NCBI RefSeq assembly: GCF_011400295.1
Contig: NZ_CP049859.1
Location: forward strand, 434,001 to 498,000
DNA from: Erysipelothrix sp. HDW6A
Lineage (GTDB): Bacteria > Bacillota_I > Bacilli_A > Erysipelotrichales > Erysipelotrichaceae
Direction of reading: 5' to 3'
DNA: 64,000 nt
Below, one piece after another: positions 1 to 64,000 of the stretch (positions within the stretch are counted from its first letter, which is position 1; each line of letters begins with the position of its first letter). The notes beneath the pieces were generated by a model. That model saw only the letters and a list, made by a program, of their open reading frames with translations. It was not told where the DNA came from and did no database searches. Made by a program: the position numbers and the translations under genes.

Positions 1-2
1 TC

Positions 3-326
3 TCTGGAGGGCAGCGACAAAGAGTAAGTATTGCGCGTGCTCTTGCAAAGAACCCATCACTCTTGGTGTTTGATGATACCTTCTCAGCACTTGATTATCT
101 AACGGATAAAAATGTAAGACAATCTATCAAAGAAAACTACAGTGATGTTGCTCAGATTATCGTAAGTCAGAGAACATCAACAGTAATGGATGCTGACCAA
201 ATAATTGTATTGAACAATGGTAAAATCGAGGCATCAGGAACTCATGCAGAACTCCTAGAATTAAATGAAACATATCGTAAGATTCATATGATTCAAACAG
301 AAAGTGGTGATGCATATGTGGCGTAA
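3..326 (+). CDS. ABC exporter half-subunit, ATP-binding end (5' end outside window)
   Basis: The open frame runs in from the left edge; only the last ~107 residues are present. It starts at the ABC signature (SGGQRQR), followed by Walker B (LLVFDD), a D-loop (SALD) and the switch region. The residue after the Walker B aspartate is Asp (FDDTFSALD) rather than catalytic Glu, and the H-loop reads SQRTSTV with Gln in place of His. These are the marks of the degenerate subunit of a heterodimeric exporter of the BmrC/TmrA type. The next gene overlaps its stop and encodes a partner with complementary features, so the two probably form one drug or peptide exporter in the membrane. Substrate cannot be told from the sequence. 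Confidence 0.9.
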   Translation, partial: SGGQRQRVSIARALAKNPSLLVFDDTFSALDYLTDKNVRQSIKENYSDVAQIIVSQRTSTVMDADQIIVLNNGKIEASGTHAELLELNETYRKIHMIQTESGDAYVA

Positions 327-2000
327 GTATCGTAAAACCATTATTTTATGTCTCATCCTATCACTAATATCATCCGTAACACTTGTACTTTCTCCGTTCT
401 ATTTAGGAGAAGCCATTGATGTAATGATTGGCATTGGGAATGTTGATATGCCTGTCGTTGTTTACTATCTTGGGATTGTAGCAGCATGTTATAGTGTGCA
501 CTTTATTACAACCTGGATCGTAAGTTTATTAGCTAACTATGTAGCAGTTAATTATGTCGAAGTATTGCGTGAACGATTAAAAAACCACGTTGAGAAACTT
601 CCGCTGTCGTACCTAGATACACACCCCACGGTAATCTAAGCTCACTTCTTGCAATGGATGGAGAACAGTTATTAGATGGTATCTATCAAGGCTTAACGCA
701 ACTCTTAAATGGAATCTTCGTGATTATAATTTCGTTAGGATTTATGCTTTATATCAATATACCAATGACACTTATTGTAGTGGCAATGGTTCCGGTTGTA
801 TTTTTAACATCACGCTTCATTGCTAAAAAGTCATTGGCACTGTTTAGACAACAACAAGACTATGCAGGACAGCTTAGTGGAAAAACTGCTGAAATGATTT
901 CGAATATCAGTCTTGTAAATACAGAAAACTATCGAGATAAAGGAATTAGTATCTTTACAGATATTAACAATGCTATGAATGAAGTAGGAGCTAAAGCTCA
1001 ATTTATTTCTGCAATTACCAATCCTACAACACGCGTTGTTAATAACTTAAGCTACCTTCTTATCGGATTAAGTGGAGCTCTAGTTATTAGAGAATGGGGA
1101 ATGAGTATTGGTTTACTTACAAGCTTTATTAGTTACTCAATGATGTTCTCAAAACCGTTCAATGAGTTAAGTGGTGTTGTATCGCAAATGGTAGCTGCAA
1201 AAGCGAGTCATCAAAGAATTATGAATGTGCTTGAGGAGCCTTTAGAAAATGATATGGATCTGGAAGTTGAATTACAGGGTCAGTCAATATCCTTTGAACA
1301 TGTAAATTTCGGATACAATCCTAAAGTACCTATTATTCAAGACTTAAACCTTAATATTGAACCCTTATCCAAGGTTGCGATTGTTGGACCTACAGGTGCA
1401 GGGAAATCAACCATGATTAACCTCTTAATGAGATTTTATGATACTAATCAGGGATTAATTGAAATTGATGGTCATGATGTCTCTCATATGAGCCGTCAAT
1501 CGGCTCGTTCAGTTATGGGAATTGTACTCCAGGATCCTTGGCTATTTGAAGGAACGATACGCGACAACATTGCTTATGGAAAGGCAGATGCAAGTTTGGA
1601 AGAAATTATGCATGCAGCCAAACAAGCAGGATGTCATGAAACAATCATATCTCTAGATAAAGGATATGATACAATAGTTGAGCTTGATTCCAATAATTTA
1701 TCAATTGGTCAACGTCAGATGATCACAATTGCTCGTGCTCTACTTGTAAATGCACCAATGATAATTTTAGATGAAGCAACAAGTAGTTTGGATATTATCA
1801 CAGAGCAAACTATTCAAAATGTATTCACAGAAATTATGAAGAATCGTACCAGTTTCTTTATTGCCCACCGTTTAAGTACCGTGGTAGATTCAGACATTAT
1901 TCTTGTAATGAGAGAAGGACGATTAGTTGAACAAGGAAACCATGAAGAACTCATGAAGAAAAAAGGCTTTTATCATGAACTATATATGAGTCAATTTTAA
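310..2000 (+). pseudogene. ABC exporter half-subunit (permease + ATPase), frameshifted as written
   Basis: Fused transmembrane and nucleotide-binding half-transporter of about 563 residues if one base is restored. The first part (310-639) encodes the N-terminal membrane helices up to LDTHP and hits a stop. The rest resumes in another frame from about 630 (GNLSSLLAMDGEQ) to 2000. A single missing base near 625-632 joins the halves into the family sequence DTHP-T-GNLSS. Walker A (GPTGAGKST) is near residue 359, Walker B LDEATSSLD with catalytic Glu near 484 and an intact H-loop (IAHRLSTV) near 518. The signature is degenerate (LSIGQRQ instead of LSGGQ), which complements the preceding subunit: one consensus and one degenerate ATP site per heterodimer. 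The start (310 or 316) overlaps the upstream gene, implying translational coupling. The break may be a sequence error (see findings). Confidence 0.88.
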
Positions 2001-2005
2001 TGAGA

Positions 2006-2024
2006 ATGTGATGAAATATCACAT
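2006..2024. repeat. Inverted repeat with 7-bp arms after the ABC operon
   Basis: ATGTGAT and ATCACAT arms separated by GAAAT. It lies just after the exporter stop codon and about 60 bp before the cdaA promoter. There is no T-run long enough for a confident terminator. It resembles a CRP/FNR-family site, but the spacing (5 nt between 6-bp cores) is not the canonical one. Role uncertain. Confidence 0.35.
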
Positions 2025-2078
2025 ATTTGATGGGAAAATATGGTATTCTATTAATCGGATATTGTCTTTTATTAAACA

Positions 2079-2087
2079 TGGTATAAT
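2079..2087 (+). promoter_or_regulatory. Extended -10 promoter of the cdaA operon
   Basis: TGG followed directly by TATAAT (2082-2087), about 20 bp before the cdaA start and its AAGGAGG. No good -35 box lies 17 bp upstream, fitting an extended -10 promoter. The surrounding 18 bp recur exactly before the HNH gene at 55112. Confidence 0.55.
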
Positions 2088-2108
2088 AAAGGGGCTAAGG
2101 AGGTTCCT

Positions 2109-3437
2109 ATGCAAAATACAATTTCAGCATTTCAATCTATATTGCAAACCTTAAAGGTCATTGTGGACTTTGGGATCATATGGATTTTAGTTTATTACAT
2201 ACTACGTATTGTGCGAAACAACTCACGTACAGTTCAAATTTTCAAAGGTGTTATTCTCGTAATCGTAATGAGATTTATTGTTACACAGATGAATCTAACA
2301 ACAACTGCAACCATTTTAGACTTCATTCTAATCAATGGTATTTTAGTGTTTGTTATTATATTCCAACCTGAGATTCGTTCAATGTTAGAGCGTCTTGGAA
2401 AAACATCTGTCTTCTCAGCAATTAATACACTTTCAGGAAATCAAAAAGAGAAGCTTATTGATGAGCTAGTTAGTGCAACACGTTCACTTTCTCAAAGTAA
2501 GACAGGTGCATTAATTACACTTGAACAAGGTCATTCATTAAATGACTATGTTAAGACTGGAAAGGCTTTAAACTCTCTAGTAACAAGTGAGCTTCTTACT
2601 TCTATATTTGTGACATCAACACCACTTCATGATGGTGCAGTCATTATTCAAGGGGATCGTATTGCTGCTGCGTCAGCATATTTCCCACCAACAAGTCAGG
2701 ACTTACCTACACGCTATGGTGCTCGTCACCGTGCAGCAATTGGTATTTCTGAAGTTACTGATTCAATCACTATTGTCGTATCCGAAGAGACAGGAACAAT
2801 TTCTGTTGCTGAAAACGGAAAACTTAAAGAAATGGATGCTACAAGTCTTCGTGAGTACTTAAACTCAATTATTCAAAACGTTGAGAAAGAGGTAAGTCAA
2901 GCTGTTGCTACAAAACGTGCTCGTAAACTTGATTTCTCAAGATTAAACATCGACCCTATTAAGATAGAAAAAGTTGATAGCGATGATGTTGTTATTAAAG
3001 GAAGTAAAGATCCAAGTAAGCAATCTAAGTTTATGAAGATATTTGGTGTGAAACCTAAAGCTTCTGAAGATGTTGAATCAAGTGAAAAATCCAAAGATTC
3101 AGATAAAGAAGACAAAGAAGAATCAAAATCAGATAGTAAAGCTACAAAGACTTCAGAAGAAACGATAAAACGAATCTTTAAAAAGAAAAAAGTAGACGAA
3201 GATGTTCAAGGTCATGAAATTGACTTTGACAGTGCAAATAAAGAAAAGTCAAAAGAAACAAGTCAAGAAGTTAAAGAAGAAGTCGAATCATTAGAAGAAA
3301 ATACTAAAGAGAACGACAACTCTAATAATGAAAAGCAAACAGAGGTAGAAGAAGTGCCTACTGAAGAGGCAAAAGAAGATGTTGTAGAAGCCTCAAAAGA
3401 AGTAGGGGGTGCCGAGCATGACTCAGAAACCAAATAA
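2109..3437 (+). CDS. cdaA: Diadenylate cyclase CdaA (c-di-AMP synthase) with long charged C-terminal tail
   Basis: Membrane-bound cyclase that condenses two ATP into c-di-AMP, the second messenger of potassium and cell wall homeostasis. Three N-terminal transmembrane helices (about residues 10-100) precede a DisA_N catalytic domain with DGA at residues 175-177 and RHR at 206-208. The family is normally about 270-280 residues. This protein has 442, the extra 160 or so being a low-complexity Glu/Lys/Ser/Asp-rich tail from about residue 285. The start follows AAGGAGG. The 3' end overlaps cdaR, and cdaR and glmM follow, which is the conserved Firmicutes operon in which CdaR and GlmM modulate CdaA. 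The family assignment is certain; the tail's role is unknown. Confidence 0.97.
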   Translation: MQNTISAFQSILQTLKVIVDFGIIWILVYYILRIVRNNSRTVQIFKGVILVIVMRFIVTQMNLTTTATILDFILINGILVFVIIFQPEIRSMLERLGKTSVFSAINTLSGNQKEKLIDELVSATRSLSQSKTGALITLEQGHSLNDYVKTGKALNSLVTSELLTSIFVTSTPLHDGAVIIQGDRIAAASAYFPPTSQDLPTRYGARHRAAIGISEVTDSITIVVSEETGTISVAENGKLKEMDATSLREYLNSIIQNVEKEVSQAVATKRARKLDFSRLNIDPIKIEKVDSDDVVIKGSKDPSKQSKFMKIFGVKPKASEDVESSEKSKDSDKEDKEESKSDSKATKTSEETIKRIFKKKKVDEDVQGHEIDFDSANKEKSKETSQEVKEEVESLEENTKENDNSNNEKQTEVEEVPTEEAKEDVVEASKEVGGAEHDSETK

Positions 3438-4815
3438 TGATCCAAAAAAAGAGCAAGATACACAACAAGAGAAAACAGAACTGGCTCAGTTTATTGCAGA
3501 TAAATCACAAAAGATTTCAAAACAAACAGAATCACTAACTAATGGTGCACAACGAATTATTCGTTGGTTAAGTAATGGATTTGACCGTGTACTCTTTAAT
3601 CCGCGTCATGGTAAGCTTGTTGCTTTTGTCGTTGCGTTTATTGTTTACATCGCGTTTAACTCAAATTCAGTGACAACACCACTCTTAACATCACTTCCAT
3701 TTGATGCTCCTGTCAATGTGACTTACAACTCTGAAATGTATGAAATCACAGAAATTCCTAAAACAGTTAGCGTACTTGCAAGTGGTAGTCAAAGTGATAT
3801 ATCGATGATTAATACAGACAGTAGTAATATTAAAGCTACTTTAGATTTAACAGGATATACAGAAGGAACACATCAAGTTAAATATGCTATTGAAGGTGTT
3901 TCCACTCGAGTTCGAACCAATGTAACTCCAGAGTCTGTTACTGTAACTATTAAGATTAAGAATGCTAAGAAAGTTGAACTTGGTTATGACTTTATCAACC
4001 GTGATAAACTTGACCCTCGTAACAACATCGGTGATGTAGAATTAGAACTTCATGAAGTATCGATTAAAGCGTCACAAGACACACTCGATAAAGTAGCGTT
4101 TGTTAAAGCGTTAATTGATGTTGGTGGACGTACTGCCAGCTTTGAAGATGATGCGAAGATTGTTGCTTATGACCAAACAGGTGCTAAGTTAGATCAAGTA
4201 GATATTATTCCTAAGACAGTAAAAGCTAAAGTAAGTCTTGATCAAAACGGTAAGTCCGTTAAGATTATTCCTGTCTTTGAAGGAAACTTCCCAGAAGGAA
4301 AACATATTAGTGATTACAAATTAGATAACGATACAATCACAATTTATGGACCTCAAGAAACACTTGAAAACATTACTTCTGTGCGTGTTCCAATTCAAGC
4401 AGCACAGTTAGATAAAGATACCGTTACTTTACAACAAACAGTGTCATTACCTGCGAACGTTCGTTATGGTAGTGTAAGTAAGGTAAATATTGAGATTAAG
4501 ATGGGCGAAGCAGTAACGAAAGACTTTGAAGACATGGTTATTAGTTACCGTAGTAAACCAAACAACTTAGACATCTCACCAAAATCTGCAGATGAAACTA
4601 AGATAACAATCACAGTTACTGGTGCAGCAGAGTCTTTTGATACAAAAGGTTTTGACATCAACAATGTCGATCTCTATATTGATTTAAGAGATGCTAAAGC
4701 AGGTAACGATCAAGAGTTTGAAGTATTCGCAATGTATAATGATGATACAAATGCACCATACTTCAAGATTAAGGTTGCCAAAGAACATATTGTAATGGAT
4801 GTAATAGAGAGATAG
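3418..4815 (+). CDS. cdaR: CdaR, YbbR-domain regulator of CdaA
   Basis: 465-residue membrane-anchored protein. It has a charged cytoplasmic N-terminus, one transmembrane segment at about residues 66-81 and then repeated YbbR domains outside the membrane. CdaR binds CdaA and tunes c-di-AMP production in Bacillus, Listeria and Staphylococcus. ATG at 3418 is preferred over GTG at 3409 because TAGGGGG sits about 9 bp before it. The gene overlaps the cdaA 3' end by 20 bp and is followed by glmM after 11 bp, so the three are co-transcribed and probably translationally coupled. Confidence 0.93.
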   Translation: MTQKPNNDPKKEQDTQQEKTELAQFIADKSQKISKQTESLTNGAQRIIRWLSNGFDRVLFNPRHGKLVAFVVAFIVYIAFNSNSVTTPLLTSLPFDAPVNVTYNSEMYEITEIPKTVSVLASGSQSDISMINTDSSNIKATLDLTGYTEGTHQVKYAIEGVSTRVRTNVTPESVTVTIKIKNAKKVELGYDFINRDKLDPRNNIGDVELELHEVSIKASQDTLDKVAFVKALIDVGGRTASFEDDAKIVAYDQTGAKLDQVDIIPKTVKAKVSLDQNGKSVKIIPVFEGNFPEGKHISDYKLDNDTITIYGPQETLENITSVRVPIQAAQLDKDTVTLQQTVSLPANVRYGSVSKVNIEIKMGEAVTKDFEDMVISYRSKPNNLDISPKSADETKITITVTGAAESFDTKGFDINNVDLYIDLRDAKAGNDQEFEVFAMYNDDTNAPYFKIKVAKEHIVMDVIER

Positions 4816-4826
4816 AGGATTTAGTA

Positions 4827-6146
4827 ATGGGTAAATATTTTGGAACTGATGGTATTCGTGGAGAAGCTAATGATTCACTAACCGTAGATATAGCATTAAA
4901 AGTTGGGGAGTACTTAGGAGCGTTACATAAAGGGAAAAAAATCATTGTGGGACAAGACACTCGTCTTTCCTCAACAATGTTTGCAAGTGCTATTGCAGCA
5001 GGTGCAACAGCTATGGGAGCTGATGTATACATGTTAGGTGTTTGTGCAACACCAGCACTTGCTTACACAATTACTAATGATGGCTTTGCAGGAGGAGTAA
5101 TGATTTCTGCAAGTCATAACCCATATCATGACAACGGATTAAAAGTATTTGCTGGAAACGGCATGAAATTATCCGATGAAGTTCAAGATGAAATCGAAAA
5201 GTATATCGATGGTGTAATCAGTTTAGAACTGGCAACAGCATCAGATATCGGTATTGTCGTTGAATACCACCACGGTTTACAAAAATATATCGACCGCATT
5301 GAAAGCCTCATTGATGTAAGATTTGATGACATGAAAATTGTTCTTGATCTTGCAAATGGTTCAGCAATCTCATCAGCACAAGAAGTATTTGAAAATCTTG
5401 GAGCGGAAGTCATTGTTATGAACTCCAATCCTGATGGATTAAACATCAATACAAACTGTGGTTCAACACACCCAGAAAAAGCAATGGAAGAAGTTATTAA
5501 GCAAAAAGCACACATGGGATTTACATTTGATGGTGATGCTGACCGTTGCTTGGCTATTGATGAAAACGGCGAACTCGTCGATGGAGATGCAATTCTCTAT
5601 ATCTTAGGAAAATACCTTCACAGTAAAGACATGTTAAAAGATGATACAATCGTTACAACAGTTATGGCTAACTTAGGTTTCTTAAAGGCATGTGATGCTC
5701 TAAACCTAAACTATGTTACAACTTCAGTTGGTGATAAATATGTATTCAGTGAAATGGTCGATAATGACTACAAACTTGGTGGTGAGCAGTCAGGCCATAT
5801 CATCTTAAGAGATTACGCTACAACAGGCGATGGTGTGCTGACAGCACTAGTATTAGCAGAAGTAGCTAAGAAGTGGCAACAGTCCTTAAAAGAGCTCTCA
5901 GCAGGGTTTGAACGTTTCCCACAACTCCTAACTAACTTAAGAGTTGAAGATAAGAACGTTATTCTCCACCATCCAAAAGTATTAGAACACATTAAACAAA
6001 TTGAAGAAGAACTTGGAACTGAAGGACGTATTCTTGTAAGACCTTCAGGAACAGAACCACTCATTCGAGTAATGGTAGAAGCAAGAACACAAGAAATTTG
6101 CGAACACTACGTAAATGCTATGATTCAAACTATCCAAACAATATAG
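4827..6146 (+). CDS. glmM: Phosphoglucosamine mutase GlmM
   Basis: Interconverts glucosamine-6-phosphate and glucosamine-1-phosphate on the way to UDP-GlcNAc. 439 residues, the usual length. The phosphoserine loop ISASHNP places the catalytic Ser at about residue 96; the magnesium loop DGDADR is at 235-240 and the C-terminal phosphate-binding loop RPSGTEP is intact. Third gene of the cdaA-cdaR-glmM operon; GlmM is known to bind and restrain CdaA, linking c-di-AMP to peptidoglycan precursor supply. A response regulator follows after 12 bp. Confidence 0.98.
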   Translation: MGKYFGTDGIRGEANDSLTVDIALKVGEYLGALHKGKKIIVGQDTRLSSTMFASAIAAGATAMGADVYMLGVCATPALAYTITNDGFAGGVMISASHNPYHDNGLKVFAGNGMKLSDEVQDEIEKYIDGVISLELATASDIGIVVEYHHGLQKYIDRIESLIDVRFDDMKIVLDLANGSAISSAQEVFENLGAEVIVMNSNPDGLNINTNCGSTHPEKAMEEVIKQKAHMGFTFDGDADRCLAIDENGELVDGDAILYILGKYLHSKDMLKDDTIVTTVMANLGFLKACDALNLNYVTTSVGDKYVFSEMVDNDYKLGGEQSGHIILRDYATTGDGVLTALVLAEVAKKWQQSLKELSAGFERFPQLLTNLRVEDKNVILHHPKVLEHIKQIEEELGTEGRILVRPSGTEPLIRVMVEARTQEICEHYVNAMIQTIQTI

Positions 6147-6158
6147 TGAGGTGAAAGT

Positions 6159-6815
6159 ATGAAATATGTAATCAATGTCGTAGAAGATGAAAAGGATCTA
6201 AATGAGCTTGTAAAGAGCTATTTAGAGAATGCTGGTTACGAAGCTCGTTCTTATTTTACATATGAAGAAGCACATATGCATGCAAACGATGACGATGTTC
6301 ATCTATGGATTTTGGATATTATGCTAGATGATAAAAGTGGGTATGACCTCATTGAAATCATTAAAGCACATGATCCTTTAACACCTGTAATATTTATGTC
6401 AGCAAGAGATAAGGAATTTGACCGTATCATCGGACTTGAAAAAGGTAGCGATGATTACATTACAAAACCTTTCTCTCCAAAAGAACTTGTTCTACGAGTT
6501 AATAACATTATTAAACGTGTTTATAATCAAGATATGCATACAGAAGTAGATGGGTATATCATTGACGAGAAACAACGTAAGGCAAGTAAAGATGACATGG
6601 AATTAGAACTTACGACAAAAGAGTTTGATTTACTCATGCTGTTTGTAAAGAACCGCGGAGTAGCCTTCACACGTGAACAAATCCTCGTTCATGTATGGGA
6701 AACCAATTACTTTGGATCAGACCGTGTTGTTGACGATACGCTACGAAGACTTCGTAAGAAAATGCCAGATCTAAATATCCAGACAATTTATGGATTCGGA
6801 TACCGACTCGGATAA
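6159..6815 (+). CDS. OmpR-family response regulator
   Basis: 218 residues: N-terminal receiver domain (about 1-115) with the acidic pair E9/D10, phospho-acceptor D53 (LDIMLDD), the conserved Ser/Ala region (FMSARD) and Lys (ITKPF), then a winged-helix DNA-binding domain (about 125-218). The sensor kinase gene overlaps its stop by one base (TAATG). Position directly after cdaA-cdaR-glmM suggests an envelope-related role, but this is inference; the regulon cannot be read from the window. Confidence 0.95.
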   Translation: MKYVINVVEDEKDLNELVKSYLENAGYEARSYFTYEEAHMHANDDDVHLWILDIMLDDKSGYDLIEIIKAHDPLTPVIFMSARDKEFDRIIGLEKGSDDYITKPFSPKELVLRVNNIIKRVYNQDMHTEVDGYIIDEKQRKASKDDMELELTTKEFDLLMLFVKNRGVAFTREQILVHVWETNYFGSDRVVDDTLRRLRKKMPDLNIQTIYGFGYRLG

Positions 6816-8158
6816 TGAAAAATTTTAGACTTAAACTAAGAAGCCTGTCGTTAACACAACAATTACTACTGATTGTTGTGTTAACTCTGTCTTCTTTTTT
6901 ATTCTTCTTGTTTGGAACCGTAACTTCAAACATTAATGCCGTTGTTGATATGCAGATTTATGACCTGATTCAACATAAACAAAATGATGTTATCTTCAAT
7001 TATATTAGTGGCGTACCTGAGGAAGTCTTATTTGGTTATCCTGATGATAAGATTATTCATATCATTAATACACGTGAAGGTGAATATGTTTCTAATGACA
7101 TAAGTCAAATTGAACCAGCACTACTAGCACAGATAAAGATTCAATTGGATGGTGATGATCTGGATGAACCCATTCAATATCGGTTCTTAGATTCAAGATT
7201 GTATACCATACGAAATATTCCTGAAAAGAACGCAACGATCGCAACGATTATTTCGCAAGATTACAATCAAAGTTATAAACGAGTTTTACTCAATAATATC
7301 GTTAATATCATGGCGATGATATTAGCGGTAATCTTTACTATTTTACTAATTTGGGTTTCTTCAATCATTCATCCATTGAATGTTATTAAGAACTATATTA
7401 CTAAAATACGAAAAGGTGAGAAAGCTACACTCATTATTAATCGTGAAGATGAAATAGGACAACTAGCATCTGTTATTGTGGAAATGAACGAAGAAATTCG
7501 TCACCAAGAAAAAGTTAAAGAAGAAATGATTCAAAACATTTCCCACGATCTTAAAACTCCTATCGCAACGATTAAGTCATATAGTGAGGCTATTAAAGAT
7601 GGAGTTTATCCATACGAAACATTAGAGAAATCAGTCGACGTAATCTTAGAACATGCTGATCGCCTTGAGAAGAAAGTGTTTAGTCTCATGACTTTGAATA
7701 GACTCGATTACCTTGCATCAGAAGGAAAAGTACAATATCACGAGTTTGAATTGCGAGATATTATCGAACAAGTTATCGTATCGTCAATGCAAATTGGTAA
7801 AGGTGTTGATATTCGCCTTGAAGGTGATAATAGTTTAGTCTATGGAATGGAAGAGCCTTGGCGTATCGTTATTGAGAACCTTGTAGACAATGCACTTCGT
7901 TATGCTAAGACAGAGATTGTTATCAAGGTAGAGGATCACCATGTCTCGGTATACAATGATGGTAGCAGTATTGATACTAACCGTGTTGAACAACTCTTTA
8001 GAGCTTATGAAAAGGGTGATGGTGGTCAATTTGGTCTCGGTCTTTCAATTGTAAACAAAGCACTGACTGAATTTGGCTACAATATTAATGCACGCAACGA
8101 AAATGAAGGAGTAATATTTGAGATAAGGAGAAATAAAAATGACCGTAAAAAACGATGA
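6815..8158 (+). CDS. Sensor histidine kinase of the adjacent two-component system
   Basis: 447 residues: transmembrane helix near 16-36, an extracytoplasmic sensor region of about 120 residues, a second helix near 160-185, a HAMP segment, the dimerisation helix with phospho-acceptor H244 (NISHDLKTP) and an HATPase domain with N-box NLVDNALRYA and G-box GLGLSIVNKAL. Start overlaps the response regulator stop by one base; the 3' end overlaps the NYN gene by 20 bp. It likely phosphorylates D53 of the upstream regulator. The signal is unknown. Confidence 0.95.
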   Translation: MKNFRLKLRSLSLTQQLLLIVVLTLSSFLFFLFGTVTSNINAVVDMQIYDLIQHKQNDVIFNYISGVPEEVLFGYPDDKIIHIINTREGEYVSNDISQIEPALLAQIKIQLDGDDLDEPIQYRFLDSRLYTIRNIPEKNATIATIISQDYNQSYKRVLLNNIVNIMAMILAVIFTILLIWVSSIIHPLNVIKNYITKIRKGEKATLIINREDEIGQLASVIVEMNEEIRHQEKVKEEMIQNISHDLKTPIATIKSYSEAIKDGVYPYETLEKSVDVILEHADRLEKKVFSLMTLNRLDYLASEGKVQYHEFELRDIIEQVIVSSMQIGKGVDIRLEGDNSLVYGMEEPWRIVIENLVDNALRYAKTEIVIKVEDHHVSVYNDGSSIDTNRVEQLFRAYEKGDGGQFGLGLSIVNKALTEFGYNINARNENEGVIFEIRRNKNDRKKR

Positions 8159-8867
8159 ACGAATTGCCGTTCTTATTGATGCAGAAAATGTTCCTTACAG
8201 TAATATTGGAGGAATTCTTAGAGAAATAGCACGATATGGAACACCAACTATAAAAAGAATTTATGGAGACTGGACACGCCAGACTTCTTCAGGATGGAAA
8301 AGTCACTTATTAGAACATGCGATTACACCAATCCAACAGTATTCCTATACAACAGGAAAGAACTCATCTGATTCAGCAATGATTATCGACGCTATGGATA
8401 TTCTATACGGAGGTAACATTGAAAGTTTCTGTATCGTTTCAAGTGATTCTGATTTTACCCGTCTTGCAATGCGTCTAAGAGAATCTGGTAAACAGGTTAT
8501 CGGTATGGGTGAAAAGAAAACACCTAGCGCATTCATTGCAGGGTGTGATAAATTTATATATTTAGAGAATATTGAACAAGCTGTAATGGGTAAAGTAAAT
8601 GAGTCCAAATCAAAACTTGGTAAAGAATCTCGGCATGAATTACAAAGTCTAATATCACAGTCTATCTTTGATCTAGCAGATGATAATGACTATGTATTTA
8701 TGGGTGACTTGGGTAACTTAATCATGAAAAAACATCCTGACTTTGACCCTCGTACGTATGGTTTTCACCAGCTTACACCTTTAATAAAAGCATTGGGAGC
8801 ATTTGATATAGAAGAACGTCCAATTCCAAATTCTAATATCAAACACGTGTACATTAGAAATAAATAG
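8139..8867 (+). CDS. NYN-domain putative ribonuclease with C-terminal OST-HTH/LOTUS domain
   Basis: 242 residues. The N-terminal half matches the NYN (PIN-like) nuclease fold: IAVLIDAENV with the first acidic residue, then SSDSAMIIDAMD and SSDSDFTRLA with the further conserved Asp residues. The C-terminal part (about 160-242) is an OST-HTH/LOTUS winged helix, typically an RNA-binding module. The pairing implies a metal-dependent RNase or RNA-processing factor in the cytoplasm; substrate unknown. The gene starts inside the sensor kinase gene (20-bp overlap) after AAGGAG, so it is probably translated from the same mRNA, an unusual neighbour for a two-component system. Confidence 0.85.
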   Translation: MTVKNDERIAVLIDAENVPYSNIGGILREIARYGTPTIKRIYGDWTRQTSSGWKSHLLEHAITPIQQYSYTTGKNSSDSAMIIDAMDILYGGNIESFCIVSSDSDFTRLAMRLRESGKQVIGMGEKKTPSAFIAGCDKFIYLENIEQAVMGKVNESKSKLGKESRHELQSLISQSIFDLADDNDYVFMGDLGNLIMKKHPDFDPRTYGFHQLTPLIKALGAFDIEERPIPNSNIKHVYIRNK

Positions 8868-8904
8868 TGTACAATAATTTAAGGAATAGAGGCGAATTAC
8901 AGAA

Positions 8905-9465
8905 ATGAAAAAATTATTATTAGCAAGTCAATCTCCACGTAGGAGAGAATTAATGCAATATCTAGAAGTGCCTTTTGGAGTGGTATCTCCTACGAGTACT
9001 GAAGTTTATGACTCCAGTAAAACGTTAAGAGAGCAAATCGAAGCGATTGCGTATGATAAAGCTAAATCAGTTATAGATTCAAATGAAGAAAGTATAATCA
9101 TTGGTGCAGACACAATTGTAACGATTGATGGAGAAATCCTAGGTAAACCACATAGTGAAGAAGAAGCAGTTAGTATGCTTCAAAAACTATCGGGTCGTAG
9201 CCACGAAGTTATCACAGGTGTAGCGATTGTTTCATCACTGAAAGAAGTAGTGTTCTCAACAGTAGCTAAGGTACATTTCTTTGAACTTACAGAAGAAGAA
9301 ATTAAAAACTATGTATACTCAAAAGAACCGATGGATAAAGCAGGAAGCTATAGCATTCAAGGCTATGCGTCACGTTTTGTCTCAGGCATTGAAGGTGACT
9401 TCTATACAGTTATGGGATTACCTGTATCAGCATTATATCAAGAACTTAAAAAAGGTGGATTTTAA
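8905..9465 (+). CDS. maf: Maf-family nucleoside triphosphate pyrophosphatase
   Basis: 186 residues, typical length. The N-terminal signature LASQSPRRREL, GADTIV and the KAGSYSIQGYA segment mark a Maf house-cleaning pyrophosphatase acting on dTTP/UTP and modified nucleotides. Last gene of the plus-strand run from cdaA; a strong hairpin terminator begins at its stop codon. Confidence 0.96.
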   Translation: MKKLLLASQSPRRRELMQYLEVPFGVVSPTSTEVYDSSKTLREQIEAIAYDKAKSVIDSNEESIIIGADTIVTIDGEILGKPHSEEEAVSMLQKLSGRSHEVITGVAIVSSLKEVVFSTVAKVHFFELTEEEIKNYVYSKEPMDKAGSYSIQGYASRFVSGIEGDFYTVMGLPVSALYQELKKGGF

Positions 9466-9496
9466 AAGGATTGTCGTTAAGACAATCCTTTCTTTT
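9466..9496. terminator. Intrinsic terminator after maf (convergent)
   Basis: Perfect 10-bp stem AAGGATTGTC/GACAATCCTT with a 5-nt loop, followed by TCTTTT on the plus strand and preceded by A-rich sequence, so it can also end the converging minus-strand gene at 9500. Confidence 0.85.
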
Positions 9497-9499
9497 ACG

Positions 9500-10561
9500 T
9501 TATTCTAAATCTGTTTCTGGCTCATCTTCTGAGTTTTCATCTTCAAAACTCACATTATAATCGTTTTTCAATATTGTTAAGAAACCTGATTTATTCTTTG
9601 ACATTTTCCAAGCACTTAAGTAGTTTGCGTTATAACCAAATACAATGTTAAGTTTTAGAGAATATAAGTTATCGACAAAGTCATCAAAATCTCGTTCTGT
9701 AGTACCAATCTCAACTGGCCTCTTTAAGTTATTTGCATAGATAATAATTTGCTGTGACTCTCCAGTTTTAATACCATACGTTCTATGTGTTGTTACTTTA
9801 CGATAGACATAGGCAATATCTTCAGTCTTAATAATTTGTTTCTTAATATTAATCCCACGTTTTCTAATGAAGAACGAAGGGGTTAAGATAAATTGTTTTG
9901 CTGTCATAATTGGATTTTCTGATTCTTCATCGATTTTTTGAAGATCTTCAGGTCCAATATATTTGTCAATATCATTAACTGCCTTGTGGCCTAAAATTAG
10001 GAATATAGCTAAACCAACAAGTAGTATGCCTCCAGGAATAATGATGTTATAGATTGTTTTACTGTTAAACTCAGCTAAATCCACAATGTATGGATAGAAA
10101 TCTGCTTCAGCTTCTTCATAAGTGATTCCAAAGCTATCAGCATAGTCTTGAATGATGTTGCGCTTAACAGTGGAGTTTGCAAGTTTCCCAGTATTCTTAA
10201 TAGTGATACTTTCGATAACTCCTTCGATTTCTTTGTTGTAGTCAAAATCATCGTATTGTCTAACTAACAATAACTTATTGTCGAATTGCGTATAAGATAT
10301 CGTATATTTTATGTCATTTGTACTACCGTAATAAAATCCGGTTGTCCCCAAAAAATCAACGTCAATCTTTACACGGTCTTTATTGTTCATTGCTTTGTCA
10401 AAGTCTTCAACTGTAGTAATTTTTTTAGCAGTGATTCCTAGAATACTATCAATAGTATTATCAACTTCCCCAAGTGCGAAGAATCCACTGATACCCATTA
10501 CTAAAAATATCGCAAAAACTCTCCAAGCACTTCTTTTTCTATATTTAATTAAGTCTTTCAT
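9500..10561 (-). CDS. Two-helix membrane protein of unknown function
   Basis: 353 residues. One transmembrane helix lies at about 13-32 and a second at about 172-192; the ~140 residues between are probably outside the cell and the C-terminal half inside, ending in an acidic tail. Start supported by GAGGGAG six bases upstream. I do not recognise a family. It precedes no obvious partner; the flotillin gene behind it has its own terminator. Confidence 0.8.
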   Translation of the reverse strand: MKDLIKYRKRSAWRVFAIFLVMGISGFFALGEVDNTIDSILGITAKKITTVEDFDKAMNNKDRVKIDVDFLGTTGFYYGSTNDIKYTISYTQFDNKLLLVRQYDDFDYNKEIEGVIESITIKNTGKLANSTVKRNIIQDYADSFGITYEEAEADFYPYIVDLAEFNSKTIYNIIIPGGILLVGLAIFLILGHKAVNDIDKYIGPEDLQKIDEESENPIMTAKQFILTPSFFIRKRGINIKKQIIKTEDIAYVYRKVTTHRTYGIKTGESQQIIIYANNLKRPVEIGTTERDFDDFVDNLYSLKLNIVFGYNANYLSAWKMSKNKSGFLTILKNDYNVSFEDENSEDEPETDLE

Positions 10562-10641
10562 ATTATCTCCCTCAAAAAGTAGTATAACTCTATCATAATT
10601 TCACAAAAAAATCATACAGATGTCATGAAAGGGTGGATTAA

Positions 10642-10677
10642 TGGAAAGAAAAGACTGTTTAGTGAGCTAAACAGTCT
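10642..10677 (-). terminator. Intrinsic terminator of the flotillin gene
   Basis: Perfect 11-bp stem AGACTGTTTAG/CTAAACAGTCT with a TGAG loop (10652-10677). On the minus strand it is followed by TTTTCTTT, just after the floT stop codon. Confidence 0.85.
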
Positions 10678-10684
10678 AATACGT

Positions 10685-12064
10685 TCATTTTGTTTGGTTG
10701 TCTTGAATCGTGACATCTTCTTTTTGAAGTGCCTTTGAGAAGCCTTCACCTTGTGCTTCACCGACAACACGACCTTGGATAATCTCAGCGATATCAAGAC
10801 CAGTTGCTTGACGAATGCCACTGAATACTGACTCCATTGATTTGACTTGATCACCCATGAATTGGCTGACATTGCCTTCACCATACATTGTGATTGTGTC
10901 AACATTTCGTAGTGGCTCAGATAGACTTCCAATCATTTCAGGTAGTAAGTCAATTAAGCGAGTAGCCAATGCTTGTTGATTCAAGATGTTTTGCGCCTCA
11001 GCTTTTTCACGCATAACACGGGCTTCAGCAAGACCTAGTTCGGTAACAGCTTGAGCTTTCTTACTCATAGCTTCAGCTTCTTTTTCAATAGCATAAGCTT
11101 TAGCATCTGCAATTTGTTGTTCTTTATATTTTTCAGCTTCCGCTACTTTTTCAACGTCAGCACGTAATTTACGTTCTTGAACTTGGATTTCTTTATCTAA
11201 ACGCTCTGCTTGTTTTTCAACTTTAGCAATTTCAGCATTTTCACGTTCAATTTCTAATGCTTTACGTGATTGCTCTTGCGCAATTTGGTAAGCAATATCT
11301 GCTTTAGCACGTTCTCTTTCAGCGACTTCTTTAAGTTGTGATTTCTTAACTTCAAGTTCGTTGTTCTTTTGTTGAATCTCTGTCTCAGCAAGAATACGAG
11401 CATCGTTAGCTTGTTTATCTGTTTCAGATTGAGCAATTGCTATATCACGAGTACTTTCAGCTTTGGCAATAGCAGCTGTCTTTTGAATACGTGCAATATT
11501 GTCAATACCAAGGTTTTCAATAACATGGTTATCATCAATAAAATTTTGAATCGTTAAGTTAACAACCACAAGACCCATACGACCTAATTCATCTTCAGTT
11601 GATTCTTGAACTTTTTGAGCAAACACATCACGGTTATGAACAAGCTCAGTTAACTTCATTTGTCCAATAATCTCGCGCATGTTACCTTCAAGAACTTGTT
11701 GAGCAATACGAGCAATATAGACTTCATCTTTATTCAAGAAGTTTTCTGCAGCACGTTCAATGAGTTGTAGCTCTTTATCTATTTTAACGTTCGCAACACC
11801 ATCAACTCTAACGTTAATGAATTCTTGCGTAGGTACAGCTGATTCTGTTCGGATATCAACTTGTACAAGTTTGAGGATTAATGTATCTTTCTTTTCAAGG
11901 AACGGAATCATAACAGCCGATCGTCCAATGATATAACGTACATTACGTCTGATACCAGTGATTATGAAAGCAACATCAGGCGAAGCTTTAACATATCCTG
12001 TAAATATCAAAGTTAGTACAAAAATAATAATTAATGCAATACCAACATAAGGTAAAAATTCCAT
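10685..12064 (-). CDS. floT: Flotillin-like SPFH membrane scaffold protein
   Basis: 459 residues: one N-terminal hydrophobic helix (about 4-25), an SPFH/PHB domain (about 30-200) and a long Glu/Ala/Lys-rich coiled coil (about 200-380), then a short C-terminal region. Flotillins oligomerise on the inner face of the membrane and organise microdomains and fluidity. Somewhat shorter than Bacillus FloT (about 509). The NfeD-family partner usually beside floT is not next to it here. Start follows AAGGAGG. Confidence 0.93.
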   Translation of the reverse strand: MEFLPYVGIALIIIFVLTLIFTGYVKASPDVAFIITGIRRNVRYIIGRSAVMIPFLEKKDTLILKLVQVDIRTESAVPTQEFINVRVDGVANVKIDKELQLIERAAENFLNKDEVYIARIAQQVLEGNMREIIGQMKLTELVHNRDVFAQKVQESTEDELGRMGLVVVNLTIQNFIDDNHVIENLGIDNIARIQKTAAIAKAESTRDIAIAQSETDKQANDARILAETEIQQKNNELEVKKSQLKEVAERERAKADIAYQIAQEQSRKALEIERENAEIAKVEKQAERLDKEIQVQERKLRADVEKVAEAEKYKEQQIADAKAYAIEKEAEAMSKKAQAVTELGLAEARVMREKAEAQNILNQQALATRLIDLLPEMIGSLSEPLRNVDTITMYGEGNVSQFMGDQVKSMESVFSGIRQATGLDIAEIIQGRVVGEAQGEGFSKALQKEDVTIQDNQTK

Positions 12065-12164
12065 AGTAATTCCTCCTTGATTTATATCTTAACTGTATTA
12101 TAAATAGCATACAATTACAAGAAAATTATGGAAAAGAAGTGAAAAGATACAGTGTCAATTGCAA

Positions 12165-12192
12165 CAAAAAATCTCGAGGTATCCCGAGATTA
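12165..12192 (-). terminator. Intrinsic terminator of the pspC-like gene
   Basis: Stem AATCTCG/CGAGATT (12170-12176 and 12185-12191) that overlaps the stop codon, followed on the minus strand by TTTTTTG. Confidence 0.75.
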
Positions 12193-12396
12193 TTGAAATG
12201 TATTCTTTTCTGGTAGAATAATCCACAAAATAATGTAAAGAATGACTCCAGATCCCCAACCTAACGATAAGACTGCGAAGATAATACGTAATAATGTTAC
12301 ATCAAATCGGAGGTATTCAGATAGACCAGCACAAACTCCGCCAATCATACCAGAATCAGTATCGCGATATAATTTCTTTTCACTGTGATATGCCAT
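12190..12396 (-). CDS. PspC-domain small membrane protein
   Basis: 68 residues from ATG at 12396, chosen because AAAGGAGAG sits 7 bases upstream; an in-frame ATG further out lacks a site. It has the PspC core: LYRDTDSGMIGGVCAGLSEYL followed by one transmembrane helix (about 38-60) and a short LPE end. PspC proteins belong to envelope-stress responses; small stand-alone forms are common in Firmicutes and of unclear role. No pspA or liaF is nearby. Confidence 0.9.
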   Translation of the reverse strand: MAYHSEKKLYRDTDSGMIGGVCAGLSEYLRFDVTLLRIIFAVLSLGWGSGVILYIILWIILPEKNTFQ

Positions 12397-12445
12397 AATT
12401 ATCTCTCCTTTGTTTAATTTTAACATGAAAGTCATTACTGTTGCA

Positions 12446-12796
12446 TTACTTATTCATATACTCTTTTTGGTAATTTCGATTGATATTCTTTTGATGCTTA
12501 GCGAATGTAGTTTCAGCGAGCTCTTCAGCACTAATTCCGAATCGCAAAAGAATTTGACTGTAGTACATTAATACATCTGCCATTTCTTCAACAAAGTGAT
12601 TTCTAACATCAAGATTGTTAACAATTTCATCATGTCCCTTTTTCTTGATAATTGCGATGCATTCACCAATTTCTTCAATCATCCACAAGAAAGAGTCCTT
12701 CCCGTATTCAGATTCTAATGGGTTCCAATTCTTTTTATTTAGTTCAAAAAGGTCTTCCTGCATTTTCATGATTTCTGAGATTTTAAGATCGTTCAT
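12446..12796 (-). CDS. MazG-like nucleotide pyrophosphohydrolase
   Basis: 116 residues starting at ATG 12796 after TAGGAG; a longer frame to 12832 has no ribosome site. Helical alpha-NTP-PPase fold with the metal-binding pairs EEIGE and EEMAD, as in MazG and dimeric dUTPase relatives. Probably hydrolyses a non-canonical or surplus NTP to NMP and pyrophosphate. Substrate unknown. Confidence 0.85.
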   Translation of the reverse strand: MNDLKISEIMKMQEDLFELNKKNWNPLESEYGKDSFLWMIEEIGECIAIIKKKGHDEIVNNLDVRNHFVEEMADVLMYYSQILLRFGISAEELAETTFAKHQKNINRNYQKEYMNK

Positions 12797-12918
12797 AATT
12801 ACTTCTCCTATTTGTTTATTAAAGTATATCAAAATAATTGCTTGTGGTGTTGCTGGTCTCTAAATTTTCATTGAAAAGTATCATCAACATTGTTATGATT
12901 ACATCGGAAGGTGTACAT

Positions 12919-13371
12919 ATGAAAAAATTAATTATCACAATTGTTTTACTTAGCTTGGTTGCTTGTTCTAAGCCAGAAACTACTAAGTACGATCAAACTA
13001 TTTGTACTCTCGGTGGTGTTGATGCGGAAGTTGCCACAGAGCTCGTTATCTCATCAGATAACAACATAATAAAGAAAATCGACGGTACCGCAACAGTCCT
13101 TGGGTCACAAGAAGAAATAGATGCAAGTTTTATCTTCTTAAAAATGGTGTTTGGTGGTGTCAACGAGTTCAAAGGAATCTCAGCAACAGCTAGTCGTGAG
13201 TCCTCAACAGAGGTTCTCGTTAAACTAAGTGTTGACTATGATAAATTAGATATGGAAAGTATTAAGAAGTTAGCGATGGAACAAAACTTACCATTTGAAA
13301 AAGTGGATGAAGTGAATCTAGATAGTTTCATCACTGAGCTAGAAACACTTGATTTTGCATGTAAACGTTAA
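12919..13371 (+). CDS. Small lipoprotein of unknown function
   Basis: 150 residues from ATG 12919 after GGAAGGTG. It has a type II signal peptide: two Lys, hydrophobic core and lipobox LVAC with the lipidated Cys at about residue 16. The mature part is acidic and soluble, with a DUF1307-like look, but I do not recognise a family securely. It stands alone between divergent and convergent genes. Confidence 0.82.
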   Translation: MKKLIITIVLLSLVACSKPETTKYDQTICTLGGVDAEVATELVISSDNNIIKKIDGTATVLGSQEEIDASFIFLKMVFGGVNEFKGISATASRESSTEVLVKLSVDYDKLDMESIKKLAMEQNLPFEKVDEVNLDSFITELETLDFACKR

Positions 13372-13411
13372 AAAAGTAGTTGTTACCAAATAAGGTAGCA
13401 ACTACTTTTAA
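13372..13411. terminator. Bidirectional terminator
   Basis: Long stem AAAAGTAGTTG-TACC/GGTA-CAACTACTTTT with a 6-nt loop and T/A tracts on both sides, placed between the lipoprotein gene and the converging carrier gene. Confidence 0.85.
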
Positions 13412-13416
13412 TATTT

Positions 13417-14955
13417 TTAACGTACTATACCGATGTAAGGTGCAATAGATATAATAATTGCAGATACAAAGAGAAGTACCAATACTATTTTCAACATGAA
13501 CTTAAGGTAACGATCATAAGGAACGTTAACGAGTTCGAGAGTACCCATGGTGGTCGCTCCAGGATAGATACCTGACATGAAGTTAACCCCTACAGTAAAT
13601 GCTGAGATTAAGATAATTTGTCCGCCAGATGAACCTACTGCGTTGTTCACGAAGAGTGCGGCAGCAACAGCTCCTAAGATTGGCATTGAGATGCCTGCAA
13701 CACCACTTGTTGATTGTAAGAAAATACCAATCAGGACATAGGCACCAATTGCAAAGACACCAAAGACCCAAAGAGGTACATTAGCTAAAGCATTCGAGAT
13801 CCAATAGATGAATGTAATCGACATACCTTTAGTTGAACTACCCATGATAATAGCGATACCACGAGCAATAGCAAGAACCACAATAACTCCAAAGAGATCT
13901 TTCATACCATCAATGAAGGTATTGATGAATTCCATTTCTTTGAGTCCGTTGATGAATTTTAATAAGAATGAGCCCATGAAGAATAGGAAAGCAAACTCAT
14001 TAAATCCCCAATCTCCAAACGGAGTGATATGTGAGGCACCTATAAGGTTTCCGAGAACAGGAATGGATGCTAGGAATGTGAATGGTGAGTTAACAGCATT
14101 CGCAACATTTTCTCCTAGTAAATCTGCCCATGGAATGTACCCAATAATCATTAAGAGAATTACGAGTACAAGTACGAATGCTGACCATTTTCTACGAGTA
14201 GTGAATTCTGGTAAGCTTTCGTTTGCATCTGTTAATGTATGAATATCTTCAAGATCGGCAATGATACTCTTCTTAGGATTCTTCTTAACAGATTGAGCGT
14301 ATTGAATTAACATTGCTGTTCCGATGAGATAAAGTACAACAAATATTACAAGTCGTAAGATAATTCCTGAACCAATTGATAATTCTGGATTACCGATAGC
14401 TGCAACGGCTGCTCCGGTTGAGAATGGGTTAACAATACTTGCCATGTTACCAATAGTAGCACCAACAAATAACACCCCAATACCAGTCATGACATCATAA
14501 CCAGCCATGACAAACATCGGAATGATTACAACTGCGAAAGCTGTAATTTCTTCCCAGAAACCAAAGGATGTACCAAGAATTGCAAAGACAAATGTCATAA
14601 CTGCAATAAGGACATTACCAGTAAATTTCTTTAAAAGACTACCGATAGCTGCTTCAAGAGCACCTACTTTGTTAAGGACGGCTAAGAAGCCACCTGCACA
14701 GAGAATCCCAATTGCAACATCACTTGCAGATTGGAAGCCTTTAATTGGAGCAAGGATAAGATCCCATAGTCCGTAAGGTTGAAGTCCCGCACCTTGTACA
14801 AGAACTCCATCTGCATTATAAATAGCATTGAATACAATTTCACCAGATGATTTATCAAAAACTGATTGTGGAACAAAATAGCTTAAAGAAGCAGTAATGA
14901 TTAAAGCGATAAATACGATCGTATATGAGCTCGGCATTTTAAATTTCTTTTTCAT
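13417..14955 (-). CDS. YfcC/ArcD-like membrane carrier
   Basis: 512 residues with about 12 hydrophobic helices and the look of the YfcC family (C4-dicarboxylate carrier/arginine-ornithine antiporter relatives): N-terminal SYTIVF segment, FDKSSGEIVF loop and repeated Gly-rich discontinuous helices (GGFLAVL, GSSGGQ). It lies directly downstream of pepV on the same strand with a 22-bp gap. In streptococci a similar carrier sits with a M20 peptidase in the arginine deiminase region, so a role in amino acid or peptide-product exchange is plausible. No arcABC genes are in the window. Confidence 0.85.
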   Translation of the reverse strand: MKKKFKMPSSYTIVFIALIITASLSYFVPQSVFDKSSGEIVFNAIYNADGVLVQGAGLQPYGLWDLILAPIKGFQSASDVAIGILCAGGFLAVLNKVGALEAAIGSLLKKFTGNVLIAVMTFVFAILGTSFGFWEEITAFAVVIIPMFVMAGYDVMTGIGVLFVGATIGNMASIVNPFSTGAAVAAIGNPELSIGSGIILRLVIFVVLYLIGTAMLIQYAQSVKKNPKKSIIADLEDIHTLTDANESLPEFTTRRKWSAFVLVLVILLMIIGYIPWADLLGENVANAVNSPFTFLASIPVLGNLIGASHITPFGDWGFNEFAFLFFMGSFLLKFINGLKEMEFINTFIDGMKDLFGVIVVLAIARGIAIIMGSSTKGMSITFIYWISNALANVPLWVFGVFAIGAYVLIGIFLQSTSGVAGISMPILGAVAAALFVNNAVGSSGGQIILISAFTVGVNFMSGIYPGATTMGTLELVNVPYDRYLKFMLKIVLVLLFVSAIIISIAPYIGIVR

Positions 14956-14977
14956 ATTTTTCCCCTGTCCGTGTATG

Positions 14978-16309
14978 TTATTTAATTACGATATTCCTAA
15001 ATGCTTGGGCATAAACTTCCATAGCAACTTTCATATCAGCGATTGATATACGTTCGTTAGCTTGGTGTTCTGTTTTTACACCAGTAGGAAGTAATGCACC
15101 AAAGGCAACGACGTTATCCATAGCACGAGCATAGGTAGCTCCACCGCTAGTGATTGGTTCTGATACTGTATCATGGGTAATATCTTGATAAGCGCCCATG
15201 AGCGATTGAATAAAGTCAGAATCTTTGTCGATATAAATTGATTTTAAGTAGTCGAAGAGTTCGACAACAATTTCATATTGATGTGCTGCTTTATTTAGTT
15301 TTTCTTTAACTGTTTCAACAGGATATGTAACAGGGAATCGAATATCAATCCCTACTGTTTGAATGTTTTCTTTAAAGTTAGCTGTACCAACATTGAGCAT
15401 TAATTTTCCAGAAACCTCATCTTCAACGTCACCATAAATGAGTGTTCCATTTGGATTGGATAATTTCTCGACGATAAATTTAATAAGGTCGTTTGTTTTT
15501 CCAGCTTTATGAAGTGCTTCCGCAAGGTGAACTAAAGCATTTTGACCTTTGTCGGCATCTTTAGCATGAATTGCTACGCCTTCAGATATTATTCGATCTC
15601 CTTCAATGTGATAAGGATAATCAAGTGATTGTAGGGCTTCAATAACTGCTTCATCATAGCTAGTAGATGCTGTCGAAGGAACGGCATTAAGAGCGCCATC
15701 ACAGACTAAGTCGACATCTGAAACTTGATGCGAAGTTAGTGTAAACTCAATGAGTCCTTTTTCTGCATAAATTAATGGGAAACTGGAATCAGGAGTAAAT
15801 CCTTTTGACGGAATCTCTTCTTTAGCAACGTAAGCTTTCATACAACGCCATAATGACTCTTCGTCAGTACCAAAGATGAAACGAACACGTTGGTTTAGTT
15901 CGTACCCTTCATCAAGCAACAACTTTAAGGCAAACATCGCTGCCAACGTTGGTCCCTTGTCATCGGATGTACCACGTCCAATTAGGAAGCCGTCACGTTC
16001 AGTTAATTCAAAAGGATTAGAGTTCCAAGCACTTAAATCACCTTGAGGAACAACGTCCATGTGACCAAGAACCCCAAACATTTCTTCTCCATCTCCAATT
16101 TCAGCATATCCATAATATCCTTCTGGATCTGTGAATGTTCTAAATCCAAGCTCTTCAGAAATAGCGATTACTTCTTCGAGTGCCTTTTGAATATTTTTTC
16201 CAAAAGGCTTTACACCATTTTCATCAAGAACACTTGGAATTTCAACCAAGCGTTTCAGAGCCTGTTGATATTGAGGAAAAATCGTATCAACAGATTGCTT
16301 TAAATCCAT
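14978..16309 (-). CDS. pepV: M20-family dipeptidase PepV
   Basis: 443 residues, close to lactobacillar PepV. It has the M20 metal-binding sites: GHMDVVP, GRGTSDDKGP, the catalytic TDEES and the C-terminal GGATYA segment. A zinc aminodipeptidase that splits dipeptides in the cytoplasm. Start follows GAGGAGG. Co-directional with and just upstream of the carrier gene, so probably one operon for peptide nitrogen use. Confidence 0.95.
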   Translation of the reverse strand: MDLKQSVDTIFPQYQQALKRLVEIPSVLDENGVKPFGKNIQKALEEVIAISEELGFRTFTDPEGYYGYAEIGDGEEMFGVLGHMDVVPQGDLSAWNSNPFELTERDGFLIGRGTSDDKGPTLAAMFALKLLLDEGYELNQRVRFIFGTDEESLWRCMKAYVAKEEIPSKGFTPDSSFPLIYAEKGLIEFTLTSHQVSDVDLVCDGALNAVPSTASTSYDEAVIEALQSLDYPYHIEGDRIISEGVAIHAKDADKGQNALVHLAEALHKAGKTNDLIKFIVEKLSNPNGTLIYGDVEDEVSGKLMLNVGTANFKENIQTVGIDIRFPVTYPVETVKEKLNKAAHQYEIVVELFDYLKSIYIDKDSDFIQSLMGAYQDITHDTVSEPITSGGATYARAMDNVVAFGALLPTGVKTEHQANERISIADMKVAMEVYAQAFRNIVIK

Positions 16310-16411
16310 AATAATTACCTCCTCACTTAGTTAGGCTAAGTATATGTTCTATTTTACCAAATATTAAGCTACTAATACACTTAAGCGATTGATATTTTTG
16401 TGTATAAGTTA

Positions 16412-16459
16412 ACAAAAACTAAGTACTCTTAACAATTGCTTGTTAGAAAGGTACTTAGT
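16412..16459 (-). terminator. Intrinsic terminator of the first rpiR gene
   Basis: Stem ACTAAGTAC/GTACTTAGT with an inner TAACAA/TTGTTA stem; on the minus strand the hairpin is followed by TTTTTG. Lies after the regulator's stop codon. Confidence 0.8.
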
Positions 16460-16468
16460 CTGATTTAA

Positions 16469-17326
16469 TTATTGAATATTATTTTTCTCTGCATCGTCTC
16501 GTTCTGAATAAAGGATTGCTTCATTCTTTTCATAGTTAAGACTAAACATCGTAGCATAGAGACAATCTAAGATATAATTCATTGCCGTTCGAGAAGCAAA
16601 ATGTCCGAGTTTATGAACTCTTTGTTCTCCAGTATCAAGTACAATTTGATAATCTACTTGATTTAGATATGGAGATAACGGGTTTAAGCAGATCATAACT
16701 GTCGGAGTATTCAAACGCTTCTCTGTCTCTACCCAGTTTTTTACATAATGACTATTACCAAAACTTGTAATGATGAGGGCTACTTCTTTATCAGAACGTT
16801 TAACTTGTGGTAACGAGTGGTATCCAGTTATCGGTTCAATGATAACCACATAACCTAATCTCTTGATTCGATAATAGAAATCTAAAGCCACAACCATTGA
16901 GGGCCCAGTAGCAAGAATTGTAATGACATCAGCATCTTCTAAAACTTTCGCAACTTCTTCTAAAGAGTCAATATCAAGAACTGTATGAGCGTCTGTTAGA
17001 GTCTGTAGGTATAAATTTAAGAAGGTAGTTGATATCTCTTTTGGTGGTGTATTGGGGCCAATAGGCATATCTACTTCAACCCGTTTATCGCTTACCAAAA
17101 AAGTGTTAATTTCTGAAGCAAGACGTATTTTAAAATCAGAGAATCCTTTGAAGTCAAGTTTCTGACAGAAACGAACAATTGATGAGTTTGAAACATAGTT
17201 TAAGTTTGCGAACTCATCGATATTCATATCAATCACTTCACGTGGTCGATCAAGGACAAACTGAGCAATCATTTTTTCTGAATCGGAAAGACTGTCGATT
17301 GTTCGAAGCTTATTAAATAGAAGCAT
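16469..17326 (-). CDS. RpiR-family transcriptional regulator (HTH + SIS)
   Basis: 285 residues: N-terminal HTH_6 (about 1-75, with YVSNSSIVRFCQKL as recognition helix region) and a SIS phosphosugar-binding domain (about 110-260). Divergent from the histidine phosphatase gene at 17484, with GH4 beyond it. A natural candidate to control these through the ATAACGGAA boxes in the two upstream regions. Start follows GAGGTGA. Ligand probably a sugar phosphate; inferred. Confidence 0.92.
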   Translation of the reverse strand: MLLFNKLRTIDSLSDSEKMIAQFVLDRPREVIDMNIDEFANLNYVSNSSIVRFCQKLDFKGFSDFKIRLASEINTFLVSDKRVEVDMPIGPNTPPKEISTTFLNLYLQTLTDAHTVLDIDSLEEVAKVLEDADVITILATGPSMVVALDFYYRIKRLGYVVIIEPITGYHSLPQVKRSDKEVALIITSFGNSHYVKNWVETEKRLNTPTVMICLNPLSPYLNQVDYQIVLDTGEQRVHKLGHFASRTAMNYILDCLYATMFSLNYEKNEAILYSERDDAEKNNIQ

Positions 17327-17398
17327 AGTATCACCTCATTAATTATATCATAGGCACATGTTTAAGATGGAACTAAATTCACAAATAATAACGTATAT

Positions 17399-17424
17399 TT
17401 TGAAATAACGGAACTCATTTTCAA
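17399..17424. promoter_or_regulatory. Candidate RpiR operator with ATAACGGAA box
   Basis: TTTTGAAA and TTTTCAAA arms flank ATAACGGAACTCA; the inner 9-mer ATAACGGAA (17405-17413) recurs at 18125-18133 before the GH4 gene. It lies in the divergent promoter region between the RpiR gene and the phosphatase gene. Confidence 0.45.
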
Positions 17425-17483
17425 ACTAAAGGATATAAGGGTAAAAAACATTGGGAATTGCTACAATAAAAAAAGGAGGGATT

Positions 17484-18080
17484 ATGAAAACATTATATTT
17501 GATGAGACATGGTCAAACACTGTTTAACCAGAAAGAATTAATCCAAGGTGCTTGTGATTCACCACTAACGGATCGAGGAATTAAACAAGCAGAAAGAGCA
17601 GCTGATATCATTGATACTCTCGATATCAAGTTTGCGTATTGTTCTACAGCGGAGAGGGCTTCCGATACACTCGAGATTGTTACCAGAAATAAAATGCCTT
17701 ATGAAAGACATAAGGAATTGAAGGAAAGAAATTTCGCTATCTTTGAAGGTGAAAGTGAAAAGCTTCATCCTCAGTGGGAGAACGGATTAGATGATATCTA
17801 TCCTCTCTTTGGAGGAGAGTCATCTTTAGATGTGAGTGCCAGAGTCATGGCTAAATGTAAAGAGATCATGATGCAGAAAGAACACGACAAGGTTCTGATT
17901 GTATCTCATGCTGGAGCTATATCATGTTTCTTACGTGAAGTTATTGGAATAGAGGCAGTAAGTGAACTGCGTAAAACCAATAGTTTTGATAACTGCAGTA
18001 TTGTTAAATTGAAGTTTGACAGCAGTGAAAACAGTTTCGATTTTGAAACAATAATAAAACCAGATTTCACTGGAATTTAA
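17484..18080 (+). CDS. Histidine phosphatase (phosphoglycerate mutase-like), copy 1
   Basis: 198 residues from ATG 17484, directly after AGGAGGG; an upstream in-frame start lacks a site. The RHG motif LMRHGQT gives the phospho-His near residue 9, the second catalytic His is in VSHAGA, and IQGACDSPLT is intact. Branch-1 histidine phosphatase acting on small phospho-compounds; exact substrate unknown. It is a close paralogue of the gene at 19732, and the two flank the GH4 phospho-glycosidase. This suggests sugar-phosphate handling rather than glycolytic mutase activity. Confidence 0.93.
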   Translation: MKTLYLMRHGQTLFNQKELIQGACDSPLTDRGIKQAERAADIIDTLDIKFAYCSTAERASDTLEIVTRNKMPYERHKELKERNFAIFEGESEKLHPQWENGLDDIYPLFGGESSLDVSARVMAKCKEIMMQKEHDKVLIVSHAGAISCFLREVIGIEAVSELRKTNSFDNCSIVKLKFDSSENSFDFETIIKPDFTGI

Positions 18081-18090
18081 CGAGTGTTGG

Positions 18091-18140
18091 AAATCATTTC
18101 CGTAATTTTCTGTTATAAATAAAGATAACGGAAACATGTT
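18091..18140. promoter_or_regulatory. Upstream region of GH4 gene with palindrome and ATAACGGAA box
   Basis: Contains GGAAATCATTTCC (a 5-bp-arm palindrome) and, about 35 bp on, ATAACGGAA (18125-18133) preceded by GTTAT-N8-ATAAC. The 9-mer is shared with the region at 17405. Probably regulatory; the exact operator limits cannot be set by eye. Confidence 0.4.
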
Positions 18141-18213
18141 TTTTGTTTCACCCAAATTATTGTGAGGCATTATTAAAAGATATAAGATTAGAGGTAGAAA
18201 GGGAGTATATAAA

Positions 18214-19596
18214 ATGAGTTCAATTAAAATAGTAACAATTGGTGGAGGTAGTAGTTATACACCAGAACTGATTGAGGGATTTATTAAGCGACAACATGAA
18301 TTAGATATTCGTGAATTATGGTTAGTTGATATTGAGGATGGAAAAGAAAAACTAGAAATCGTTGGAGAAATGGCAAAACGTATGGTTAAGGCAGCTGGTC
18401 TTGACTGGGATATCCATTTAACTCTTGATCGACGTGAAGCACTTAAAGATGCAGACTACGTTACAACACAATTCCGTGTTGGATTACTTGATGCACGTAT
18501 TCGTGACGAACGTATTCCATTAAGCTATGGTATGACAGGTCAAGAAACAAACGGTGCTGGTGGTATCTTTAAGGCATTCCGTACAATTCCTGTAATTTTA
18601 GGAATCATCGAAGATATGAAAGAATTATGTCCAGATGCATGGTTGGTAAACTTTACAAACCCAGCAGGTATGGTAACAGAAGCAGCTATTAAAGTTGGTG
18701 GATGGGCTAAGACTGTTGGACTATGTAACGTTCCAATTGGTTCATTTAAGTCAAACCACATTGCAATGGGATATGAAGAAGATAGTACAAAACTATTCCA
18801 CAAATATGCTGGTTTAAACCACTTCCACTGGCATAGAGTTTGGGAACCAAATGGTAAAGAAGTTACAGCAGAACTTATCGAGCGTATCTATAACCCAGAA
18901 CGCCAATTGGATAAAGATATAAGTGATATGAAGAATATTCACCAATCACCATTCCAATACGAACAAGTTCGACACTTAGGAATGTTGCCATGTGGCTACC
19001 ACCGTTATTACTACATTACAGAGCAAATGCTTAACGAACAATTAGAAGCCTATAAGAAACATGAAACACGTGCAGAAACTGTAAAACGTACAGAAGCAGA
19101 ACTCTTTGAATTGTATAAAGACCCAGCTCTTGATTACAAACCAGAGCAACTTACAAAACGTGGTGGTACACACTACTCTGATGCAGCATGTGAATTAATT
19201 GCATCAATCCATAATGATAAACGTACAGAAATGGTTGTATCAACACAAAATAATGGTGCAATTTCAGACTTACCTTATGATTCAATCATTGAGGTAACAA
19301 GTGTAATTACAGGACACGGTCCAGAACCACATAACTGGGGTAGTTTCAAACCAGCAGCACGTGGTATGTTGCAACTTATGAAGGGTATGGAAGAAACAGT
19401 TATTGAAGCAGCAGTTACAGGTAACTATGACGCAGCACTTCATGCCTTCACAATTAATCCATTAATTACAAGTGGTGACACAGCTAAAGAAATGCTTAAT
19501 GTTATGCTTGTAGCAAACAAAGATTACTTACCACAATTTAAAGATAAGATTGCTGAGCTTGAAAAAGCAGGCGTTACTTTCCAAAAAGATTGGTAA
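18214..19596 (+). CDS. GH4 6-phospho-glycosidase (6-phospho-beta-glucosidase type)
   Basis: 460 residues. NAD-binding N-terminus (ITIGGGSSYTPE type), the GH4 segments TNPAG and CNVPIG with metal-ligand Cys, and a downstream NHFHW motif mark a glycoside hydrolase family 4 enzyme that needs NAD+ and Mn2+. LicH/CelF-like features favour 6-phospho-beta-glucosides such as those delivered by a cellobiose-type PTS. EIIC genes lie at 22290 and 32569. Own start site GGGAG; own terminator. Confidence 0.93.
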   Translation: MSSIKIVTIGGGSSYTPELIEGFIKRQHELDIRELWLVDIEDGKEKLEIVGEMAKRMVKAAGLDWDIHLTLDRREALKDADYVTTQFRVGLLDARIRDERIPLSYGMTGQETNGAGGIFKAFRTIPVILGIIEDMKELCPDAWLVNFTNPAGMVTEAAIKVGGWAKTVGLCNVPIGSFKSNHIAMGYEEDSTKLFHKYAGLNHFHWHRVWEPNGKEVTAELIERIYNPERQLDKDISDMKNIHQSPFQYEQVRHLGMLPCGYHRYYYITEQMLNEQLEAYKKHETRAETVKRTEAELFELYKDPALDYKPEQLTKRGGTHYSDAACELIASIHNDKRTEMVVSTQNNGAISDLPYDSIIEVTSVITGHGPEPHNWGSFKPAARGMLQLMKGMEETVIEAAVTGNYDAALHAFTINPLITSGDTAKEMLNVMLVANKDYLPQFKDKIAELEKAGVTFQKDW

Positions 19597-19618
19597 GATA
19601 AAAGATACACAAATAACT

Positions 19619-19657
19619 ACAGTCCTCTTATAGAAATTATAGGAGGGCTGTTTTACT
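19619..19657 (+). terminator. Intrinsic terminator of the GH4 gene
   Basis: 14-bp stem with two GU pairs (ACAGTCCTCTTATA/TATAGGAGGGCTGT) around a short loop, followed by TTTTACT. Confidence 0.8.
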
Positions 19658-19731
19658 CTATAAAGTAGCTACTTGAAAACAACTGTAGATGCGATATTAT
19701 GTATCTAGCTGATAATGAGGGAAGGTATATT

Positions 19732-20310
19732 ATGACGAAAATATTATATTTAATGCGACATGGACAAACACTATTTAATGCTCGAGGAAAAATACAGGGT
19801 GCCTGCGATTCACCTTTAACAGAACTTGGAATACAACAAGCGCAACATGCAGCACGATTCTTTGATACTATAACGATTGATAAAGCGTACTCATCAACAT
19901 CTGAACGTGCTTCCGATACTTTGGAACTGGTGACACGTAATGCTATGGAGTATAAGCGTTTGAAAGGTATCAAAGAATTTGACCATGGAACCTTTGAGGG
20001 AGAAAGTGAAGATCTAAATCCCCGAACACGTGAAGGATATGAAACTTTCTATTTACCATATGGTGGTGAGTCATCAGCAATGGTTAGAGAACGTATGATG
20101 AAGACATTAACAGATATAATGGAAGAGAGTTCAAATACCGTTTTGGTAGTATCCCATGGAGGCGCAATAATGAACTTCCTCATTCAACTTGAAGGCACAC
20201 AAGATGTAACTGAAGGTGGAAAAATTGGAAACTGTGCAATTCTTAAGCTTGAATATAAAGATAGAGAATTCACTTTTAAAGAACTCATTAACCTTGAAGA
20301 TATAGAATAA
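19732..20310 (+). CDS. Histidine phosphatase, copy 2
   Basis: 192 residues from ATG 19732 after GAGGGAAGG. Same motifs as copy 1: LMRHGQTLFN, IQGACDSPLT, the ERASDTLELVTRNAMEY block and VSHGGA. The two proteins clearly arose by duplication. It lies after the GH4 terminator and must have its own promoter. Substrate unknown; probably a phosphorylated sugar or related small molecule. Confidence 0.93.
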   Translation: MTKILYLMRHGQTLFNARGKIQGACDSPLTELGIQQAQHAARFFDTITIDKAYSSTSERASDTLELVTRNAMEYKRLKGIKEFDHGTFEGESEDLNPRTREGYETFYLPYGGESSAMVRERMMKTLTDIMEESSNTVLVVSHGGAIMNFLIQLEGTQDVTEGGKIGNCAILKLEYKDREFTFKELINLEDIE

Positions 20311-20368
20311 TAAAATAGAAGCCATAAAGTGTCCATTACTCTTGTTATCATTCAGATGGGTGATAGAG

Positions 20369-20596
20369 ATGGAATATATTCATAATAGATACAATGCAAG
20401 AGTAAAAGTAGATGATAATGGTAAAAAGCATATTTATAAATATGGATTAGTCTTTAGGAACTTTAATGAACTCCTTAAGTTCGAACAAGAATACAAGAGA
20501 AGGAAAAGCAAGGTGTCTTTTAACTTAGATTCCTTTTCCAGAAATAGTGCATCGGGAGATGTTGATTTTTGGTTACGTGCCAAAGGTGAGTATTAA
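20369..20596 (+). CDS. Small basic protein, unknown
   Basis: 75 residues from ATG 20369 (an alternative GTG at 20360 is possible; the ribosome site is weak). Basic and tyrosine-rich N-terminus (YIHNRYNARVKVDD). I do not recognise it. A hairpin terminator follows immediately, which supports it being a real transcription unit with or after the histidine phosphatase. Confidence 0.55.
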   Translation: MEYIHNRYNARVKVDDNGKKHIYKYGLVFRNFNELLKFEQEYKRRKSKVSFNLDSFSRNSASGDVDFWLRAKGEY

Positions 20597-20615
20597 GCGC
20601 CATGCCTAGTGCTCG

Positions 20616-20644
20616 AGAGCAAGATTACAAGTCTTGCTCTTTTT
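20616..20644 (+). terminator. Intrinsic terminator
   Basis: Stem AGAGCAAGA/TCTTGCTCT with a 7-nt loop followed by TTTTG. Confidence 0.8.
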
Positions 20645-20735
20645 GTATATACATAAATATATCTTATGTTTGTATAAGTAAGTCTAAATTTACTTAAATC
20701 AAACCATGATATACTAGAAATAAGGAGGAAGTATA

Positions 20736-21439
20736 ATGACAAACAAAGTCTTTCCATATGTTAAAGAATTACTTATTGATCTTGAATCTACGCAAACAGA
20801 TGCTATAAATGAAATTGCTAAAGCAGTTGTAGATAGTTTTAAAAATAATGGTATATTACTTGCTTATGGCGCAGGTCATTCAGTAGCTGGAGCACTCGAA
20901 CTAACACATAGAGCAGGTGGATTTATCCCTTCTAGAAATCTAAAAGAACCCTCAGCAGGGATGTACGAATCTGTAGAAGGTCCAGGAACAGTATTCGCTA
21001 AACGATGCGATATCAGAGAAAATGACATATTATTTATTATTTCCAATTCAGGTAGAAATCCTTTAGGGATAGATATAGCACTAGAAGCTAAAAATAAGGG
21101 TGCTAAGATAGTGGCAGTGACATCCTTGGAAATGTCGAAGGAGGTTAGTTCCAAACATAGTAGTGGCAAAAGATTGTTTGAAGTCGCTGATTATGTATTA
21201 GATAATAAAGTCGTATCAGGAGATGCTTCCATTGAAGTTGAGGGTATGAGTATAAAGTTTGTGGTATGTCGACGATTACGACGTCAATTCTACTTCAGGC
21301 AGTAACTTATGAAGCTGCAAGACTTCTAGTAGAACAAGGAATTGAACCAGAAATCTATCGTTCACAAAACGAAGATGGTGGTAGAGAATATAATGAAGCA
21401 CTTGAAGCGAAGTATGACGATCGCTTATCAAGAATGTAA
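20736..21439 (+). pseudogene. SIS-domain protein (UPF0309-type), frameshifted as written
   Basis: A 233-residue SIS (sugar isomerase) protein if one base is restored. The first frame (to 21305) holds the SIS fold: GAGHSVAGALE and ISNSGRNP as phosphosugar-binding loops. Near 21254-21263 the coding frame shifts by one (AAAGTTTG where AAGGTTTG would give IKVCGMSTITTS) and continues to TAA at 21437-21439 with a normal C-terminus ending in DDRLSRM. UPF0309-like proteins are implicated in amino sugar phosphate metabolism. Beyond its terminator lie an RpiR regulator and EIIC. The break could be a sequence error. Start after AAGGAGG. Confidence 0.82.
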
Positions 21440-21457
21440 TAATTTATATAATAGTAA

Positions 21458-21494
21458 AACACCCCACGTATCAAATTGATACGTGGGGTGTTCT
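21458..21494. terminator. Bidirectional terminator
   Basis: Perfect 16-bp stem starting AACACCCCACG, loop AAT, between the SIS gene and the converging RpiR gene. Confidence 0.9.
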
Positions 21495-21496
21495 GC

Positions 21497-22276
21497 TTAC
21501 TTACTAATTTTCAAGTATTCTGAGTAGAGTAAGTCAATCATTAATAGTTGAGAATAGAGATTATATGATCTCAAGTCATCGTTAACATGCATGTTGGAAG
21601 TAAATATTGATAAGTCAGAAAGTTCTGAAATAATACTTCTCTCATATTTAGTAATTGATACTGTTGTAATCCCTCTATCTTTTGCAGCAAGCATAACTCG
21701 GTGTACATCCTGCGAATTACCTGAGTTTGAGATGCCGATGAACAGCGCTGTTTTAGGGGCGTTTGACACCATTTCTAAACCAGTGTCGCGTTCATTAATT
21801 ACAACGATAGGTCTACCTATATATGTCCAACGCAGTGCAATACTTTCTACTGCCATTTTCGAGAAGCCAATTCCAAAGACATAGACAATCGTAGCTCGAT
21901 TGATTCTTTGTGCTACTTCTCTTAAAACTTTAGTTTGATCCTGATTGTAAGTGACTTTAAGATTGGAAATAATCTCATCTAAGTATGATTTTTCAGAGCT
22001 AGTCGACTTTTCTTGTTCTGTTTGCTTATGTAAGATTCGGTGATAATCTGTAGATAGACTAAGTTTAAATGTTTTATAGTCAGGAACCCCAATACGCTTA
22101 CAAAAACGAGAAATAGCAGTAGGGCTAACATTAACATTCTCAGCAAGTTCGTGAATGCTCATGTTCGTTACTAATTCTATATTTTCTAATATATAGTGTG
22201 CAATCATCTTTTCGTTCTTTGTATAATCGATTGATGGATTACGAAGCTGCTCTATTACACCGAATTTATTTAGCAT
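21497..22276 (-). CDS. RpiR/MurR-family regulator, second copy
   Basis: 259 residues: HTH_6 (about 1-75, SPTAISRFCKRIG) and a SIS domain (about 105-240; FGIGFSKMAVE and GISNSGNSQDV loops). Lies 13 bp after the EIIC gene on the same strand, so the two are an operon and this protein probably controls it through the inverted repeat at 23666-23704. Ligand likely a phosphosugar imported by the EIIC; inferred. Confidence 0.92.
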   Translation of the reverse strand: MLNKFGVIEQLRNPSIDYTKNEKMIAHYILENIELVTNMSIHELAENVNVSPTAISRFCKRIGVPDYKTFKLSLSTDYHRILHKQTEQEKSTSSEKSYLDEIISNLKVTYNQDQTKVLREVAQRINRATIVYVFGIGFSKMAVESIALRWTYIGRPIVVINERDTGLEMVSNAPKTALFIGISNSGNSQDVHRVMLAAKDRGITTVSITKYERSIISELSDLSIFTSNMHVNDDLRSYNLYSQLLMIDLLYSEYLKISK

Positions 22277-22289
22277 GATGTCTCCTGTC

Positions 22290-23594
22290 TTATTCTATAC
22301 CATTAACAATATCAAAAGTTTCGCTATTTGTCAGCTGTTCTTCTGCAAGCATTTTTTTATCATAAGCTTTTACGAATGGCCAGTAAATAAGAAGTGATAT
22401 TGCAAAGTTGATGAGTACAAGGACAATTCCACGCCAATCCCCACCTGTTGAGATAAATGCTTTGATAGGTGCAGGGATTGCGAAAGGAGCAACAACACTA
22501 ACTTTAGCAACCAATTCAAATTTCATTGCGATATAAGTAATTGTAGTGGTAATAGCTGGTCCTAAAATGAAAGGAATTGCCAAGAGTGGGTTGACTACAA
22601 TAGGTGCTCCAAAGATAATCGGTTCGTTAATATTGAAAATACCAGGAACAATTGATAGTTTTCCAATTTCTTTTAAGTAACTTGATTTAGCGAATAGGAA
22701 TAGGATACATAGAGCGAGTGTCCCACCTGATCCACCAATCCATACAAATAAATCAAAGAATCCTTCGGTTCCAATGTTTGGCGCAACTTGTCCGTTTGCG
22801 ACAGCGGTGATGTTTTGTTCGAGTAATACTAACCAAATTGGTCGAATGACTGATCCAATAACAGAAACACCGTGAATACCGGCAGACCATAGAATAGTAA
22901 TAAGTAATACAGGAATAATTACTCCAAGATACGTGTTACCGGCGATGGCTACTAGTGGAGAGAATAATCCCATTAAGACTTCGTTTACGTTAATTTTTAG
23001 AATTGCTGAAACAAACCAAACGACAGTAATTACAATCATACCTGGAATAATGGCTTCGAATGAACGAGATACTGCTGGTGGAACTTGTTCAGGCATACGA
23101 ATTGTTATGTTGTGAGTTTTACAGAAACGTAATACTTCTACAGAAAATATCATACAGAGTATCGCTGTAAACATCCCAGAACCACCTAGGTAAGTCATAG
23201 GAATAACAAAACCTAAAGATGATCCTGTTGCTTCACTTGTTGCGATTTGAGGCAACACAGTCATTAAGAATGCTCCAAGAGAGATAACTCCACCCGAAGT
23301 ACGGTCAAGACCATAAGACTTAGCTAATATACTACCCATTCCATATGAAGCGTATATTGCCATCATACCGACAGTTATTCGATATGGGAACATAAGCTCT
23401 GTAGATATCGGTGCAATTAATGATTTCCATGCTGGAATAGGGAATTGTACCAATAATACAAAGAAACTACCAATCATAATCATTGGCATTGTAGAGATGA
23501 TACCATCACGCACAGCTTGTAAGTGGCGTAATTCAGCAAGTTTTGTAAGTGGTGGCAAAAGCTTGCGTTCTATTATTTCTAATACTTTATCCAT
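22290..23594 (-). CDS. PTS EIIC component, lactose/cellobiose family
   Basis: 434 residues from ATG 23594 after CAGGAGGAAAGAA; an in-frame extension to 23651 has no site. About ten hydrophobic helices with the family landmarks: N-terminal LRHLQAVRDG, and GIHGVS and NINEPIIFG loops. It would carry the sugar across the membrane while EIIB phosphorylates it. EIIA and EIIB are not in the window. Operon with the RpiR gene downstream. Confidence 0.94.
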   Translation of the reverse strand: MDKVLEIIERKLLPPLTKLAELRHLQAVRDGIISTMPMIMIGSFFVLLVQFPIPAWKSLIAPISTELMFPYRITVGMMAIYASYGMGSILAKSYGLDRTSGGVISLGAFLMTVLPQIATSEATGSSLGFVIPMTYLGGSGMFTAILCMIFSVEVLRFCKTHNITIRMPEQVPPAVSRSFEAIIPGMIVITVVWFVSAILKINVNEVLMGLFSPLVAIAGNTYLGVIIPVLLITILWSAGIHGVSVIGSVIRPIWLVLLEQNITAVANGQVAPNIGTEGFFDLFVWIGGSGGTLALCILFLFAKSSYLKEIGKLSIVPGIFNINEPIIFGAPIVVNPLLAIPFILGPAITTTITYIAMKFELVAKVSVVAPFAIPAPIKAFISTGGDWRGIVLVLINFAISLLIYWPFVKAYDKKMLAEEQLTNSETFDIVNGIE

Positions 23595-23665
23595 TTCTTT
23601 CCTCCTGAAGAGATTGTGAAAACCCTTCCACAACGATTCTAACAAGAACAATCTTAATTTTCAAT

Positions 23666-23704
23666 ACTTTATTTCATAAATATTATAAAATATTGAAATA
23701 AAGT
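23666..23704. promoter_or_regulatory. Candidate operator upstream of the EIIC-rpiR operon
   Basis: Perfect 10-bp inverted repeat ACTTTATTTC/GAAATAAAGT with a 19-nt spacer that on the minus strand contains TATAAT. Arms are extended by TTTCAATA-like sequence on both sides. RpiR-type proteins often bind TGAAA-TTTCA dyads, so this is a plausible autoregulatory site. Confidence 0.55.
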
Positions 23705-23783
23705 TTCAAAAGAAAACTAAATTGCAACACTATATTTTCGCAAAATCATGCTTTACAAGAGGACATAACGTCTTTGTTTAAGA

Positions 23784-23813
23784 AAAAACATCTCTTAAGC
23801 TTGAGATGTTTTT
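23784..23813 (-). terminator. Intrinsic terminator of the metallophosphatase gene
   Basis: Stem AAAACATCTC/GAGATGTTTT with an 8-nt loop (TTAAGCTT) and A/T tracts on both sides. Confidence 0.8.
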
Positions 23814-23830
23814 GAAAGACATTTTCAGTT

Positions 23831-25192
23831 TTAAATAATTCTATTTATCGTGCATGATTTATAAATATTATGATTCAATAGGTGTTTTTCCACAATATCG
23901 CGGATAAAAGGTGAGTAGAATGTCGCTTCTTCTTCGCTAACTTTCATACTAGGGTAACCACTTCCTCTTTGTAGGTAATCATCTGTGATTATTGTGTAAG
24001 TTTCTGTATCGACAAGCTCGATTCCGTTTATTAGTATTAACTGATTTGTGATATCAATACTAAAGTTATGGCTGAAACCGAGAACACCGAGAGTTGTTCC
24101 TCTGAATCCGGCACCTTTTCCATCTTGGTGTATATGCTTCTCATCAAATGACTGATGTATTGCTTCTCGAATTGCTTGTCCGGATATTTCATATAAGGTA
24201 GGGTTTAGTTTTGATGGCAAAGTTTGAAGTAATGATTTCTTTGATACAGGTAATTCTAAGTTACTACTAGCAATTCCTGCGTGCATTATAGCGAAATCAC
24301 AAGGGTATTCATGTAAAAGTGCATCACAAATAAAGTTTATAAACTCGCTTTCGGTATAAGGGGCAAAGCTTAACTCTCTTATCGCAGGTAAGGGCAGTGA
24401 TAGAATGCGATCAGTATGCACAGTAATCTTATCGAAAAGAATATCAAACTCCTTATTTTCTTGGTAAGTTAAATCAATTTGAACATTCTCAATAATTGAG
24501 ATACGGTCATCGTTAACGTCGAGAACAATTTTACCAATCTTCTCTCCTCTTCCTGATTGAGAGTACTTACCTTTAGATTCTACACTGTGCGAATGTCCGC
24601 CTAAACAAAGATCGATTTCAGGAATATTTTTGAGTAATTCTTTATCGATATTAATGCCACTGTGAGATAAGAATATGCAAAAATCATAGTTTCCTTTATT
24701 CGCTTCAATTTCTTGCTTGAGATAGGGAATAGGGTCGTGTGATTTGATGTTCCCCATATTAAAGAACAGATTGTATGCATCGTGCTTTAATGTTTCAGAG
24801 TAATAGGGTGAAGCGCCGATAATTAAGAATCTTTTACAAGCTTTTTCCAAAATTACTGATGGAAAAATGCCTGATATTTTCTCATTATCGTTTGTAGTAA
24901 TGTTTGAAGACAATAGTGGGATAGGTGATAAGCTAAGAGTTTGCAGTCTTTCCAATCCTAAATCTATCTCATTGTTACCAAGACTCATAGCGTCAAGTTG
25001 GCAATCTTCAAATATTTTCATAGCTGAAATACCACCATCTGCTTGGACTACTGCACTCGATAAATCAGTAAAATCACCACTATCAAAGTAGAAATCATTA
25101 GGTGTCTTATTCTGTTTAATATACCCATGAATGTGTTTCATATTCACGAAATTACTGTGGATATCATTAGTGTGGTAAATAGTAATATTCAT
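23831..25192 (-). CDS. YunD-like bifunctional metallophosphatase/5'-nucleotidase
   Basis: 453 residues from ATG 25192 after AAGGAG; the longer open frame to 25348 is not supported. An N-terminal calcineurin-like metallophosphatase domain (HTNDIHSN, DSGD, GNNEID, SHSG, GGHSHS) is followed by a 5'-nucleotidase C-terminal domain (about 290-450). The family's usual GNHE is GNNE here, as in the YunD subgroup. No signal peptide, so probably cytoplasmic. Likely removes phosphate from nucleotides or phosphosugars. Confidence 0.9.
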   Translation of the reverse strand: MNITIYHTNDIHSNFVNMKHIHGYIKQNKTPNDFYFDSGDFTDLSSAVVQADGGISAMKIFEDCQLDAMSLGNNEIDLGLERLQTLSLSPIPLLSSNITTNDNEKISGIFPSVILEKACKRFLIIGASPYYSETLKHDAYNLFFNMGNIKSHDPIPYLKQEIEANKGNYDFCIFLSHSGINIDKELLKNIPEIDLCLGGHSHSVESKGKYSQSGRGEKIGKIVLDVNDDRISIIENVQIDLTYQENKEFDILFDKITVHTDRILSLPLPAIRELSFAPYTESEFINFICDALLHEYPCDFAIMHAGIASSNLELPVSKKSLLQTLPSKLNPTLYEISGQAIREAIHQSFDEKHIHQDGKGAGFRGTTLGVLGFSHNFSIDITNQLILINGIELVDTETYTIITDDYLQRGSGYPSMKVSEEEATFYSPFIRDIVEKHLLNHNIYKSCTINRII

Positions 25193-25430
25193 GTTGTGCT
25201 CCTTAATATAGAACAACAGTATCACAAAAGTATGAAAATATGGATAAGATTTGATCAAGAGCGTACAAAACGAATGCAGAAATGATGTTAGAGATAATGC
25301 TTCTACAAATAGAAATGTTTCGATTTCGGATGTCACATTGTCTTTCAACTGCCGAATTGAAGATATCTAACCTCAATTAGTCAATCAATTGAGTAATACT
25401 ATGAAACAATCAGACCTAACAACATAACAA

Positions 25431-25468
25431 AAGTGAACTTAGCAATATATATACCGATAAGTTCACTT
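25431..25468 (-). terminator. Possible terminator of the toxin gene
   Basis: 11-bp stem AAGTGAACTTA/TAAGTTCACTT with a 16-nt loop. On the minus strand it is followed by only a short TTTTG run, so termination is uncertain. Confidence 0.4.
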
Positions 25469-25521
25469 CACATTCTATTTATTTAATCTGTCCAATTGAC
25501 AAGGTCCACGTCGCTGATATG

Positions 25522-25797
25522 TTATTTTTTGTATTTATCTTTACGATGCCCTACTTCTAAAGCAAGGATAATCAACTCATTATCTTGGATATGGACAATA
25601 ATACGATAATCTCCATATCGATAGCGCCACAAGCCTTTCAGGTTACCAACCAAAGCTTTCCCAAATTGTCGTGGGTTCACTGAACTATCCAAGTCTAGCA
25701 TCAGTTTATTTAACAATATAACTTGCTGTTTCTTGTCAATTTTATTTATTGATTTTTCGAATCCTTTTGAAAAAACAACACGATACATACTACTCAT
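25522..25797 (-). CDS. RelE/ParE-type toxin
   Basis: 91 residues from ATG 25797, overlapping the antitoxin stop by 8 bp; ATG 25788 is an alternative. It has the RelE fold sequence style: YRVVFSKGFEKSINK, then LKGLWRYRYGDYRIIVHI and the C-terminal VGHRKDKY with basic catalytic residues. Probably a ribosome-dependent mRNA endonuclease neutralised by the protein upstream. Confidence 0.92.
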   Translation of the reverse strand: MSSMYRVVFSKGFEKSINKIDKKQQVILLNKLMLDLDSSVNPRQFGKALVGNLKGLWRYRYGDYRIIVHIQDNELIILALEVGHRKDKYKK

Positions 25798-26017
25798 TTT
25801 CAATTTTTTCTAGTAAGTCTGCTATTGGCATAGGTTTTTCACCGCTTGTAAGATATTCCTTATAGGCTCTCTCTCCAACTTGATAGTCATATTCGTCTTC
25901 GATTTTCTCAATCATCGATTTCTTAATAAAATCGCTAATTGTCATACCATTAAACTTTGCGTACTCTTGTATCAGTTTTTTTTCTTTTTCCGTAGTTCGG
26001 ATAGTTATTGTACTCAT
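25790..26017 (-). CDS. RelB/DinJ-like antitoxin (DUF6290 style)
   Basis: 75 residues from ATG 26017 after AGAGGTGAT. N-terminal ribbon-helix-helix (TITIRTTEKEKKLIQEYAKF, ISDFI) for dimerisation and operator binding, then an acidic C-terminal toxin-binding helix. First gene of the pair, as is normal for RelBE. The palindrome at 26039 is just upstream and is the expected autoregulatory site. Confidence 0.92.
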   Translation of the reverse strand: MSTITIRTTEKEKKLIQEYAKFNGMTISDFIKKSMIEKIEDEYDYQVGERAYKEYLTSGEKPMPIADLLEKIENE

Positions 26018-26038
26018 GGTATCACCTCTTGAAATCAT

Positions 26039-26058
26039 TGTAACACGTTTGTGTTACA
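26039..26058. promoter_or_regulatory. Toxin-antitoxin operator palindrome
   Basis: Perfect inverted repeat TGTAACAC-GTTT-GTGTTACA lying 21 bp upstream of the antitoxin start. The size and position fit autoregulation by the ribbon-helix-helix antitoxin. Confidence 0.75.
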
Positions 26059-26256
26059 TCATCAAGTGCATATCTAATGATTTATCAATATTTGAAATAC
26101 CTTTAGATATATGAAGAGTTATCAATGTATTCCTTTGTATTCTTAGCTAGATTGATAAGATAAAGAAGAGACTTTTTGTTCATAAAATTATTTTTTGAGT
26201 TCATTATCATAGGATCAAGTATTAAGGATATTCCAATTAACATTGCGATATTATAC

Positions 26257-26300
26257 AAAAAAGCACCCGTTAAGTGCGAAATTCACTCACAGGTGCTTTG
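26257..26300 (-). terminator. Intrinsic terminator of the tRNA-Thr gene
   Basis: Stem AAGCACC/GGGTGCTT (as read on the minus strand) with an inner paired GTGAGTG/CACTTA region, followed by TTTTTT, 13 bp past the tRNA 3' end. The rest of 26059-26256 shows nothing I can support. Confidence 0.8.
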
Positions 26301-26312
26301 AATGTCTACATA

Positions 26313-26386
26313 TGGTGCCGCCACCGAGAATCGAACTCGGAACTGAGCATTACCATTGCTCTATTTTGCCATTGAACTATGGCGGC
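26313..26386 (-). tRNA. tRNA-Thr (anticodon GGU)
   Basis: 74 nt including an encoded CCA. Acceptor stem GCCGCCA/TGGCGGC is perfect, anticodon stem GAGCA/TGCTC encloses ATGGTAA with U33 and anticodon GGU, and the T-arm CCGAG-TTCGATT-CTCGG is canonical. G1-C72 and C2-G71 fit threonine identity. The D-arm is unusual: GTTC AATGGCA AAAT pairs poorly, and the loop resembles that of a tRNA-Gly. Confidence 0.9.
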
Positions 26387-26477
26387 ATGCATGACTATAA
26401 TACTTAATTACGATGAAAAAAGCAACTATTCAAAGGAATGAGTTGCTTAATTTATTTGAATAGCTCTAATGCCAGTG

Positions 26478-26951
26478 TTAATTACTGGTTTCTGCTTTGC
26501 TTTTGCTTATATCAAGATACGTGACTGCATATAAATAACTAACTATGCATACCACATAAGAAGGGAATTGAAGGTATAGTGTTAAATCCATTAATATTGG
26601 ATTGTAAGCAGGAGTGTTCGCATTAAAAATACCACCATTTGCTAGAGAATGTAAACTAAAGAATAAGAAAGCTAGATGACATATTAGAAATAAAAGAAGC
26701 GATATAAAGCTAAGCATTAGATATTTCCGCTTCTTACCACTGTAAAATTCATGCTTTAAGAAAAGTAAAACTACTACGACTAAAACTAACATTGCAAACA
26801 GTAACTGTCTTTTGTAATCAAGAAAGTGATACATGCTATATTTCCAAGAACCATCAGCTGCATCAAATCCAATATCCCATGATATGAAATACCAAATAGG
26901 GAAAATTGAAAAAAGTAGAATAGGTAGTATTAGTGACTTGATTTTTTTCAT
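26478..26951 (-). CDS. Four-helix membrane protein in LytTR operon
   Basis: 157 residues with about four hydrophobic helices (near 5-22, 48-68, 78-103 and 125-147). I do not recognise a family. Starts by one-base overlap (TAATG) with the preceding gene, so translationally coupled. The LytTR regulator is two genes upstream; role unknown. Confidence 0.8.
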   Translation of the reverse strand: MKKIKSLILPILLFSIFPIWYFISWDIGFDAADGSWKYSMYHFLDYKRQLLFAMLVLVVVVLLFLKHEFYSGKKRKYLMLSFISLLLFLICHLAFLFFSLHSLANGGIFNANTPAYNPILMDLTLYLQFPSYVVCIVSYLYAVTYLDISKSKAETSN

Positions 26952-27730
26952 TAATTAGCACTCCTCTCATAAGTTAAACTCGAAGTTTGAATGCGTAATA
27001 CTCTCCCAAGACTTGTTTCATCACTTGGAATGATGTAATCGAGAGTTTGAGTGTCGTTTGGTTCAAGCGTAATATATAGCTCACTATAGTTCGTAGGTAG
27101 TAGCAACTGCTCGCCAAGAAAAATACTCAATGGTTTAAAAGGGGTAATTGCTTGATTCTTTTTGCTAAGGTTTGTTACCGTTACATTAATATTAGAAGTT
27201 ATTGATGGTGGTCTATTGATAGTTAAAAGTAAAGTGTCATCAATCACAAAAGTCCTATCTTTAGTCAAGACAATATTATTGTGGAAATAATAGTTGTTTT
27301 CGAAGGTTTTTATATCCTCGTTCCCTGTGTCAATTAACCATGGATATGCAAATAAAGCTTGAATACTATGTGATTCACCTAAATCCGGGTTTATAGATTC
27401 TAATGCTTTTTGAATATCTTTATAGATCACATTACCGAAGGGATTAATACAGGTGTTATCAGTATCGTTAAGGTCAGCAGCGCAGTAATTGGTATAAGCA
27501 AATGCACTGTAGGAATAATCGAAATAAACAAGCATAACAGTACTACTTACGAATATGATGCTTGAAATAATAAAGAAACTAGCAACACTTAGGGTCTTTC
27601 TTTGCTTACCTCCTTTTAAAGCTGTTAAAGCTTGTTTTGCGAGGTCTTTCCTATAAAGGTAGTAGATGTATGCAAAGATGATAAACAAGGCAATTAAGCC
27701 TATTAATGTAATTGTAAATGTAAGTTTCAT
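26951..27730 (-). CDS. Membrane protein with extracellular domain in LytTR operon
   Basis: 259 residues: helix at about 5-27, short cytoplasmic basic loop (KGGKQRK), helix at about 48-70, then a ~190-residue domain likely outside, with a close cysteine pair (YCAADLNDTDNTC) near 83-95. Start follows AAGGAGAG. Unknown family. Co-transcribed with the LytTR gene (10 bp gap) and the downstream membrane protein. Confidence 0.8.
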   Translation of the reverse strand: MKLTFTITLIGLIALFIIFAYIYYLYRKDLAKQALTALKGGKQRKTLSVASFFIISSIIFVSSTVMLVYFDYSYSAFAYTNYCAADLNDTDNTCINPFGNVIYKDIQKALESINPDLGESHSIQALFAYPWLIDTGNEDIKTFENNYYFHNNIVLTKDRTFVIDDTLLLTINRPPSITSNINVTVTNLSKKNQAITPFKPLSIFLGEQLLLPTNYSELYITLEPNDTQTLDYIIPSDETSLGRVLRIQTSSLTYERSAN

Positions 27731-27739
27731 ACACTCTCC

Positions 27740-28153
27740 TTATAAGCCAATTGCTTCTTTAAACTGGTAGTAGTACGTTCGATTTACATCAAGCCAACGA
27801 TTATGAATGTGTAAGGAATACTTCATATTCAATCGAACTTTAATATCTTGAATGTGCTCAATGTTTATTAAGGTAGATTTGTTGATACGAATCAGTGGTA
27901 AGGTCTCCATAGACTGGAGGTTCTGTGAGCTTGTATAGCTTGAGTTCTCAGTAAATACTGTATTTACACCGTTAATTGTTTCAACGACATACACACTAGC
28001 TAAGGGTAAATATTGCAGATTGTACCCATCACTAACACGGATGCGTGAATTGTTTTCATATAAAATGTAGTCGCCTGTATCCACAATCACCGCATTTTTA
28101 ATTTCAGAAGCTATTTTTTCTTTATTCAGATTACTCGCTACTTGTATCTTCAT
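27740..28153 (-). CDS. LytTR-domain transcriptional regulator without receiver domain
   Basis: 137 residues from ATG 28153 after GAGGTG. A C-terminal LytTR DNA-binding domain spans about 40-137 (LPLIRINKSTLINIEHI). There is no phospho-receiver. Receiver-less LytTR regulators are usually paired with small membrane proteins that inhibit them; the two membrane proteins downstream fit this general pattern, although they look unlike DUF3021. Target unknown. Confidence 0.9.
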   Translation of the reverse strand: MKIQVASNLNKEKIASEIKNAVIVDTGDYILYENNSRIRVSDGYNLQYLPLASVYVVETINGVNTVFTENSSYTSSQNLQSMETLPLIRINKSTLINIEHIQDIKVRLNMKYSLHIHNRWLDVNRTYYYQFKEAIGL

Positions 28154-28276
28154 AAGGCACCTCACTTACACTATAAGTCAATTTTAACAGAAAGTACGTA
28201 AAAGTAGCCATCTTACATGGAACAGTACTTATGTTGCACTATTTCTCATAACAATAATGAGATTAGTCTTTGATTA

Positions 28277-28285
28277 TGGTACAAT
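28277..28285 (+). promoter_or_regulatory. Extended -10 promoter
   Basis: TGGTACAAT (28277-28285) 24 bp before the nucleotidyltransferase start; GGTACAATACTAT recurs before 48597. No clear -35. Confidence 0.45.
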
Positions 28286-28308
28286 ACTATTGATTCTAGG
28301 AGGATACT

Positions 28309-29208
28309 ATGAAAGACTTAACACTTGTAATATTAGCTGCCGGAATGGGAAGCCGTTATGGTGGATTAAAACAAATAGATAAATTTGGTAAAAACGGAGA
28401 AGCAATCATTGATTTCTCAATCTATGATGCAATCCAAGCAGGATTTAAGAAATTAGTATTAATTATTAGAAAAGAACATGAAGAAATATTTGAAGAAGCT
28501 CTCGTAGCAAAAATTCGTCCATACATTGAGGTGGAGTATGCTTTCCAAAGCATTGATGATGTACCTGAATGGTTTGCAGGCGTTGAAGGAAGAGAAAAAC
28601 CATGGGGAACAACTCATGCTTTACTTTCAGCACGTAAACATGTTGATGGACCTTTTGTAATCATTAATGCTGATGATTACTACGGAAAAGAGTCATTTGT
28701 AGAGATGGCACGATTCTTACAAGAAGATGTTAGCGACACAGAAAATTCAATGATGGGTTATATTGTTGATAATACAATCACAGACAACGGAACTGTTACA
28801 CGTGGTGTTTGCCAAACAGAAGCTGGATATCTTGTTGATATCGTGGAAATGGATGGTATTAAGCGTACTGAAGCAGGTGTTGTTGGTGGACCAGAAGGTG
28901 CATTAATTCCTGATGGAACTCAAGTATCAATGAACTTCTGGGGATTCACTCCAGCGATCTTTGATTTAATGCAAGAAAAATTCGAACGTTTCTTAAAAGA
29001 AGATGTAGCAGCAAACCCAATGAAATCAGAAGCACTTTTACCAAATGATGTAGGATCTTTAATTCATGATGGTAAAATTAAGGTTCAAGTATTAAGTACA
29101 CCTGATCGTTGGTTTGGAGTTACTTATCAAGAAGATAAACCTCAAGTACTTAAACAATTTGAAACATTCCAATCAGACGGAACATATCCAGAAAAACTTT
29201 GGAAATAA
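28309..29208 (+). CDS. Sugar-phosphate nucleotidyltransferase-like protein
   Basis: 299 residues. The N-terminal signature LAAGMGSRYGGLKQ is the nucleotide-binding loop of NTP-transferases, and NADDYYG holds the metal-binding Asp. Similar to uncharacterised Firmicutes nucleotidyltransferases rather than to GlmU or RfbA; sugar and nucleotide cannot be assigned. Start follows AGGAGG; terminator at 29210. Confidence 0.88.
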   Translation: MKDLTLVILAAGMGSRYGGLKQIDKFGKNGEAIIDFSIYDAIQAGFKKLVLIIRKEHEEIFEEALVAKIRPYIEVEYAFQSIDDVPEWFAGVEGREKPWGTTHALLSARKHVDGPFVIINADDYYGKESFVEMARFLQEDVSDTENSMMGYIVDNTITDNGTVTRGVCQTEAGYLVDIVEMDGIKRTEAGVVGGPEGALIPDGTQVSMNFWGFTPAIFDLMQEKFERFLKEDVAANPMKSEALLPNDVGSLIHDGKIKVQVLSTPDRWFGVTYQEDKPQVLKQFETFQSDGTYPEKLWK

Positions 29209-29209
29209 A

Positions 29210-29240
29210 AAATACGGGAGCGCATCCCGTATTTCTTTTT
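29210..29240. terminator. Bidirectional terminator
   Basis: Perfect 10-bp stem AAATACGGGA/TCCCGTATTT with loop GCGCA, then TTCTTTTT; separates the nucleotidyltransferase from the converging aldo/keto reductase. Confidence 0.88.
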
Positions 29241-29242
29241 GC

Positions 29243-30088
29243 TTAAAATTGTTTTGTGTCTGGATCTGGAGCTTCACCTGATTGACCATGTAAAGCATCG
29301 ATGCGTTCAATATCACTTGATGTTAAATCAAAGTCGAAGATATCAAAGTTCTCTTGAATACGATGTGTGGTTACTGATTTAGGTAATGGCAAGAAACCAT
29401 GGTGAAGTGACCATCTTAACACAACTTGTGCCACTGATTTATTATAGACACTCGCGATTTCTTTGAGACTCTCTATCTCAAATATCTTACCTGTTCCTAA
29501 AGGACTGTATGCTTCTGTTAAGATATCATGTTTGTTATTGTATTCGACAACATCTTTTTGCATATCACTAGGATTTAGATAAATTTGATTAACCATTGGT
29601 TTAATCTTTGCTGTCTTGAAGAGTTCATCCAGATGGTGTGGTAAGAAGTTAGATACACCAATACTCTTAACTTTTCCTTGTTCGTATGCTTCTTCCATTG
29701 CTCGCCAAGTTTCTGCATTGGCATGAGCCCAATTATCACGATAATCAATTGGATTTGGCCAGTGAATAAGGTAAAGATCGACATAATCGAGGCCGAGTTT
29801 TTCTAGAGAAACATCTAGAGCAACTTTAGCTTTTTCATAAGTATGCTCGGTATTCCAAAGTTTAGTTGTTACAAAGATTTCTTCACGTGGAATACCACTT
29901 TCTTTTATTGCCTCACCGACACTCTCTTCATTCTTGTATACTGCAGCAGTGTCAATATGACGATATCCTGCTTTCAATGCATCAAGAACTGCGCTTTTTG
30001 CAATGTCTCCACTTGGTGATTGCCATGTTCCAAATCCTACAACAGGAATCTCTAGTCCATTATTTAAAGTGTATGTTTCGTTTTTCAT
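29243..30088 (-). CDS. Aldo/keto reductase
   Basis: 281 residues. Catalytic Asp and Tyr in DTAAVYKNE, Lys in TTKLW and His in LIHWPNP; NADPH-binding tail near LPKSVT. Closest in style to YvgN/2,5-diketo-gluconate reductases. Start follows GGGAGG. Substrate not assignable. Confidence 0.95.
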   Translation of the reverse strand: MKNETYTLNNGLEIPVVGFGTWQSPSGDIAKSAVLDALKAGYRHIDTAAVYKNEESVGEAIKESGIPREEIFVTTKLWNTEHTYEKAKVALDVSLEKLGLDYVDLYLIHWPNPIDYRDNWAHANAETWRAMEEAYEQGKVKSIGVSNFLPHHLDELFKTAKIKPMVNQIYLNPSDMQKDVVEYNNKHDILTEAYSPLGTGKIFEIESLKEIASVYNKSVAQVVLRWSLHHGFLPLPKSVTTHRIQENFDIFDFDLTSSDIERIDALHGQSGEAPDPDTKQF

Positions 30089-30146
30089 AAGAAACCTCCC
30101 TTAGTCTCATTGTATCAAATTTAGGCAATGATAACGATTACAACGA

Positions 30147-31292
30147 TTAAAACCTAAAGAAATTCTTGATGATTGAACCACCTGCAATAAATGTTCCAAG
30201 TGAACTTAAGAGATTTGTTACTAAAAGAACTAGGACAATGCGCAACACTTTATTCTTAAACCACATCTTTGGTGACGTTGCATCGTGTGCCAAAGTATCA
30301 AAGTCTTTATATGAGGGTGGTCGTTGATATGCTTCCATCAATCCCGCAAAGAATCCAACTGCTAGGAAAGGGCTAAGAACGCCAATAGGAGCGCTTAAGA
30401 ATGTTGCGAGAATCGTAAATGGATGAGCGCCAATCAAGAGTGCACCAAAAGCTGATAATGATGAACTAAGCCCCATCCACACTAGAAACTGTTGAAGTCC
30501 AACATTGGGGTTCTTTAGGCTAAGCGCAATTAGTAAAGCGATAATTGTTCCTGGAATAATCCAACCACCTATGGTGAACTTCTTTTTCTCTGGAACAGTT
30601 TGAAGTTCATAAAGAGAGTAAGACTCATCAAGTGCTTCAATTATTCCATCGGTATGAGCTGCTCCAATTACAATCACTATCGTATCTCCAGGAGTATTCT
30701 TGATTTTTTCTGACATATAATAGTTTCGTTCATGAAGAAGACGTAAAGAAACATCGGGTAGTGATTCATCCATCTCTTTAATTGCTTCATAGAGAAGGTC
30801 GCTGTTTTTCAGGTTCTCAATCTCTTCACCGTCGACTTCTTCTTTAGTGAATAAGCCTGCAAGAAGTGTTGCAGCTAGATTAATCTTCTTCCAAAATGAA
30901 AGGTTTCGCCATATTCTTTGAAAGGTAACTTGGATATCGCGATCAATATAGTAAACGGATGCACCAACGTCTTTAGCACTTTCAATTGCTTGCAACATTT
31001 CGTCCCCTGGATTGGTATCGAGTTCACTAGCGATTCTTTTCTGATAAGAACTTAAGATAAGATTGGCTACAAACGAGCCAACTTTTTTACTTTTAATTAT
31101 TGCTTTTATATCTACATCTTCTTGTTTATCACGGTTTTGAAGTGCGTAGGCACGATTGTCATCAAGCTCAATACATACTGCATCTGGATGTACTTCCTCA
31201 ATGACAGATTTCACTTCATCAATCGACTGCTTAGATACGTGTGCAGTTGAGATAAAATGAAGTGTTTTATTGTTGTAATTAAGTGTTTTCAT
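30147..31292 (-). CDS. TraB/PrgY-family membrane protein
   Basis: 381 residues. The N-terminal TraB domain shows HFISTAHVS, CIELDDNR and GAAHTDGI, the conserved residues of the TraB/GumN (TIKI-like) fold; the C-terminal half has about four hydrophobic helices. In enterococci TraB/PrgY blocks self-sensing of a pheromone, but chromosomal copies are of unknown function. Confidence 0.9.
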   Translation of the reverse strand: MKTLNYNNKTLHFISTAHVSKQSIDEVKSVIEEVHPDAVCIELDDNRAYALQNRDKQEDVDIKAIIKSKKVGSFVANLILSSYQKRIASELDTNPGDEMLQAIESAKDVGASVYYIDRDIQVTFQRIWRNLSFWKKINLAATLLAGLFTKEEVDGEEIENLKNSDLLYEAIKEMDESLPDVSLRLLHERNYYMSEKIKNTPGDTIVIVIGAAHTDGIIEALDESYSLYELQTVPEKKKFTIGGWIIPGTIIALLIALSLKNPNVGLQQFLVWMGLSSSLSAFGALLIGAHPFTILATFLSAPIGVLSPFLAVGFFAGLMEAYQRPPSYKDFDTLAHDATSPKMWFKNKVLRIVLVLLVTNLLSSLGTFIAGGSIIKNFFRF

Positions 31293-31471
31293 AGTAATTT
31301 ACCTCGTGACTATCATACCAAAAATCAATGCTTAAAAGTATCACTTGAGAAAATATCGGACAAATTTGAAATGATTTTAATGAAATGATATTTTGATTTC
31401 TTTGCAAAAAGTTGAAGATGTGGTATGTTATGAATGTTATTTTAGAGTATTATATAGACAAGGTGATGAAA

Positions 31472-32131
31472 ATGAGTGTTCCATTATATCAATATATAAA
31501 AGAACAGTTAATCGAAATCATACAAGATCAAGCAGCGAACACTCCTGTGCAAAGTGAAAGAAACCTAGCAATGGAATTCAGAGCAAGTCGAATGACAGTA
31601 CGTCGTGCGATTAATGAACTTGTTGATGAAGGTTATCTTTATCGTGATGCAAACAAAGGGACATTTGTATCTGATCAGAGTTTACTTAAACGTAATACAC
31701 TAGTAAATAGTGATACATATTCATATAAGACATTATACTTTGATGTTAAGATTAACACAGAAAACCCAATGCGAAAGAAATTAAATGCTCGTGCTGATGA
31801 AGCGGTTATCCATTTGTTTAGAACAATAAAAGAAGATGAACTTCCAATCGGTGTTGAGGAAATCTACATTAAGCGTAGTGAACTATCGGATGCTGATTTT
31901 GCGAATGTCTCTAAAACTAAGAAAGTAATGGATCTTCTTGGGACAGGAACTTCTCACTATACATTTACTCCTGAACTCGTTCCTGCGAAGTATGCAAGTT
32001 TACTAGCGTTAAGAATCGGTACACCAATCATAGTAACGGAATGTTTGATTAATACGATTCAAGGAAGACCCTTGGCGTATTTAAGAACTTACAACAACCC
32101 TGAGAATCGGGTTATAGAAATCACATCATAA
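31472..32131 (+). CDS. GntR-family regulator (HTH + UTRA)
   Basis: 219 residues from ATG 31472 after AAGGTGAT; longer forms are unsupported. N-terminal GntR winged helix (SRMTVRRAINELVDEGYLY) and a UTRA effector domain. The GGTATATACC palindrome before the EIIC gene downstream is a candidate operator, as UTRA-type GntR proteins commonly bind GTATATAC-like dyads. Inferred control of PTS uptake. Confidence 0.93.
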   Translation: MSVPLYQYIKEQLIEIIQDQAANTPVQSERNLAMEFRASRMTVRRAINELVDEGYLYRDANKGTFVSDQSLLKRNTLVNSDTYSYKTLYFDVKINTENPMRKKLNARADEAVIHLFRTIKEDELPIGVEEIYIKRSELSDADFANVSKTKKVMDLLGTGTSHYTFTPELVPAKYASLLALRIGTPIIVTECLINTIQGRPLAYLRTYNNPENRVIEITS

Positions 32132-32144
32132 TAGGGAGGGTATT

Positions 32145-32321
32145 ATGTCAAAATGGAATTTAAGCTTTATTAGTATCGGTTGCTTACTCATACTTGTTTC
32201 AAATAATCTTGAAGATGGTAGAAACTTAATGATTATTGGATTATTTATTGCGGGATTTGCAGGATATCGATTCTTTAGAGAAGTAAGAGAAGAGAATAAA
32301 AAGCAAAAATCAAAGAAATAA
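32145..32321 (+). CDS. Small membrane protein
   Basis: 58 residues after GGGAGG, 13 bp behind the GntR gene. It has hydrophobic segments at about 7-20 and 27-44 and a very basic C-terminal tail (EENKKQKSKK). I do not recognise a family. The operon position and clean ribosome site support it being real. Confidence 0.75.
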   Translation: MSKWNLSFISIGCLLILVSNNLEDGRNLMIIGLFIAGFAGYRFFREVREENKKQKSKK

Positions 32322-32328
32322 GATACAG

Positions 32329-32355
32329 AAACCACGGAAAACCGTGGTTTTTTCT
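32329..32355 (+). terminator. Intrinsic terminator of the GntR operon
   Basis: AACCACGG/CCGTGGTT stem with an AAAA loop, then TTTTCTT. Confidence 0.85.
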
Positions 32356-32475
32356 TGCTCCAATTATGTGAAATTCACATTTTTATGAATGAGTGGTATA
32401 GTCCATATATAGCGTAAAGAGTGCGTATTATTGATGTCGATAGAAGTGTGGTCTAAAGAAAATAAAAAGAAAGCC

Positions 32476-32504
32476 TTTACATTATGTGAATGCTTACGTA
32501 TAAT
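32476..32504 (+). promoter_or_regulatory. Promoter of the second EIIC gene
   Basis: -35 TTTACA (32476-32481), 17-bp spacer, -10 TATAAT (32499-32504), about 65 bp before the EIIC start. Confidence 0.7.
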
Positions 32505-32512
32505 ACAAGTAT

Positions 32513-32535
32513 GGTATATACCTACTTTATACAGG
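32513..32535. promoter_or_regulatory. Candidate GntR operator
   Basis: GGTATATACC palindrome (32513-32522) just past the start of transcription. A second partial half (GGGTATATC) follows at about 32534. A roadblock/repressor site for the neighbouring UTRA-GntR protein is likely. Confidence 0.5.
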
Positions 32536-32568
32536 GTATATCGGGTCTAAGACCAAGAGGAGGAAAAT

Positions 32569-33996
32569 ATGGAAGGGTTAATTCAATTCTTCGAGGACAA
32601 ACTTGTCCCTATTGCAGCTAAAATTGGTAATCAACGCCACTTAGTAGCAATCCGTGATGCGTTTGCAGCATTAATGCCGCTTGTTATGGCTGGAGCGATT
32701 GCGTTATTACTAAATAACGTTGTGTTTAGCTCAGGAAGCTTGCTAGCAGATATGATTGCTCGTATTACTGGTAGCGAACTTGCAGCGATTTCAGGTTCTG
32801 GATTCTTCAAGTTCACAAGTACATACATCTCACCAATCTTAGGTGCTATGGATGCAGGTACTCTGTCAATTGTTGGTTTAGGTTTAGCATTTACAATTGC
32901 TTACCTACGCGGAATCGCAGAAAACCAAGATGCATTAATTACTGGTCTAATTTCAACAGGTTCATTTATTATTTTGGGGGCTCTATCACGTGCTAACTTA
33001 ACAGTTGCTGGATGGGTAGGGAATTACATTGGATCACAAGGTGTGTTCGTAGCACTTCTTGTTGGATTGATTGCTCCTGCTATATATTTCGCTATTGTTA
33101 ATAAAGACTGGACTATTAAAATGCCAGATACAGTTCCAACAGCAGTTGCACGTGGATTTACAGGTATCATCCCAGGTATGATTACACTATTCTTCTTTGC
33201 ATTCGTTAAGTTCGTTGTAGCTTACGCAATGAGAGAAATCATTGTCAATCCAGGGGCAGCATTTATCGGAATGTTTGGGGAAGAAGCAATCGGTAATGTA
33301 TCTATCTTCATGATCTTTGAAGCATACATTTCAGCTCCATTCTTGAACTTCTCACAAGGACCACTATTAATTGTTATTATTTCAACATTAATTCCATTAC
33401 TATGGTTCTTCGGATTACACGGTGCTAACATGCTTGCAGCAGTTATGAGTCCAATCTACGGACAACTTGGTAACCACAACTTAGACTTATTCAAAAACGG
33501 TGTTACAGAAGCAAGTGCTACACCACTTGACTCAAATACATTAGCTTACTGGGTAAGTGGATCATGGGATGCATATGTATTCCACGGTGGATCAGGTGCT
33601 ACATTATCATTAATCGCAGCAATTCTGTTATTCTCAAAAGTTCGTGATCAACGCGAAGTTGCACGCTTGAGTTTAGCTCCAGGTATCTTTATGATTAACG
33701 AACCAATTCTATTTGGTGTTCCAATCGTATTGAACCCAATCTACATTATTCCATTTGTATTAAACCAACCAATTCTTGCTATGATTGCTTACTATGCAAC
33801 AAGATTAGGAATTGCTGGACCAATTGTTAACTCAGTGCCTTGGACAACACCTCCAGTGTTGAACGCATTATTAGCTACAAACTTCAGCCTCGGTTCAGGT
33901 TTAATTGCACTTCTAAACTTAGGTATTGCCTTTGTAATTTACTTACCATTCGTATTTGTTGCTAACCGCGCAAATGCAACGGATGAAATTGCTTAA
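32569..33996 (+). CDS. PTS EIIC component, cellobiose-type (second)
   Basis: 475 residues, about ten hydrophobic helices and the family landmarks NQRHLVAIRDAF, FGLHGANM and MINEPILFG. Sugar-translocating part of a phosphotransferase system of the lactose/cellobiose class. No EIIA or EIIB follows; they must be encoded elsewhere. Start after AGGAGG. Probably repressed by the GntR protein. Confidence 0.94.
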   Translation: MEGLIQFFEDKLVPIAAKIGNQRHLVAIRDAFAALMPLVMAGAIALLLNNVVFSSGSLLADMIARITGSELAAISGSGFFKFTSTYISPILGAMDAGTLSIVGLGLAFTIAYLRGIAENQDALITGLISTGSFIILGALSRANLTVAGWVGNYIGSQGVFVALLVGLIAPAIYFAIVNKDWTIKMPDTVPTAVARGFTGIIPGMITLFFFAFVKFVVAYAMREIIVNPGAAFIGMFGEEAIGNVSIFMIFEAYISAPFLNFSQGPLLIVIISTLIPLLWFFGLHGANMLAAVMSPIYGQLGNHNLDLFKNGVTEASATPLDSNTLAYWVSGSWDAYVFHGGSGATLSLIAAILLFSKVRDQREVARLSLAPGIFMINEPILFGVPIVLNPIYIIPFVLNQPILAMIAYYATRLGIAGPIVNSVPWTTPPVLNALLATNFSLGSGLIALLNLGIAFVIYLPFVFVANRANATDEIA

Positions 33997-34016
33997 TTAG
34001 TATTCAAGTAGTAAAT

Positions 34017-34052
34017 AGGTAAGGTCAGATACTTGACCTTACCTGTATTTTT
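34017..34052 (+). terminator. Intrinsic terminator or attenuator after EIIC
   Basis: Perfect 11-bp stem AGGTAAGGTCA/TGACCTTACCT, loop GATACT, followed by GTATTTTT; the next gene's ribosome site AAGGAGG begins right after, so partial read-through could feed it. Confidence 0.8.
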
Positions 34053-34067
34053 AAGGAGGTAGTAGAA

Positions 34068-34295
34068 ATGATAGTTGTATCGTGCCCACTCAAGAAAGAC
34101 TATATAGTTGAACTAATCGATGGATATAGTGAAGAGGGAATAGAATTTAAACATGAGAAAACTGAAGGGATAAAAATGTACTTCTCAATTAATGATGAAG
34201 AACGTATTGACCGTGGGGTTAGACTTGTTAAAGATCGCATTAAAGCATCAGAACTCGGAAAAGCTTTATTCTTTAACGTAGACAAGACAAAATAA
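34068..34295 (+). CDS. Small protein following PTS gene, unknown
   Basis: 75 residues, acidic/basic mixed, after AAGGAGGTAG. Sequence pattern (VVSCPLKKDYIVELIDGY) suggests a compact alpha/beta protein. I do not recognise a family. It lies between the terminator after EIIC and another terminator. Confidence 0.75.
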   Translation: MIVVSCPLKKDYIVELIDGYSEEGIEFKHEKTEGIKMYFSINDEERIDRGVRLVKDRIKASELGKALFFNVDKTK

Positions 34296-34299
34296 TTTT

Positions 34300-34327
34300 A
34301 AAGCAAGATTAGGGCTTGCTTTTTTTT
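34300..34327 (+). terminator. Intrinsic terminator
   Basis: AAAGCAAG/CTTGCTTT stem with a 7-nt loop, then an eight-T run. Confidence 0.85.
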
Positions 34328-34488
34328 ATGTTCGGATTAGTTTTCTTAATGCATATATATAAGGATAAACACTGACATAATATTTTGGCAGCTCTGAATA
34401 GAGATAGTAAGAATTCAAATATCATTTACTTAAATCAGAAATATCAATATAATTACATTGAAATAAATAAGCTTTCGGAGGCAACAAA

Positions 34489-34950
34489 ATGAGTCGTCAA
34501 CATACCATTACTTTGCAAGAAATCAACGAAGAGAACTTCAAAGCCGTCATTAATCTAGAGGTTGCGAACTCTCAAAAGCAATACGTGTCATCAAACGTTA
34601 AGAGCCTAGCAGAATGCTACATATACCGTAACAATGGAGACGTGTTCCCGTTTGCGCTTGTATTAGGGAAGGATGTTGTTGGATTTGCGTTATTAGATGT
34701 AGATGATGAAGATGGTGATGTTCAGATATGGCGCATAATGATTGGCGAGCAACACCAAAACAAAGGATATGGACGACAAGCATTACACTTGCTTCACCAG
34801 TGGGCAATAAATCATACAAACCTTGAATACTTGAGTATTGACTATATACCGGGCAATGAGCAAGCTAAATACCTCTATGAATCCTATGGCTTCAAAGAGA
34901 CGAAAATCAATGAACACGGCGAAGTTGTTATGATGCTAAAAATACGATAA
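34489..34950 (+). CDS. GNAT N-acetyltransferase, spermidine/spermine acetyltransferase-like
   Basis: 153 residues with the GNAT acetyl-CoA loop (HQNKGYGRQALHLL) and the YESYGF C-terminal motif. The N-terminus (ITLQEINEENF..VINLEV..SQKQYV) recalls BltD/PaiA-type polyamine acetyltransferases. Substrate inferred only. Start after GGAGG. Confidence 0.85.
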   Translation: MSRQHTITLQEINEENFKAVINLEVANSQKQYVSSNVKSLAECYIYRNNGDVFPFALVLGKDVVGFALLDVDDEDGDVQIWRIMIGEQHQNKGYGRQALHLLHQWAINHTNLEYLSIDYIPGNEQAKYLYESYGFKETKINEHGEVVMMLKIR

Positions 34951-35004
34951 TATTGATTAATAAATAGATGACTTGAGTATCGTATAGAATTAAGCGAAAA
35001 ATGC

Positions 35005-35032
35005 TTGACATTACTATAATAACTGGTAAAAT
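35005..35032 (+). promoter_or_regulatory. Promoter of the rplJL operon
   Basis: TTGACA (35005-35010), 16-bp spacer, TAAAAT (35027-35032), upstream of the L10 leader. Confidence 0.6.
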
Positions 35033-35052
35033 ATTCATGTTATCAATATACC

Positions 35053-35138
35053 AAAGACAGCAACGGCGTTTAGCTTAATCATGTTGCCGAGGTAAAAGTA
35101 TAAAACTTTTAAACCCGTGTCTTTGATGTGGGTTTTTG
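35053..35138 (+). ncRNA. Ribosomal protein L10 leader
   Basis: The AAAGACAGCAACGG start, the GTTGCCGAGGTAAAAGT block and a closing TGTCTTT are the hallmarks of the L10 leader that binds L10/L12 and attenuates its own operon. The 3' end forms AAACCC/GGGTTT hairpin with a T-tract (35111-35137). Everything else in 34951-35187 is promoter and leader. Confidence 0.8.
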
Positions 35139-35187
35139 TACGTTTAAGGTATACTGATGCCAAGCGATTCGAATGGAGGTGAATCAT

Positions 35188-35802
35188 TTGCGTAACGAAG
35201 TCTTAGAAAATAAGAAAGCAGTTGTTGCAGAGATTCAAGATAAGGTTAAAAATTCAGCATCAACAGTTGTAGTTGAATATCACGGATTAAATGTTGGACA
35301 AATCACAACATTACGTCGTGAACTTCGTAAAGAAGGCATTGAGTTCAAAGTTTACAAGAACAAAATGTTCCAACGTGCTGTTGAAGGTACAGAATTTGAA
35401 GATCTAAAATCTGAATTAGTGGGTCCTAATGCTGTAGCATTTGGTTCTGACGCTGTTGCACCAAGTCGTGTACTTGCACAATTTGCGAAAAAGAACAAAA
35501 AGCTCATCCTTAAGGCAGGGATTGTTGATGGTAAACTTGTCAATGCTGACGAGATTAAAGAACTATCTTCATTACCAAACCACGATGGCATGATTGCTAT
35601 GTTACTTGGAATGTTCCAATCACCAATTAGAAGCTTTGCATATGCAGTGTCACAAGTTGCAGAACAAAGAGCAGCTAATGGTGAAGTGGTAGAAGAAGTA
35701 GCAGCAGCTGCAGAAGAAGCAGCACCAGCTGAAGCTGAAACAGTAGAAGAAGCACCAGCAGAAGAAGTTGCAGAAGCAACAGAAGAAACAACAGAAGCTT
35801 AA
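35188..35802 (+). CDS. rplJ: 50S ribosomal protein L10
   Basis: 204 residues from TTG 35188, chosen because GGAGGTGA lies 5 bases before it; an ATG at 35173 would place that site inside the gene. L10 core ([21 protein letters not shown]) anchors L7/L12 to 23S rRNA, and the C-terminus carries an extra Ala/Glu-rich tail from about 165. Confidence 0.96.
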
Positions 35803-35822
35803 TAATTAGGAGGAAATTTACA

Positions 35823-36194
35823 ATGGCTAAATTAACATCAGAAGAATTAATCGCTTCCCTAAAGGAAATGACAATTCTTGAATTAAATGAATTAGTAAAA
35901 GCAATCGAAGAAGAGTTCGGCGTTAGCGCAGCAGCACCAGTTGCAGTTGCAGCAGCAGCAGACACAGAAGAAGCAGAAGGACCAAGCGAAGTTTCAGTAA
36001 TCTTGAAAGAAATCAGCGGTTCAAAAGTTGGAGTTATCAAAGCATTACGTGATATCACTGGCTTAGGAATGATGGAAGCTAAAGCACTTGTTGACGGTGC
36101 ACCAACAGCAATCAAAGAAAACATCAAACCTGCAGAAGCTGAAGAAATCAAAGCTAAGCTTATCGAAGCTGGCGCAGTTGTTGAAGTTAAATAA
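35823..36194 (+). CDS. rplL: 50S ribosomal protein L7/L12
   Basis: 123 residues, usual length, with the N-terminal dimerisation helix, Ala-rich hinge (about 37-50) and the C-terminal [13 protein letters not shown] factor-binding region. Second gene of the operon after AGGAGG. Confidence 0.98.
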
Positions 36195-36217
36195 TTTAAC
36201 AATTGATTGGAAGAGCT

Positions 36218-36805
36218 GTGAGTCATTACTTTACAGACAATTCAAACCTAAAGACAAACCGGAAAGAAATTCCTTTCCGGTTTTTAGGCTATGAATATGT
36301 TATGACATCTGATGATGGTGTCTTTTCAAAAGAAGGTCTCGATCGTGGGACAGAAGCATTATTGAAAGTTCTTGTTAGCGAAGAACTGGGTACTAATATT
36401 TGTGATGTTGGTTGTGGTATTGGAGTGATTGGGGTTATCCTATCACAATACTTTGAAAGCAGCTTTGCTGGTATCGATGTTAACCCAAGAGCACTTGAAC
36501 TCGCGAAGATTAATTATAAACGCAATAATGTTAAAGGTGATCTTTATCTACAAGATGGACTAACGAAAGATATGAAGTTTGATACTATCGTTACTAATCC
36601 GCCCATCCGTGTTGGTAAAGAAAAAGTCTATGAACTTTTTGATCAAATCTATGAGGCATTAGAAATAGGGGGACGCTTCTATTTTGTAATGAGAAAATCT
36701 CATGGTGCAAAAAGTGCAGAAGCAAAATGCATTGAGTCTTTTGGCAACTGTAAACTCTTAAAAAAGGACAAAGGGTTCTATATTTACGTAGTTTTCAAAC
36801 ATTGA
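36218..36805 (+). CDS. Class I SAM methyltransferase (YbxB/RsmC-like)
   Basis: 195 residues from GTG 36218 after GGAAG, giving the usual MSHYF start; an upstream TTG at 36203 is possible. SAM loop CDVGCGIGVIG and substrate motif TNPPIR mark an RsmC-type guanine-N2 rRNA methyltransferase. It sits between rplL and rpoB as in many Firmicutes. Confidence 0.93.
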   Translation: MSHYFTDNSNLKTNRKEIPFRFLGYEYVMTSDDGVFSKEGLDRGTEALLKVLVSEELGTNICDVGCGIGVIGVILSQYFESSFAGIDVNPRALELAKINYKRNNVKGDLYLQDGLTKDMKFDTIVTNPPIRVGKEKVYELFDQIYEALEIGGRFYFVMRKSHGAKSAEAKCIESFGNCKLLKKDKGFYIYVVFKH

Positions 36806-36830
36806 CAAATTGACGAAATGATGATAACAT
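36802..36830 (+). promoter_or_regulatory. Promoter of rpoBC
   Basis: TTGACA (36802-36807), 17-bp spacer, TAACAT (36825-36830), overlapping the methyltransferase stop codon. Confidence 0.6.
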
Positions 36831-36902
36831 ATTAAATTGCATAATAGTGGGTTTATGCGCGCTTTTTTAGTTGTAAAAGAAGTACAGGAAAGGATGGCAT
36901 AA

Positions 36903-39900
36903 ATGGGAAAAAACCAAGTTTATGAAGTGAAAAAATTTGGTAATAAAGCGACTCGACGTGACTATTCACAAGTAAGTAGTCAACTCGAATTACCGAATTT
37001 GGTTGAAATTCAAACGGAAGCGTATGAATGGTTCAAAAAGAAGGTCTAGATGAGGTCTTCAATGAAATCTATCCTATCCAGAGTTATAATGAAAACATTA
37101 AAGTTAAGTTTTTATCTTATTCCTTTGGAGAGCCAAAATATGATGTTGAAGAAAGTCGTTCACGTGAAGCAAACTATGCAGCGCCGCTTCGTGCAAAGAT
37201 GCGACTTGAAGTAGTCAACAAACAAACCGGTGAAGTTATCGAAAAAGAGGAAGAAGTTTTCCTAGGTGACTTACCACTTATGACTGATAATGGTACATTC
37301 ATTATTAATGGTGCGGAACGTGTAATTGTTTCGCAAATTGTACGTTCTCCAGGAGCGTATTTTAAGTCTGAAACAGACGATAAGACTGGTCGCGATACTT
37401 ACACATCAGAATTAATTCCAAGCCGTGGTACATGGTTAGAATTCATGAGTGATGATCGTAAAGCTGCCAACGGCCGAGTATTGAACATGAAGGTTGACCG
37501 TAAACGTACAATCGTTTCAACAATCTTATTTAAAGCATTCGGTTTAAGTCTTGATTTATTAGATGGTGAAGATGCTTTCGAAGTAGGTCCATTTAAAACA
37601 TTCTTACGAGCATTGAACTTACCGGTTCATGAAGAATGGGAAGAACTTGAAAGTGAACGCCGTGAATTCCTAACAATTTATGCATTATTGTATACAGCAT
37701 TATTTGGTAACTATCCAGAAATCGTGGATACTCTTGCTTTAGATAAAACTGTAACTTTTGAAGATTCATTAAGAGCAATGTATGAAAACCAACGTGCGGA
37801 TGAAATTCCTACAACCGATGGTGCAATTAGCTTAATGAATGCGAAATTCCTTGATCCTCGTCGCTACGATTTGAACAAGGCTGGCCGCTATAAACTCCAT
37901 AAAAAATTAGAAATTTTCAATCGTATTAAAGATACATACTTATTAGAAGACTTAGTAGATATTAATGGCAATGTTATCTTTGAAAAAGGATTCCATGTAA
38001 CACGCCGTGATGATGTTTACAAAGTTCGTGATGTATTACGCCAAGGTGGATACATGAATGTATTCCCAATCCGTAATATTTTTGCAGCACCTGATCAAGA
38101 AAAAGTTCTTGTTGATGGAAATGTTGCGCTTGTAGGACGTATTCTTGCGAAATCAATCGATAGCGATGCTTTCGAATACAGTCGCGGAACCGTTCTTACA
38201 GAGTCTGATGTGAAAACATTAGCAGGACATGAAATCACAGTTTATACAGGTATTATGGCTAAAGCTGTAAAACTTACAAAAGATAATATCTTCCCAGTAT
38301 TAAACTATGGTTCACGTCTCTATACATTTGGTCGTTTACAAAATGCTCAAGGTGAAGACATCATGAATGGTGATAGCCGTATTTTTGAAGCATATACACC
38401 AAATACACAAGCACCAAAACTTACAAAAGCTAATGAAAAAATTATTATTGATTCATTAGACCAAGACTTAACATTATGGTTAGTAGGAGCTGCTGTTCAA
38501 GAAATCTTTGTTTCAACAACAGAAGAACTCGACTCACCTGTTAAGATTGTAGGTATTGATCCACTACTTAACCGCATAACGATTGTTGCAAGTGATGTAT
38601 ACGGAATGTATTCATACTTCTTGAACTTTATTGATGGTGTTGGTAACGAAGATGACATTGACCAATTAGGTAACCGTCGTATTCGTACAGTAGGGGAACT
38701 TATTCAAAATCAATTCCGTATCGGTTTAAGCCGTATGGAACGTGTTGTTCGTGAACGTATGTCGATTTCTTCAGACGTTGCAAACTTAACACCAAAAAAT
38801 CTTACAAACGTTCGTCCATTAACTGCAATGGTTAAAGAGTTCTTCTCTTCATCCCAATTGTCACAATTCATGGACCAATTAAACCCGCTTGCTGAGCTTA
38901 CAAACAAACGTCGTATTTCAGCTCTAGGACCTGGTGGATTAACACGTGATCGTGCTGGATTTGAAGTACGTGACGTTCACTCATCTCACTACGGTCGTAT
39001 CTGTCCTATCGAAACACCTGAAGGACCAAACATCGGTCTTATCTCAAACCTTACATCATATGGTCGTTTAGATCCTTATGGATTCATCCAAACACCATAC
39101 CGTATCGTTAAAAAAGGTGGTATCGTTACTGAAGAAATCGTATATCTTTCAGCTGATGATGAAATCGAATACGTTATTGCTCAAGCTAACGAAATTGTTG
39201 ATGGAGTTCTTGCTAACGAAGAAGTTGTTGTTCGTTACCAAGGAGAAAACATTCTTGCAAAACGTGATACTGTCGAACTTGTTGACGTTTCACCAAAACA
39301 AATTGTTTCTGTTGCTACTGCAGCAATTCCATTCTTAGAAAACGACGATGCTTCCCGTGCCCTCATGGGTGCCAACATGCAACGTCAAGCTGTTCCACTC
39401 TTAATTCCTAATTCACCATATGTTGGTACTGGTATTGAGCACCGTGTCGCAACTGACTCAGGTTCTGCTGTTATCAGTAAGGACGAAGGTATTGTTTCCT
39501 ACGTTGATGCTAATAAAGTTATTGTTAATAACGTTGATGGCAACACACGTACATACTCAATGCAAAAATTCCGTCGTTCAAACCAAGGTATGTGTATTAA
39601 CCAACGTCCTATCGTTAATTTAGGAGAACATGTATATAAAGGTGATGTATTGGCTGATGGTCCTTCCATGCAAAATGGAGAACTTGCTTTAGGTCAAAAC
39701 GTTACTGTTGCCTTCATGACATGGAACGGTTATAACTACGAGGATGCAATCATCATGAGTGAGCGCCTTGTAAAAGAAGATGTTTATACATCAATTCATA
39801 TTGAAGAATACACATTAGAAGTTCGTGAAACAAAACTAGGACCTGAAGAGATTACTCGTGATATTCCTAACGTCAGTGAAGTAGCAAGCCGTCATCTTGA

Positions 39901-40981
39901 TGCACGTGGTATTGTTATGATTGGTGCTGAAGTTAAAGAAGGCGATATCTTAGTTGGTAAAGTTACTCCTAAAGGTCAAAGTGAAATTTCACCTGAAGAA
40001 AAATTACTCTTAGCAATCTTTGGTGAGAAATCACGTGAAGTACGTGACAACTCATTGAAAGTTCCACATGGTGGTTCTGGTATTGTTCAAGATATTCGTA
40101 TTTTCCGTCGTGAAGATGGACATGATTTACCTCCAGGAGTTAGCGAAACTGTTAAAGTTTATATCGTCCAAAAACGTAAAATTCACGAAGGTGATAAGAT
40201 GGCTGGACGTCACGGTAACAAAGGGGTTATCTCACGTATCCTTCCAGTAGAAGATATGCCATATATGGAAGATGGTACACCAGTAGACATTATGCTTAAC
40301 CCATTAGGGGTTCCTAGCCGTATGAACATTGGACAAATCTTAGAAATCCACTTAGGTATTGCTGCTAAAAACTTAAATGTTAAGTTTGCAACAAGTGTCT
40401 TTGATGGTATTGAAACAGATGAGCTCTTCAAGATTATGGAAGAAGGAAATGTTTCACAAGATGGTAAGATGGTACTTTATGATGGACGTACAGGAGAGCG
40501 TTATGATGAACGTATTTCTGTAGGTGTTATGTACATGCTGAAACTATCACACATGATTGATGATAAACTTCACGCTCGTGCAACTGGACCTTACTCACTT
40601 GTTACACAACAACCACTTGGTGGTAAAGCACAAAATGGTGGACAAAGATTTGGTGAGATGGAAGTTTGGGCTCTCTATGCTTATGGAGCAGCACATACAC
40701 TTCAAGAGATTATGACTATTAAGTCTGATGACGTTAACGGTCGTACTCGTACTTATGCAGCAATTCAAAATGGTCAAGATATCCCAGAACCTGGTATGCC
40801 AGAGTCCTTCCGAGTCTTGAAACATGAATTACAAGCATTAGCACTCGATGTTAAATTCTTAGATGAAAACAATGAAGAAATTAGTCAAGTCGTAACTGAG
40901 GAGCAGGATGAAAATCAACCTGCAACTCACTACGGCAATGATGTAACTGAACTTGAAACAGTAGTAATAGATGAAGCTTAA
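36903..40981 (+). CDS. rpoB: RNA polymerase beta subunit, with a one-base frameshift in this sequence
   Basis: Beta subunit of RNA polymerase, about 1358 residues when the frame is repaired. The N-terminus (36903-37049) reads to [12 protein letters not shown] and then meets a stop because the A-run at 37035-37039 has five As where six are needed to continue into [23 protein letters not shown]. The remainder (to 40981) is intact: rifampicin-region [36 protein letters not shown] and the C-terminal [20 protein letters not shown] catalytic segment. An essential gene cannot be inactive, so this is very probably a sequence error. ATG 36903 is preceded by GGAAAGGATG. Confidence 0.97.
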
Positions 40982-40996
40982 GGAGGCTGATATTTG

Positions 40997-43900
40997 ATGA
41001 ATAAAATGAAAGAATTTGCCTCAATCCAATTGGGATTAGCATCACCTGAACGTATTCTTGAATGGTCTCACGGTGAAGTTAAGAAACCTGAAACAATTAA
41101 CTATCGTTCACAAAAACCTGAACGAGACGGATTATTCTGCGAACGTATTTTCGGTCCTACAAAAGACTGGGAATGTTATTGTGGAAAATATAAAAAAGTT
41201 CGTTATCGTGGTGTTATCTGTGACCGATGTGGCGTTGAAGTAACAAAATCTGAAGTACGTCGTGAACGTATGGGTCACATTACTTTAGCAGCACCTGTTG
41301 CACATATTTGGTATCTTCGTGGTATTCCATCACGTATGAGCCTTCTTCTAAATATCACTCCTAAAGTCCTTGAAGAAGTTGTATATTTCGTTAAATGGGT
41401 TGTTACAGATCCTAAAGATTCAACACTTCAATACAAACAAATTCTCGATGACCGCGAATACCGCGATTATATGGCAGAATTTGGATATAACGGATTCATT
41501 GCTCAAGGTGGTGCGGAAGCAATTAAAACACTTCTTGAAGAAGTGGACCTTGCAAAAGAGCAAGCAGATATCTTAGAACAATTAGAAACTGCTAAAGGGG
41601 ATAAACGTAAACGTCTTATCCGTCGTCTCGAAACAGTGGAGGCATTCGTAAACTCCACAAACAAACCGGAGTGGATGGTACTGACTCAATTACCAGTAAT
41701 TCCACCCGATTTACGTCCAATGTTACAACTTGATGGTGGTCGTTTTGCTGCATCAGATTCAAACGATTTATACCGTCGTGTTATTACTCGTAACAACCGT
41801 TTAAAACGTCTACTTGAAATGGGAACTCCACAAGTTATCGTTCAAAACGAAAAACGTATGCTTCAAGAAGCAGTTGATGCTTTAATTGACAACGGTCGTC
41901 GTACAAAACCTGTTACAGGTGCTGGGGGACGTCCTCTAAAATCACTATCACACAGTTTAAAAGGTAAGCAAGGACGTTTCCGTGCTAACTTACTTGGTAA
42001 GCGTGTTGACTTCTCAGGTCGTTCAGTTATCGCTGTTGGACCAGACTTGAAGATGTATGAATGTGGTATTCCAAAAGAAATGGCAATCACACTCTTCAAA
42101 CCATTTGTTGTTAATGAAATGAAAGTACGTGGTATTAGTAATAATGCTAAAGCTGCTGAAAAATTAATTGAACGTCAAGATCCACGTGTATGGGATATTG
42201 TTGAAGAAGTTATTCAACATCACCCAGTGCTCCTTAACCGTGCACCTACACTTCACCGTCTTGGTATTCAAGCATTTAAACCTAAGATGATTGAAGGTCG
42301 TGCAATCCGTCTTCACCCTCTTGTAACTCCTGCGTTTAACGCGGACTTTGATGGTGACCAAATGGCGGTTCACGTTCCATTATCAGAAATGGCTCAAGCA
42401 GAAGCAGAACTTCTAATGCTTGGTTCACGAAATATCTTGGGACCAAAAGATGGTAAACCTATCGTTACACCATCACAAGATATGGTTCTGGGTAACTTCT
42501 ACTTAAACATGGAAGAATCACCAGAAGAGTTTAATGAAAAAGCACAACGTTTCGAAGATAACGGCGATGAATTTGAAGCAGAGAAATGGCGTCGCTTTGG
42601 TGAAAACCAAGGTAAGGCATTCCGTAACAGCGCTGAAGCTACACTTGCATATGAAAATGGAGTTATCCACTTACATACACGTATCTTAGTTCGTGCTTCA
42701 TCACTATCGAAGAAAACATTCACTGCAAAACAAAATGAGATGTATTTAGTTACTACATTGGGTAAATTAATCTTTAACGAGATGTTCCCAAGTGACTTCC
42801 CATACCTCAATGAAGTTTCAGCAGACAACTTCAAAGCAACTCCAGATAAATTCTTTATCAATCCAGGTGAAGATGGACGCGCAATTGTTGAAGCTATGCC
42901 ATTAAACAATGACTTTAAGAAAAAAGACTTAGAAAAAATCATCAAAGAAATCTTTGATCGTTACAGTTTAGATAAGACATCTGAAATTCTTGATAAGATT
43001 AAGGACTTAGGATTCAAATACTCAACAGTTGCTGGTGTTACTGTATCACTAAGCGACATTAACGTTGCTCCTAATAAGGAACGTTATGTTGAAGAAGGTA
43101 AAGAACAAGCTGCTAAACTTATGATTCTCTACAAACGTGGTCGTTTAACTGCTCAGGAATGGGAAGGTAAACTGATGACACTTTGGGATGGTATCAAGAA
43201 TAAGATTGGTAACGAGCTTATGGAATACCTTCCACGTCAAAACCCTATCAATATGATGGCTACATCAGGAGCTCGTGGTAACGTATCTAACTTTACTCAA
43301 CTTGCTGGTATGCGTGGACTTATGGGTAAACCTACTCAATCTAAATCTAAAGCTGGATATCAATCATCGATTATTGAGGTTCCTATCTATTCATCCTTCC
43401 GTGAAGGATTGAACGTGAGTGAGTTCTTCGTTTCGACTCACGGTGTGCGTAAAGGTCTAACCGATACGGCTCTTAAAACAGCTGAATCTGGATACTTAAC
43501 ACGTCGTCTTGTTGACGTTGCTCAAGATGTTACAATCGTTGAAGAAGATTGCTATACAGACAATGGTTATATTGTAGAAGAAATCATTGACCGTAAAGCA
43601 AACTCAGTGGTTGAGTCATTACATGACCGTCTTGTTGGACGTTACATTAAAGAAACAATCGTTGATCCACAAACTAAAGAAGTTATTATCGAAGAAGATG
43701 AATTCATTGATGAAATCATTGCTAAACGTATTGTCAATGCTGGTATTACTCAAGTTCGTATTCGTTCCGTATTTACCTGTGAATCAAAACACGGTACATG
43801 TGTGAAATGTTATGGACGTAATATGGCTACTGGTGAAAACGTTGAAGCTGGAGAAGCAATTGGTATCGTTGCGGCGCAATCAATTGGTGAACCAGGTACA

Positions 43901-44776
43901 CAGTTAACCATGCGTACTTTCCATACCGGAGGGGTTGCGGTTGCTGGTGGAGAGGATATCACTCAAGGTCTTCCTCGTGTTGAAGAACTATTCGAAGCAC
44001 GTAATCCAAAACTTGCAGCTGTTATTTCAGAAATCAGTGGACATATCACAGATATCCGTCCAGCTGATGACGGAATGGGATATATTATCTCAGTTGCAAA
44101 TGATTCACGTACAGTTGATCATCAAACATTACCACATCAACCTGCTCGTTCATGGTTGAAAGTGGGATCAGAAGTTGAAGCTGGGGACAAATTAACTGAA
44201 GGTTCCGTTGATCCTAAGAAATTAATGGAATATGCAGGACGTCTTGCAGTTCAACAATACATCCTTAAAGAAGTTAAAAAAGTTTACCAAAGTGGTGGTA
44301 TTGAAATCTCCGATAAGCATATCGAGGTTATGGTTAACCAAATGATGCGTAAGGTTGTTGTTATCGATGGACAAGAAACAGGTATTTCACCTGGTGTTCA
44401 AATGAACATTGAAACAATGCAAGAAATCAATACAAATGCGTTAATGGAAGGTAAAAACCCTGCTCGTTACCGCCCAATCTTACTGGGTATTTCGAAAGCA
44501 TCTGTTGAAACAGAAAGCTTCCTATCTGCTGCATCCTTCCAAGAAACTACAAAAGTTCTTACTGATGCTGCTATCAAATCCAAAATTGACCCACTCATGG
44601 GACTTAAAGAGAACGTTATCGTTGGTAATAAGATTCCTGCTGGAACAGGTTCAAAACTACACCGTGAATCAACGGATCGTGTTATCGAACTTGCGAAAGA
44701 ACTTAAACTTGAACGTGAAGAACGTAATATAGTTGAAGAAGAGAACTCAATTATCTCCGAAATTCTCCAAGGATAA
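40997..44776 (+). CDS. rpoC: RNA polymerase beta' subunit
   Basis: 1259 residues from ATG 40997 (TTG 40994 is an alternative) after AGGAGG. N-terminal zinc ribbon ([19 protein letters not shown]), catalytic NADFDGD and the second zinc site ([13 protein letters not shown]) are all present. Forms the active centre with RpoB. 15 bp behind rpoB. Confidence 0.98.
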
Positions 44777-44789
44777 GACACAATTACAC

Positions 44790-44828
44790 GCTACTGCTTA
44801 TGGTTTACCATAGGTGGTAGCATTTTTT
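44790..44828 (+). terminator. Intrinsic terminator of rpoBC
   Basis: Stem with GCTAC/GTAGC and TATGG/CCATA paired segments, followed by ATTTTTTT. Confidence 0.85.
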
Positions 44829-44891
44829 TATACCTTGCTTAACGGAAGGCATACAATTTGATATAATGAAAGATAGTTAAGGGGTAAGTGT

Positions 44892-45647
44892 ATGGAAAAA
44901 TTAAGCTTTGCAAAAGAACTAGTCTATGAGACTGCTGATTTCATTCGTGAGAAAATGAAAGAAGGTCTTGATATCGATACTAAGAAAAACGATCATGACT
45001 TTGTCACAAACGTGGATAAGGGAGCTGAATCCTATTTAATCAATAAGATTAATGCAACGTATAAGGATCAAGACTTTGTAACAGAAGAAAAAATGATAGA
45101 AACAAAAGGGTTAAAAGATACATGGATTATTGATCCAATTGATGGAACAATGAACTTTATCTATCTTAAGAAAGACTTCGCGATTTCATTAGCATATTAT
45201 GAAGATAAGAAACCGGTATTTGGGATTGTCTATGATGTGGTTGCTGATGAGATGTTTGTCGGGATTCATGGACAAGGTGCTTATCTCAATGAGAAAGCAT
45301 TAAAACCTCTTGATCCTACAACACAGTTATCAGAAGCAATTATCAATGCTGATACCAAGACATTCTTATCGTTTAAAGTGAACCCAATTGAAAAAATTAT
45401 GTCACAGCGTTATGTTGGTTCTGCAGCTATTGAAATATGTGCAGTTGCAGCAAATCGTTCCAATGCCTATATCAGTCGTAGATTGAATCCTTGGGATATT
45501 GCTGCTGGGGTTATCATCTTACAAGAGGTTGGTGGGACATGGCTCTACGGAGACTTAGAAGATGAAATTTATACCGAAGATAAACAAGGTTATTTTATCG
45601 GTTGTGGTAACCAAATTATTAAAGAATCACTATTAGCATATCGCTAG
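44892..45647 (+). CDS. Inositol monophosphatase-family protein
   Basis: 251 residues. Metal-binding motifs EE, IDPIDGTMNF and NPWDIAAGVIILQEVGG are intact. Mg2+-dependent phosphatase of the SuhB/IMPase group; substrate (inositol phosphate, fructose-1,6-bisphosphate or other) not resolved. A hydrolase gene follows after 14 bp. Confidence 0.93.
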   Translation: MEKLSFAKELVYETADFIREKMKEGLDIDTKKNDHDFVTNVDKGAESYLINKINATYKDQDFVTEEKMIETKGLKDTWIIDPIDGTMNFIYLKKDFAISLAYYEDKKPVFGIVYDVVADEMFVGIHGQGAYLNEKALKPLDPTTQLSEAIINADTKTFLSFKVNPIEKIMSQRYVGSAAIEICAVAANRSNAYISRRLNPWDIAAGVIILQEVGGTWLYGDLEDEIYTEDKQGYFIGCGNQIIKESLLAYR

Positions 45648-45661
45648 AAGGGGGATATTTT

Positions 45662-46477
45662 ATGTTTGTTAAATCATTTGATGGAGTACAGTTACGTTAT
45701 GTTGTTGATACCAATCCTATAGCGAAAGCAACGATTGTTATTAACCATGGTTTTGCTGAGCATTTAGGACGTTATGAATACGTAGCAGAGGTATTGTGTA
45801 AAGCAGGGTATACCGTCTATCGTTACGACACTCGTGGACATGGACAAACATTAAATAAACTTGGACATGTTACGGATTATGTAATGTGGATTAAAGACTG
45901 TGAAACCATGGTCGAACTTGCCAAGGAACAACATCCAGACTTACCAGTGTTTATGTTAGGTCATAGTATGGGTGGTCTTATTACTGCAATGTATGGGATT
46001 GCTTATCCACATGTATTACAAGGACAAGTGTTCTCAGGACCTGCAGTTAATACCTTGCCACAAGCAAATGCACTGAATCGAACTGCCTTGAAATCACTTA
46101 GTAAAATTAAACCTGATTTTATGATCAACAACCCCGTGGAAGATGCAATTTGCTCAGATCCACAGGTTGTAGAAGACTATAAGAACGATCCACTTGTTTT
46201 GCATAAAGCATCTGTTAAGTTCTTAGAACAATTCTTAATTAAAGCACCACAATATGTGCAATCAAACGTTCAAGCCTACGATTATCCATGTCTTTTATTA
46301 TATGGAACCAAGGATACAATTGTGCCACCAGAAGTGACACGAGGATTCTATGAAGCAATTGGTTCAGAAGATAAGACAATAATTAAGTATGATGATCTTT
46401 ATCATGAGATACTCAATGAACCAATGAAAGATACCATTCTCAAAGATATTGTAGAATGGTTGGATGCGAGAGCATAA
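45662..46477 (+). CDS. Alpha/beta hydrolase, monoacylglycerol-lipase-like
   Basis: 271 residues with oxyanion motif NHGFAEH and the nucleophile elbow GHSMGG (Ser102), acid in the GTKDTIV strand and the late His in LYHEIL. Serine-aquaporin lipase-type (Hydrolase_4) fold; probably a cytoplasmic lysophospholipase or monoglyceride lipase. Translational neighbour of the phosphatase gene. Confidence 0.92.
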   Translation: MFVKSFDGVQLRYVVDTNPIAKATIVINHGFAEHLGRYEYVAEVLCKAGYTVYRYDTRGHGQTLNKLGHVTDYVMWIKDCETMVELAKEQHPDLPVFMLGHSMGGLITAMYGIAYPHVLQGQVFSGPAVNTLPQANALNRTALKSLSKIKPDFMINNPVEDAICSDPQVVEDYKNDPLVLHKASVKFLEQFLIKAPQYVQSNVQAYDYPCLLLYGTKDTIVPPEVTRGFYEAIGSEDKTIIKYDDLYHEILNEPMKDTILKDIVEWLDARA

Positions 46478-46505
46478 AAAAACGTGTCTAGCGTTTGACA
46501 CGTTT
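46476..46505 (-). terminator. Terminator of the small membrane protein gene
   Basis: AACGTGTC/GACACGTT stem with an 8-nt loop that includes the stop codon; an A-tract at 46475-46482 supplies a U-run on the minus strand. Confidence 0.7.
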
Positions 46506-46775
46506 GATAATAAAGTCGATAAGTAGGAAGAGTAGTGTTGGTGTGTTTACGACTAAGTATACCAATAAGACTTCTGTCAGTTTGACATATTCTTCCATGG
46601 ATGTAAATCCAACAATCAGAAATAATACTAACCAAAGGGTAGTAAATACAAACAAGATACTAGGTAGAACATAGCCTAGTTTTTTGTTGGAATTCAGAGA
46701 GAAATAGATTTGCACTCCAATAAGTGCACAGATTGCTAAGATTGGTACTATATAGGTTTGAATATCAAATGTCAT
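46488..46775 (-). CDS. Three-helix membrane protein
   Basis: 95 residues from ATG 46775 after AGAAGG; the longer start at 46793 has no site. Hydrophobic helices near 7-25, 32-55 and 65-88. Unknown function and no neighbours that suggest one. Confidence 0.75.
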   Translation of the reverse strand: MTFDIQTYIVPILAICALIGVQIYFSLNSNKKLGYVLPSILFVFTTLWLVLFLIVGFTSMEEYVKLTEVLLVYLVVNTPTLLFLLIDFIIKRVKR

Positions 46776-46886
46776 TGGAACGCCTTCTCTCATTTATGTG
46801 TAAGTAAATTATACCATACTCATGCATTGAAGCACATAGATTGGAAGAAAGAGTAAAGTAGGTTAAGATTAATGTGGGTGATAAAA

Positions 46887-47567
46887 ATGAAAATACAAGT
46901 ATGGTCAGATTTTAGATGTCCATTTTGCTATATTGGTAAAACACATCTAGACAGAGCCTTAAAAGAATTAAACATTGATGCTGAACTAGAATTTATGAGT
47001 TATGAACTTGATCGTGATATGCCACAAACAAGTGATGTTGGAGCGATTGAAGGTTTGGCACAAAAATATGGTATCAGTATTCAAGAAGCACGTGATCGCA
47101 TGGATTCAGTAGTGAGAATGGCAAAAGATACAGATTTACATTATGACTTTGATAATCTTATTGATGTTAACTCATTCAATGCACATCGTGTCTTACACAT
47201 TGCAAAACAAAAAGGTTTAGGTAATGAGTTTGGGAAAGCAGTTATGTCTGCTCACTTAGAACATGGAAAAAATATTAACGATGCTGAAACATTGATCGCT
47301 TTAGGCAAATCTGTAGGATTAAGCAAAGAAGATGTTACTCATGCGCTTGAAGCAGATGAAGTTGCAATGTATGTTCGTCAAGAACAACAACTTGCACAAA
47401 TGGTTGGTGTAAAGGGGGTACCGTTCTTCTTAATTGATGGTAAATTATCATTAAGCGGAGCACAACCTGTTGAAGTAATGAAACAAGCACTAAACTATGC
47501 ACAAGAAATGCAAGCAGCACCAAGCTTTGATGGACCTGTCTGTGAAGACGGATCATGTGATATTTAA
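46887..47567 (+). CDS. DsbA-family (FrnE-like) oxidoreductase
   Basis: 226 residues from ATG 46887. Thioredoxin-fold with active-site CPFC (FRCPFCYIGK) and the FrnE-type C-terminal VKGVPFFLI region, ending in a second cysteine pair (CEDGSCDI). No signal peptide, so a cytoplasmic dithiol oxidoreductase. Terminator directly after. Confidence 0.93.
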   Translation: MKIQVWSDFRCPFCYIGKTHLDRALKELNIDAELEFMSYELDRDMPQTSDVGAIEGLAQKYGISIQEARDRMDSVVRMAKDTDLHYDFDNLIDVNSFNAHRVLHIAKQKGLGNEFGKAVMSAHLEHGKNINDAETLIALGKSVGLSKEDVTHALEADEVAMYVRQEQQLAQMVGVKGVPFFLIDGKLSLSGAQPVEVMKQALNYAQEMQAAPSFDGPVCEDGSCDI

Positions 47568-47592
47568 GGACTTCTTAGGAAGTCCTTTTTTG
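47567..47592 (+). terminator. Intrinsic terminator
   Basis: AGGACTTC/GAAGTCCT stem with loop TTAG, followed by TTTTTTG. Confidence 0.88.
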
Positions 47593-47644
47593 TATTTCAC
47601 AGTATTTTGATGTATATTAAAACTAGAACACAGGGGGTATACAA

Positions 47645-48544
47645 ATGAAGAAAATCGCAATTCCTAAATCACTGGAATTAACAGAAGAAATGCTCAAGGG
47701 TTTTTCAGAATTTGAGTTTGTTGAATATGATAAAGAAACAACGAATACAATTGAAGATGTATCAGTATGGATTGGAAATCCACCGAAAGAGCTGCCAAAG
47801 AACCTAGAATTTCTACAACTTCTCTCCGCAGGATTTGAACATATCGATGCTAAGGGAATGAAAGAAAAAGGGATTGTTATTTCTAATGGTAGTGGTCTCA
47901 CAAGTCAGGCCATCTCTGAGTATTGTTTAGGGGCAATTCTAATGGTCTATCGAGGTTTCCCACAATTTGCTAAGAATCAAGAAAAAGGACTTTGGGATCG
48001 TTCTACGTCACTTAAGTCATTAGTAGGTAAAACAATTGTGATAATGGGAACAGGAAATATTTCTGAACATATTGTTAGGGTCCTTGAACCATTTAATTGC
48101 ACATTATACGGTATTAATTCTAACGGTCGTGATATTGAAGGATTTAAGAAATGTTACTCCTTATCCAATCGTCATGAAATATTGAAAGAAGCAGACATCG
48201 TGATTATGGCGCTTCCACAAAATGAGGCAACGTATCATACGATCAGCGATAAAGAAATACAGTTAATGAAAAAAGATGCCATTCTCATGAATGTGGGCCG
48301 TGGTGCTTGTGTTGATATGGATGCTGTCTTAAAAAATCTTGATACGCATTTAAGTCAGGTAATTTTTGATGTGTTCGAGGAAGAACCACTTCCAGAAGAC
48401 CATCCAATTTGGTTCCATACCAAGGCAATCGTTACACCACACAACTCATACTACTCAGATCATTTGAAATCAAATCAACAAAATTTAGTTTTAAGAAATC
48501 TTAAACATATCGAAAAAGGTGAAGAACCAGTTAATAAAATATAA
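47645..48544 (+). CDS. D-2-hydroxyacid dehydrogenase
   Basis: 299 residues. NAD-binding GTGNISEH loop, substrate-binding NVGRGACVD, and the acidic residue and His of the EEPLPEDHPIW segment. Distant 2-hydroxyacid dehydrogenase of the phosphoglycerate-dehydrogenase-like group; substrate unknown. Start after AGGGGGT. Confidence 0.92.
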   Translation: MKKIAIPKSLELTEEMLKGFSEFEFVEYDKETTNTIEDVSVWIGNPPKELPKNLEFLQLLSAGFEHIDAKGMKEKGIVISNGSGLTSQAISEYCLGAILMVYRGFPQFAKNQEKGLWDRSTSLKSLVGKTIVIMGTGNISEHIVRVLEPFNCTLYGINSNGRDIEGFKKCYSLSNRHEILKEADIVIMALPQNEATYHTISDKEIQLMKKDAILMNVGRGACVDMDAVLKNLDTHLSQVIFDVFEEEPLPEDHPIWFHTKAIVTPHNSYYSDHLKSNQQNLVLRNLKHIEKGEEPVNKI

Positions 48545-48596
48545 TTTCTCATGTATTACAAATGTGGTACAATACTATCATTAGGGAGATGATAAA

Positions 48597-50219
48597 ATGA
48601 AATTAACCGCAAATAAAATGAAGATATCTTTAATTACATTGGTAGTTATTATATTTTTAATTTTTGATATTGTGATGGGTAATACATATCACTTTATGAA
48701 CTTTGGTTCAATGCTTTATCTTGCAGTCTATGTATTAGTGATTGCAGGGATTTTGTTTTTGGATAAAAATAATTATAAGACCTTCTTTGGTATTTTTGGG
48801 ATTACTGCTACTACTTTACTTGTGATTTTCGTTGTGGGTGGTGTGATGTCATCACGTATCATTAACGCAAAATCTTATGCAAGTGTTATTGGTGATGTTA
48901 AACAGATTGAGTTTTCTGATTTGTACAGCAGTGATCATCTTGTGGAAATGTCGTATGTTGACAAAGAATCCGCAATTCTTGCTGCTGAGAAAAAAATCGG
49001 TGAGCTTGATGAGTTGTCGGCACGCTTTGAACTTGATGTTGCGGAGTTCTCACAAATTAACTATCAAGGAAAAATGGTTCGTGTTGCGCCATTCCAATAT
49101 ACAGATACTATTAAGAAGTATTTAAACTTTGGTGATGGTGTTCCATACTATACAATTGTTCAAACAGGTGAAGGTAATCTTAACGCGAAAGCAGAGATTA
49201 TTACCTTAGATGAGCCGATGAAATATTATCCTGATGCACCACTTCTTTTCGATTTGCACCGTCATGTTGCTATGAAACATAAGTTCTCATACCTTGACGA
49301 CTGGTACTTTGAAATCGATGATCAAGGACATCCATACTGGATTGTTCAAGCTATCACGAAACGTGTAGGTATCTGGGGTGCTAAAGATATGAGTGGCTTA
49401 ATCGTCGTTGATGCTGTAACTGGTGAAACTGAACGTTACCCACTTGAAGAAATTCCTGAATGGGTAGACTCTGTATATCCCACAGATATGTTATTACGTC
49501 AAGCTAGTGATTATTACTCATTAAAAGGTGGTTACTGGAACTCAGTATTCCAACAAAAAGGAGTCATGTCTGTTGATAGTAGTGAAGGGGATTATAACTA
49601 CGTATCCATTGATGATGAAATCTACGTCTTCACAGGGATTCGTCCAATCAAGTTAGATTCAACGTCCACCACTGGTTTACTCTTTATGAATAAGCGAACT
49701 GGTGAAGCAATGGAGCTTAATCTTGCAGGGGTATCCTTAACGACAGCTCAAAATACCGTCGTAGGTACTATTCAAGAAAAATCCTATACACCTACTACGC
49801 CATCACTTCAAAATATCGGTGGCTATCCTACATATGTGATGTCTCTAAAAGACAACTCTGGTGTTGTCCGAGGTCTCGGATATGTAAACTATCAAGACTA
49901 CACAAAATCTGCAGTTGGAGATAATCAAACTCTCGCAGAGAAAGCATACTTAAATGTGATGGGTTCACAATCAACACTTGTTCCGGATGATGTAGAAACT
50001 GTGAAAGGAACCATTACTGATATTCGTCAAGTAATGATGGATGGCAATACAAGCTATCTCTTTGTCCTTGACCATGGTGATGTCATCTACAATGCAAGCT
50101 TAGTACTTGATGAGCGCCTTGCTTTCATTAAAGAAGGTAGTGTCATAGAATTTGAAGCGGCAGCTAATAAAGTAAGTAAAATAATCTCCATTGGAGTGAA
50201 TAAAGCGGCTGATAGTTAA
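48597..50219 (+). CDS. Large membrane-anchored protein of unknown function
   Basis: 540 residues: three hydrophobic N-terminal helices (about 8-28, 38-53 and 62-82) and a ~450-residue soluble domain, probably extracellular. Extended -10 promoter TGGTACAAT at 48565-48573, site GGGAG. I do not recognise a family. Its position before the HtrA-type protease may be coincidental because a terminator separates them. Confidence 0.82.
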   Translation: MKLTANKMKISLITLVVIIFLIFDIVMGNTYHFMNFGSMLYLAVYVLVIAGILFLDKNNYKTFFGIFGITATTLLVIFVVGGVMSSRIINAKSYASVIGDVKQIEFSDLYSSDHLVEMSYVDKESAILAAEKKIGELDELSARFELDVAEFSQINYQGKMVRVAPFQYTDTIKKYLNFGDGVPYYTIVQTGEGNLNAKAEIITLDEPMKYYPDAPLLFDLHRHVAMKHKFSYLDDWYFEIDDQGHPYWIVQAITKRVGIWGAKDMSGLIVVDAVTGETERYPLEEIPEWVDSVYPTDMLLRQASDYYSLKGGYWNSVFQQKGVMSVDSSEGDYNYVSIDDEIYVFTGIRPIKLDSTSTTGLLFMNKRTGEAMELNLAGVSLTTAQNTVVGTIQEKSYTPTTPSLQNIGGYPTYVMSLKDNSGVVRGLGYVNYQDYTKSAVGDNQTLAEKAYLNVMGSQSTLVPDDVETVKGTITDIRQVMMDGNTSYLFVLDHGDVIYNASLVLDERLAFIKEGSVIEFEAAANKVSKIISIGVNKAADS

Positions 50220-50234
50220 TCTATCAGTCTTTTG
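50209..50234 (+). terminator. Intrinsic terminator
   Basis: CTGATAG/CTATCAG stem with loop TTAAT overlapping the stop codon, then TCTTTT. Confidence 0.78.
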
Positions 50235-50316
50235 TTCACACAATGTTCACAGCTTAGACATCTTTGTGTCAAATAAATACGTATAATATAAGTATAGAAG
50301 GTAATGGGAGGTATGT

Positions 50317-51417
50317 ATGAAAAAGCAATCTCGTAGTGTCATTATTGTTATTCTCGTCGCCTTGCTTGTTTGGAGTGGAGTACTCACATGGCAAGTATAT
50401 GAATTAAACAACAGTAGAGTTCAACCAGTAAGTGGAAGCAATAATGATGTCACAGTAAACAAGGTTGTGTCTGAGATGGACACAGACGTCACTCAAGTGG
50501 CGGAAAAAGTTAGGGATAAAGTAGTCAGTGTTATTAATCATCGTTCAAATTCAAGCACTAGCAGTGGCTCAGGGGTCGTTTATAAGAAGAAAGATGGTAA
50601 GATTCTAATTATTTCTAATCATCACGTTGTTGATGGTGCTCAATCTATTAAAATTCGCTTTGCAAGCGGAGAAGAAGTCGATGGAAAAGTACTGGGTTCT
50701 GATCAATTCTCAGACTTAGCACTTATTGAAATTGATGCAGAATTAGAAGTAGATCCATTTGATCTTGGAGATTCATCACTAGCTAAAGTAGGAGAATTTG
50801 TGATTGCTGTCGGTAGTCCAATGGGCATTGAATTCGCCAACTCTGTAACCTTTGGTATCGTTTCCGGTAAGGATCGTACAGTTCCAGTTGATTTAGATGG
50901 TAATGGTACTTATGATTGGGATATGGTTGTACTTCAAACAGATGCAGCAATCAGCCCTGGTAACAGTGGTGGTGCACTTGTAAATATGGCAGGTGAACTC
51001 ATTGGTATTAACTCCATGAAACTAAGTAACAGTGATGTTGAAGGAATGGGTTTTGCGATTCCTATTAGCGAAGTTGTTCCTATTGTAAATCAATTAGAAG
51101 AGTATGGAAAAGTTGAATATCCAGTAATAGGAATATCAGCTGTAGCATTGAGTGATGTGAATCCATATTACTTAAGAGTTTATAATATTGATAAAGAAGT
51201 AACTCAAGGTGTCCTTGTATCCGAAGTAACTGCAGAAGGTCCAGCAAGTAAAGCAGGAATTAAAGCAGGTGATGTTATCACGAAATTTGGTGATGCAGAG
51301 CTATCAACCTTTAGAGACTTTAGACGTCAACTCTACAGCCATAGCATTGGTGACACGGTTAAACTAACAATTAATCGTAGTGGAGAAGTGCTAGAAGTAG
51401 ACGTAACTTTAAAATAA
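50317..51417 (+). CDS. htrA: HtrA/DegP-type membrane-anchored serine protease with PDZ domain
   Basis: 366 residues: one N-terminal helix (about 7-27), a trypsin-like domain with catalytic H103 (SNHHVVDG), D133 (SDLALIE) and S217 (GNSGGAL), and one PDZ domain (about 270-366). Surface quality-control protease that degrades misfolded exported proteins. Start after GGGAGG; promoter near TATAAT at 50282. Confidence 0.96.
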   Translation: MKKQSRSVIIVILVALLVWSGVLTWQVYELNNSRVQPVSGSNNDVTVNKVVSEMDTDVTQVAEKVRDKVVSVINHRSNSSTSSGSGVVYKKKDGKILIISNHHVVDGAQSIKIRFASGEEVDGKVLGSDQFSDLALIEIDAELEVDPFDLGDSSLAKVGEFVIAVGSPMGIEFANSVTFGIVSGKDRTVPVDLDGNGTYDWDMVVLQTDAAISPGNSGGALVNMAGELIGINSMKLSNSDVEGMGFAIPISEVVPIVNQLEEYGKVEYPVIGISAVALSDVNPYYLRVYNIDKEVTQGVLVSEVTAEGPASKAGIKAGDVITKFGDAELSTFRDFRRQLYSHSIGDTVKLTINRSGEVLEVDVTLK

Positions 51418-51427
51418 TTTTCAAAGA

Positions 51428-51460
51428 AACACGTTAGATGGAAATAACGTGTTTTTTTTT
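51428..51460 (+). terminator. Intrinsic terminator of htrA
   Basis: AACACGTTA/TAACGTGTT stem with an 8-nt loop and a nine-T run. Confidence 0.88.
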
Positions 51461-51568
51461 CGTTTAATTGTGACAAAAACAAGATTATTAACAAGTGAAT
51501 AATCACCATGGTAAAGTGTTAATAATGTTAATTGTATGTTATAGTTAATGTAGAAAAAGGAGAATGTT

Positions 51569-54508
51569 TTGAATATGAATAAGAAATTAAGATTGATTGT
51601 GTTAAGCGTTCTGTTATGTGTTGGAATGTTTGCGCCAATCTCAGCAAATTCAGGTACTATTACCGAAAAAGCTGATGAAGGTGCAATCACAGAAAAACAA
51701 GATGTACCAGAAAGTGAAGTAATTAGTAATCCAGCTACAGAGGACTTCAATGAGATTGAAGAGATGGATGAAAACTTAACTGATTTAGCAGAAACGGTTG
51801 ACTCAAGCGACAAGAAGTCTGAAACGTATGCTGTAGCTATTACGAATGAAGCGGAACTAATTGCTGCTATTGCATCAGCAACTTCTGGTGATACCATCAC
51901 AATTGAAGGTGGTACAAAGATTGAATTGACAAAAGCATTAACAATTCAGTCAGCAAGCCAAGGAAACCTAAAATTTGTGTCAAGCAACAATGAAGAAGTA
52001 ATTATTGTAAATGCTAATGGTAAACGTCACATTGAAATACTTGGGACGAATGCAATAAACTTAGACTTTAGTAATATCGTGTTAAGCGGAAATCTTACTG
52101 CCGGCTATACCAAAGGTGGTATTCAGATACTAAATAATGAAAAAGGAAATAGAATTAATGGTTTAATTGTTCGCGATAATATTGCGGATGGTGGATGGGA
52201 TGAAGGAGTCATTAAATATAAAGGGACAAACGGAAGCATAGAACTATCAAATCTTTCTTTTATTAATAATGAAATTAATAATTGGTCAACTGCTAGTTCT
52301 TCTATTTTATTGATTGATAGTAAGAACTCGGATATTATCATTGATAAAGTTAATTTTGATGGCAATAAAACCCAAAATCAAAATGGTTCAGCATTGGGAA
52401 TCTACAATGATAACGGTATTGCTACAATATCCGATTTAAAAATAGTAAATGGTACCGCAAAGAGTAACAGTGCTGGTGTGAAATATATTGGATATATGAA
52501 CTCAAGCCTCAATGTCAAAAATAGTCACTTCTCGAATAATGTGAACACTTCTGGAACAGCAGGAGCATTTCTGTTAACACTTAAAGCCGCATCAAATGCA
52601 GACTTCTATAATGTTGAATTTATTAATAACTATGGAGACCGTGGCGGTGGGGCACTTGAAGCAGTTCTTGAGAATTCAGGATCATTTACACTTGATACAG
52701 TAAATTTCACAGGGAATTCTGCTTCACGTATTAAGTATAATCCTGAAACCGGCGAACAAACAGGACTTCCTAGTTCGGGAGGTGCACTTAGTGTAACCCA
52801 AAGAACCAACAAATCTACAATGACAATTAAGAATTCAAAATTCATCGGAAATGAAGCGTCAACAGCAGGCGCTCTAAATATTGCGAATGGATCTCCGGGA
52901 TTTGTTACGGTTCTAGTAGATAATACTATTTTTGATGGAAATACTTCTGATTACACTTCAGGAGCAATTTATCTATCAACTGGTAGCAGCTTGCCTGAAT
53001 CTGTTTACACATTTAAGAATACAGAAATAATCAATAATACAGTAACAGGTAATGATCCAGGTCCAGGGTATAATGAAGGCGGACAAGGTGGAGGAATCTA
53101 TCTAGCTGATAATCCGCAAGTTCTTGCCCTTGATTCAGTTAAATTTGGAAACAATAAGTCGAAGTACCCAGTACTGTGGAACTACTCGGAGAGTGATACT
53201 ACATACCCAAATCCTACATATTTAAAGAATGTGACTAATACAACAGAATTCACTACTCCTGTTCAAGATTATATTGAGAAGTATAATAACGCGTATAATG
53301 GTGATGATGTGTACATTACTTATAGCGCTATTACATATTTATATTTAAATGAAGATGAAATTGCTGATTTAGTAGTTGATAACTATGCTGAAATGAATAA
53401 TTACTACTTTTCTATTCTTAATTCAAAGGTCGTCGAACCAATTGAGCCTACAGCTACGGGATATACATTCTTAGGCTGGTATGATGTGAATGGAGAAAAA
53501 TGGGATTTTGATACTATGAGCCAAACAGTTGTTCATAATTATCTCAGTGCGAAATGGGAGAAACTACCGGAAATCTACACAGTTACCTATACAGATGGAA
53601 CTGGTGAAGAACTAGTATTTGCAGATAAGCAAATTGAAGTAGTTGATGGAGAAGCTACACCTCTATATACAGATGTAATTGAGAGATATGGCTATACATT
53701 TGAAGGCTGGTCTCCAACATTGTCTTCTACAGTTACTGAGAATGTAACATATGTTGCCCAATGGAAAGAATTGGATAAATTTACAGTAACTTATACAGAC
53801 GGAGCGAATGGTGAAGTTTTTAAAGATCAAGTCGCAACAGTCTATATTAATGAGAAATCTCCAGTATATGATGGTGAAGAGCCAACACGTACAGGCTATA
53901 CTTTCAAAGGTTGGAGTCCTGAGTATGTTGAAACTGTAAAAGAAAACATTATATATACTGCACAATGGGAACAAAATACATTCACAGTCATCTATACAGA
54001 TGGAACTGGTAAAGAATTAGTGTTTGCGGATATGCAATTTGAAATTGCTGAGGGAGAAGCTACACCTCAATATACAAGTGCTCTTGAGAGATACGGATAT
54101 ACATTTGAAGGTTGGTCTCCAGCATTGTCATCTACTGTTACTGAAGATGTGACATATGTTGCGCAGTGGAAAGAATTGGATAAATTTACAGTAACTTATA
54201 CAGATGGTGTGAATGGTGAAGCCTTCCAAGATCAAATTACTACTGTATATTTTAATGAAGTTTCGCCTAGATTTAATGGAACACCTATTCGTGAGGGATA
54301 TGTGTTTATGGGTTGGAGTCCTGAATATATAGAAGCAGTTACCGAAAATATTGTATATATTGCTCAGTGGCAAGCAATTGAAGTTGAAGAGGTACCGGTT
54401 CTTCCTTCAACTGGTATTTCTAATAACTATCTAGGAATCCAGATTTTAGTCGTAGGAGTATTACTTTTAAGTGTTGGAATAAGCAGAAGAAAAATTATAA
54501 GTAAATAG
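51569..54508 (+). CDS. LPSTG-anchored surface protein with beta-helix and InlB B-repeats
   Basis: 979 residues. TTG 51569 lies 6 bases after AGGAG; ATG 51575 is possible. Signal peptide (about 1-27), an acidic linker, a right-handed parallel beta-helix region with many Gly/Asn-rich turns (about 90-570), then five InlB-type B-repeats (Flg_new, YTDG..GYTFKGWSP) at roughly 600-935, and a sortase signal LPSTG at 945-949, followed by a hydrophobic helix and RRK tail. B-repeats 2-3 and 4-5 are a 135-residue duplication. Likely an adhesin or surface carbohydrate-binding protein exposed on the wall. Confidence 0.94.
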   Translation: MNMNKKLRLIVLSVLLCVGMFAPISANSGTITEKADEGAITEKQDVPESEVISNPATEDFNEIEEMDENLTDLAETVDSSDKKSETYAVAITNEAELIAAIASATSGDTITIEGGTKIELTKALTIQSASQGNLKFVSSNNEEVIIVNANGKRHIEILGTNAINLDFSNIVLSGNLTAGYTKGGIQILNNEKGNRINGLIVRDNIADGGWDEGVIKYKGTNGSIELSNLSFINNEINNWSTASSSILLIDSKNSDIIIDKVNFDGNKTQNQNGSALGIYNDNGIATISDLKIVNGTAKSNSAGVKYIGYMNSSLNVKNSHFSNNVNTSGTAGAFLLTLKAASNADFYNVEFINNYGDRGGGALEAVLENSGSFTLDTVNFTGNSASRIKYNPETGEQTGLPSSGGALSVTQRTNKSTMTIKNSKFIGNEASTAGALNIANGSPGFVTVLVDNTIFDGNTSDYTSGAIYLSTGSSLPESVYTFKNTEIINNTVTGNDPGPGYNEGGQGGGIYLADNPQVLALDSVKFGNNKSKYPVLWNYSESDTTYPNPTYLKNVTNTTEFTTPVQDYIEKYNNAYNGDDVYITYSAITYLYLNEDEIADLVVDNYAEMNNYYFSILNSKVVEPIEPTATGYTFLGWYDVNGEKWDFDTMSQTVVHNYLSAKWEKLPEIYTVTYTDGTGEELVFADKQIEVVDGEATPLYTDVIERYGYTFEGWSPTLSSTVTENVTYVAQWKELDKFTVTYTDGANGEVFKDQVATVYINEKSPVYDGEEPTRTGYTFKGWSPEYVETVKENIIYTAQWEQNTFTVIYTDGTGKELVFADMQFEIAEGEATPQYTSALERYGYTFEGWSPALSSTVTEDVTYVAQWKELDKFTVTYTDGVNGEAFQDQITTVYFNEVSPRFNGTPIREGYVFMGWSPEYIEAVTENIVYIAQWQAIEVEEVPVLPSTGISNNYLGIQILVVGVLLLSVGISRRKIISK
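53569..54378 (+). repeat. 405-bp tandem duplication in the surface protein gene
   Basis: Two copies of a two-repeat unit with a period of 405 bp: the 36-base block at 53764 matches the block at 54169 exactly, and TATACAGATGGAACTGGT occurs at 53588 and 53993. Encodes B-repeats 2-3 and 4-5. Confidence 0.9.
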
Positions 54509-54509
54509 A

Positions 54510-54550
54510 AAAAAGGGAATTGCATAATACATGCAATTCCCTATTCTTTT
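54510..54550. terminator. Bidirectional terminator
   Basis: Perfect 12-bp stem AGGGAATTGCAT/ATGCAATTCCCT with loop AATAC and A/T tracts on both flanks, between the surface protein gene and tpx. Confidence 0.9.
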
Positions 54551-54568
54551 GCAATTGTGGACATTAAA

Positions 54569-55051
54569 TTACTTTGCAACAGATAATGCTTTTTCATAAT
54601 CTGGTTCTTGAGCAATTTCAGGAACTATTTCTGAGTGAATAATTGTTCCTTCTTCATCAACTACAAAGATAGAACGCGCTAGAATATTCATTTCTGGAAT
54701 ATATAATCCAAATGCTTTCGCAAATGATAATCCAGTATCACTTAACATCTCTGCATCAACACCTGCTGTTGCACACCAATCACGTAGTTGGTCTTGCGTG
54801 TTATTTGAAACGTTTAGTATCTTCACATCAGGAATTTGTCCTGCTACTTGGAAGAAATGACGTGTTTGTAAATCACACACGCGTGTATTAATGTCTGGGA
54901 ATATTGAAATAATTGCTTTGGATCCTTTAAGAGTATCATTGTTGATAACGACGTTGTCGAGATTCTTCAACTCAAAATGTGGAAGTTTCTCACCAACTTG
55001 TGGTTGAACTCCTTCTAACTCTCTTGGATCTCCTTTAAATGTAACTTTCAT
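54569..55051 (-). CDS. tpx: Thiol peroxidase Tpx
   Basis: 160 residues from ATG 55051 after AAGGAGATG; the long N-terminal extension to 55210 is not coding. Peroxidatic Cys in NTRVCDLQT and resolving Cys in RDWCATAG, as in atypical 2-Cys peroxiredoxins. Reduces H2O2 and organic peroxides with thioredoxin. Confidence 0.96.
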   Translation of the reverse strand: MKVTFKGDPRELEGVQPQVGEKLPHFELKNLDNVVINNDTLKGSKAIISIFPDINTRVCDLQTRHFFQVAGQIPDVKILNVSNNTQDQLRDWCATAGVDAEMLSDTGLSFAKAFGLYIPEMNILARSIFVVDEEGTIIHSEIVPEIAQEPDYEKALSVAK

Positions 55052-55111
55052 GGTATCACATCTCCTTGGTTTAATTATAGTAAATGCAAAGGAATACTTC
55101 AAAGTAACTGC

Positions 55112-55129
55112 ATTAAACATGGTATAATA
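55112..55129 (+). promoter_or_regulatory. Extended -10 promoter of the HNH-rlmD operon
   Basis: ATTAAACATGGTATAATA, identical over 18 bp to the sequence at 2071-2088. TATAAT at 55123-55128, preceded by TGG. Confidence 0.55.
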
Positions 55130-55148
55130 CCCATAGAAAGTAGGCTTT

Positions 55149-55667
55149 ATGACACAAAAACGTATCAAAACAACAAAGAAAGAAATCGCAGAATATTGGA
55201 AAGAGCGCATTGATAATCATGAAACCAGTGTGTCTTTCAAGCATGCTACAAGTCACTGTTGGCGTTGTGGTGTTAAGAAACGTTTAGATAGAGCTCATAT
55301 CATACCAGCTTCTAAAAACGGTTTGGATTCACCTGAGAACTTTGTGTTGTTGTGCAAACATTGCCATATAGATAATCCCAATTTAGATAATGTAGAAATA
55401 GTTTGGGATTGGCTACGCGCTTACAAACTCAGTGAGAATGAATCCCTTTGGTATGTTCAAGGTTTAAGAGAGTACCAGTATGTCTATGGAGAGTCTTTAG
55501 AAGTATCCTTAACAAAGCTAGGTATTGAACGAGACATGTTTGATCAAGAATTTGAAGTAACGCTGTCAGAGGTAGGGCATCACTTTGGTCAACCGCGTCA
55601 TAATCGTGCTACTATTGCAGGAGCAATAAAAATGACATTGGATCGTATGAAAGGAAATACGCTATGA
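55149..55667 (+). CDS. HNH-endonuclease-like protein
   Basis: 172 residues. Zinc-ribbon cysteines CWRC and CKHC frame the HNH core (DRAHIIPASKNGLDSPENFVLLC, shown here in parts), followed by a helical C-terminal half. Overlaps rlmD by 4 bp (ATGA). Stand-alone HNH proteins of this kind occur in genomes without a restriction partner; whether it cleaves DNA is unknown. Confidence 0.85.
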   Translation: MTQKRIKTTKKEIAEYWKERIDNHETSVSFKHATSHCWRCGVKKRLDRAHIIPASKNGLDSPENFVLLCKHCHIDNPNLDNVEIVWDWLRAYKLSENESLWYVQGLREYQYVYGESLEVSLTKLGIERDMFDQEFEVTLSEVGHHFGQPRHNRATIAGAIKMTLDRMKGNTL

Positions 55668-57034
55668 GTATAACAATTAAAAAGAATGATGAATTTGAAA
55701 CAGAAATCCTAGATATTACCCACGAGGGTTTTGGTGTAGCGAAGGAAGATTCCTTTCCCATCTTTATTGAGAATGCGATACCGGGAGAGAAAGTAGTTCT
55801 AAGAATTACAAAGGTACTTAAGAGATTTGCCTATGGACGCATTATGAAGTGGATAGAGACATCAGAAGACCGTGTAGAGGTTACTGATACCTTGGGAACA
55901 CGTGTCGGCACCATGCCCCTGCAACACATAAAATACGAAGCACAACTTAAATACAAACAAAAAATAGTAAGAGATACTTTAGCTCGAGAAATCGACATGA
56001 TCGATATTGAGGTATTGCCAACACTAGGTGCAGAAAACCCTTGGTCATATCGTAATAAAGCACAAATTCCTGTGAGAGAGATCCATGATCAACTCGAAAC
56101 AGGATTCTTTAAACGTGGAACTCATGATTTAGTCCCTATAGAAAATTACCACATTCAAGATCCAATCATTGATGAAGTAATTCTAGCAGTAAGGGATATC
56201 CTAAGGAAGTACAAAATCAAAGCTTATGATGAAGATAAACACAAAGGCGATATACGTCATATTATTGTAAGACGAGGACACTATACTGACGAGATTATGG
56301 TAATTCTTGTAACACGTACTGAGAATTTAAAACACTCTGAAAGTATCGTGGAAGCCTTAGTATCACAGTACCCTGAGATTGTAAGTGTTGTTCAAAACAT
56401 TAATACAGAAAGAACTAATGTCATCATGGGACGAACTGTGAATGTTCTCTATGGTAATGATTGGTATGAGGATGAGTTACTTGGTAAACGTTATAAGATT
56501 TCTTCACAATCGTTCTATCAAGTGAATGCCCTTCAAACAGAAGTACTATATCAAAAGGCTTTAGAATTTGCGGATATTACAGGAGATGATAATGTGATTG
56601 ATGCTTACTGTGGTATAGGAACTATCTCGCTAAATCTCGCAGATAAAGCAAAGCATGTTTATGCAGTAGAAGTAGTCCCTCAAGCTATCGACATGGCGAA
56701 AGATAATGCAAACATCAATAACATTAGTAACGTAGACTTCGTTGCTGGTAAAGCAGAAGATGTGATGGCAAGCTGGGTAAGTGATGGAATTGAGATTGAT
56801 GTGATTGTAGTTGATCCACCTCGCAAAGGACTCGATCCTAAGTTTATTGAAGCATCACTTAAAACAAGTCCAAAACGAATTGTATATGTAAGCTGTAATC
56901 CAGCAACACTTGCACGAGATTTAAAGATTTATCAAGAGTGTGGGTATACGGTTGAATTAGTTCAACCAGTAGATATGTTTCCACAGACGACACATGTGGA
57001 GACGGTAGTATTGATGTCAAGGGTTGATAAGTAA
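55664..57034 (+). CDS. rlmD: 23S rRNA (uracil-5-)-methyltransferase RlmD/RlmCD
   Basis: 456 residues: TRAM domain (about 1-60), a SAM-dependent uracil-C5 methyltransferase domain with VDPPRKG and catalytic Cys in VSCNPATLARDL. The usual iron-sulfur cluster cysteines (CGGCQLQH) are absent; the site reads VGTMPLQH. Methylates one or two uridines of 23S rRNA. Confidence 0.93.
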   Translation: MSITIKKNDEFETEILDITHEGFGVAKEDSFPIFIENAIPGEKVVLRITKVLKRFAYGRIMKWIETSEDRVEVTDTLGTRVGTMPLQHIKYEAQLKYKQKIVRDTLAREIDMIDIEVLPTLGAENPWSYRNKAQIPVREIHDQLETGFFKRGTHDLVPIENYHIQDPIIDEVILAVRDILRKYKIKAYDEDKHKGDIRHIIVRRGHYTDEIMVILVTRTENLKHSESIVEALVSQYPEIVSVVQNINTERTNVIMGRTVNVLYGNDWYEDELLGKRYKISSQSFYQVNALQTEVLYQKALEFADITGDDNVIDAYCGIGTISLNLADKAKHVYAVEVVPQAIDMAKDNANINNISNVDFVAGKAEDVMASWVSDGIEIDVIVVDPPRKGLDPKFIEASLKTSPKRIVYVSCNPATLARDLKIYQECGYTVELVQPVDMFPQTTHVETVVLMSRVDK

Positions 57035-57065
57035 GAGTATAATAAGATAAGTAAATAAAGGCTTT

Positions 57066-57113
57066 CCGTGGTTTGAGATCTGGCTTTAAGCTGGAGGAGA
57101 ATCACGGTTTTTT
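57066..57113 (+). terminator. Probable terminator after rlmD
   Basis: CCGTGGTT/AATCACGG arms around a 26-nt loop, followed by TTTTTT. The AT-rich region from here to 57259 has no gene and only short TGTCAAAA-type direct repeats. Confidence 0.6.
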
Positions 57114-57259
57114 ATTATGTGGGAACTTATCTAAAACTAGCAAAGTGTAGGGTTGATTGGTTAGATTTACTTTAGGGCTTGTGAGTTGACAAAATAGCTG
57201 TCAAAAATGTAGTGAGTGGATAGAATTAGTGTCAAAAGAATAGAAAACATTTACATTAG

Positions 57260-57291
57260 TTATTGACCCAGTCAATAAAATGAATTATAAT
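57260..57291 (+). promoter_or_regulatory. R-M island promoter with palindromic operator
   Basis: -35 TTGACC (57263-57268), 17-bp spacer, -10 TATAAT (57286-57291). The palindrome TTATTGAC-CCA-GTCAATAA (57260-57278) covers the -35 box, so a dimeric repressor bound there would block RNA polymerase; the XRE protein just downstream is the obvious candidate. Confidence 0.75.
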
Positions 57292-57334
57292 AAATATTAG
57301 ATTGGAACATTGCCCTGCACCAGGAGGTGAGAAC

Positions 57335-57928
57335 TTGATTGGACTAGAGTACATTTTAAACCTCTTTAATCTTCAGCATATAGAACTTGCAGAAAAACTT
57401 GGCATTAGAAAACAAAATATAAACATGTGGGTGAAAGGGCGGCAGAACATTCCAAAGAAATATCTACCAGTTTTAGAAGAACTCTTTGGTATCGATCAGT
57501 CCTATTTTGGACGTGAGCTTACAGAAATTGATCAGTTAGAGATCCAGAAGGAAAAGCTGAAAAGAGAGCTTAAGCCTGTAATCAAGAAGCATGAACAGCA
57601 GTTTTCTTTGGGTGAGATTAATGATCTTGTTGAAGTTCCCATCTACGACAAAGAAGAAATGAATGCCATAGAACGAGATATTGAGAAAGCGAAATTGGTA
57701 TCAAGATTTAAGGCCGCAATGGATATAGTAGATAATAATCCATATTTAGAGACCTACAAGCTCATCGTAGAACTGCTTGAAAAAGTACAGCATGAATCCG
57801 TTCTACACAAAACGATTGAAGCGCTAGCTCATTATTATGAAGTCTTGCCTGATTGGGTAAACAGCGAACCGGAACAAGAAGGCTTTGAAGGTGAAATATT
57901 CGAAGTCTTTGATGATCATAACTATTAA
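57335..57928 (+). CDS. XRE-family regulator of the type I R-M locus
   Basis: 197 residues from TTG 57335, directly after AGGAGGTGA. N-terminal HTH (about 12-60; IELAEKLGIRKQNINMWVKGR), then a helical dimerisation region. First gene of the restriction-modification island; hsdM starts 18 bp after it. Likely a repressor that sets expression of the modification and restriction subunits through the palindrome at 57260. Confidence 0.88.
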   Translation: MIGLEYILNLFNLQHIELAEKLGIRKQNINMWVKGRQNIPKKYLPVLEELFGIDQSYFGRELTEIDQLEIQKEKLKRELKPVIKKHEQQFSLGEINDLVEVPIYDKEEMNAIERDIEKAKLVSRFKAAMDIVDNNPYLETYKLIVELLEKVQHESVLHKTIEALAHYYEVLPDWVNSEPEQEGFEGEIFEVFDDHNY

Positions 57929-57946
57929 ACATTTGGAGGGAAAAAT

Positions 57947-59470
57947 ATGACTGAGAAAACAGGAAATATTGGATTTGAAGAGACACTTTGGAAAGCGGCC
58001 GATAAATTAAGAGGCAGCATGGATGCCAGTGAATATAAACACGTGGTACTGGGACTCATTTTCCTGAAGTACATATCCGATAAATTCGAAACAAAATTTG
58101 ACGCACTTATTGAAGAAGGTGCAGGCTTTGAAGAAGACCGAGATGAATACGAAGCAGAGAACATCTTCTGGGTTCCAAAAGAGGCTAGGTGGGGCTTCAT
58201 TAAAGACAATGCAAAGGATCCCAAAATCGGTCAGTTTATTGATGATGCCATGATCCTTATTGAAAAAGAGAATACATCTTTAAAGGGTGTACTGGATAAG
58301 CGTTATGCAAGACCCGAAATTGATAAGAGAAGACTTGGAGAACTGATTGACTTAATTTCAACGATAAAGCTTCATCAAAATGGAGAAAAGGACTTACTAG
58401 GAAGAGTGTATGAATACTTCCTTGGACAGTTTGCCAGCGTTGAAGGAAAAGGCGGTGGAGAATTCTATACGCCTACTAGCGTTGTTAAGACCTTAGTTGA
58501 CATGATTGAACCCTACCAAGGCAGAGTTTATGACCCTTGTTGTGGATCCGGAGGTATGTTTGTACAGAGTGAAAAGTTTGTGGAGGATCATCAAGGGAAA
58601 GTTGAAAATCTCTCCATCTATGGTCAGGAAATGAACTCAACAACCTGGAAACTTTGTAAAATGAACTTGGCGATCAGAGGGCTGGATGCCAATTTAGGAC
58701 CACACCATGATGACACTTTCCATCATGATCTTCATAAGACATTAAAGGCAGACTATATCCTTGCCAATCCACCTTTTAACATTAGTGATTGGGGCGGCAA
58801 TCAATTGACGGATGATGTGAGATGGAAGTTTGGTATTCCACCCCAAGGAAATGCCAACTACGCATGGCTTCAGCATATGGTTTATCATCTAGCACCTAAT
58901 GGTAGTGCGGGGATCGTTCTTGCGAATGGCTCACTAAGTACAAACACTTCAAATGAAGGTGAAATAAGAAAGAATTTATTAGAAGGAGATCTGGTCGATG
59001 CTATAGTAGCACTTCCTGATAAATTGTTCTATTCTACAGGTATTCCTGTATCACTATGGATCCTTAACAGAAACAAAAAGGATAATCCGAAGTTTAGATC
59101 AAGAGAACATGAAGTCCTTTTTATTGATGCACGACAGCTAGGAGAAATGATTGATAGAAGACATAGAGAGCTAACGGAAGAAGATGTCAGAAAGATCACT
59201 GAAACCTATCATGAATGGCGAAATATCGATGGGGAATATGAAGACATCAAAGGTTTCTGCAAGTCAGCTAAGATTGAAGACATCAGAGAACATGAATATG
59301 TTCTAACACCTGGAAGATATGTAGGTATAGAAGATGTGGAAGATGATGGTATCCCATTCGATGAAAAAATGGAAAATATGACTTCAGAGTTGGCTGAACT
59401 CTTTGCTAAATCCCGAAAGCTAGAAGATGAGATCAGAAAGAATCTAGGAGGGATTGGGTATGAGTTTTAG
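57947..59470 (+). CDS. hsdM: Type I restriction-modification methyltransferase HsdM
   Basis: 507 residues: N-terminal helical HsdM_N domain, then an N6-adenine methyltransferase domain with SAM motif I (DPCCGSGG at residues 196-203) and catalytic NPPF (274-277). The usual DPACGSGG has Cys in place of Ala, still compatible with activity. Makes the M2S core that methylates the recognition site. Start after TTGGAGGG. Confidence 0.97.
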
Positions 59471-60739
59471 TGAGTGGAGAGAAGTAGCATTAAAGGATGT
59501 TATTGAGTTTAATCCTAAAGAATCAATAAAAAAAGGGACAATAACTAAAAAAATTGGAATGGATAAATTGGCACCGTTTCAAAGAAAAATTGATGGATTT
59601 GAATTAGAGGCGTTTAAAGGGGATCAAAGTTTAGAAATGGAGATACTCTTCTTGCGAGAATAACTCCTTGTTTAGAGAACGGAAAAACAGCTCAAGTAAC
59701 GATTTTAGATGATGATGAAGTAGCCTTTGGATCTACAGAGTATATTGTGTTGAGACATAAGATAGGTATTACAGATAATAATTATATTTTTTATTTAGCA
59801 CTATCACAATATGTTCGAGATACTGCAATAAAATCTATGACAGGTACTTCTGGTAGGCAAAGAGCACAAACTGATGTAATCGAGAATACTAAAATAATGC
59901 TTCCCCCGCTAGATGAACAAAAAGCCATTGCCCACATTCTCTCAACCCTAGACGATAAAATAGAAGTCAACAACCAGATCAACAAAACCCTTGAAAATAT
60001 GGCGCAAGCAATTTTTAAGCAATGGTTCGTGGATTTCGAATTTCCCAATGAAGATGGAGAACCATATAAGTCCAGTGGTGGTGAAATGATTGAAAGCGAA
60101 CTTGGGTTGATACCTAAGGGGTGGGAAGTTGGTTGTATTGGTGATTATGTAAAAGTTAAGTCCGGATTTGCATTTAAAAGTGCGTGGTGGACTGAGAAGG
60201 GTGTTCCTGTTGTTAAAATAAAAAGTTTGCAAAATGGAACTATCAATTTTAGTGATGTAGGTTATGTTGATAAGGATAAGGTTGATAAAGCCAGAGAATT
60301 TATAGTAAATGGGGGTGACCTTCTTATAGCAATGACAGGTGCTACGATAGGCAAAATAGGACTTGTACCTAAATATCCTCATAAAATTTTAGTCAATCAG
60401 CGAGTAGGTAAGTTTTTTTTAGGTAATCTACCAATTAAAAAGATATCATTTTTATTCTGTTTAATTAGTCAAAAAACAATATATGATGAAATTGTTTCTA
60501 GGGGAGATGGAAGTGCTCAGCCAAATATAAGTCCTTCGCAAATCGAGAGTATAAAAATCGTATTACCACCTAAAGAGATGATTAATAAGATGAATAATAA
60601 AACACAACAAAATTTTGAAAAAATGATACAAAATTTAAGAGAAAATATGACTTTATCACAATTAAGAGACACTCTCCTCCCAAAACTTATATCAGGAGAA
60701 ATCAGAGTGCCTCTAGAGTCAGAAAGTGATGCATCATGA
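59460..60739 (+). pseudogene. hsdS: Type I specificity subunit HsdS, frameshifted as written
   Basis: Specificity subunit of ~426 residues if one base is restored. ATG 59460 overlaps hsdM by 11 bp and follows AGGAGGG. The first part (to 59663) is TRD1; the G-run at 59619-59622 lacks one G, after which the true frame (GGSKFRNGDTLLARITP) resumes and continues to 60739. The conserved central region ILSTLDDKIEVNNQINKTLENMAQAIFKQWFVDFEF and TRD2 follow. It decides the target sequence, which cannot be read from the protein. The break may be a sequence error. Confidence 0.92.
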
Positions 60740-60915
60740 AATTTGGCATAAGAAAACCAAGCCTAAAAAGAAGAATCTCTGCAAGAACCAGTATCAAAAG
60801 ACAGGTGGTGCACTGTGCAGGGATAAAGATGCCACGGGGATATGGCTTTCTTAAAAATCCCAAGAAAGCAATTTACAACAAAGTATACAATCGGACATCC
60901 TTTGATATATTCTAG
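60736..60915 (+). CDS. Small very basic protein between hsdS and hsdR
   Basis: 59 residues, start overlapping the hsdS stop (ATGA). Rich in Lys/Arg (KRRISARTSIKR) with a Gly/Asn/Lys C-terminus ending in NKVYNRTSFDIF. It recalls small basic proteins seen in Firmicutes phages and mobile islands, but I cannot name a family. Too small for the usual ORF cut-off. Confidence 0.6.
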   Translation: MKFGIRKPSLKRRISARTSIKRQVVHCAGIKMPRGYGFLKNPKKAIYNKVYNRTSFDIF

Positions 60916-60986
60916 ACACTAAAAAAGCTGTTTAAATAATTACTCATTCAAGGTCTATTCGGTGAATGGAGAAGTGGAGGTGCGGG

Positions 60987-61079
60987 GTGATTAATAAAAC
61001 AATAGAATTAAATCAAGTAACTGCTTTGGGAATGCAAATCGAAATGAAAGATTGTCTGGGAGGTGGTAGTGATGAGTAG
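60987..61079 (+). CDS. Possible 30-residue leader peptide overlapping hsdR
   Basis: GTG 60987 after GGAGGTGC; 30 residues ending at TAG inside the hsdR start. Overlap suggests translational coupling to hsdR. Equally it could be chance; no family is recognisable. Confidence 0.3.
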   Translation: MINKTIELNQVTALGMQIEMKDCLGGGSDE

Positions 61080-64000
61080 TGTAAATGGCATTTTTACAGA
61101 AGCGATGCTTGAAGAAGCAGCGATTGAAATTTTAGAAAACCTGGGCTACGATTATGCCTTTGGTCCGGACATCTCTTTAGGTGGAGATTATGAAGAAAGA
61201 AAAGATTATCGTGAGGTGATCCTTTCACATAGAGTGAAAGACGCACTCTTTAAGATCAATCGAGATCTGCCAAGTGAAGCGCTAGAGGAAGCCTATCGTC
61301 AGCTGATTACATTTAACAGTCCAATGCTGGAAGAAAACAATCGCTATTTTCATCAGTTAATGACTGAAGGGATAGAAGTATCCTTTCAGGAAGGTGGCAA
61401 TATCCGTACCAAAAGAGCCTATATTATAGACTTTGAAAATATAAGTAATAATGAATTTGTGGTTGTCAATCAATTTACTATTATAGAAAATGAAGAAAGA
61501 AGACCCGACCTTATCGTCTTTGTGAATGGACTGCCACTTGTGGTCATTGAGTTAAAGTCTGCGAGTGATGAAAATGTAGGGATTGAGGGTGCCTATAATC
61601 AGATTCAGACTTACAAGAGAGATATTCCATCTCTATTCAATTATAATGCCTTTTGTGTTATTTCAGATGGGATCAATGCCAAAGCTGGCACCATTACCTC
61701 CAATGAAGAGTGGTTTATGAACTGGAGAACCGTTGATGGCGAGAATATTGCACCTTTATCTGAGCCTCAGTATGAAGTGCTGCTAGGGGTATGTTTCAAA
61801 AGGAAAGATTATTAGATATTATTCAAAACTTCATTCTTTTCCAGGAGTCGAGAGAAGCAGAGAAGGATTTTGAAGGCAAGAAAATAGGAGATAAAAAATC
61901 CATCATAAAAATCTTGGCAGCCTATCATCAGTACTTTGCTGTTAAGAAAGCGATTGAAAAAACAAAAGAAGCAACAAAGGAAGACGGCGATCGTAAGATC
62001 GGTGTTGTTTGGCATACCCAAGGTTCGGGAAAGAGCTTTTCTATGGTGTTCTATACGGGGGCCTTGTGCGGGAACTGAACAATCCAACCATCGTGGTCAT
62101 AACTGATAGAAATGACCTGGATGATCAGCTCTTTACAACCTTCACCAAATCAAAAGATATTTTGCGTCAGATACCTAAACAGGCAACAGTACGAAAACTT
62201 TCAGATAGCCAGAGAACGAATTATGCTAACGGAAATAGCACTGATGTAAATGGACTGTATGATCTTTTGAATGATCGAGAGTCCGGTGGAATTATCTTTA
62301 CGACCATTCAAAAATTCAAACCAGAAGATGGCGAGATGCCAGTACTCACAGATCGTAAGAATGTCATCATCATTGCCGATGAAGCCCACAGAAGCCAATA
62401 TGGATTAGAGGCCAAAGTGGATGCTAAAACGGGTGAAGTGAACTATGGCTATGCGAAATACCTAAGAGACGCACTACCTAACGCCTCCTTTATTGGTTTT
62501 ACAGGGACACCAATTGATCTAGAAGATCGATCAACGGTCGCTATATTTGGTCATACGATCGATACCTATGACATGACCCAGGCGGTAGAAGATGAAGCGA
62601 CGGTACGGATTTATTATGAAAACCGCATCATTAAACTGGAAACAGATGAAGAAGAGCTGACAAAAATTGATGATGAATTTGAAGAAATCACAGAAGGTCA
62701 GGAAGATTTCGAGAAGGATAAAAATAGAGCCAAATGGTCCAGGATGGAGGCCATTGTAGGTTCTCCCAACAGAGTCAAAAAGCTTGCCGAAGATATCGTC
62801 AATCACTACGAAGAAAAAGCGAAGAGTATCGATGGCAAGGCTATGGTTGTCTGCATGAGTCGCAGAATCTGTGTTGATCTTTATGAGGCGATAACAGCAC
62901 TGAGACCTGATTGGCATCATGATGATATTGATAAAGGGAAAATAAAAGTTGTTATGACTGGTAGTGCTGCAGATAATGAAAAGCTTCAGAAGCATTTAGG
63001 TGGTAAACAACGTAGAGAACTGCTTGCAAAACGCATGAAGGATAATAGTGACGAACTTAAAATAGTAATTGTGAGAGATATGTGGCTTACTGGATTTGAT
63101 GTGCCATCCATGCATACCATGTATATTGACAAACCGATGAAAGGTCATAACCTGATGCAAGCCATTGCAAGAGTTAATCGCGTCTTTAAAGAAAAATCTG
63201 GCGGTGTAGTGGTTGACTATATCGGGATTTTAGAAAGCTTAAAGAGCGCACTAAAACAATACACCAATACGGATCGTCAAAATACCGGTATTGATACGGA
63301 TGTTGCAATTGCTGTTATGCTTGAAAAACTGGAAATCTTAAGAGACATGATGCACGGGTACGATTACTCGAAGTACATGGGGAATTCTCAAGTGGAAAGA
63401 ATGCGTACAATTGTAGGCGGTATGGACTTTATTCTTGGGAAGAAAGAAGAGGACCAAAAGGAATTTAAAAAGACAGCTCTGGAACTAGGTAAGGCCCATG
63501 CTCTATGTGCTGCAACGGATAAGGGGAAAGAAAAGGCTCTTGAAGTTAGCTATTTTAAAGCAGTGAAAGCCAGCCTTGTTAAACTGAAAGAAAAAGACAA
63601 AACACCGTTATCAAAAAGAGAAATTGAAGCAAGACTTCATCAAATGTTGGAACGCTCCATCATCTCAGAAGATGTGATTGATGTATTTGATGTAATGGGA
63701 ATCAAAAGGCCGGAGATCTCAATCCTTTCCGAGGAGTTCTTAAAAGAAGTTCAGGAAATGAAGCAGAAGAACTTGGCGGTGGAGATGCTTAAAAAATTAT
63801 TAGAAGGCAACATCAAAACCATGGAAAAACGAAACCTTGTAAAATCGGAAAAATTCTCTGAAAGGCTGACGAAGGCTCTAAACAAGTATCGAAATCAAGC
63901 ACTTACAAATGCTGAAGTCATTGAAGAGCTTGTAAGAATGGCACATGACATTAAAAAAATGCGTGAGGAAGAGGCAGAACTGGGTCTTAGTGACGATGAA
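61072..64000 (+). pseudogene. hsdR: Type I restriction enzyme HsdR (3' end outside window), two frameshifts as written
   Basis: Restriction and translocation subunit, read here for ~975 residues. ATG 61072 follows GGGAGG. N-terminal PD-(D/E)xK nuclease with D146, E160 and K162 (RPDLIVFV, VIELKSA), then SF2 helicase motifs: Walker A (TQGSGKS), DEAH ([11 protein letters not shown]), and GFTGTP and later motifs ([14 protein letters not shown]). Two one-base losses break the frame: the G-run 61786-61789 and near 62064-62073 (ACCTTGTGCGGG region, where LVRELNNP is expected). Thereafter the frame is open to the window edge. With HsdM and HsdS it cuts unmethylated DNA after ATP-driven translocation. 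Confidence 0.93.

Follow-up and report, generated by a model that had tools for sequence, protein, structure and literature searches.

Introduction

The closest described relatives of the locus treated here are the LytTR Regulatory Systems (LRS). HdrRM is described as a case of membrane sequestration in the available part of PMC13384398. For the LRS of S. mutans, PMC6193735 describes repression of the operon by the adjacent membrane protein in 5 of 5 cases. It gives the published repeats as 9 bp long, with a spacer that is mostly 12 bp but in some operons 11 or 13, and with a distance to the -35 hexamer that is most often 10 bp. The LytTR literature on Erysipelothrix, as far as its accessible text goes, consists of two-component LytTR proteins and one proteome table.

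Here we describe a block of three genes from Erysipelothrix sp. HDW6A, found in a window of 64,000 nucleotides (the whole stretch of DNA that was analysed; positions are those of the window unless a locus is named). The block encodes a receiver-less LytTR regulator and two membrane proteins, ORF2 and ORF3. With a probability of roughly 0.7, we take it to be a positive-feedback LRS in which ORF3, ORF2 or both keep the regulator at the membrane in an inactive state. The three-gene block is undescribed in the accessible portions of the LRS, LytTR and DUF3021 literature searched, which included PMC6193735, PMC13384398 and PMC13104630 and few subscription papers.

Results

Organization of the block

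The three open reading frames were found at the coordinates given by an earlier sequence-only reading, all on the minus strand. The features of the locus are as follows.

27740..28153, minus strand: LytTR regulator gene, 137 aa from ATG (Pfam LytTR, E 1.1e-11).
26951..27730, minus strand: ORF2, a 259 aa membrane protein by hydropathy, unnamed in Pfam and NCBIfam.
26478..26951, minus strand: ORF3, 157 aa, with four predicted transmembrane (TM) helices by hydropathy.
28209..28238, minus strand: candidate LytTR site, direct repeats TGCAACATA-12 bp-TGTAAGATG, from a motif search and a held-out test.
28170..28198, minus strand: candidate activator-dependent promoter, -35 CGTACT, 17 bp, -10 TATAGT, read by eye.
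About 26415..26448, minus strand: putative intrinsic terminator, a hairpin and U tract 3' of ORF3, from folding against shuffles.
26313..26386, minus strand: tRNA-Thr(ggt) flanking the block, from a tRNA scan.

In the window, 9 nt separate the LytTR gene from ORF2, and ORF2 shares 1 nt with ORF3; this tight arrangement, closed by the putative terminator, agrees with the co-transcription first proposed and gives a predicted operon. The putative terminator folds with -11.1 kcal/mol (z -5.1 for 56 nt; 0 of 200 shuffles equally stable), and a longer stretch of 81 nt around it gives z -2.0, with 11 of 200 shuffles as stable. It was missed by the terminator scanner, probably since the rule of that scanner is a loop of 3-8 bases.

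The regulator is, as first read, a LytTR protein of 137 aa without a receiver. Its Pfam LytTR domain covers residues 48-135 and is the sole family above cut-off; receiver domain and histidine kinase, the features of two-component systems, are absent from all three proteins by Pfam and NCBIfam. A profile of the LytTR proteins matched one solved structure, 3d6w, over the LytTR domain only.

Searched for elsewhere, the three-gene block proved to be conserved. It is complete in 6 genomes: that of the window (G000), E. anatis (G002), E. aquatica (G003), E. inopinata DSM 15511 (G004), E. urinaevulpis (G012), and an Erysipelothrix MAG (G114). The LytTR protein was aligned across all 6.

Other parts of the window hold separate observations. 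A ParE-type toxin gene and a DUF6290 gene (likely its antitoxin) lie at 25522-26038, near the tRNA-Thr that flanks the block. An ABC-transporter gene (304-2000) and a type I restriction HsdR-like gene (61063-62078) are each split in adjacent ORFs, as judged by eye; these may be frameshifts or assembly errors.

The two membrane proteins

ORF2 of the window is the cysteine-bearing membrane protein that had been claimed: it has two predicted TM helices, an outside part of 189 residues, and exactly two cysteines (Cys83 and Cys94), both outside the membrane by hydropathy. Its inter-helix loop is rich in K/R, so that the loop is probably cytoplasmic. Among block members, ORF2 is long (259-276 aa) in four genomes and short (178-182 aa) in the other two. 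Nine ORF2 proteins were compared (six block members and three orphans, the latter described below); the predicted outside part ranges from 113 to 237 residues, exactly two outside-part cysteines are present in 9 of 9, and a third cysteine, inside TM2, in 3 of 9. A fourth orphan sequence likewise has both cysteines, for a total of 10 of 10 sequences.

For ORF3 of the window, the four-helix membrane protein of the first reading, hydropathy gives four TM helices, and so does its low-confidence model. Hydropathy also predicts four helices in E. inopinata, E. urinaevulpis and the MAG, and three in E. anatis and E. aquatica. The motif F-x-A-x-D-x-x-W between TM1 and TM2 is invariant in 6 of 6 proteins. 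AlphaFold modelled ORF2 and ORF3 with low confidence (mean pLDDT 53.8 and 60.1, respectively).

Both proteins stay below the cut-off of every Pfam and NCBIfam family, and a PHROGs search did not yield a name that could be used. An assignment of ORF2 to Ig_GlcNase (Pfam E 0.0043) is sub-threshold and was set aside. A Foldseek search with the low-confidence ORF2 model returned none at E <= 0.001; the best match was 3o0l, DUF1425 (E 0.0039).

Repeats upstream of the operon

The search for repeats covered 120 nt before the LytTR start from each of five species; E. anatis was omitted as close to E. aquatica. An expectation-maximisation search was used, with free choice of any 9-base motif at a fixed offset, for 27 offsets. 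The best offset is 21 bp (score 66.1; next 48.9), and a simple matching-letter count over 32 offsets also puts 21 on top, more narrowly (33 vs 30). On a rerun the score was 66.7, against 40.5 +/- 2.6 for dinucleotide shuffles; 0 of 150 shuffles reached the real score, the same count being obtained when the best of offsets 20-22 was taken. The search starts were unequal: 100 on the real sequences and 40 on the shuffled ones.

In a held-out test each species was left out in turn, and a count was made of the source positions whose score equalled or exceeded that of its best upstream site: 7 of 127,942 for the window; 2 of 21,944 for E. aquatica; 1 of 21,944 for E. inopinata; 3 of 19,944 for E. 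urinaevulpis; 1 of 9,732 for the MAG. Two alternative repeat pairs compete in E. aquatica and in the MAG. The window repeats lie 10 bp upstream of a weak -35 hexamer, CGTACT (2/6 consensus), followed after 17 bp by TATAGT; this proposed promoter is unlisted by a consensus scanner requiring 4/6 in each hexamer.

Control loci (L118-L132) were taken from DUF3021 matches, which were present in 22 of 95 family genomes. L124 (wrong ORF), L132 (near-copy of L131), and L130 and L131 (no upstream ORF by the rule used) were excluded; the control comprised 11 DUF3021-type operons, with LytTR genes chosen by position and length, not by domain scan. In the 160 nt upstream of these the peak is again 21 bp (118.0; next 86.4), and most control sites resemble the published ACCACTTAT.

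The block has the LRS features that can be tested: a receiver-less LytTR, a membrane gene directly downstream, and repeats 12 bp apart. The LRS-type repeats upstream of the operon lend weight to the original idea of a LytTR protein paired with a membrane inhibitor; we infer inhibition itself from gene order and promoter anatomy, because no partner is detectably related to known LRS inhibitors.

Other sites and other LytTR genes in the source genome

The source genome (2.04 Mb, one contig) has five LytTR matches. The repeat pattern, with at most 1 mismatch, matches it 21 times, vs 14 for the reversed pattern used as control, so that no regulon can be read from the matches. A site was accepted when it lay outside any ORF of at least 70 aa and within 250 nt upstream of a correctly oriented ORF start. 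This rule fits 2 of the 17 matches inspected: one before a LiaF-type LytTR operon (60 nt), the other before an argS-like gene (117 nt, doubtful). The remaining four of the 21 are the block's own promoter, one match in coding sequence, and two within coding ORFs of the window. E. inopinata has 13 pattern matches, one of them its own promoter, and 0 of the 12 others fit the rule.

The LiaF-type operon lies at 1977-3232 of L016 (G000:C1:1609500-1614500) and encodes a receiver-less LytTR of 145 aa and a LiaF-like membrane protein of 272 aa. The membrane partner matches Pfam LiaF-TM above cut-off and LiaF-like_C below it (E 0.0013); the match 60 nt upstream has the 21-bp spacing. This operon resembles the HdrRM type, so that two or more LRS are probably present in the species. 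At 1695-2615 of L014 (G000:C1:776500-781500), an ABC-ATPase-like region is fused to a LytTR domain, and ABC transporter genes come next after this fusion gene (both by eye).

Two small proteins with double-glycine-leader-like starts are encoded near the block of E. urinaevulpis (L012 6621-6911 and 7893-8213). A bacteriocin link there is unsupported, Pfam Bacteriocin_IIc being below cut-off and the repeat pattern, with at most 3 mismatches, matching six times in the locus vs 4.8 expected.

Relatives of ORF2 and ORF3, and their possible role as output

The LytTR protein could instead autoregulate without inhibition; ORF2 and ORF3 would then be what it controls, an output pair that might serve envelope protection, immunity or transport, among other roles. 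This we regard as unlikely, on the distribution of ORF3 and on the promoter.

Scans of genome contigs confirmed 5 of 35 stretches with the LytTR alignment, all Erysipelothrix, and 0 of 49 with the ORF2 protein. The ORF2 profile matched 17 of 195 family genomes at E <= 0.01: 5 training genomes, the MAG with its complete block, 4 orphans, and 7 weak matches (best 1.4e-4). Among 315 order genomes it matched 10 at E <= 0.001: the 6 blocks, the orphan G011, and G060, G213 and G215. The orphans G001, G005 and G006 were missed by this search at that threshold; G213 and G215 were judged unrelated from their ORFs. The ORF3 profile gave 19 matches at E <= 0.01 in 272 family genomes: the 6 blocks, none weaker than 1.5e-46, and 13 others, none stronger than 6.8e-4. 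No additional complete block was present among the ORF2 and ORF3 profile matches inspected (weak ones aside). No relative was found in plasmids and phages searched with ORF2, or in viral contigs searched with the ORF3 alignment.

The orphan ORF2 relatives (309-310 aa) occur in G001, G005, G006 and G011, with no adjoining LytTR gene; their genes adjoin one resembling a PLP-dependent decarboxylase.

L037 4193-5125, L038 4727-5656, L039 4449-5378, L040 4232-5161: orphan ORF2 relatives in four Erysipelothrix genomes.

Orphan and block ORF2 profiles compare with 93% probability (E 3.1e-7), which supports homology; the alignment takes in the second cysteine and the motif that follows. Because ORF2 relatives occur without LytTR, ORF2 need not serve LytTR, a point in favour of an output pair, and ORF3 is the likelier direct inhibitor. 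An output pair would also accord with the bacteriocin-like peptides near the E. urinaevulpis block (Pfam below cut-off) and with the indirect nature of the case for inhibition by the membrane proteins. Against it, the spacing and position of the repeats fit LRS operons, in which, for S. mutans, the accessible part of PMC6193735 has the adjacent membrane protein as a repressor in all five cases. All six strong ORF3 matches among the 272 family genomes, moreover, lie inside complete blocks, and the 10-kb E. urinaevulpis locus has no repeat pair with at most 2 mismatches besides the operon's own.

Comparison with DUF3021 and LiaF

The partners had been called unfamiliar, with DUF3021 identity named as the finding that would tell against this; that identity was checked and failed. 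DUF3021 (PF11457) has no Pfam match in ORF2 or ORF3 of the window or in the other partner proteins scanned, and PF11457 is absent from the whole source genome; the ORF3 proteins scanned (3 of 6) match neither DUF3021 nor any other Pfam family above cut-off. In hhalign, ORF3 aligned with 13 DUF3021 proteins from the same bacterial family at 0.9% probability, vs 99.4% for the positive control (two subsets of the same DUF3021 set against each other); ORF2 against DUF3021 also gave 0.9%.

Similar length (148-157 aa), four predicted helices and a place downstream of a LytTR gene would suit ORF3 as a highly diverged DUF3021-type inhibitor, with ORF2 as an accessory of an ordinary LRS. This reading is compatible with the best explanation, but the hhalign values and the scanned ORF3 proteins leave shared structure as the sole possible link, and we hold it to be quite improbable.

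LiaF-type domains were found in neither ORF2 nor ORF3 of the window by a scan that detects LiaF-TM in the partner of the L016 operon. DUF2154, the domain of HdrM/LiaF-like membrane inhibitors, corresponds to PF09922.

Conservation and relocation

The LytTR protein matched in 5 of the 13 genus genomes, the window's included, and the block is complete in 5 of 5; the sixth complete block, that of the MAG, is in a genome assigned to a different genus of the same family. Gene order is kept in 6 of 6 blocks, and ORF2 and ORF3 overlap by 1-4 nt in every one. The 6 genomes represent five neighbourhoods, because E. anatis and E. aquatica share one place. By eye these are galU and tRNA-Thr in the window; rimP and polC in E. 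anatis and E. aquatica; an ABC-transporter region in E. inopinata; bacteriocin-like peptides in E. urinaevulpis; and a PTS gene in the MAG, where the contig ends shortly past ORF3. Being complete in five neighbourhoods, the block seems to move as a unit.

Between E. anatis and E. aquatica, dN/dS is 0.05 for LytTR, 0.19 for ORF2 and 0.13 for ORF3, that is, purifying selection on all three genes. The dS of the block genes is 0.31-0.49; that of the neighbour rimP is lower (0.07) and that of the other neighbour higher (0.57). Adjacency of three functionally unlinked genes by chance would be eased by the small sample (6 genomes, none from outside Erysipelothrix broadly taken), but is scarcely credible with an identical order in spite of five neighbourhoods, an ORF2/ORF3 overlap everywhere, and this selection.

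A galU match is present in every one of the 13 genus genomes. The tRNA scan of its site covered 12 loci (the window and 11 relatives; G008, with a fragment as its match, was excluded). In 8 of the 11 relatives tRNA-Thr(ggt) stands 102-183 nt from galU and the site is empty; in the window the distance is 1.9 kb, and the gap is occupied by the block. No tRNA was found at the galU site of G004, G009 and G010. From the empty sites in 8 of 11 relatives, the block apparently entered the window site as one piece; the alternative is its one-piece loss from the other genomes.

Discussion

The reading of the block as a positive-feedback LRS is supported by computed operon structure, conservation as a unit, relocation, LRS-like spacing and position of the repeats, and predicted topology. 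With no signal, ORF3, with or without ORF2, would keep LytTR inactive at the membrane. An extracellular event, sensed by the outside part of ORF2 or by ORF3, would release LytTR; the freed regulator would bind the 21-bp-spaced repeats upstream of its own promoter and probably activate the operon, the positive sign of this feedback being our assumption. Activation would then amplify both LytTR and its membrane brake, and may reach any further targets.

A more specific form of this LRS has three components: ORF3 as an anchor that sequesters LytTR, and ORF2 as a separate outside sensor with a cysteine pair that acts on ORF3, in a cassette mobile as a unit with exchange of sensor size. We put it forward as tentative and, taken as a whole, rather doubtful. 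The further proposal within it, that the cysteine pair is a disulfide switch or a ligand-binding loop, is an equally speculative one.

What is new are the membrane partners, which lie outside the known LRS inhibitor families tested; the LRS architecture itself is known. The new LytTR-type module of the sequence-only reading stands as to the conserved block and its partners, and gives way as to kind, which is still that of the published LRS. A separate partner that reaches outside the membrane and bears two conserved cysteines would offer a direct handle on signal input. The locus also suggests that LRS promoter layout is usable for finding partner families missed by domain searches.

Operons of ECF sigma factors and anti-sigma factors are alike in having a cytoplasmic regulator, a membrane inhibitor and autoregulation (a comparison made in the accessible part of PMC6193735); the block differs in having a LytTR protein where those operons have a sigma factor. 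The LiaF-type operon of L016, itself HdrRM-like, shares with the block a receiver-less LytTR, a downstream membrane protein and 21-bp-spaced repeats; its partner matches LiaF-TM, whereas ORF2 and ORF3 are without LiaF match. The LytTR and DUF3021 operons of the same family (L118-L123, L125-L129) are alike in gene order, in the 21-bp repeat period and, in most, in the distance from repeat to start codon; they differ in that ORF3 is not DUF3021 by profile and in the sequence of the repeats. Closest are the LRS of S. mutans (HdrRM, BrsRM, SMU_433/434, and others), which according to PMC6193735 have a receiver-less LytTR gene first and a membrane gene downstream, and whose promoter is directly preceded by 9-bp direct repeats with a 12-bp spacer. 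The Erysipelothrix block, in contrast, has two membrane partners of unnamed families, a repeat motif of about TGTAASTTA in place of one like ACCACTTAT, and an ORF2 whose predicted outside part is large and bears a pair of cysteines.
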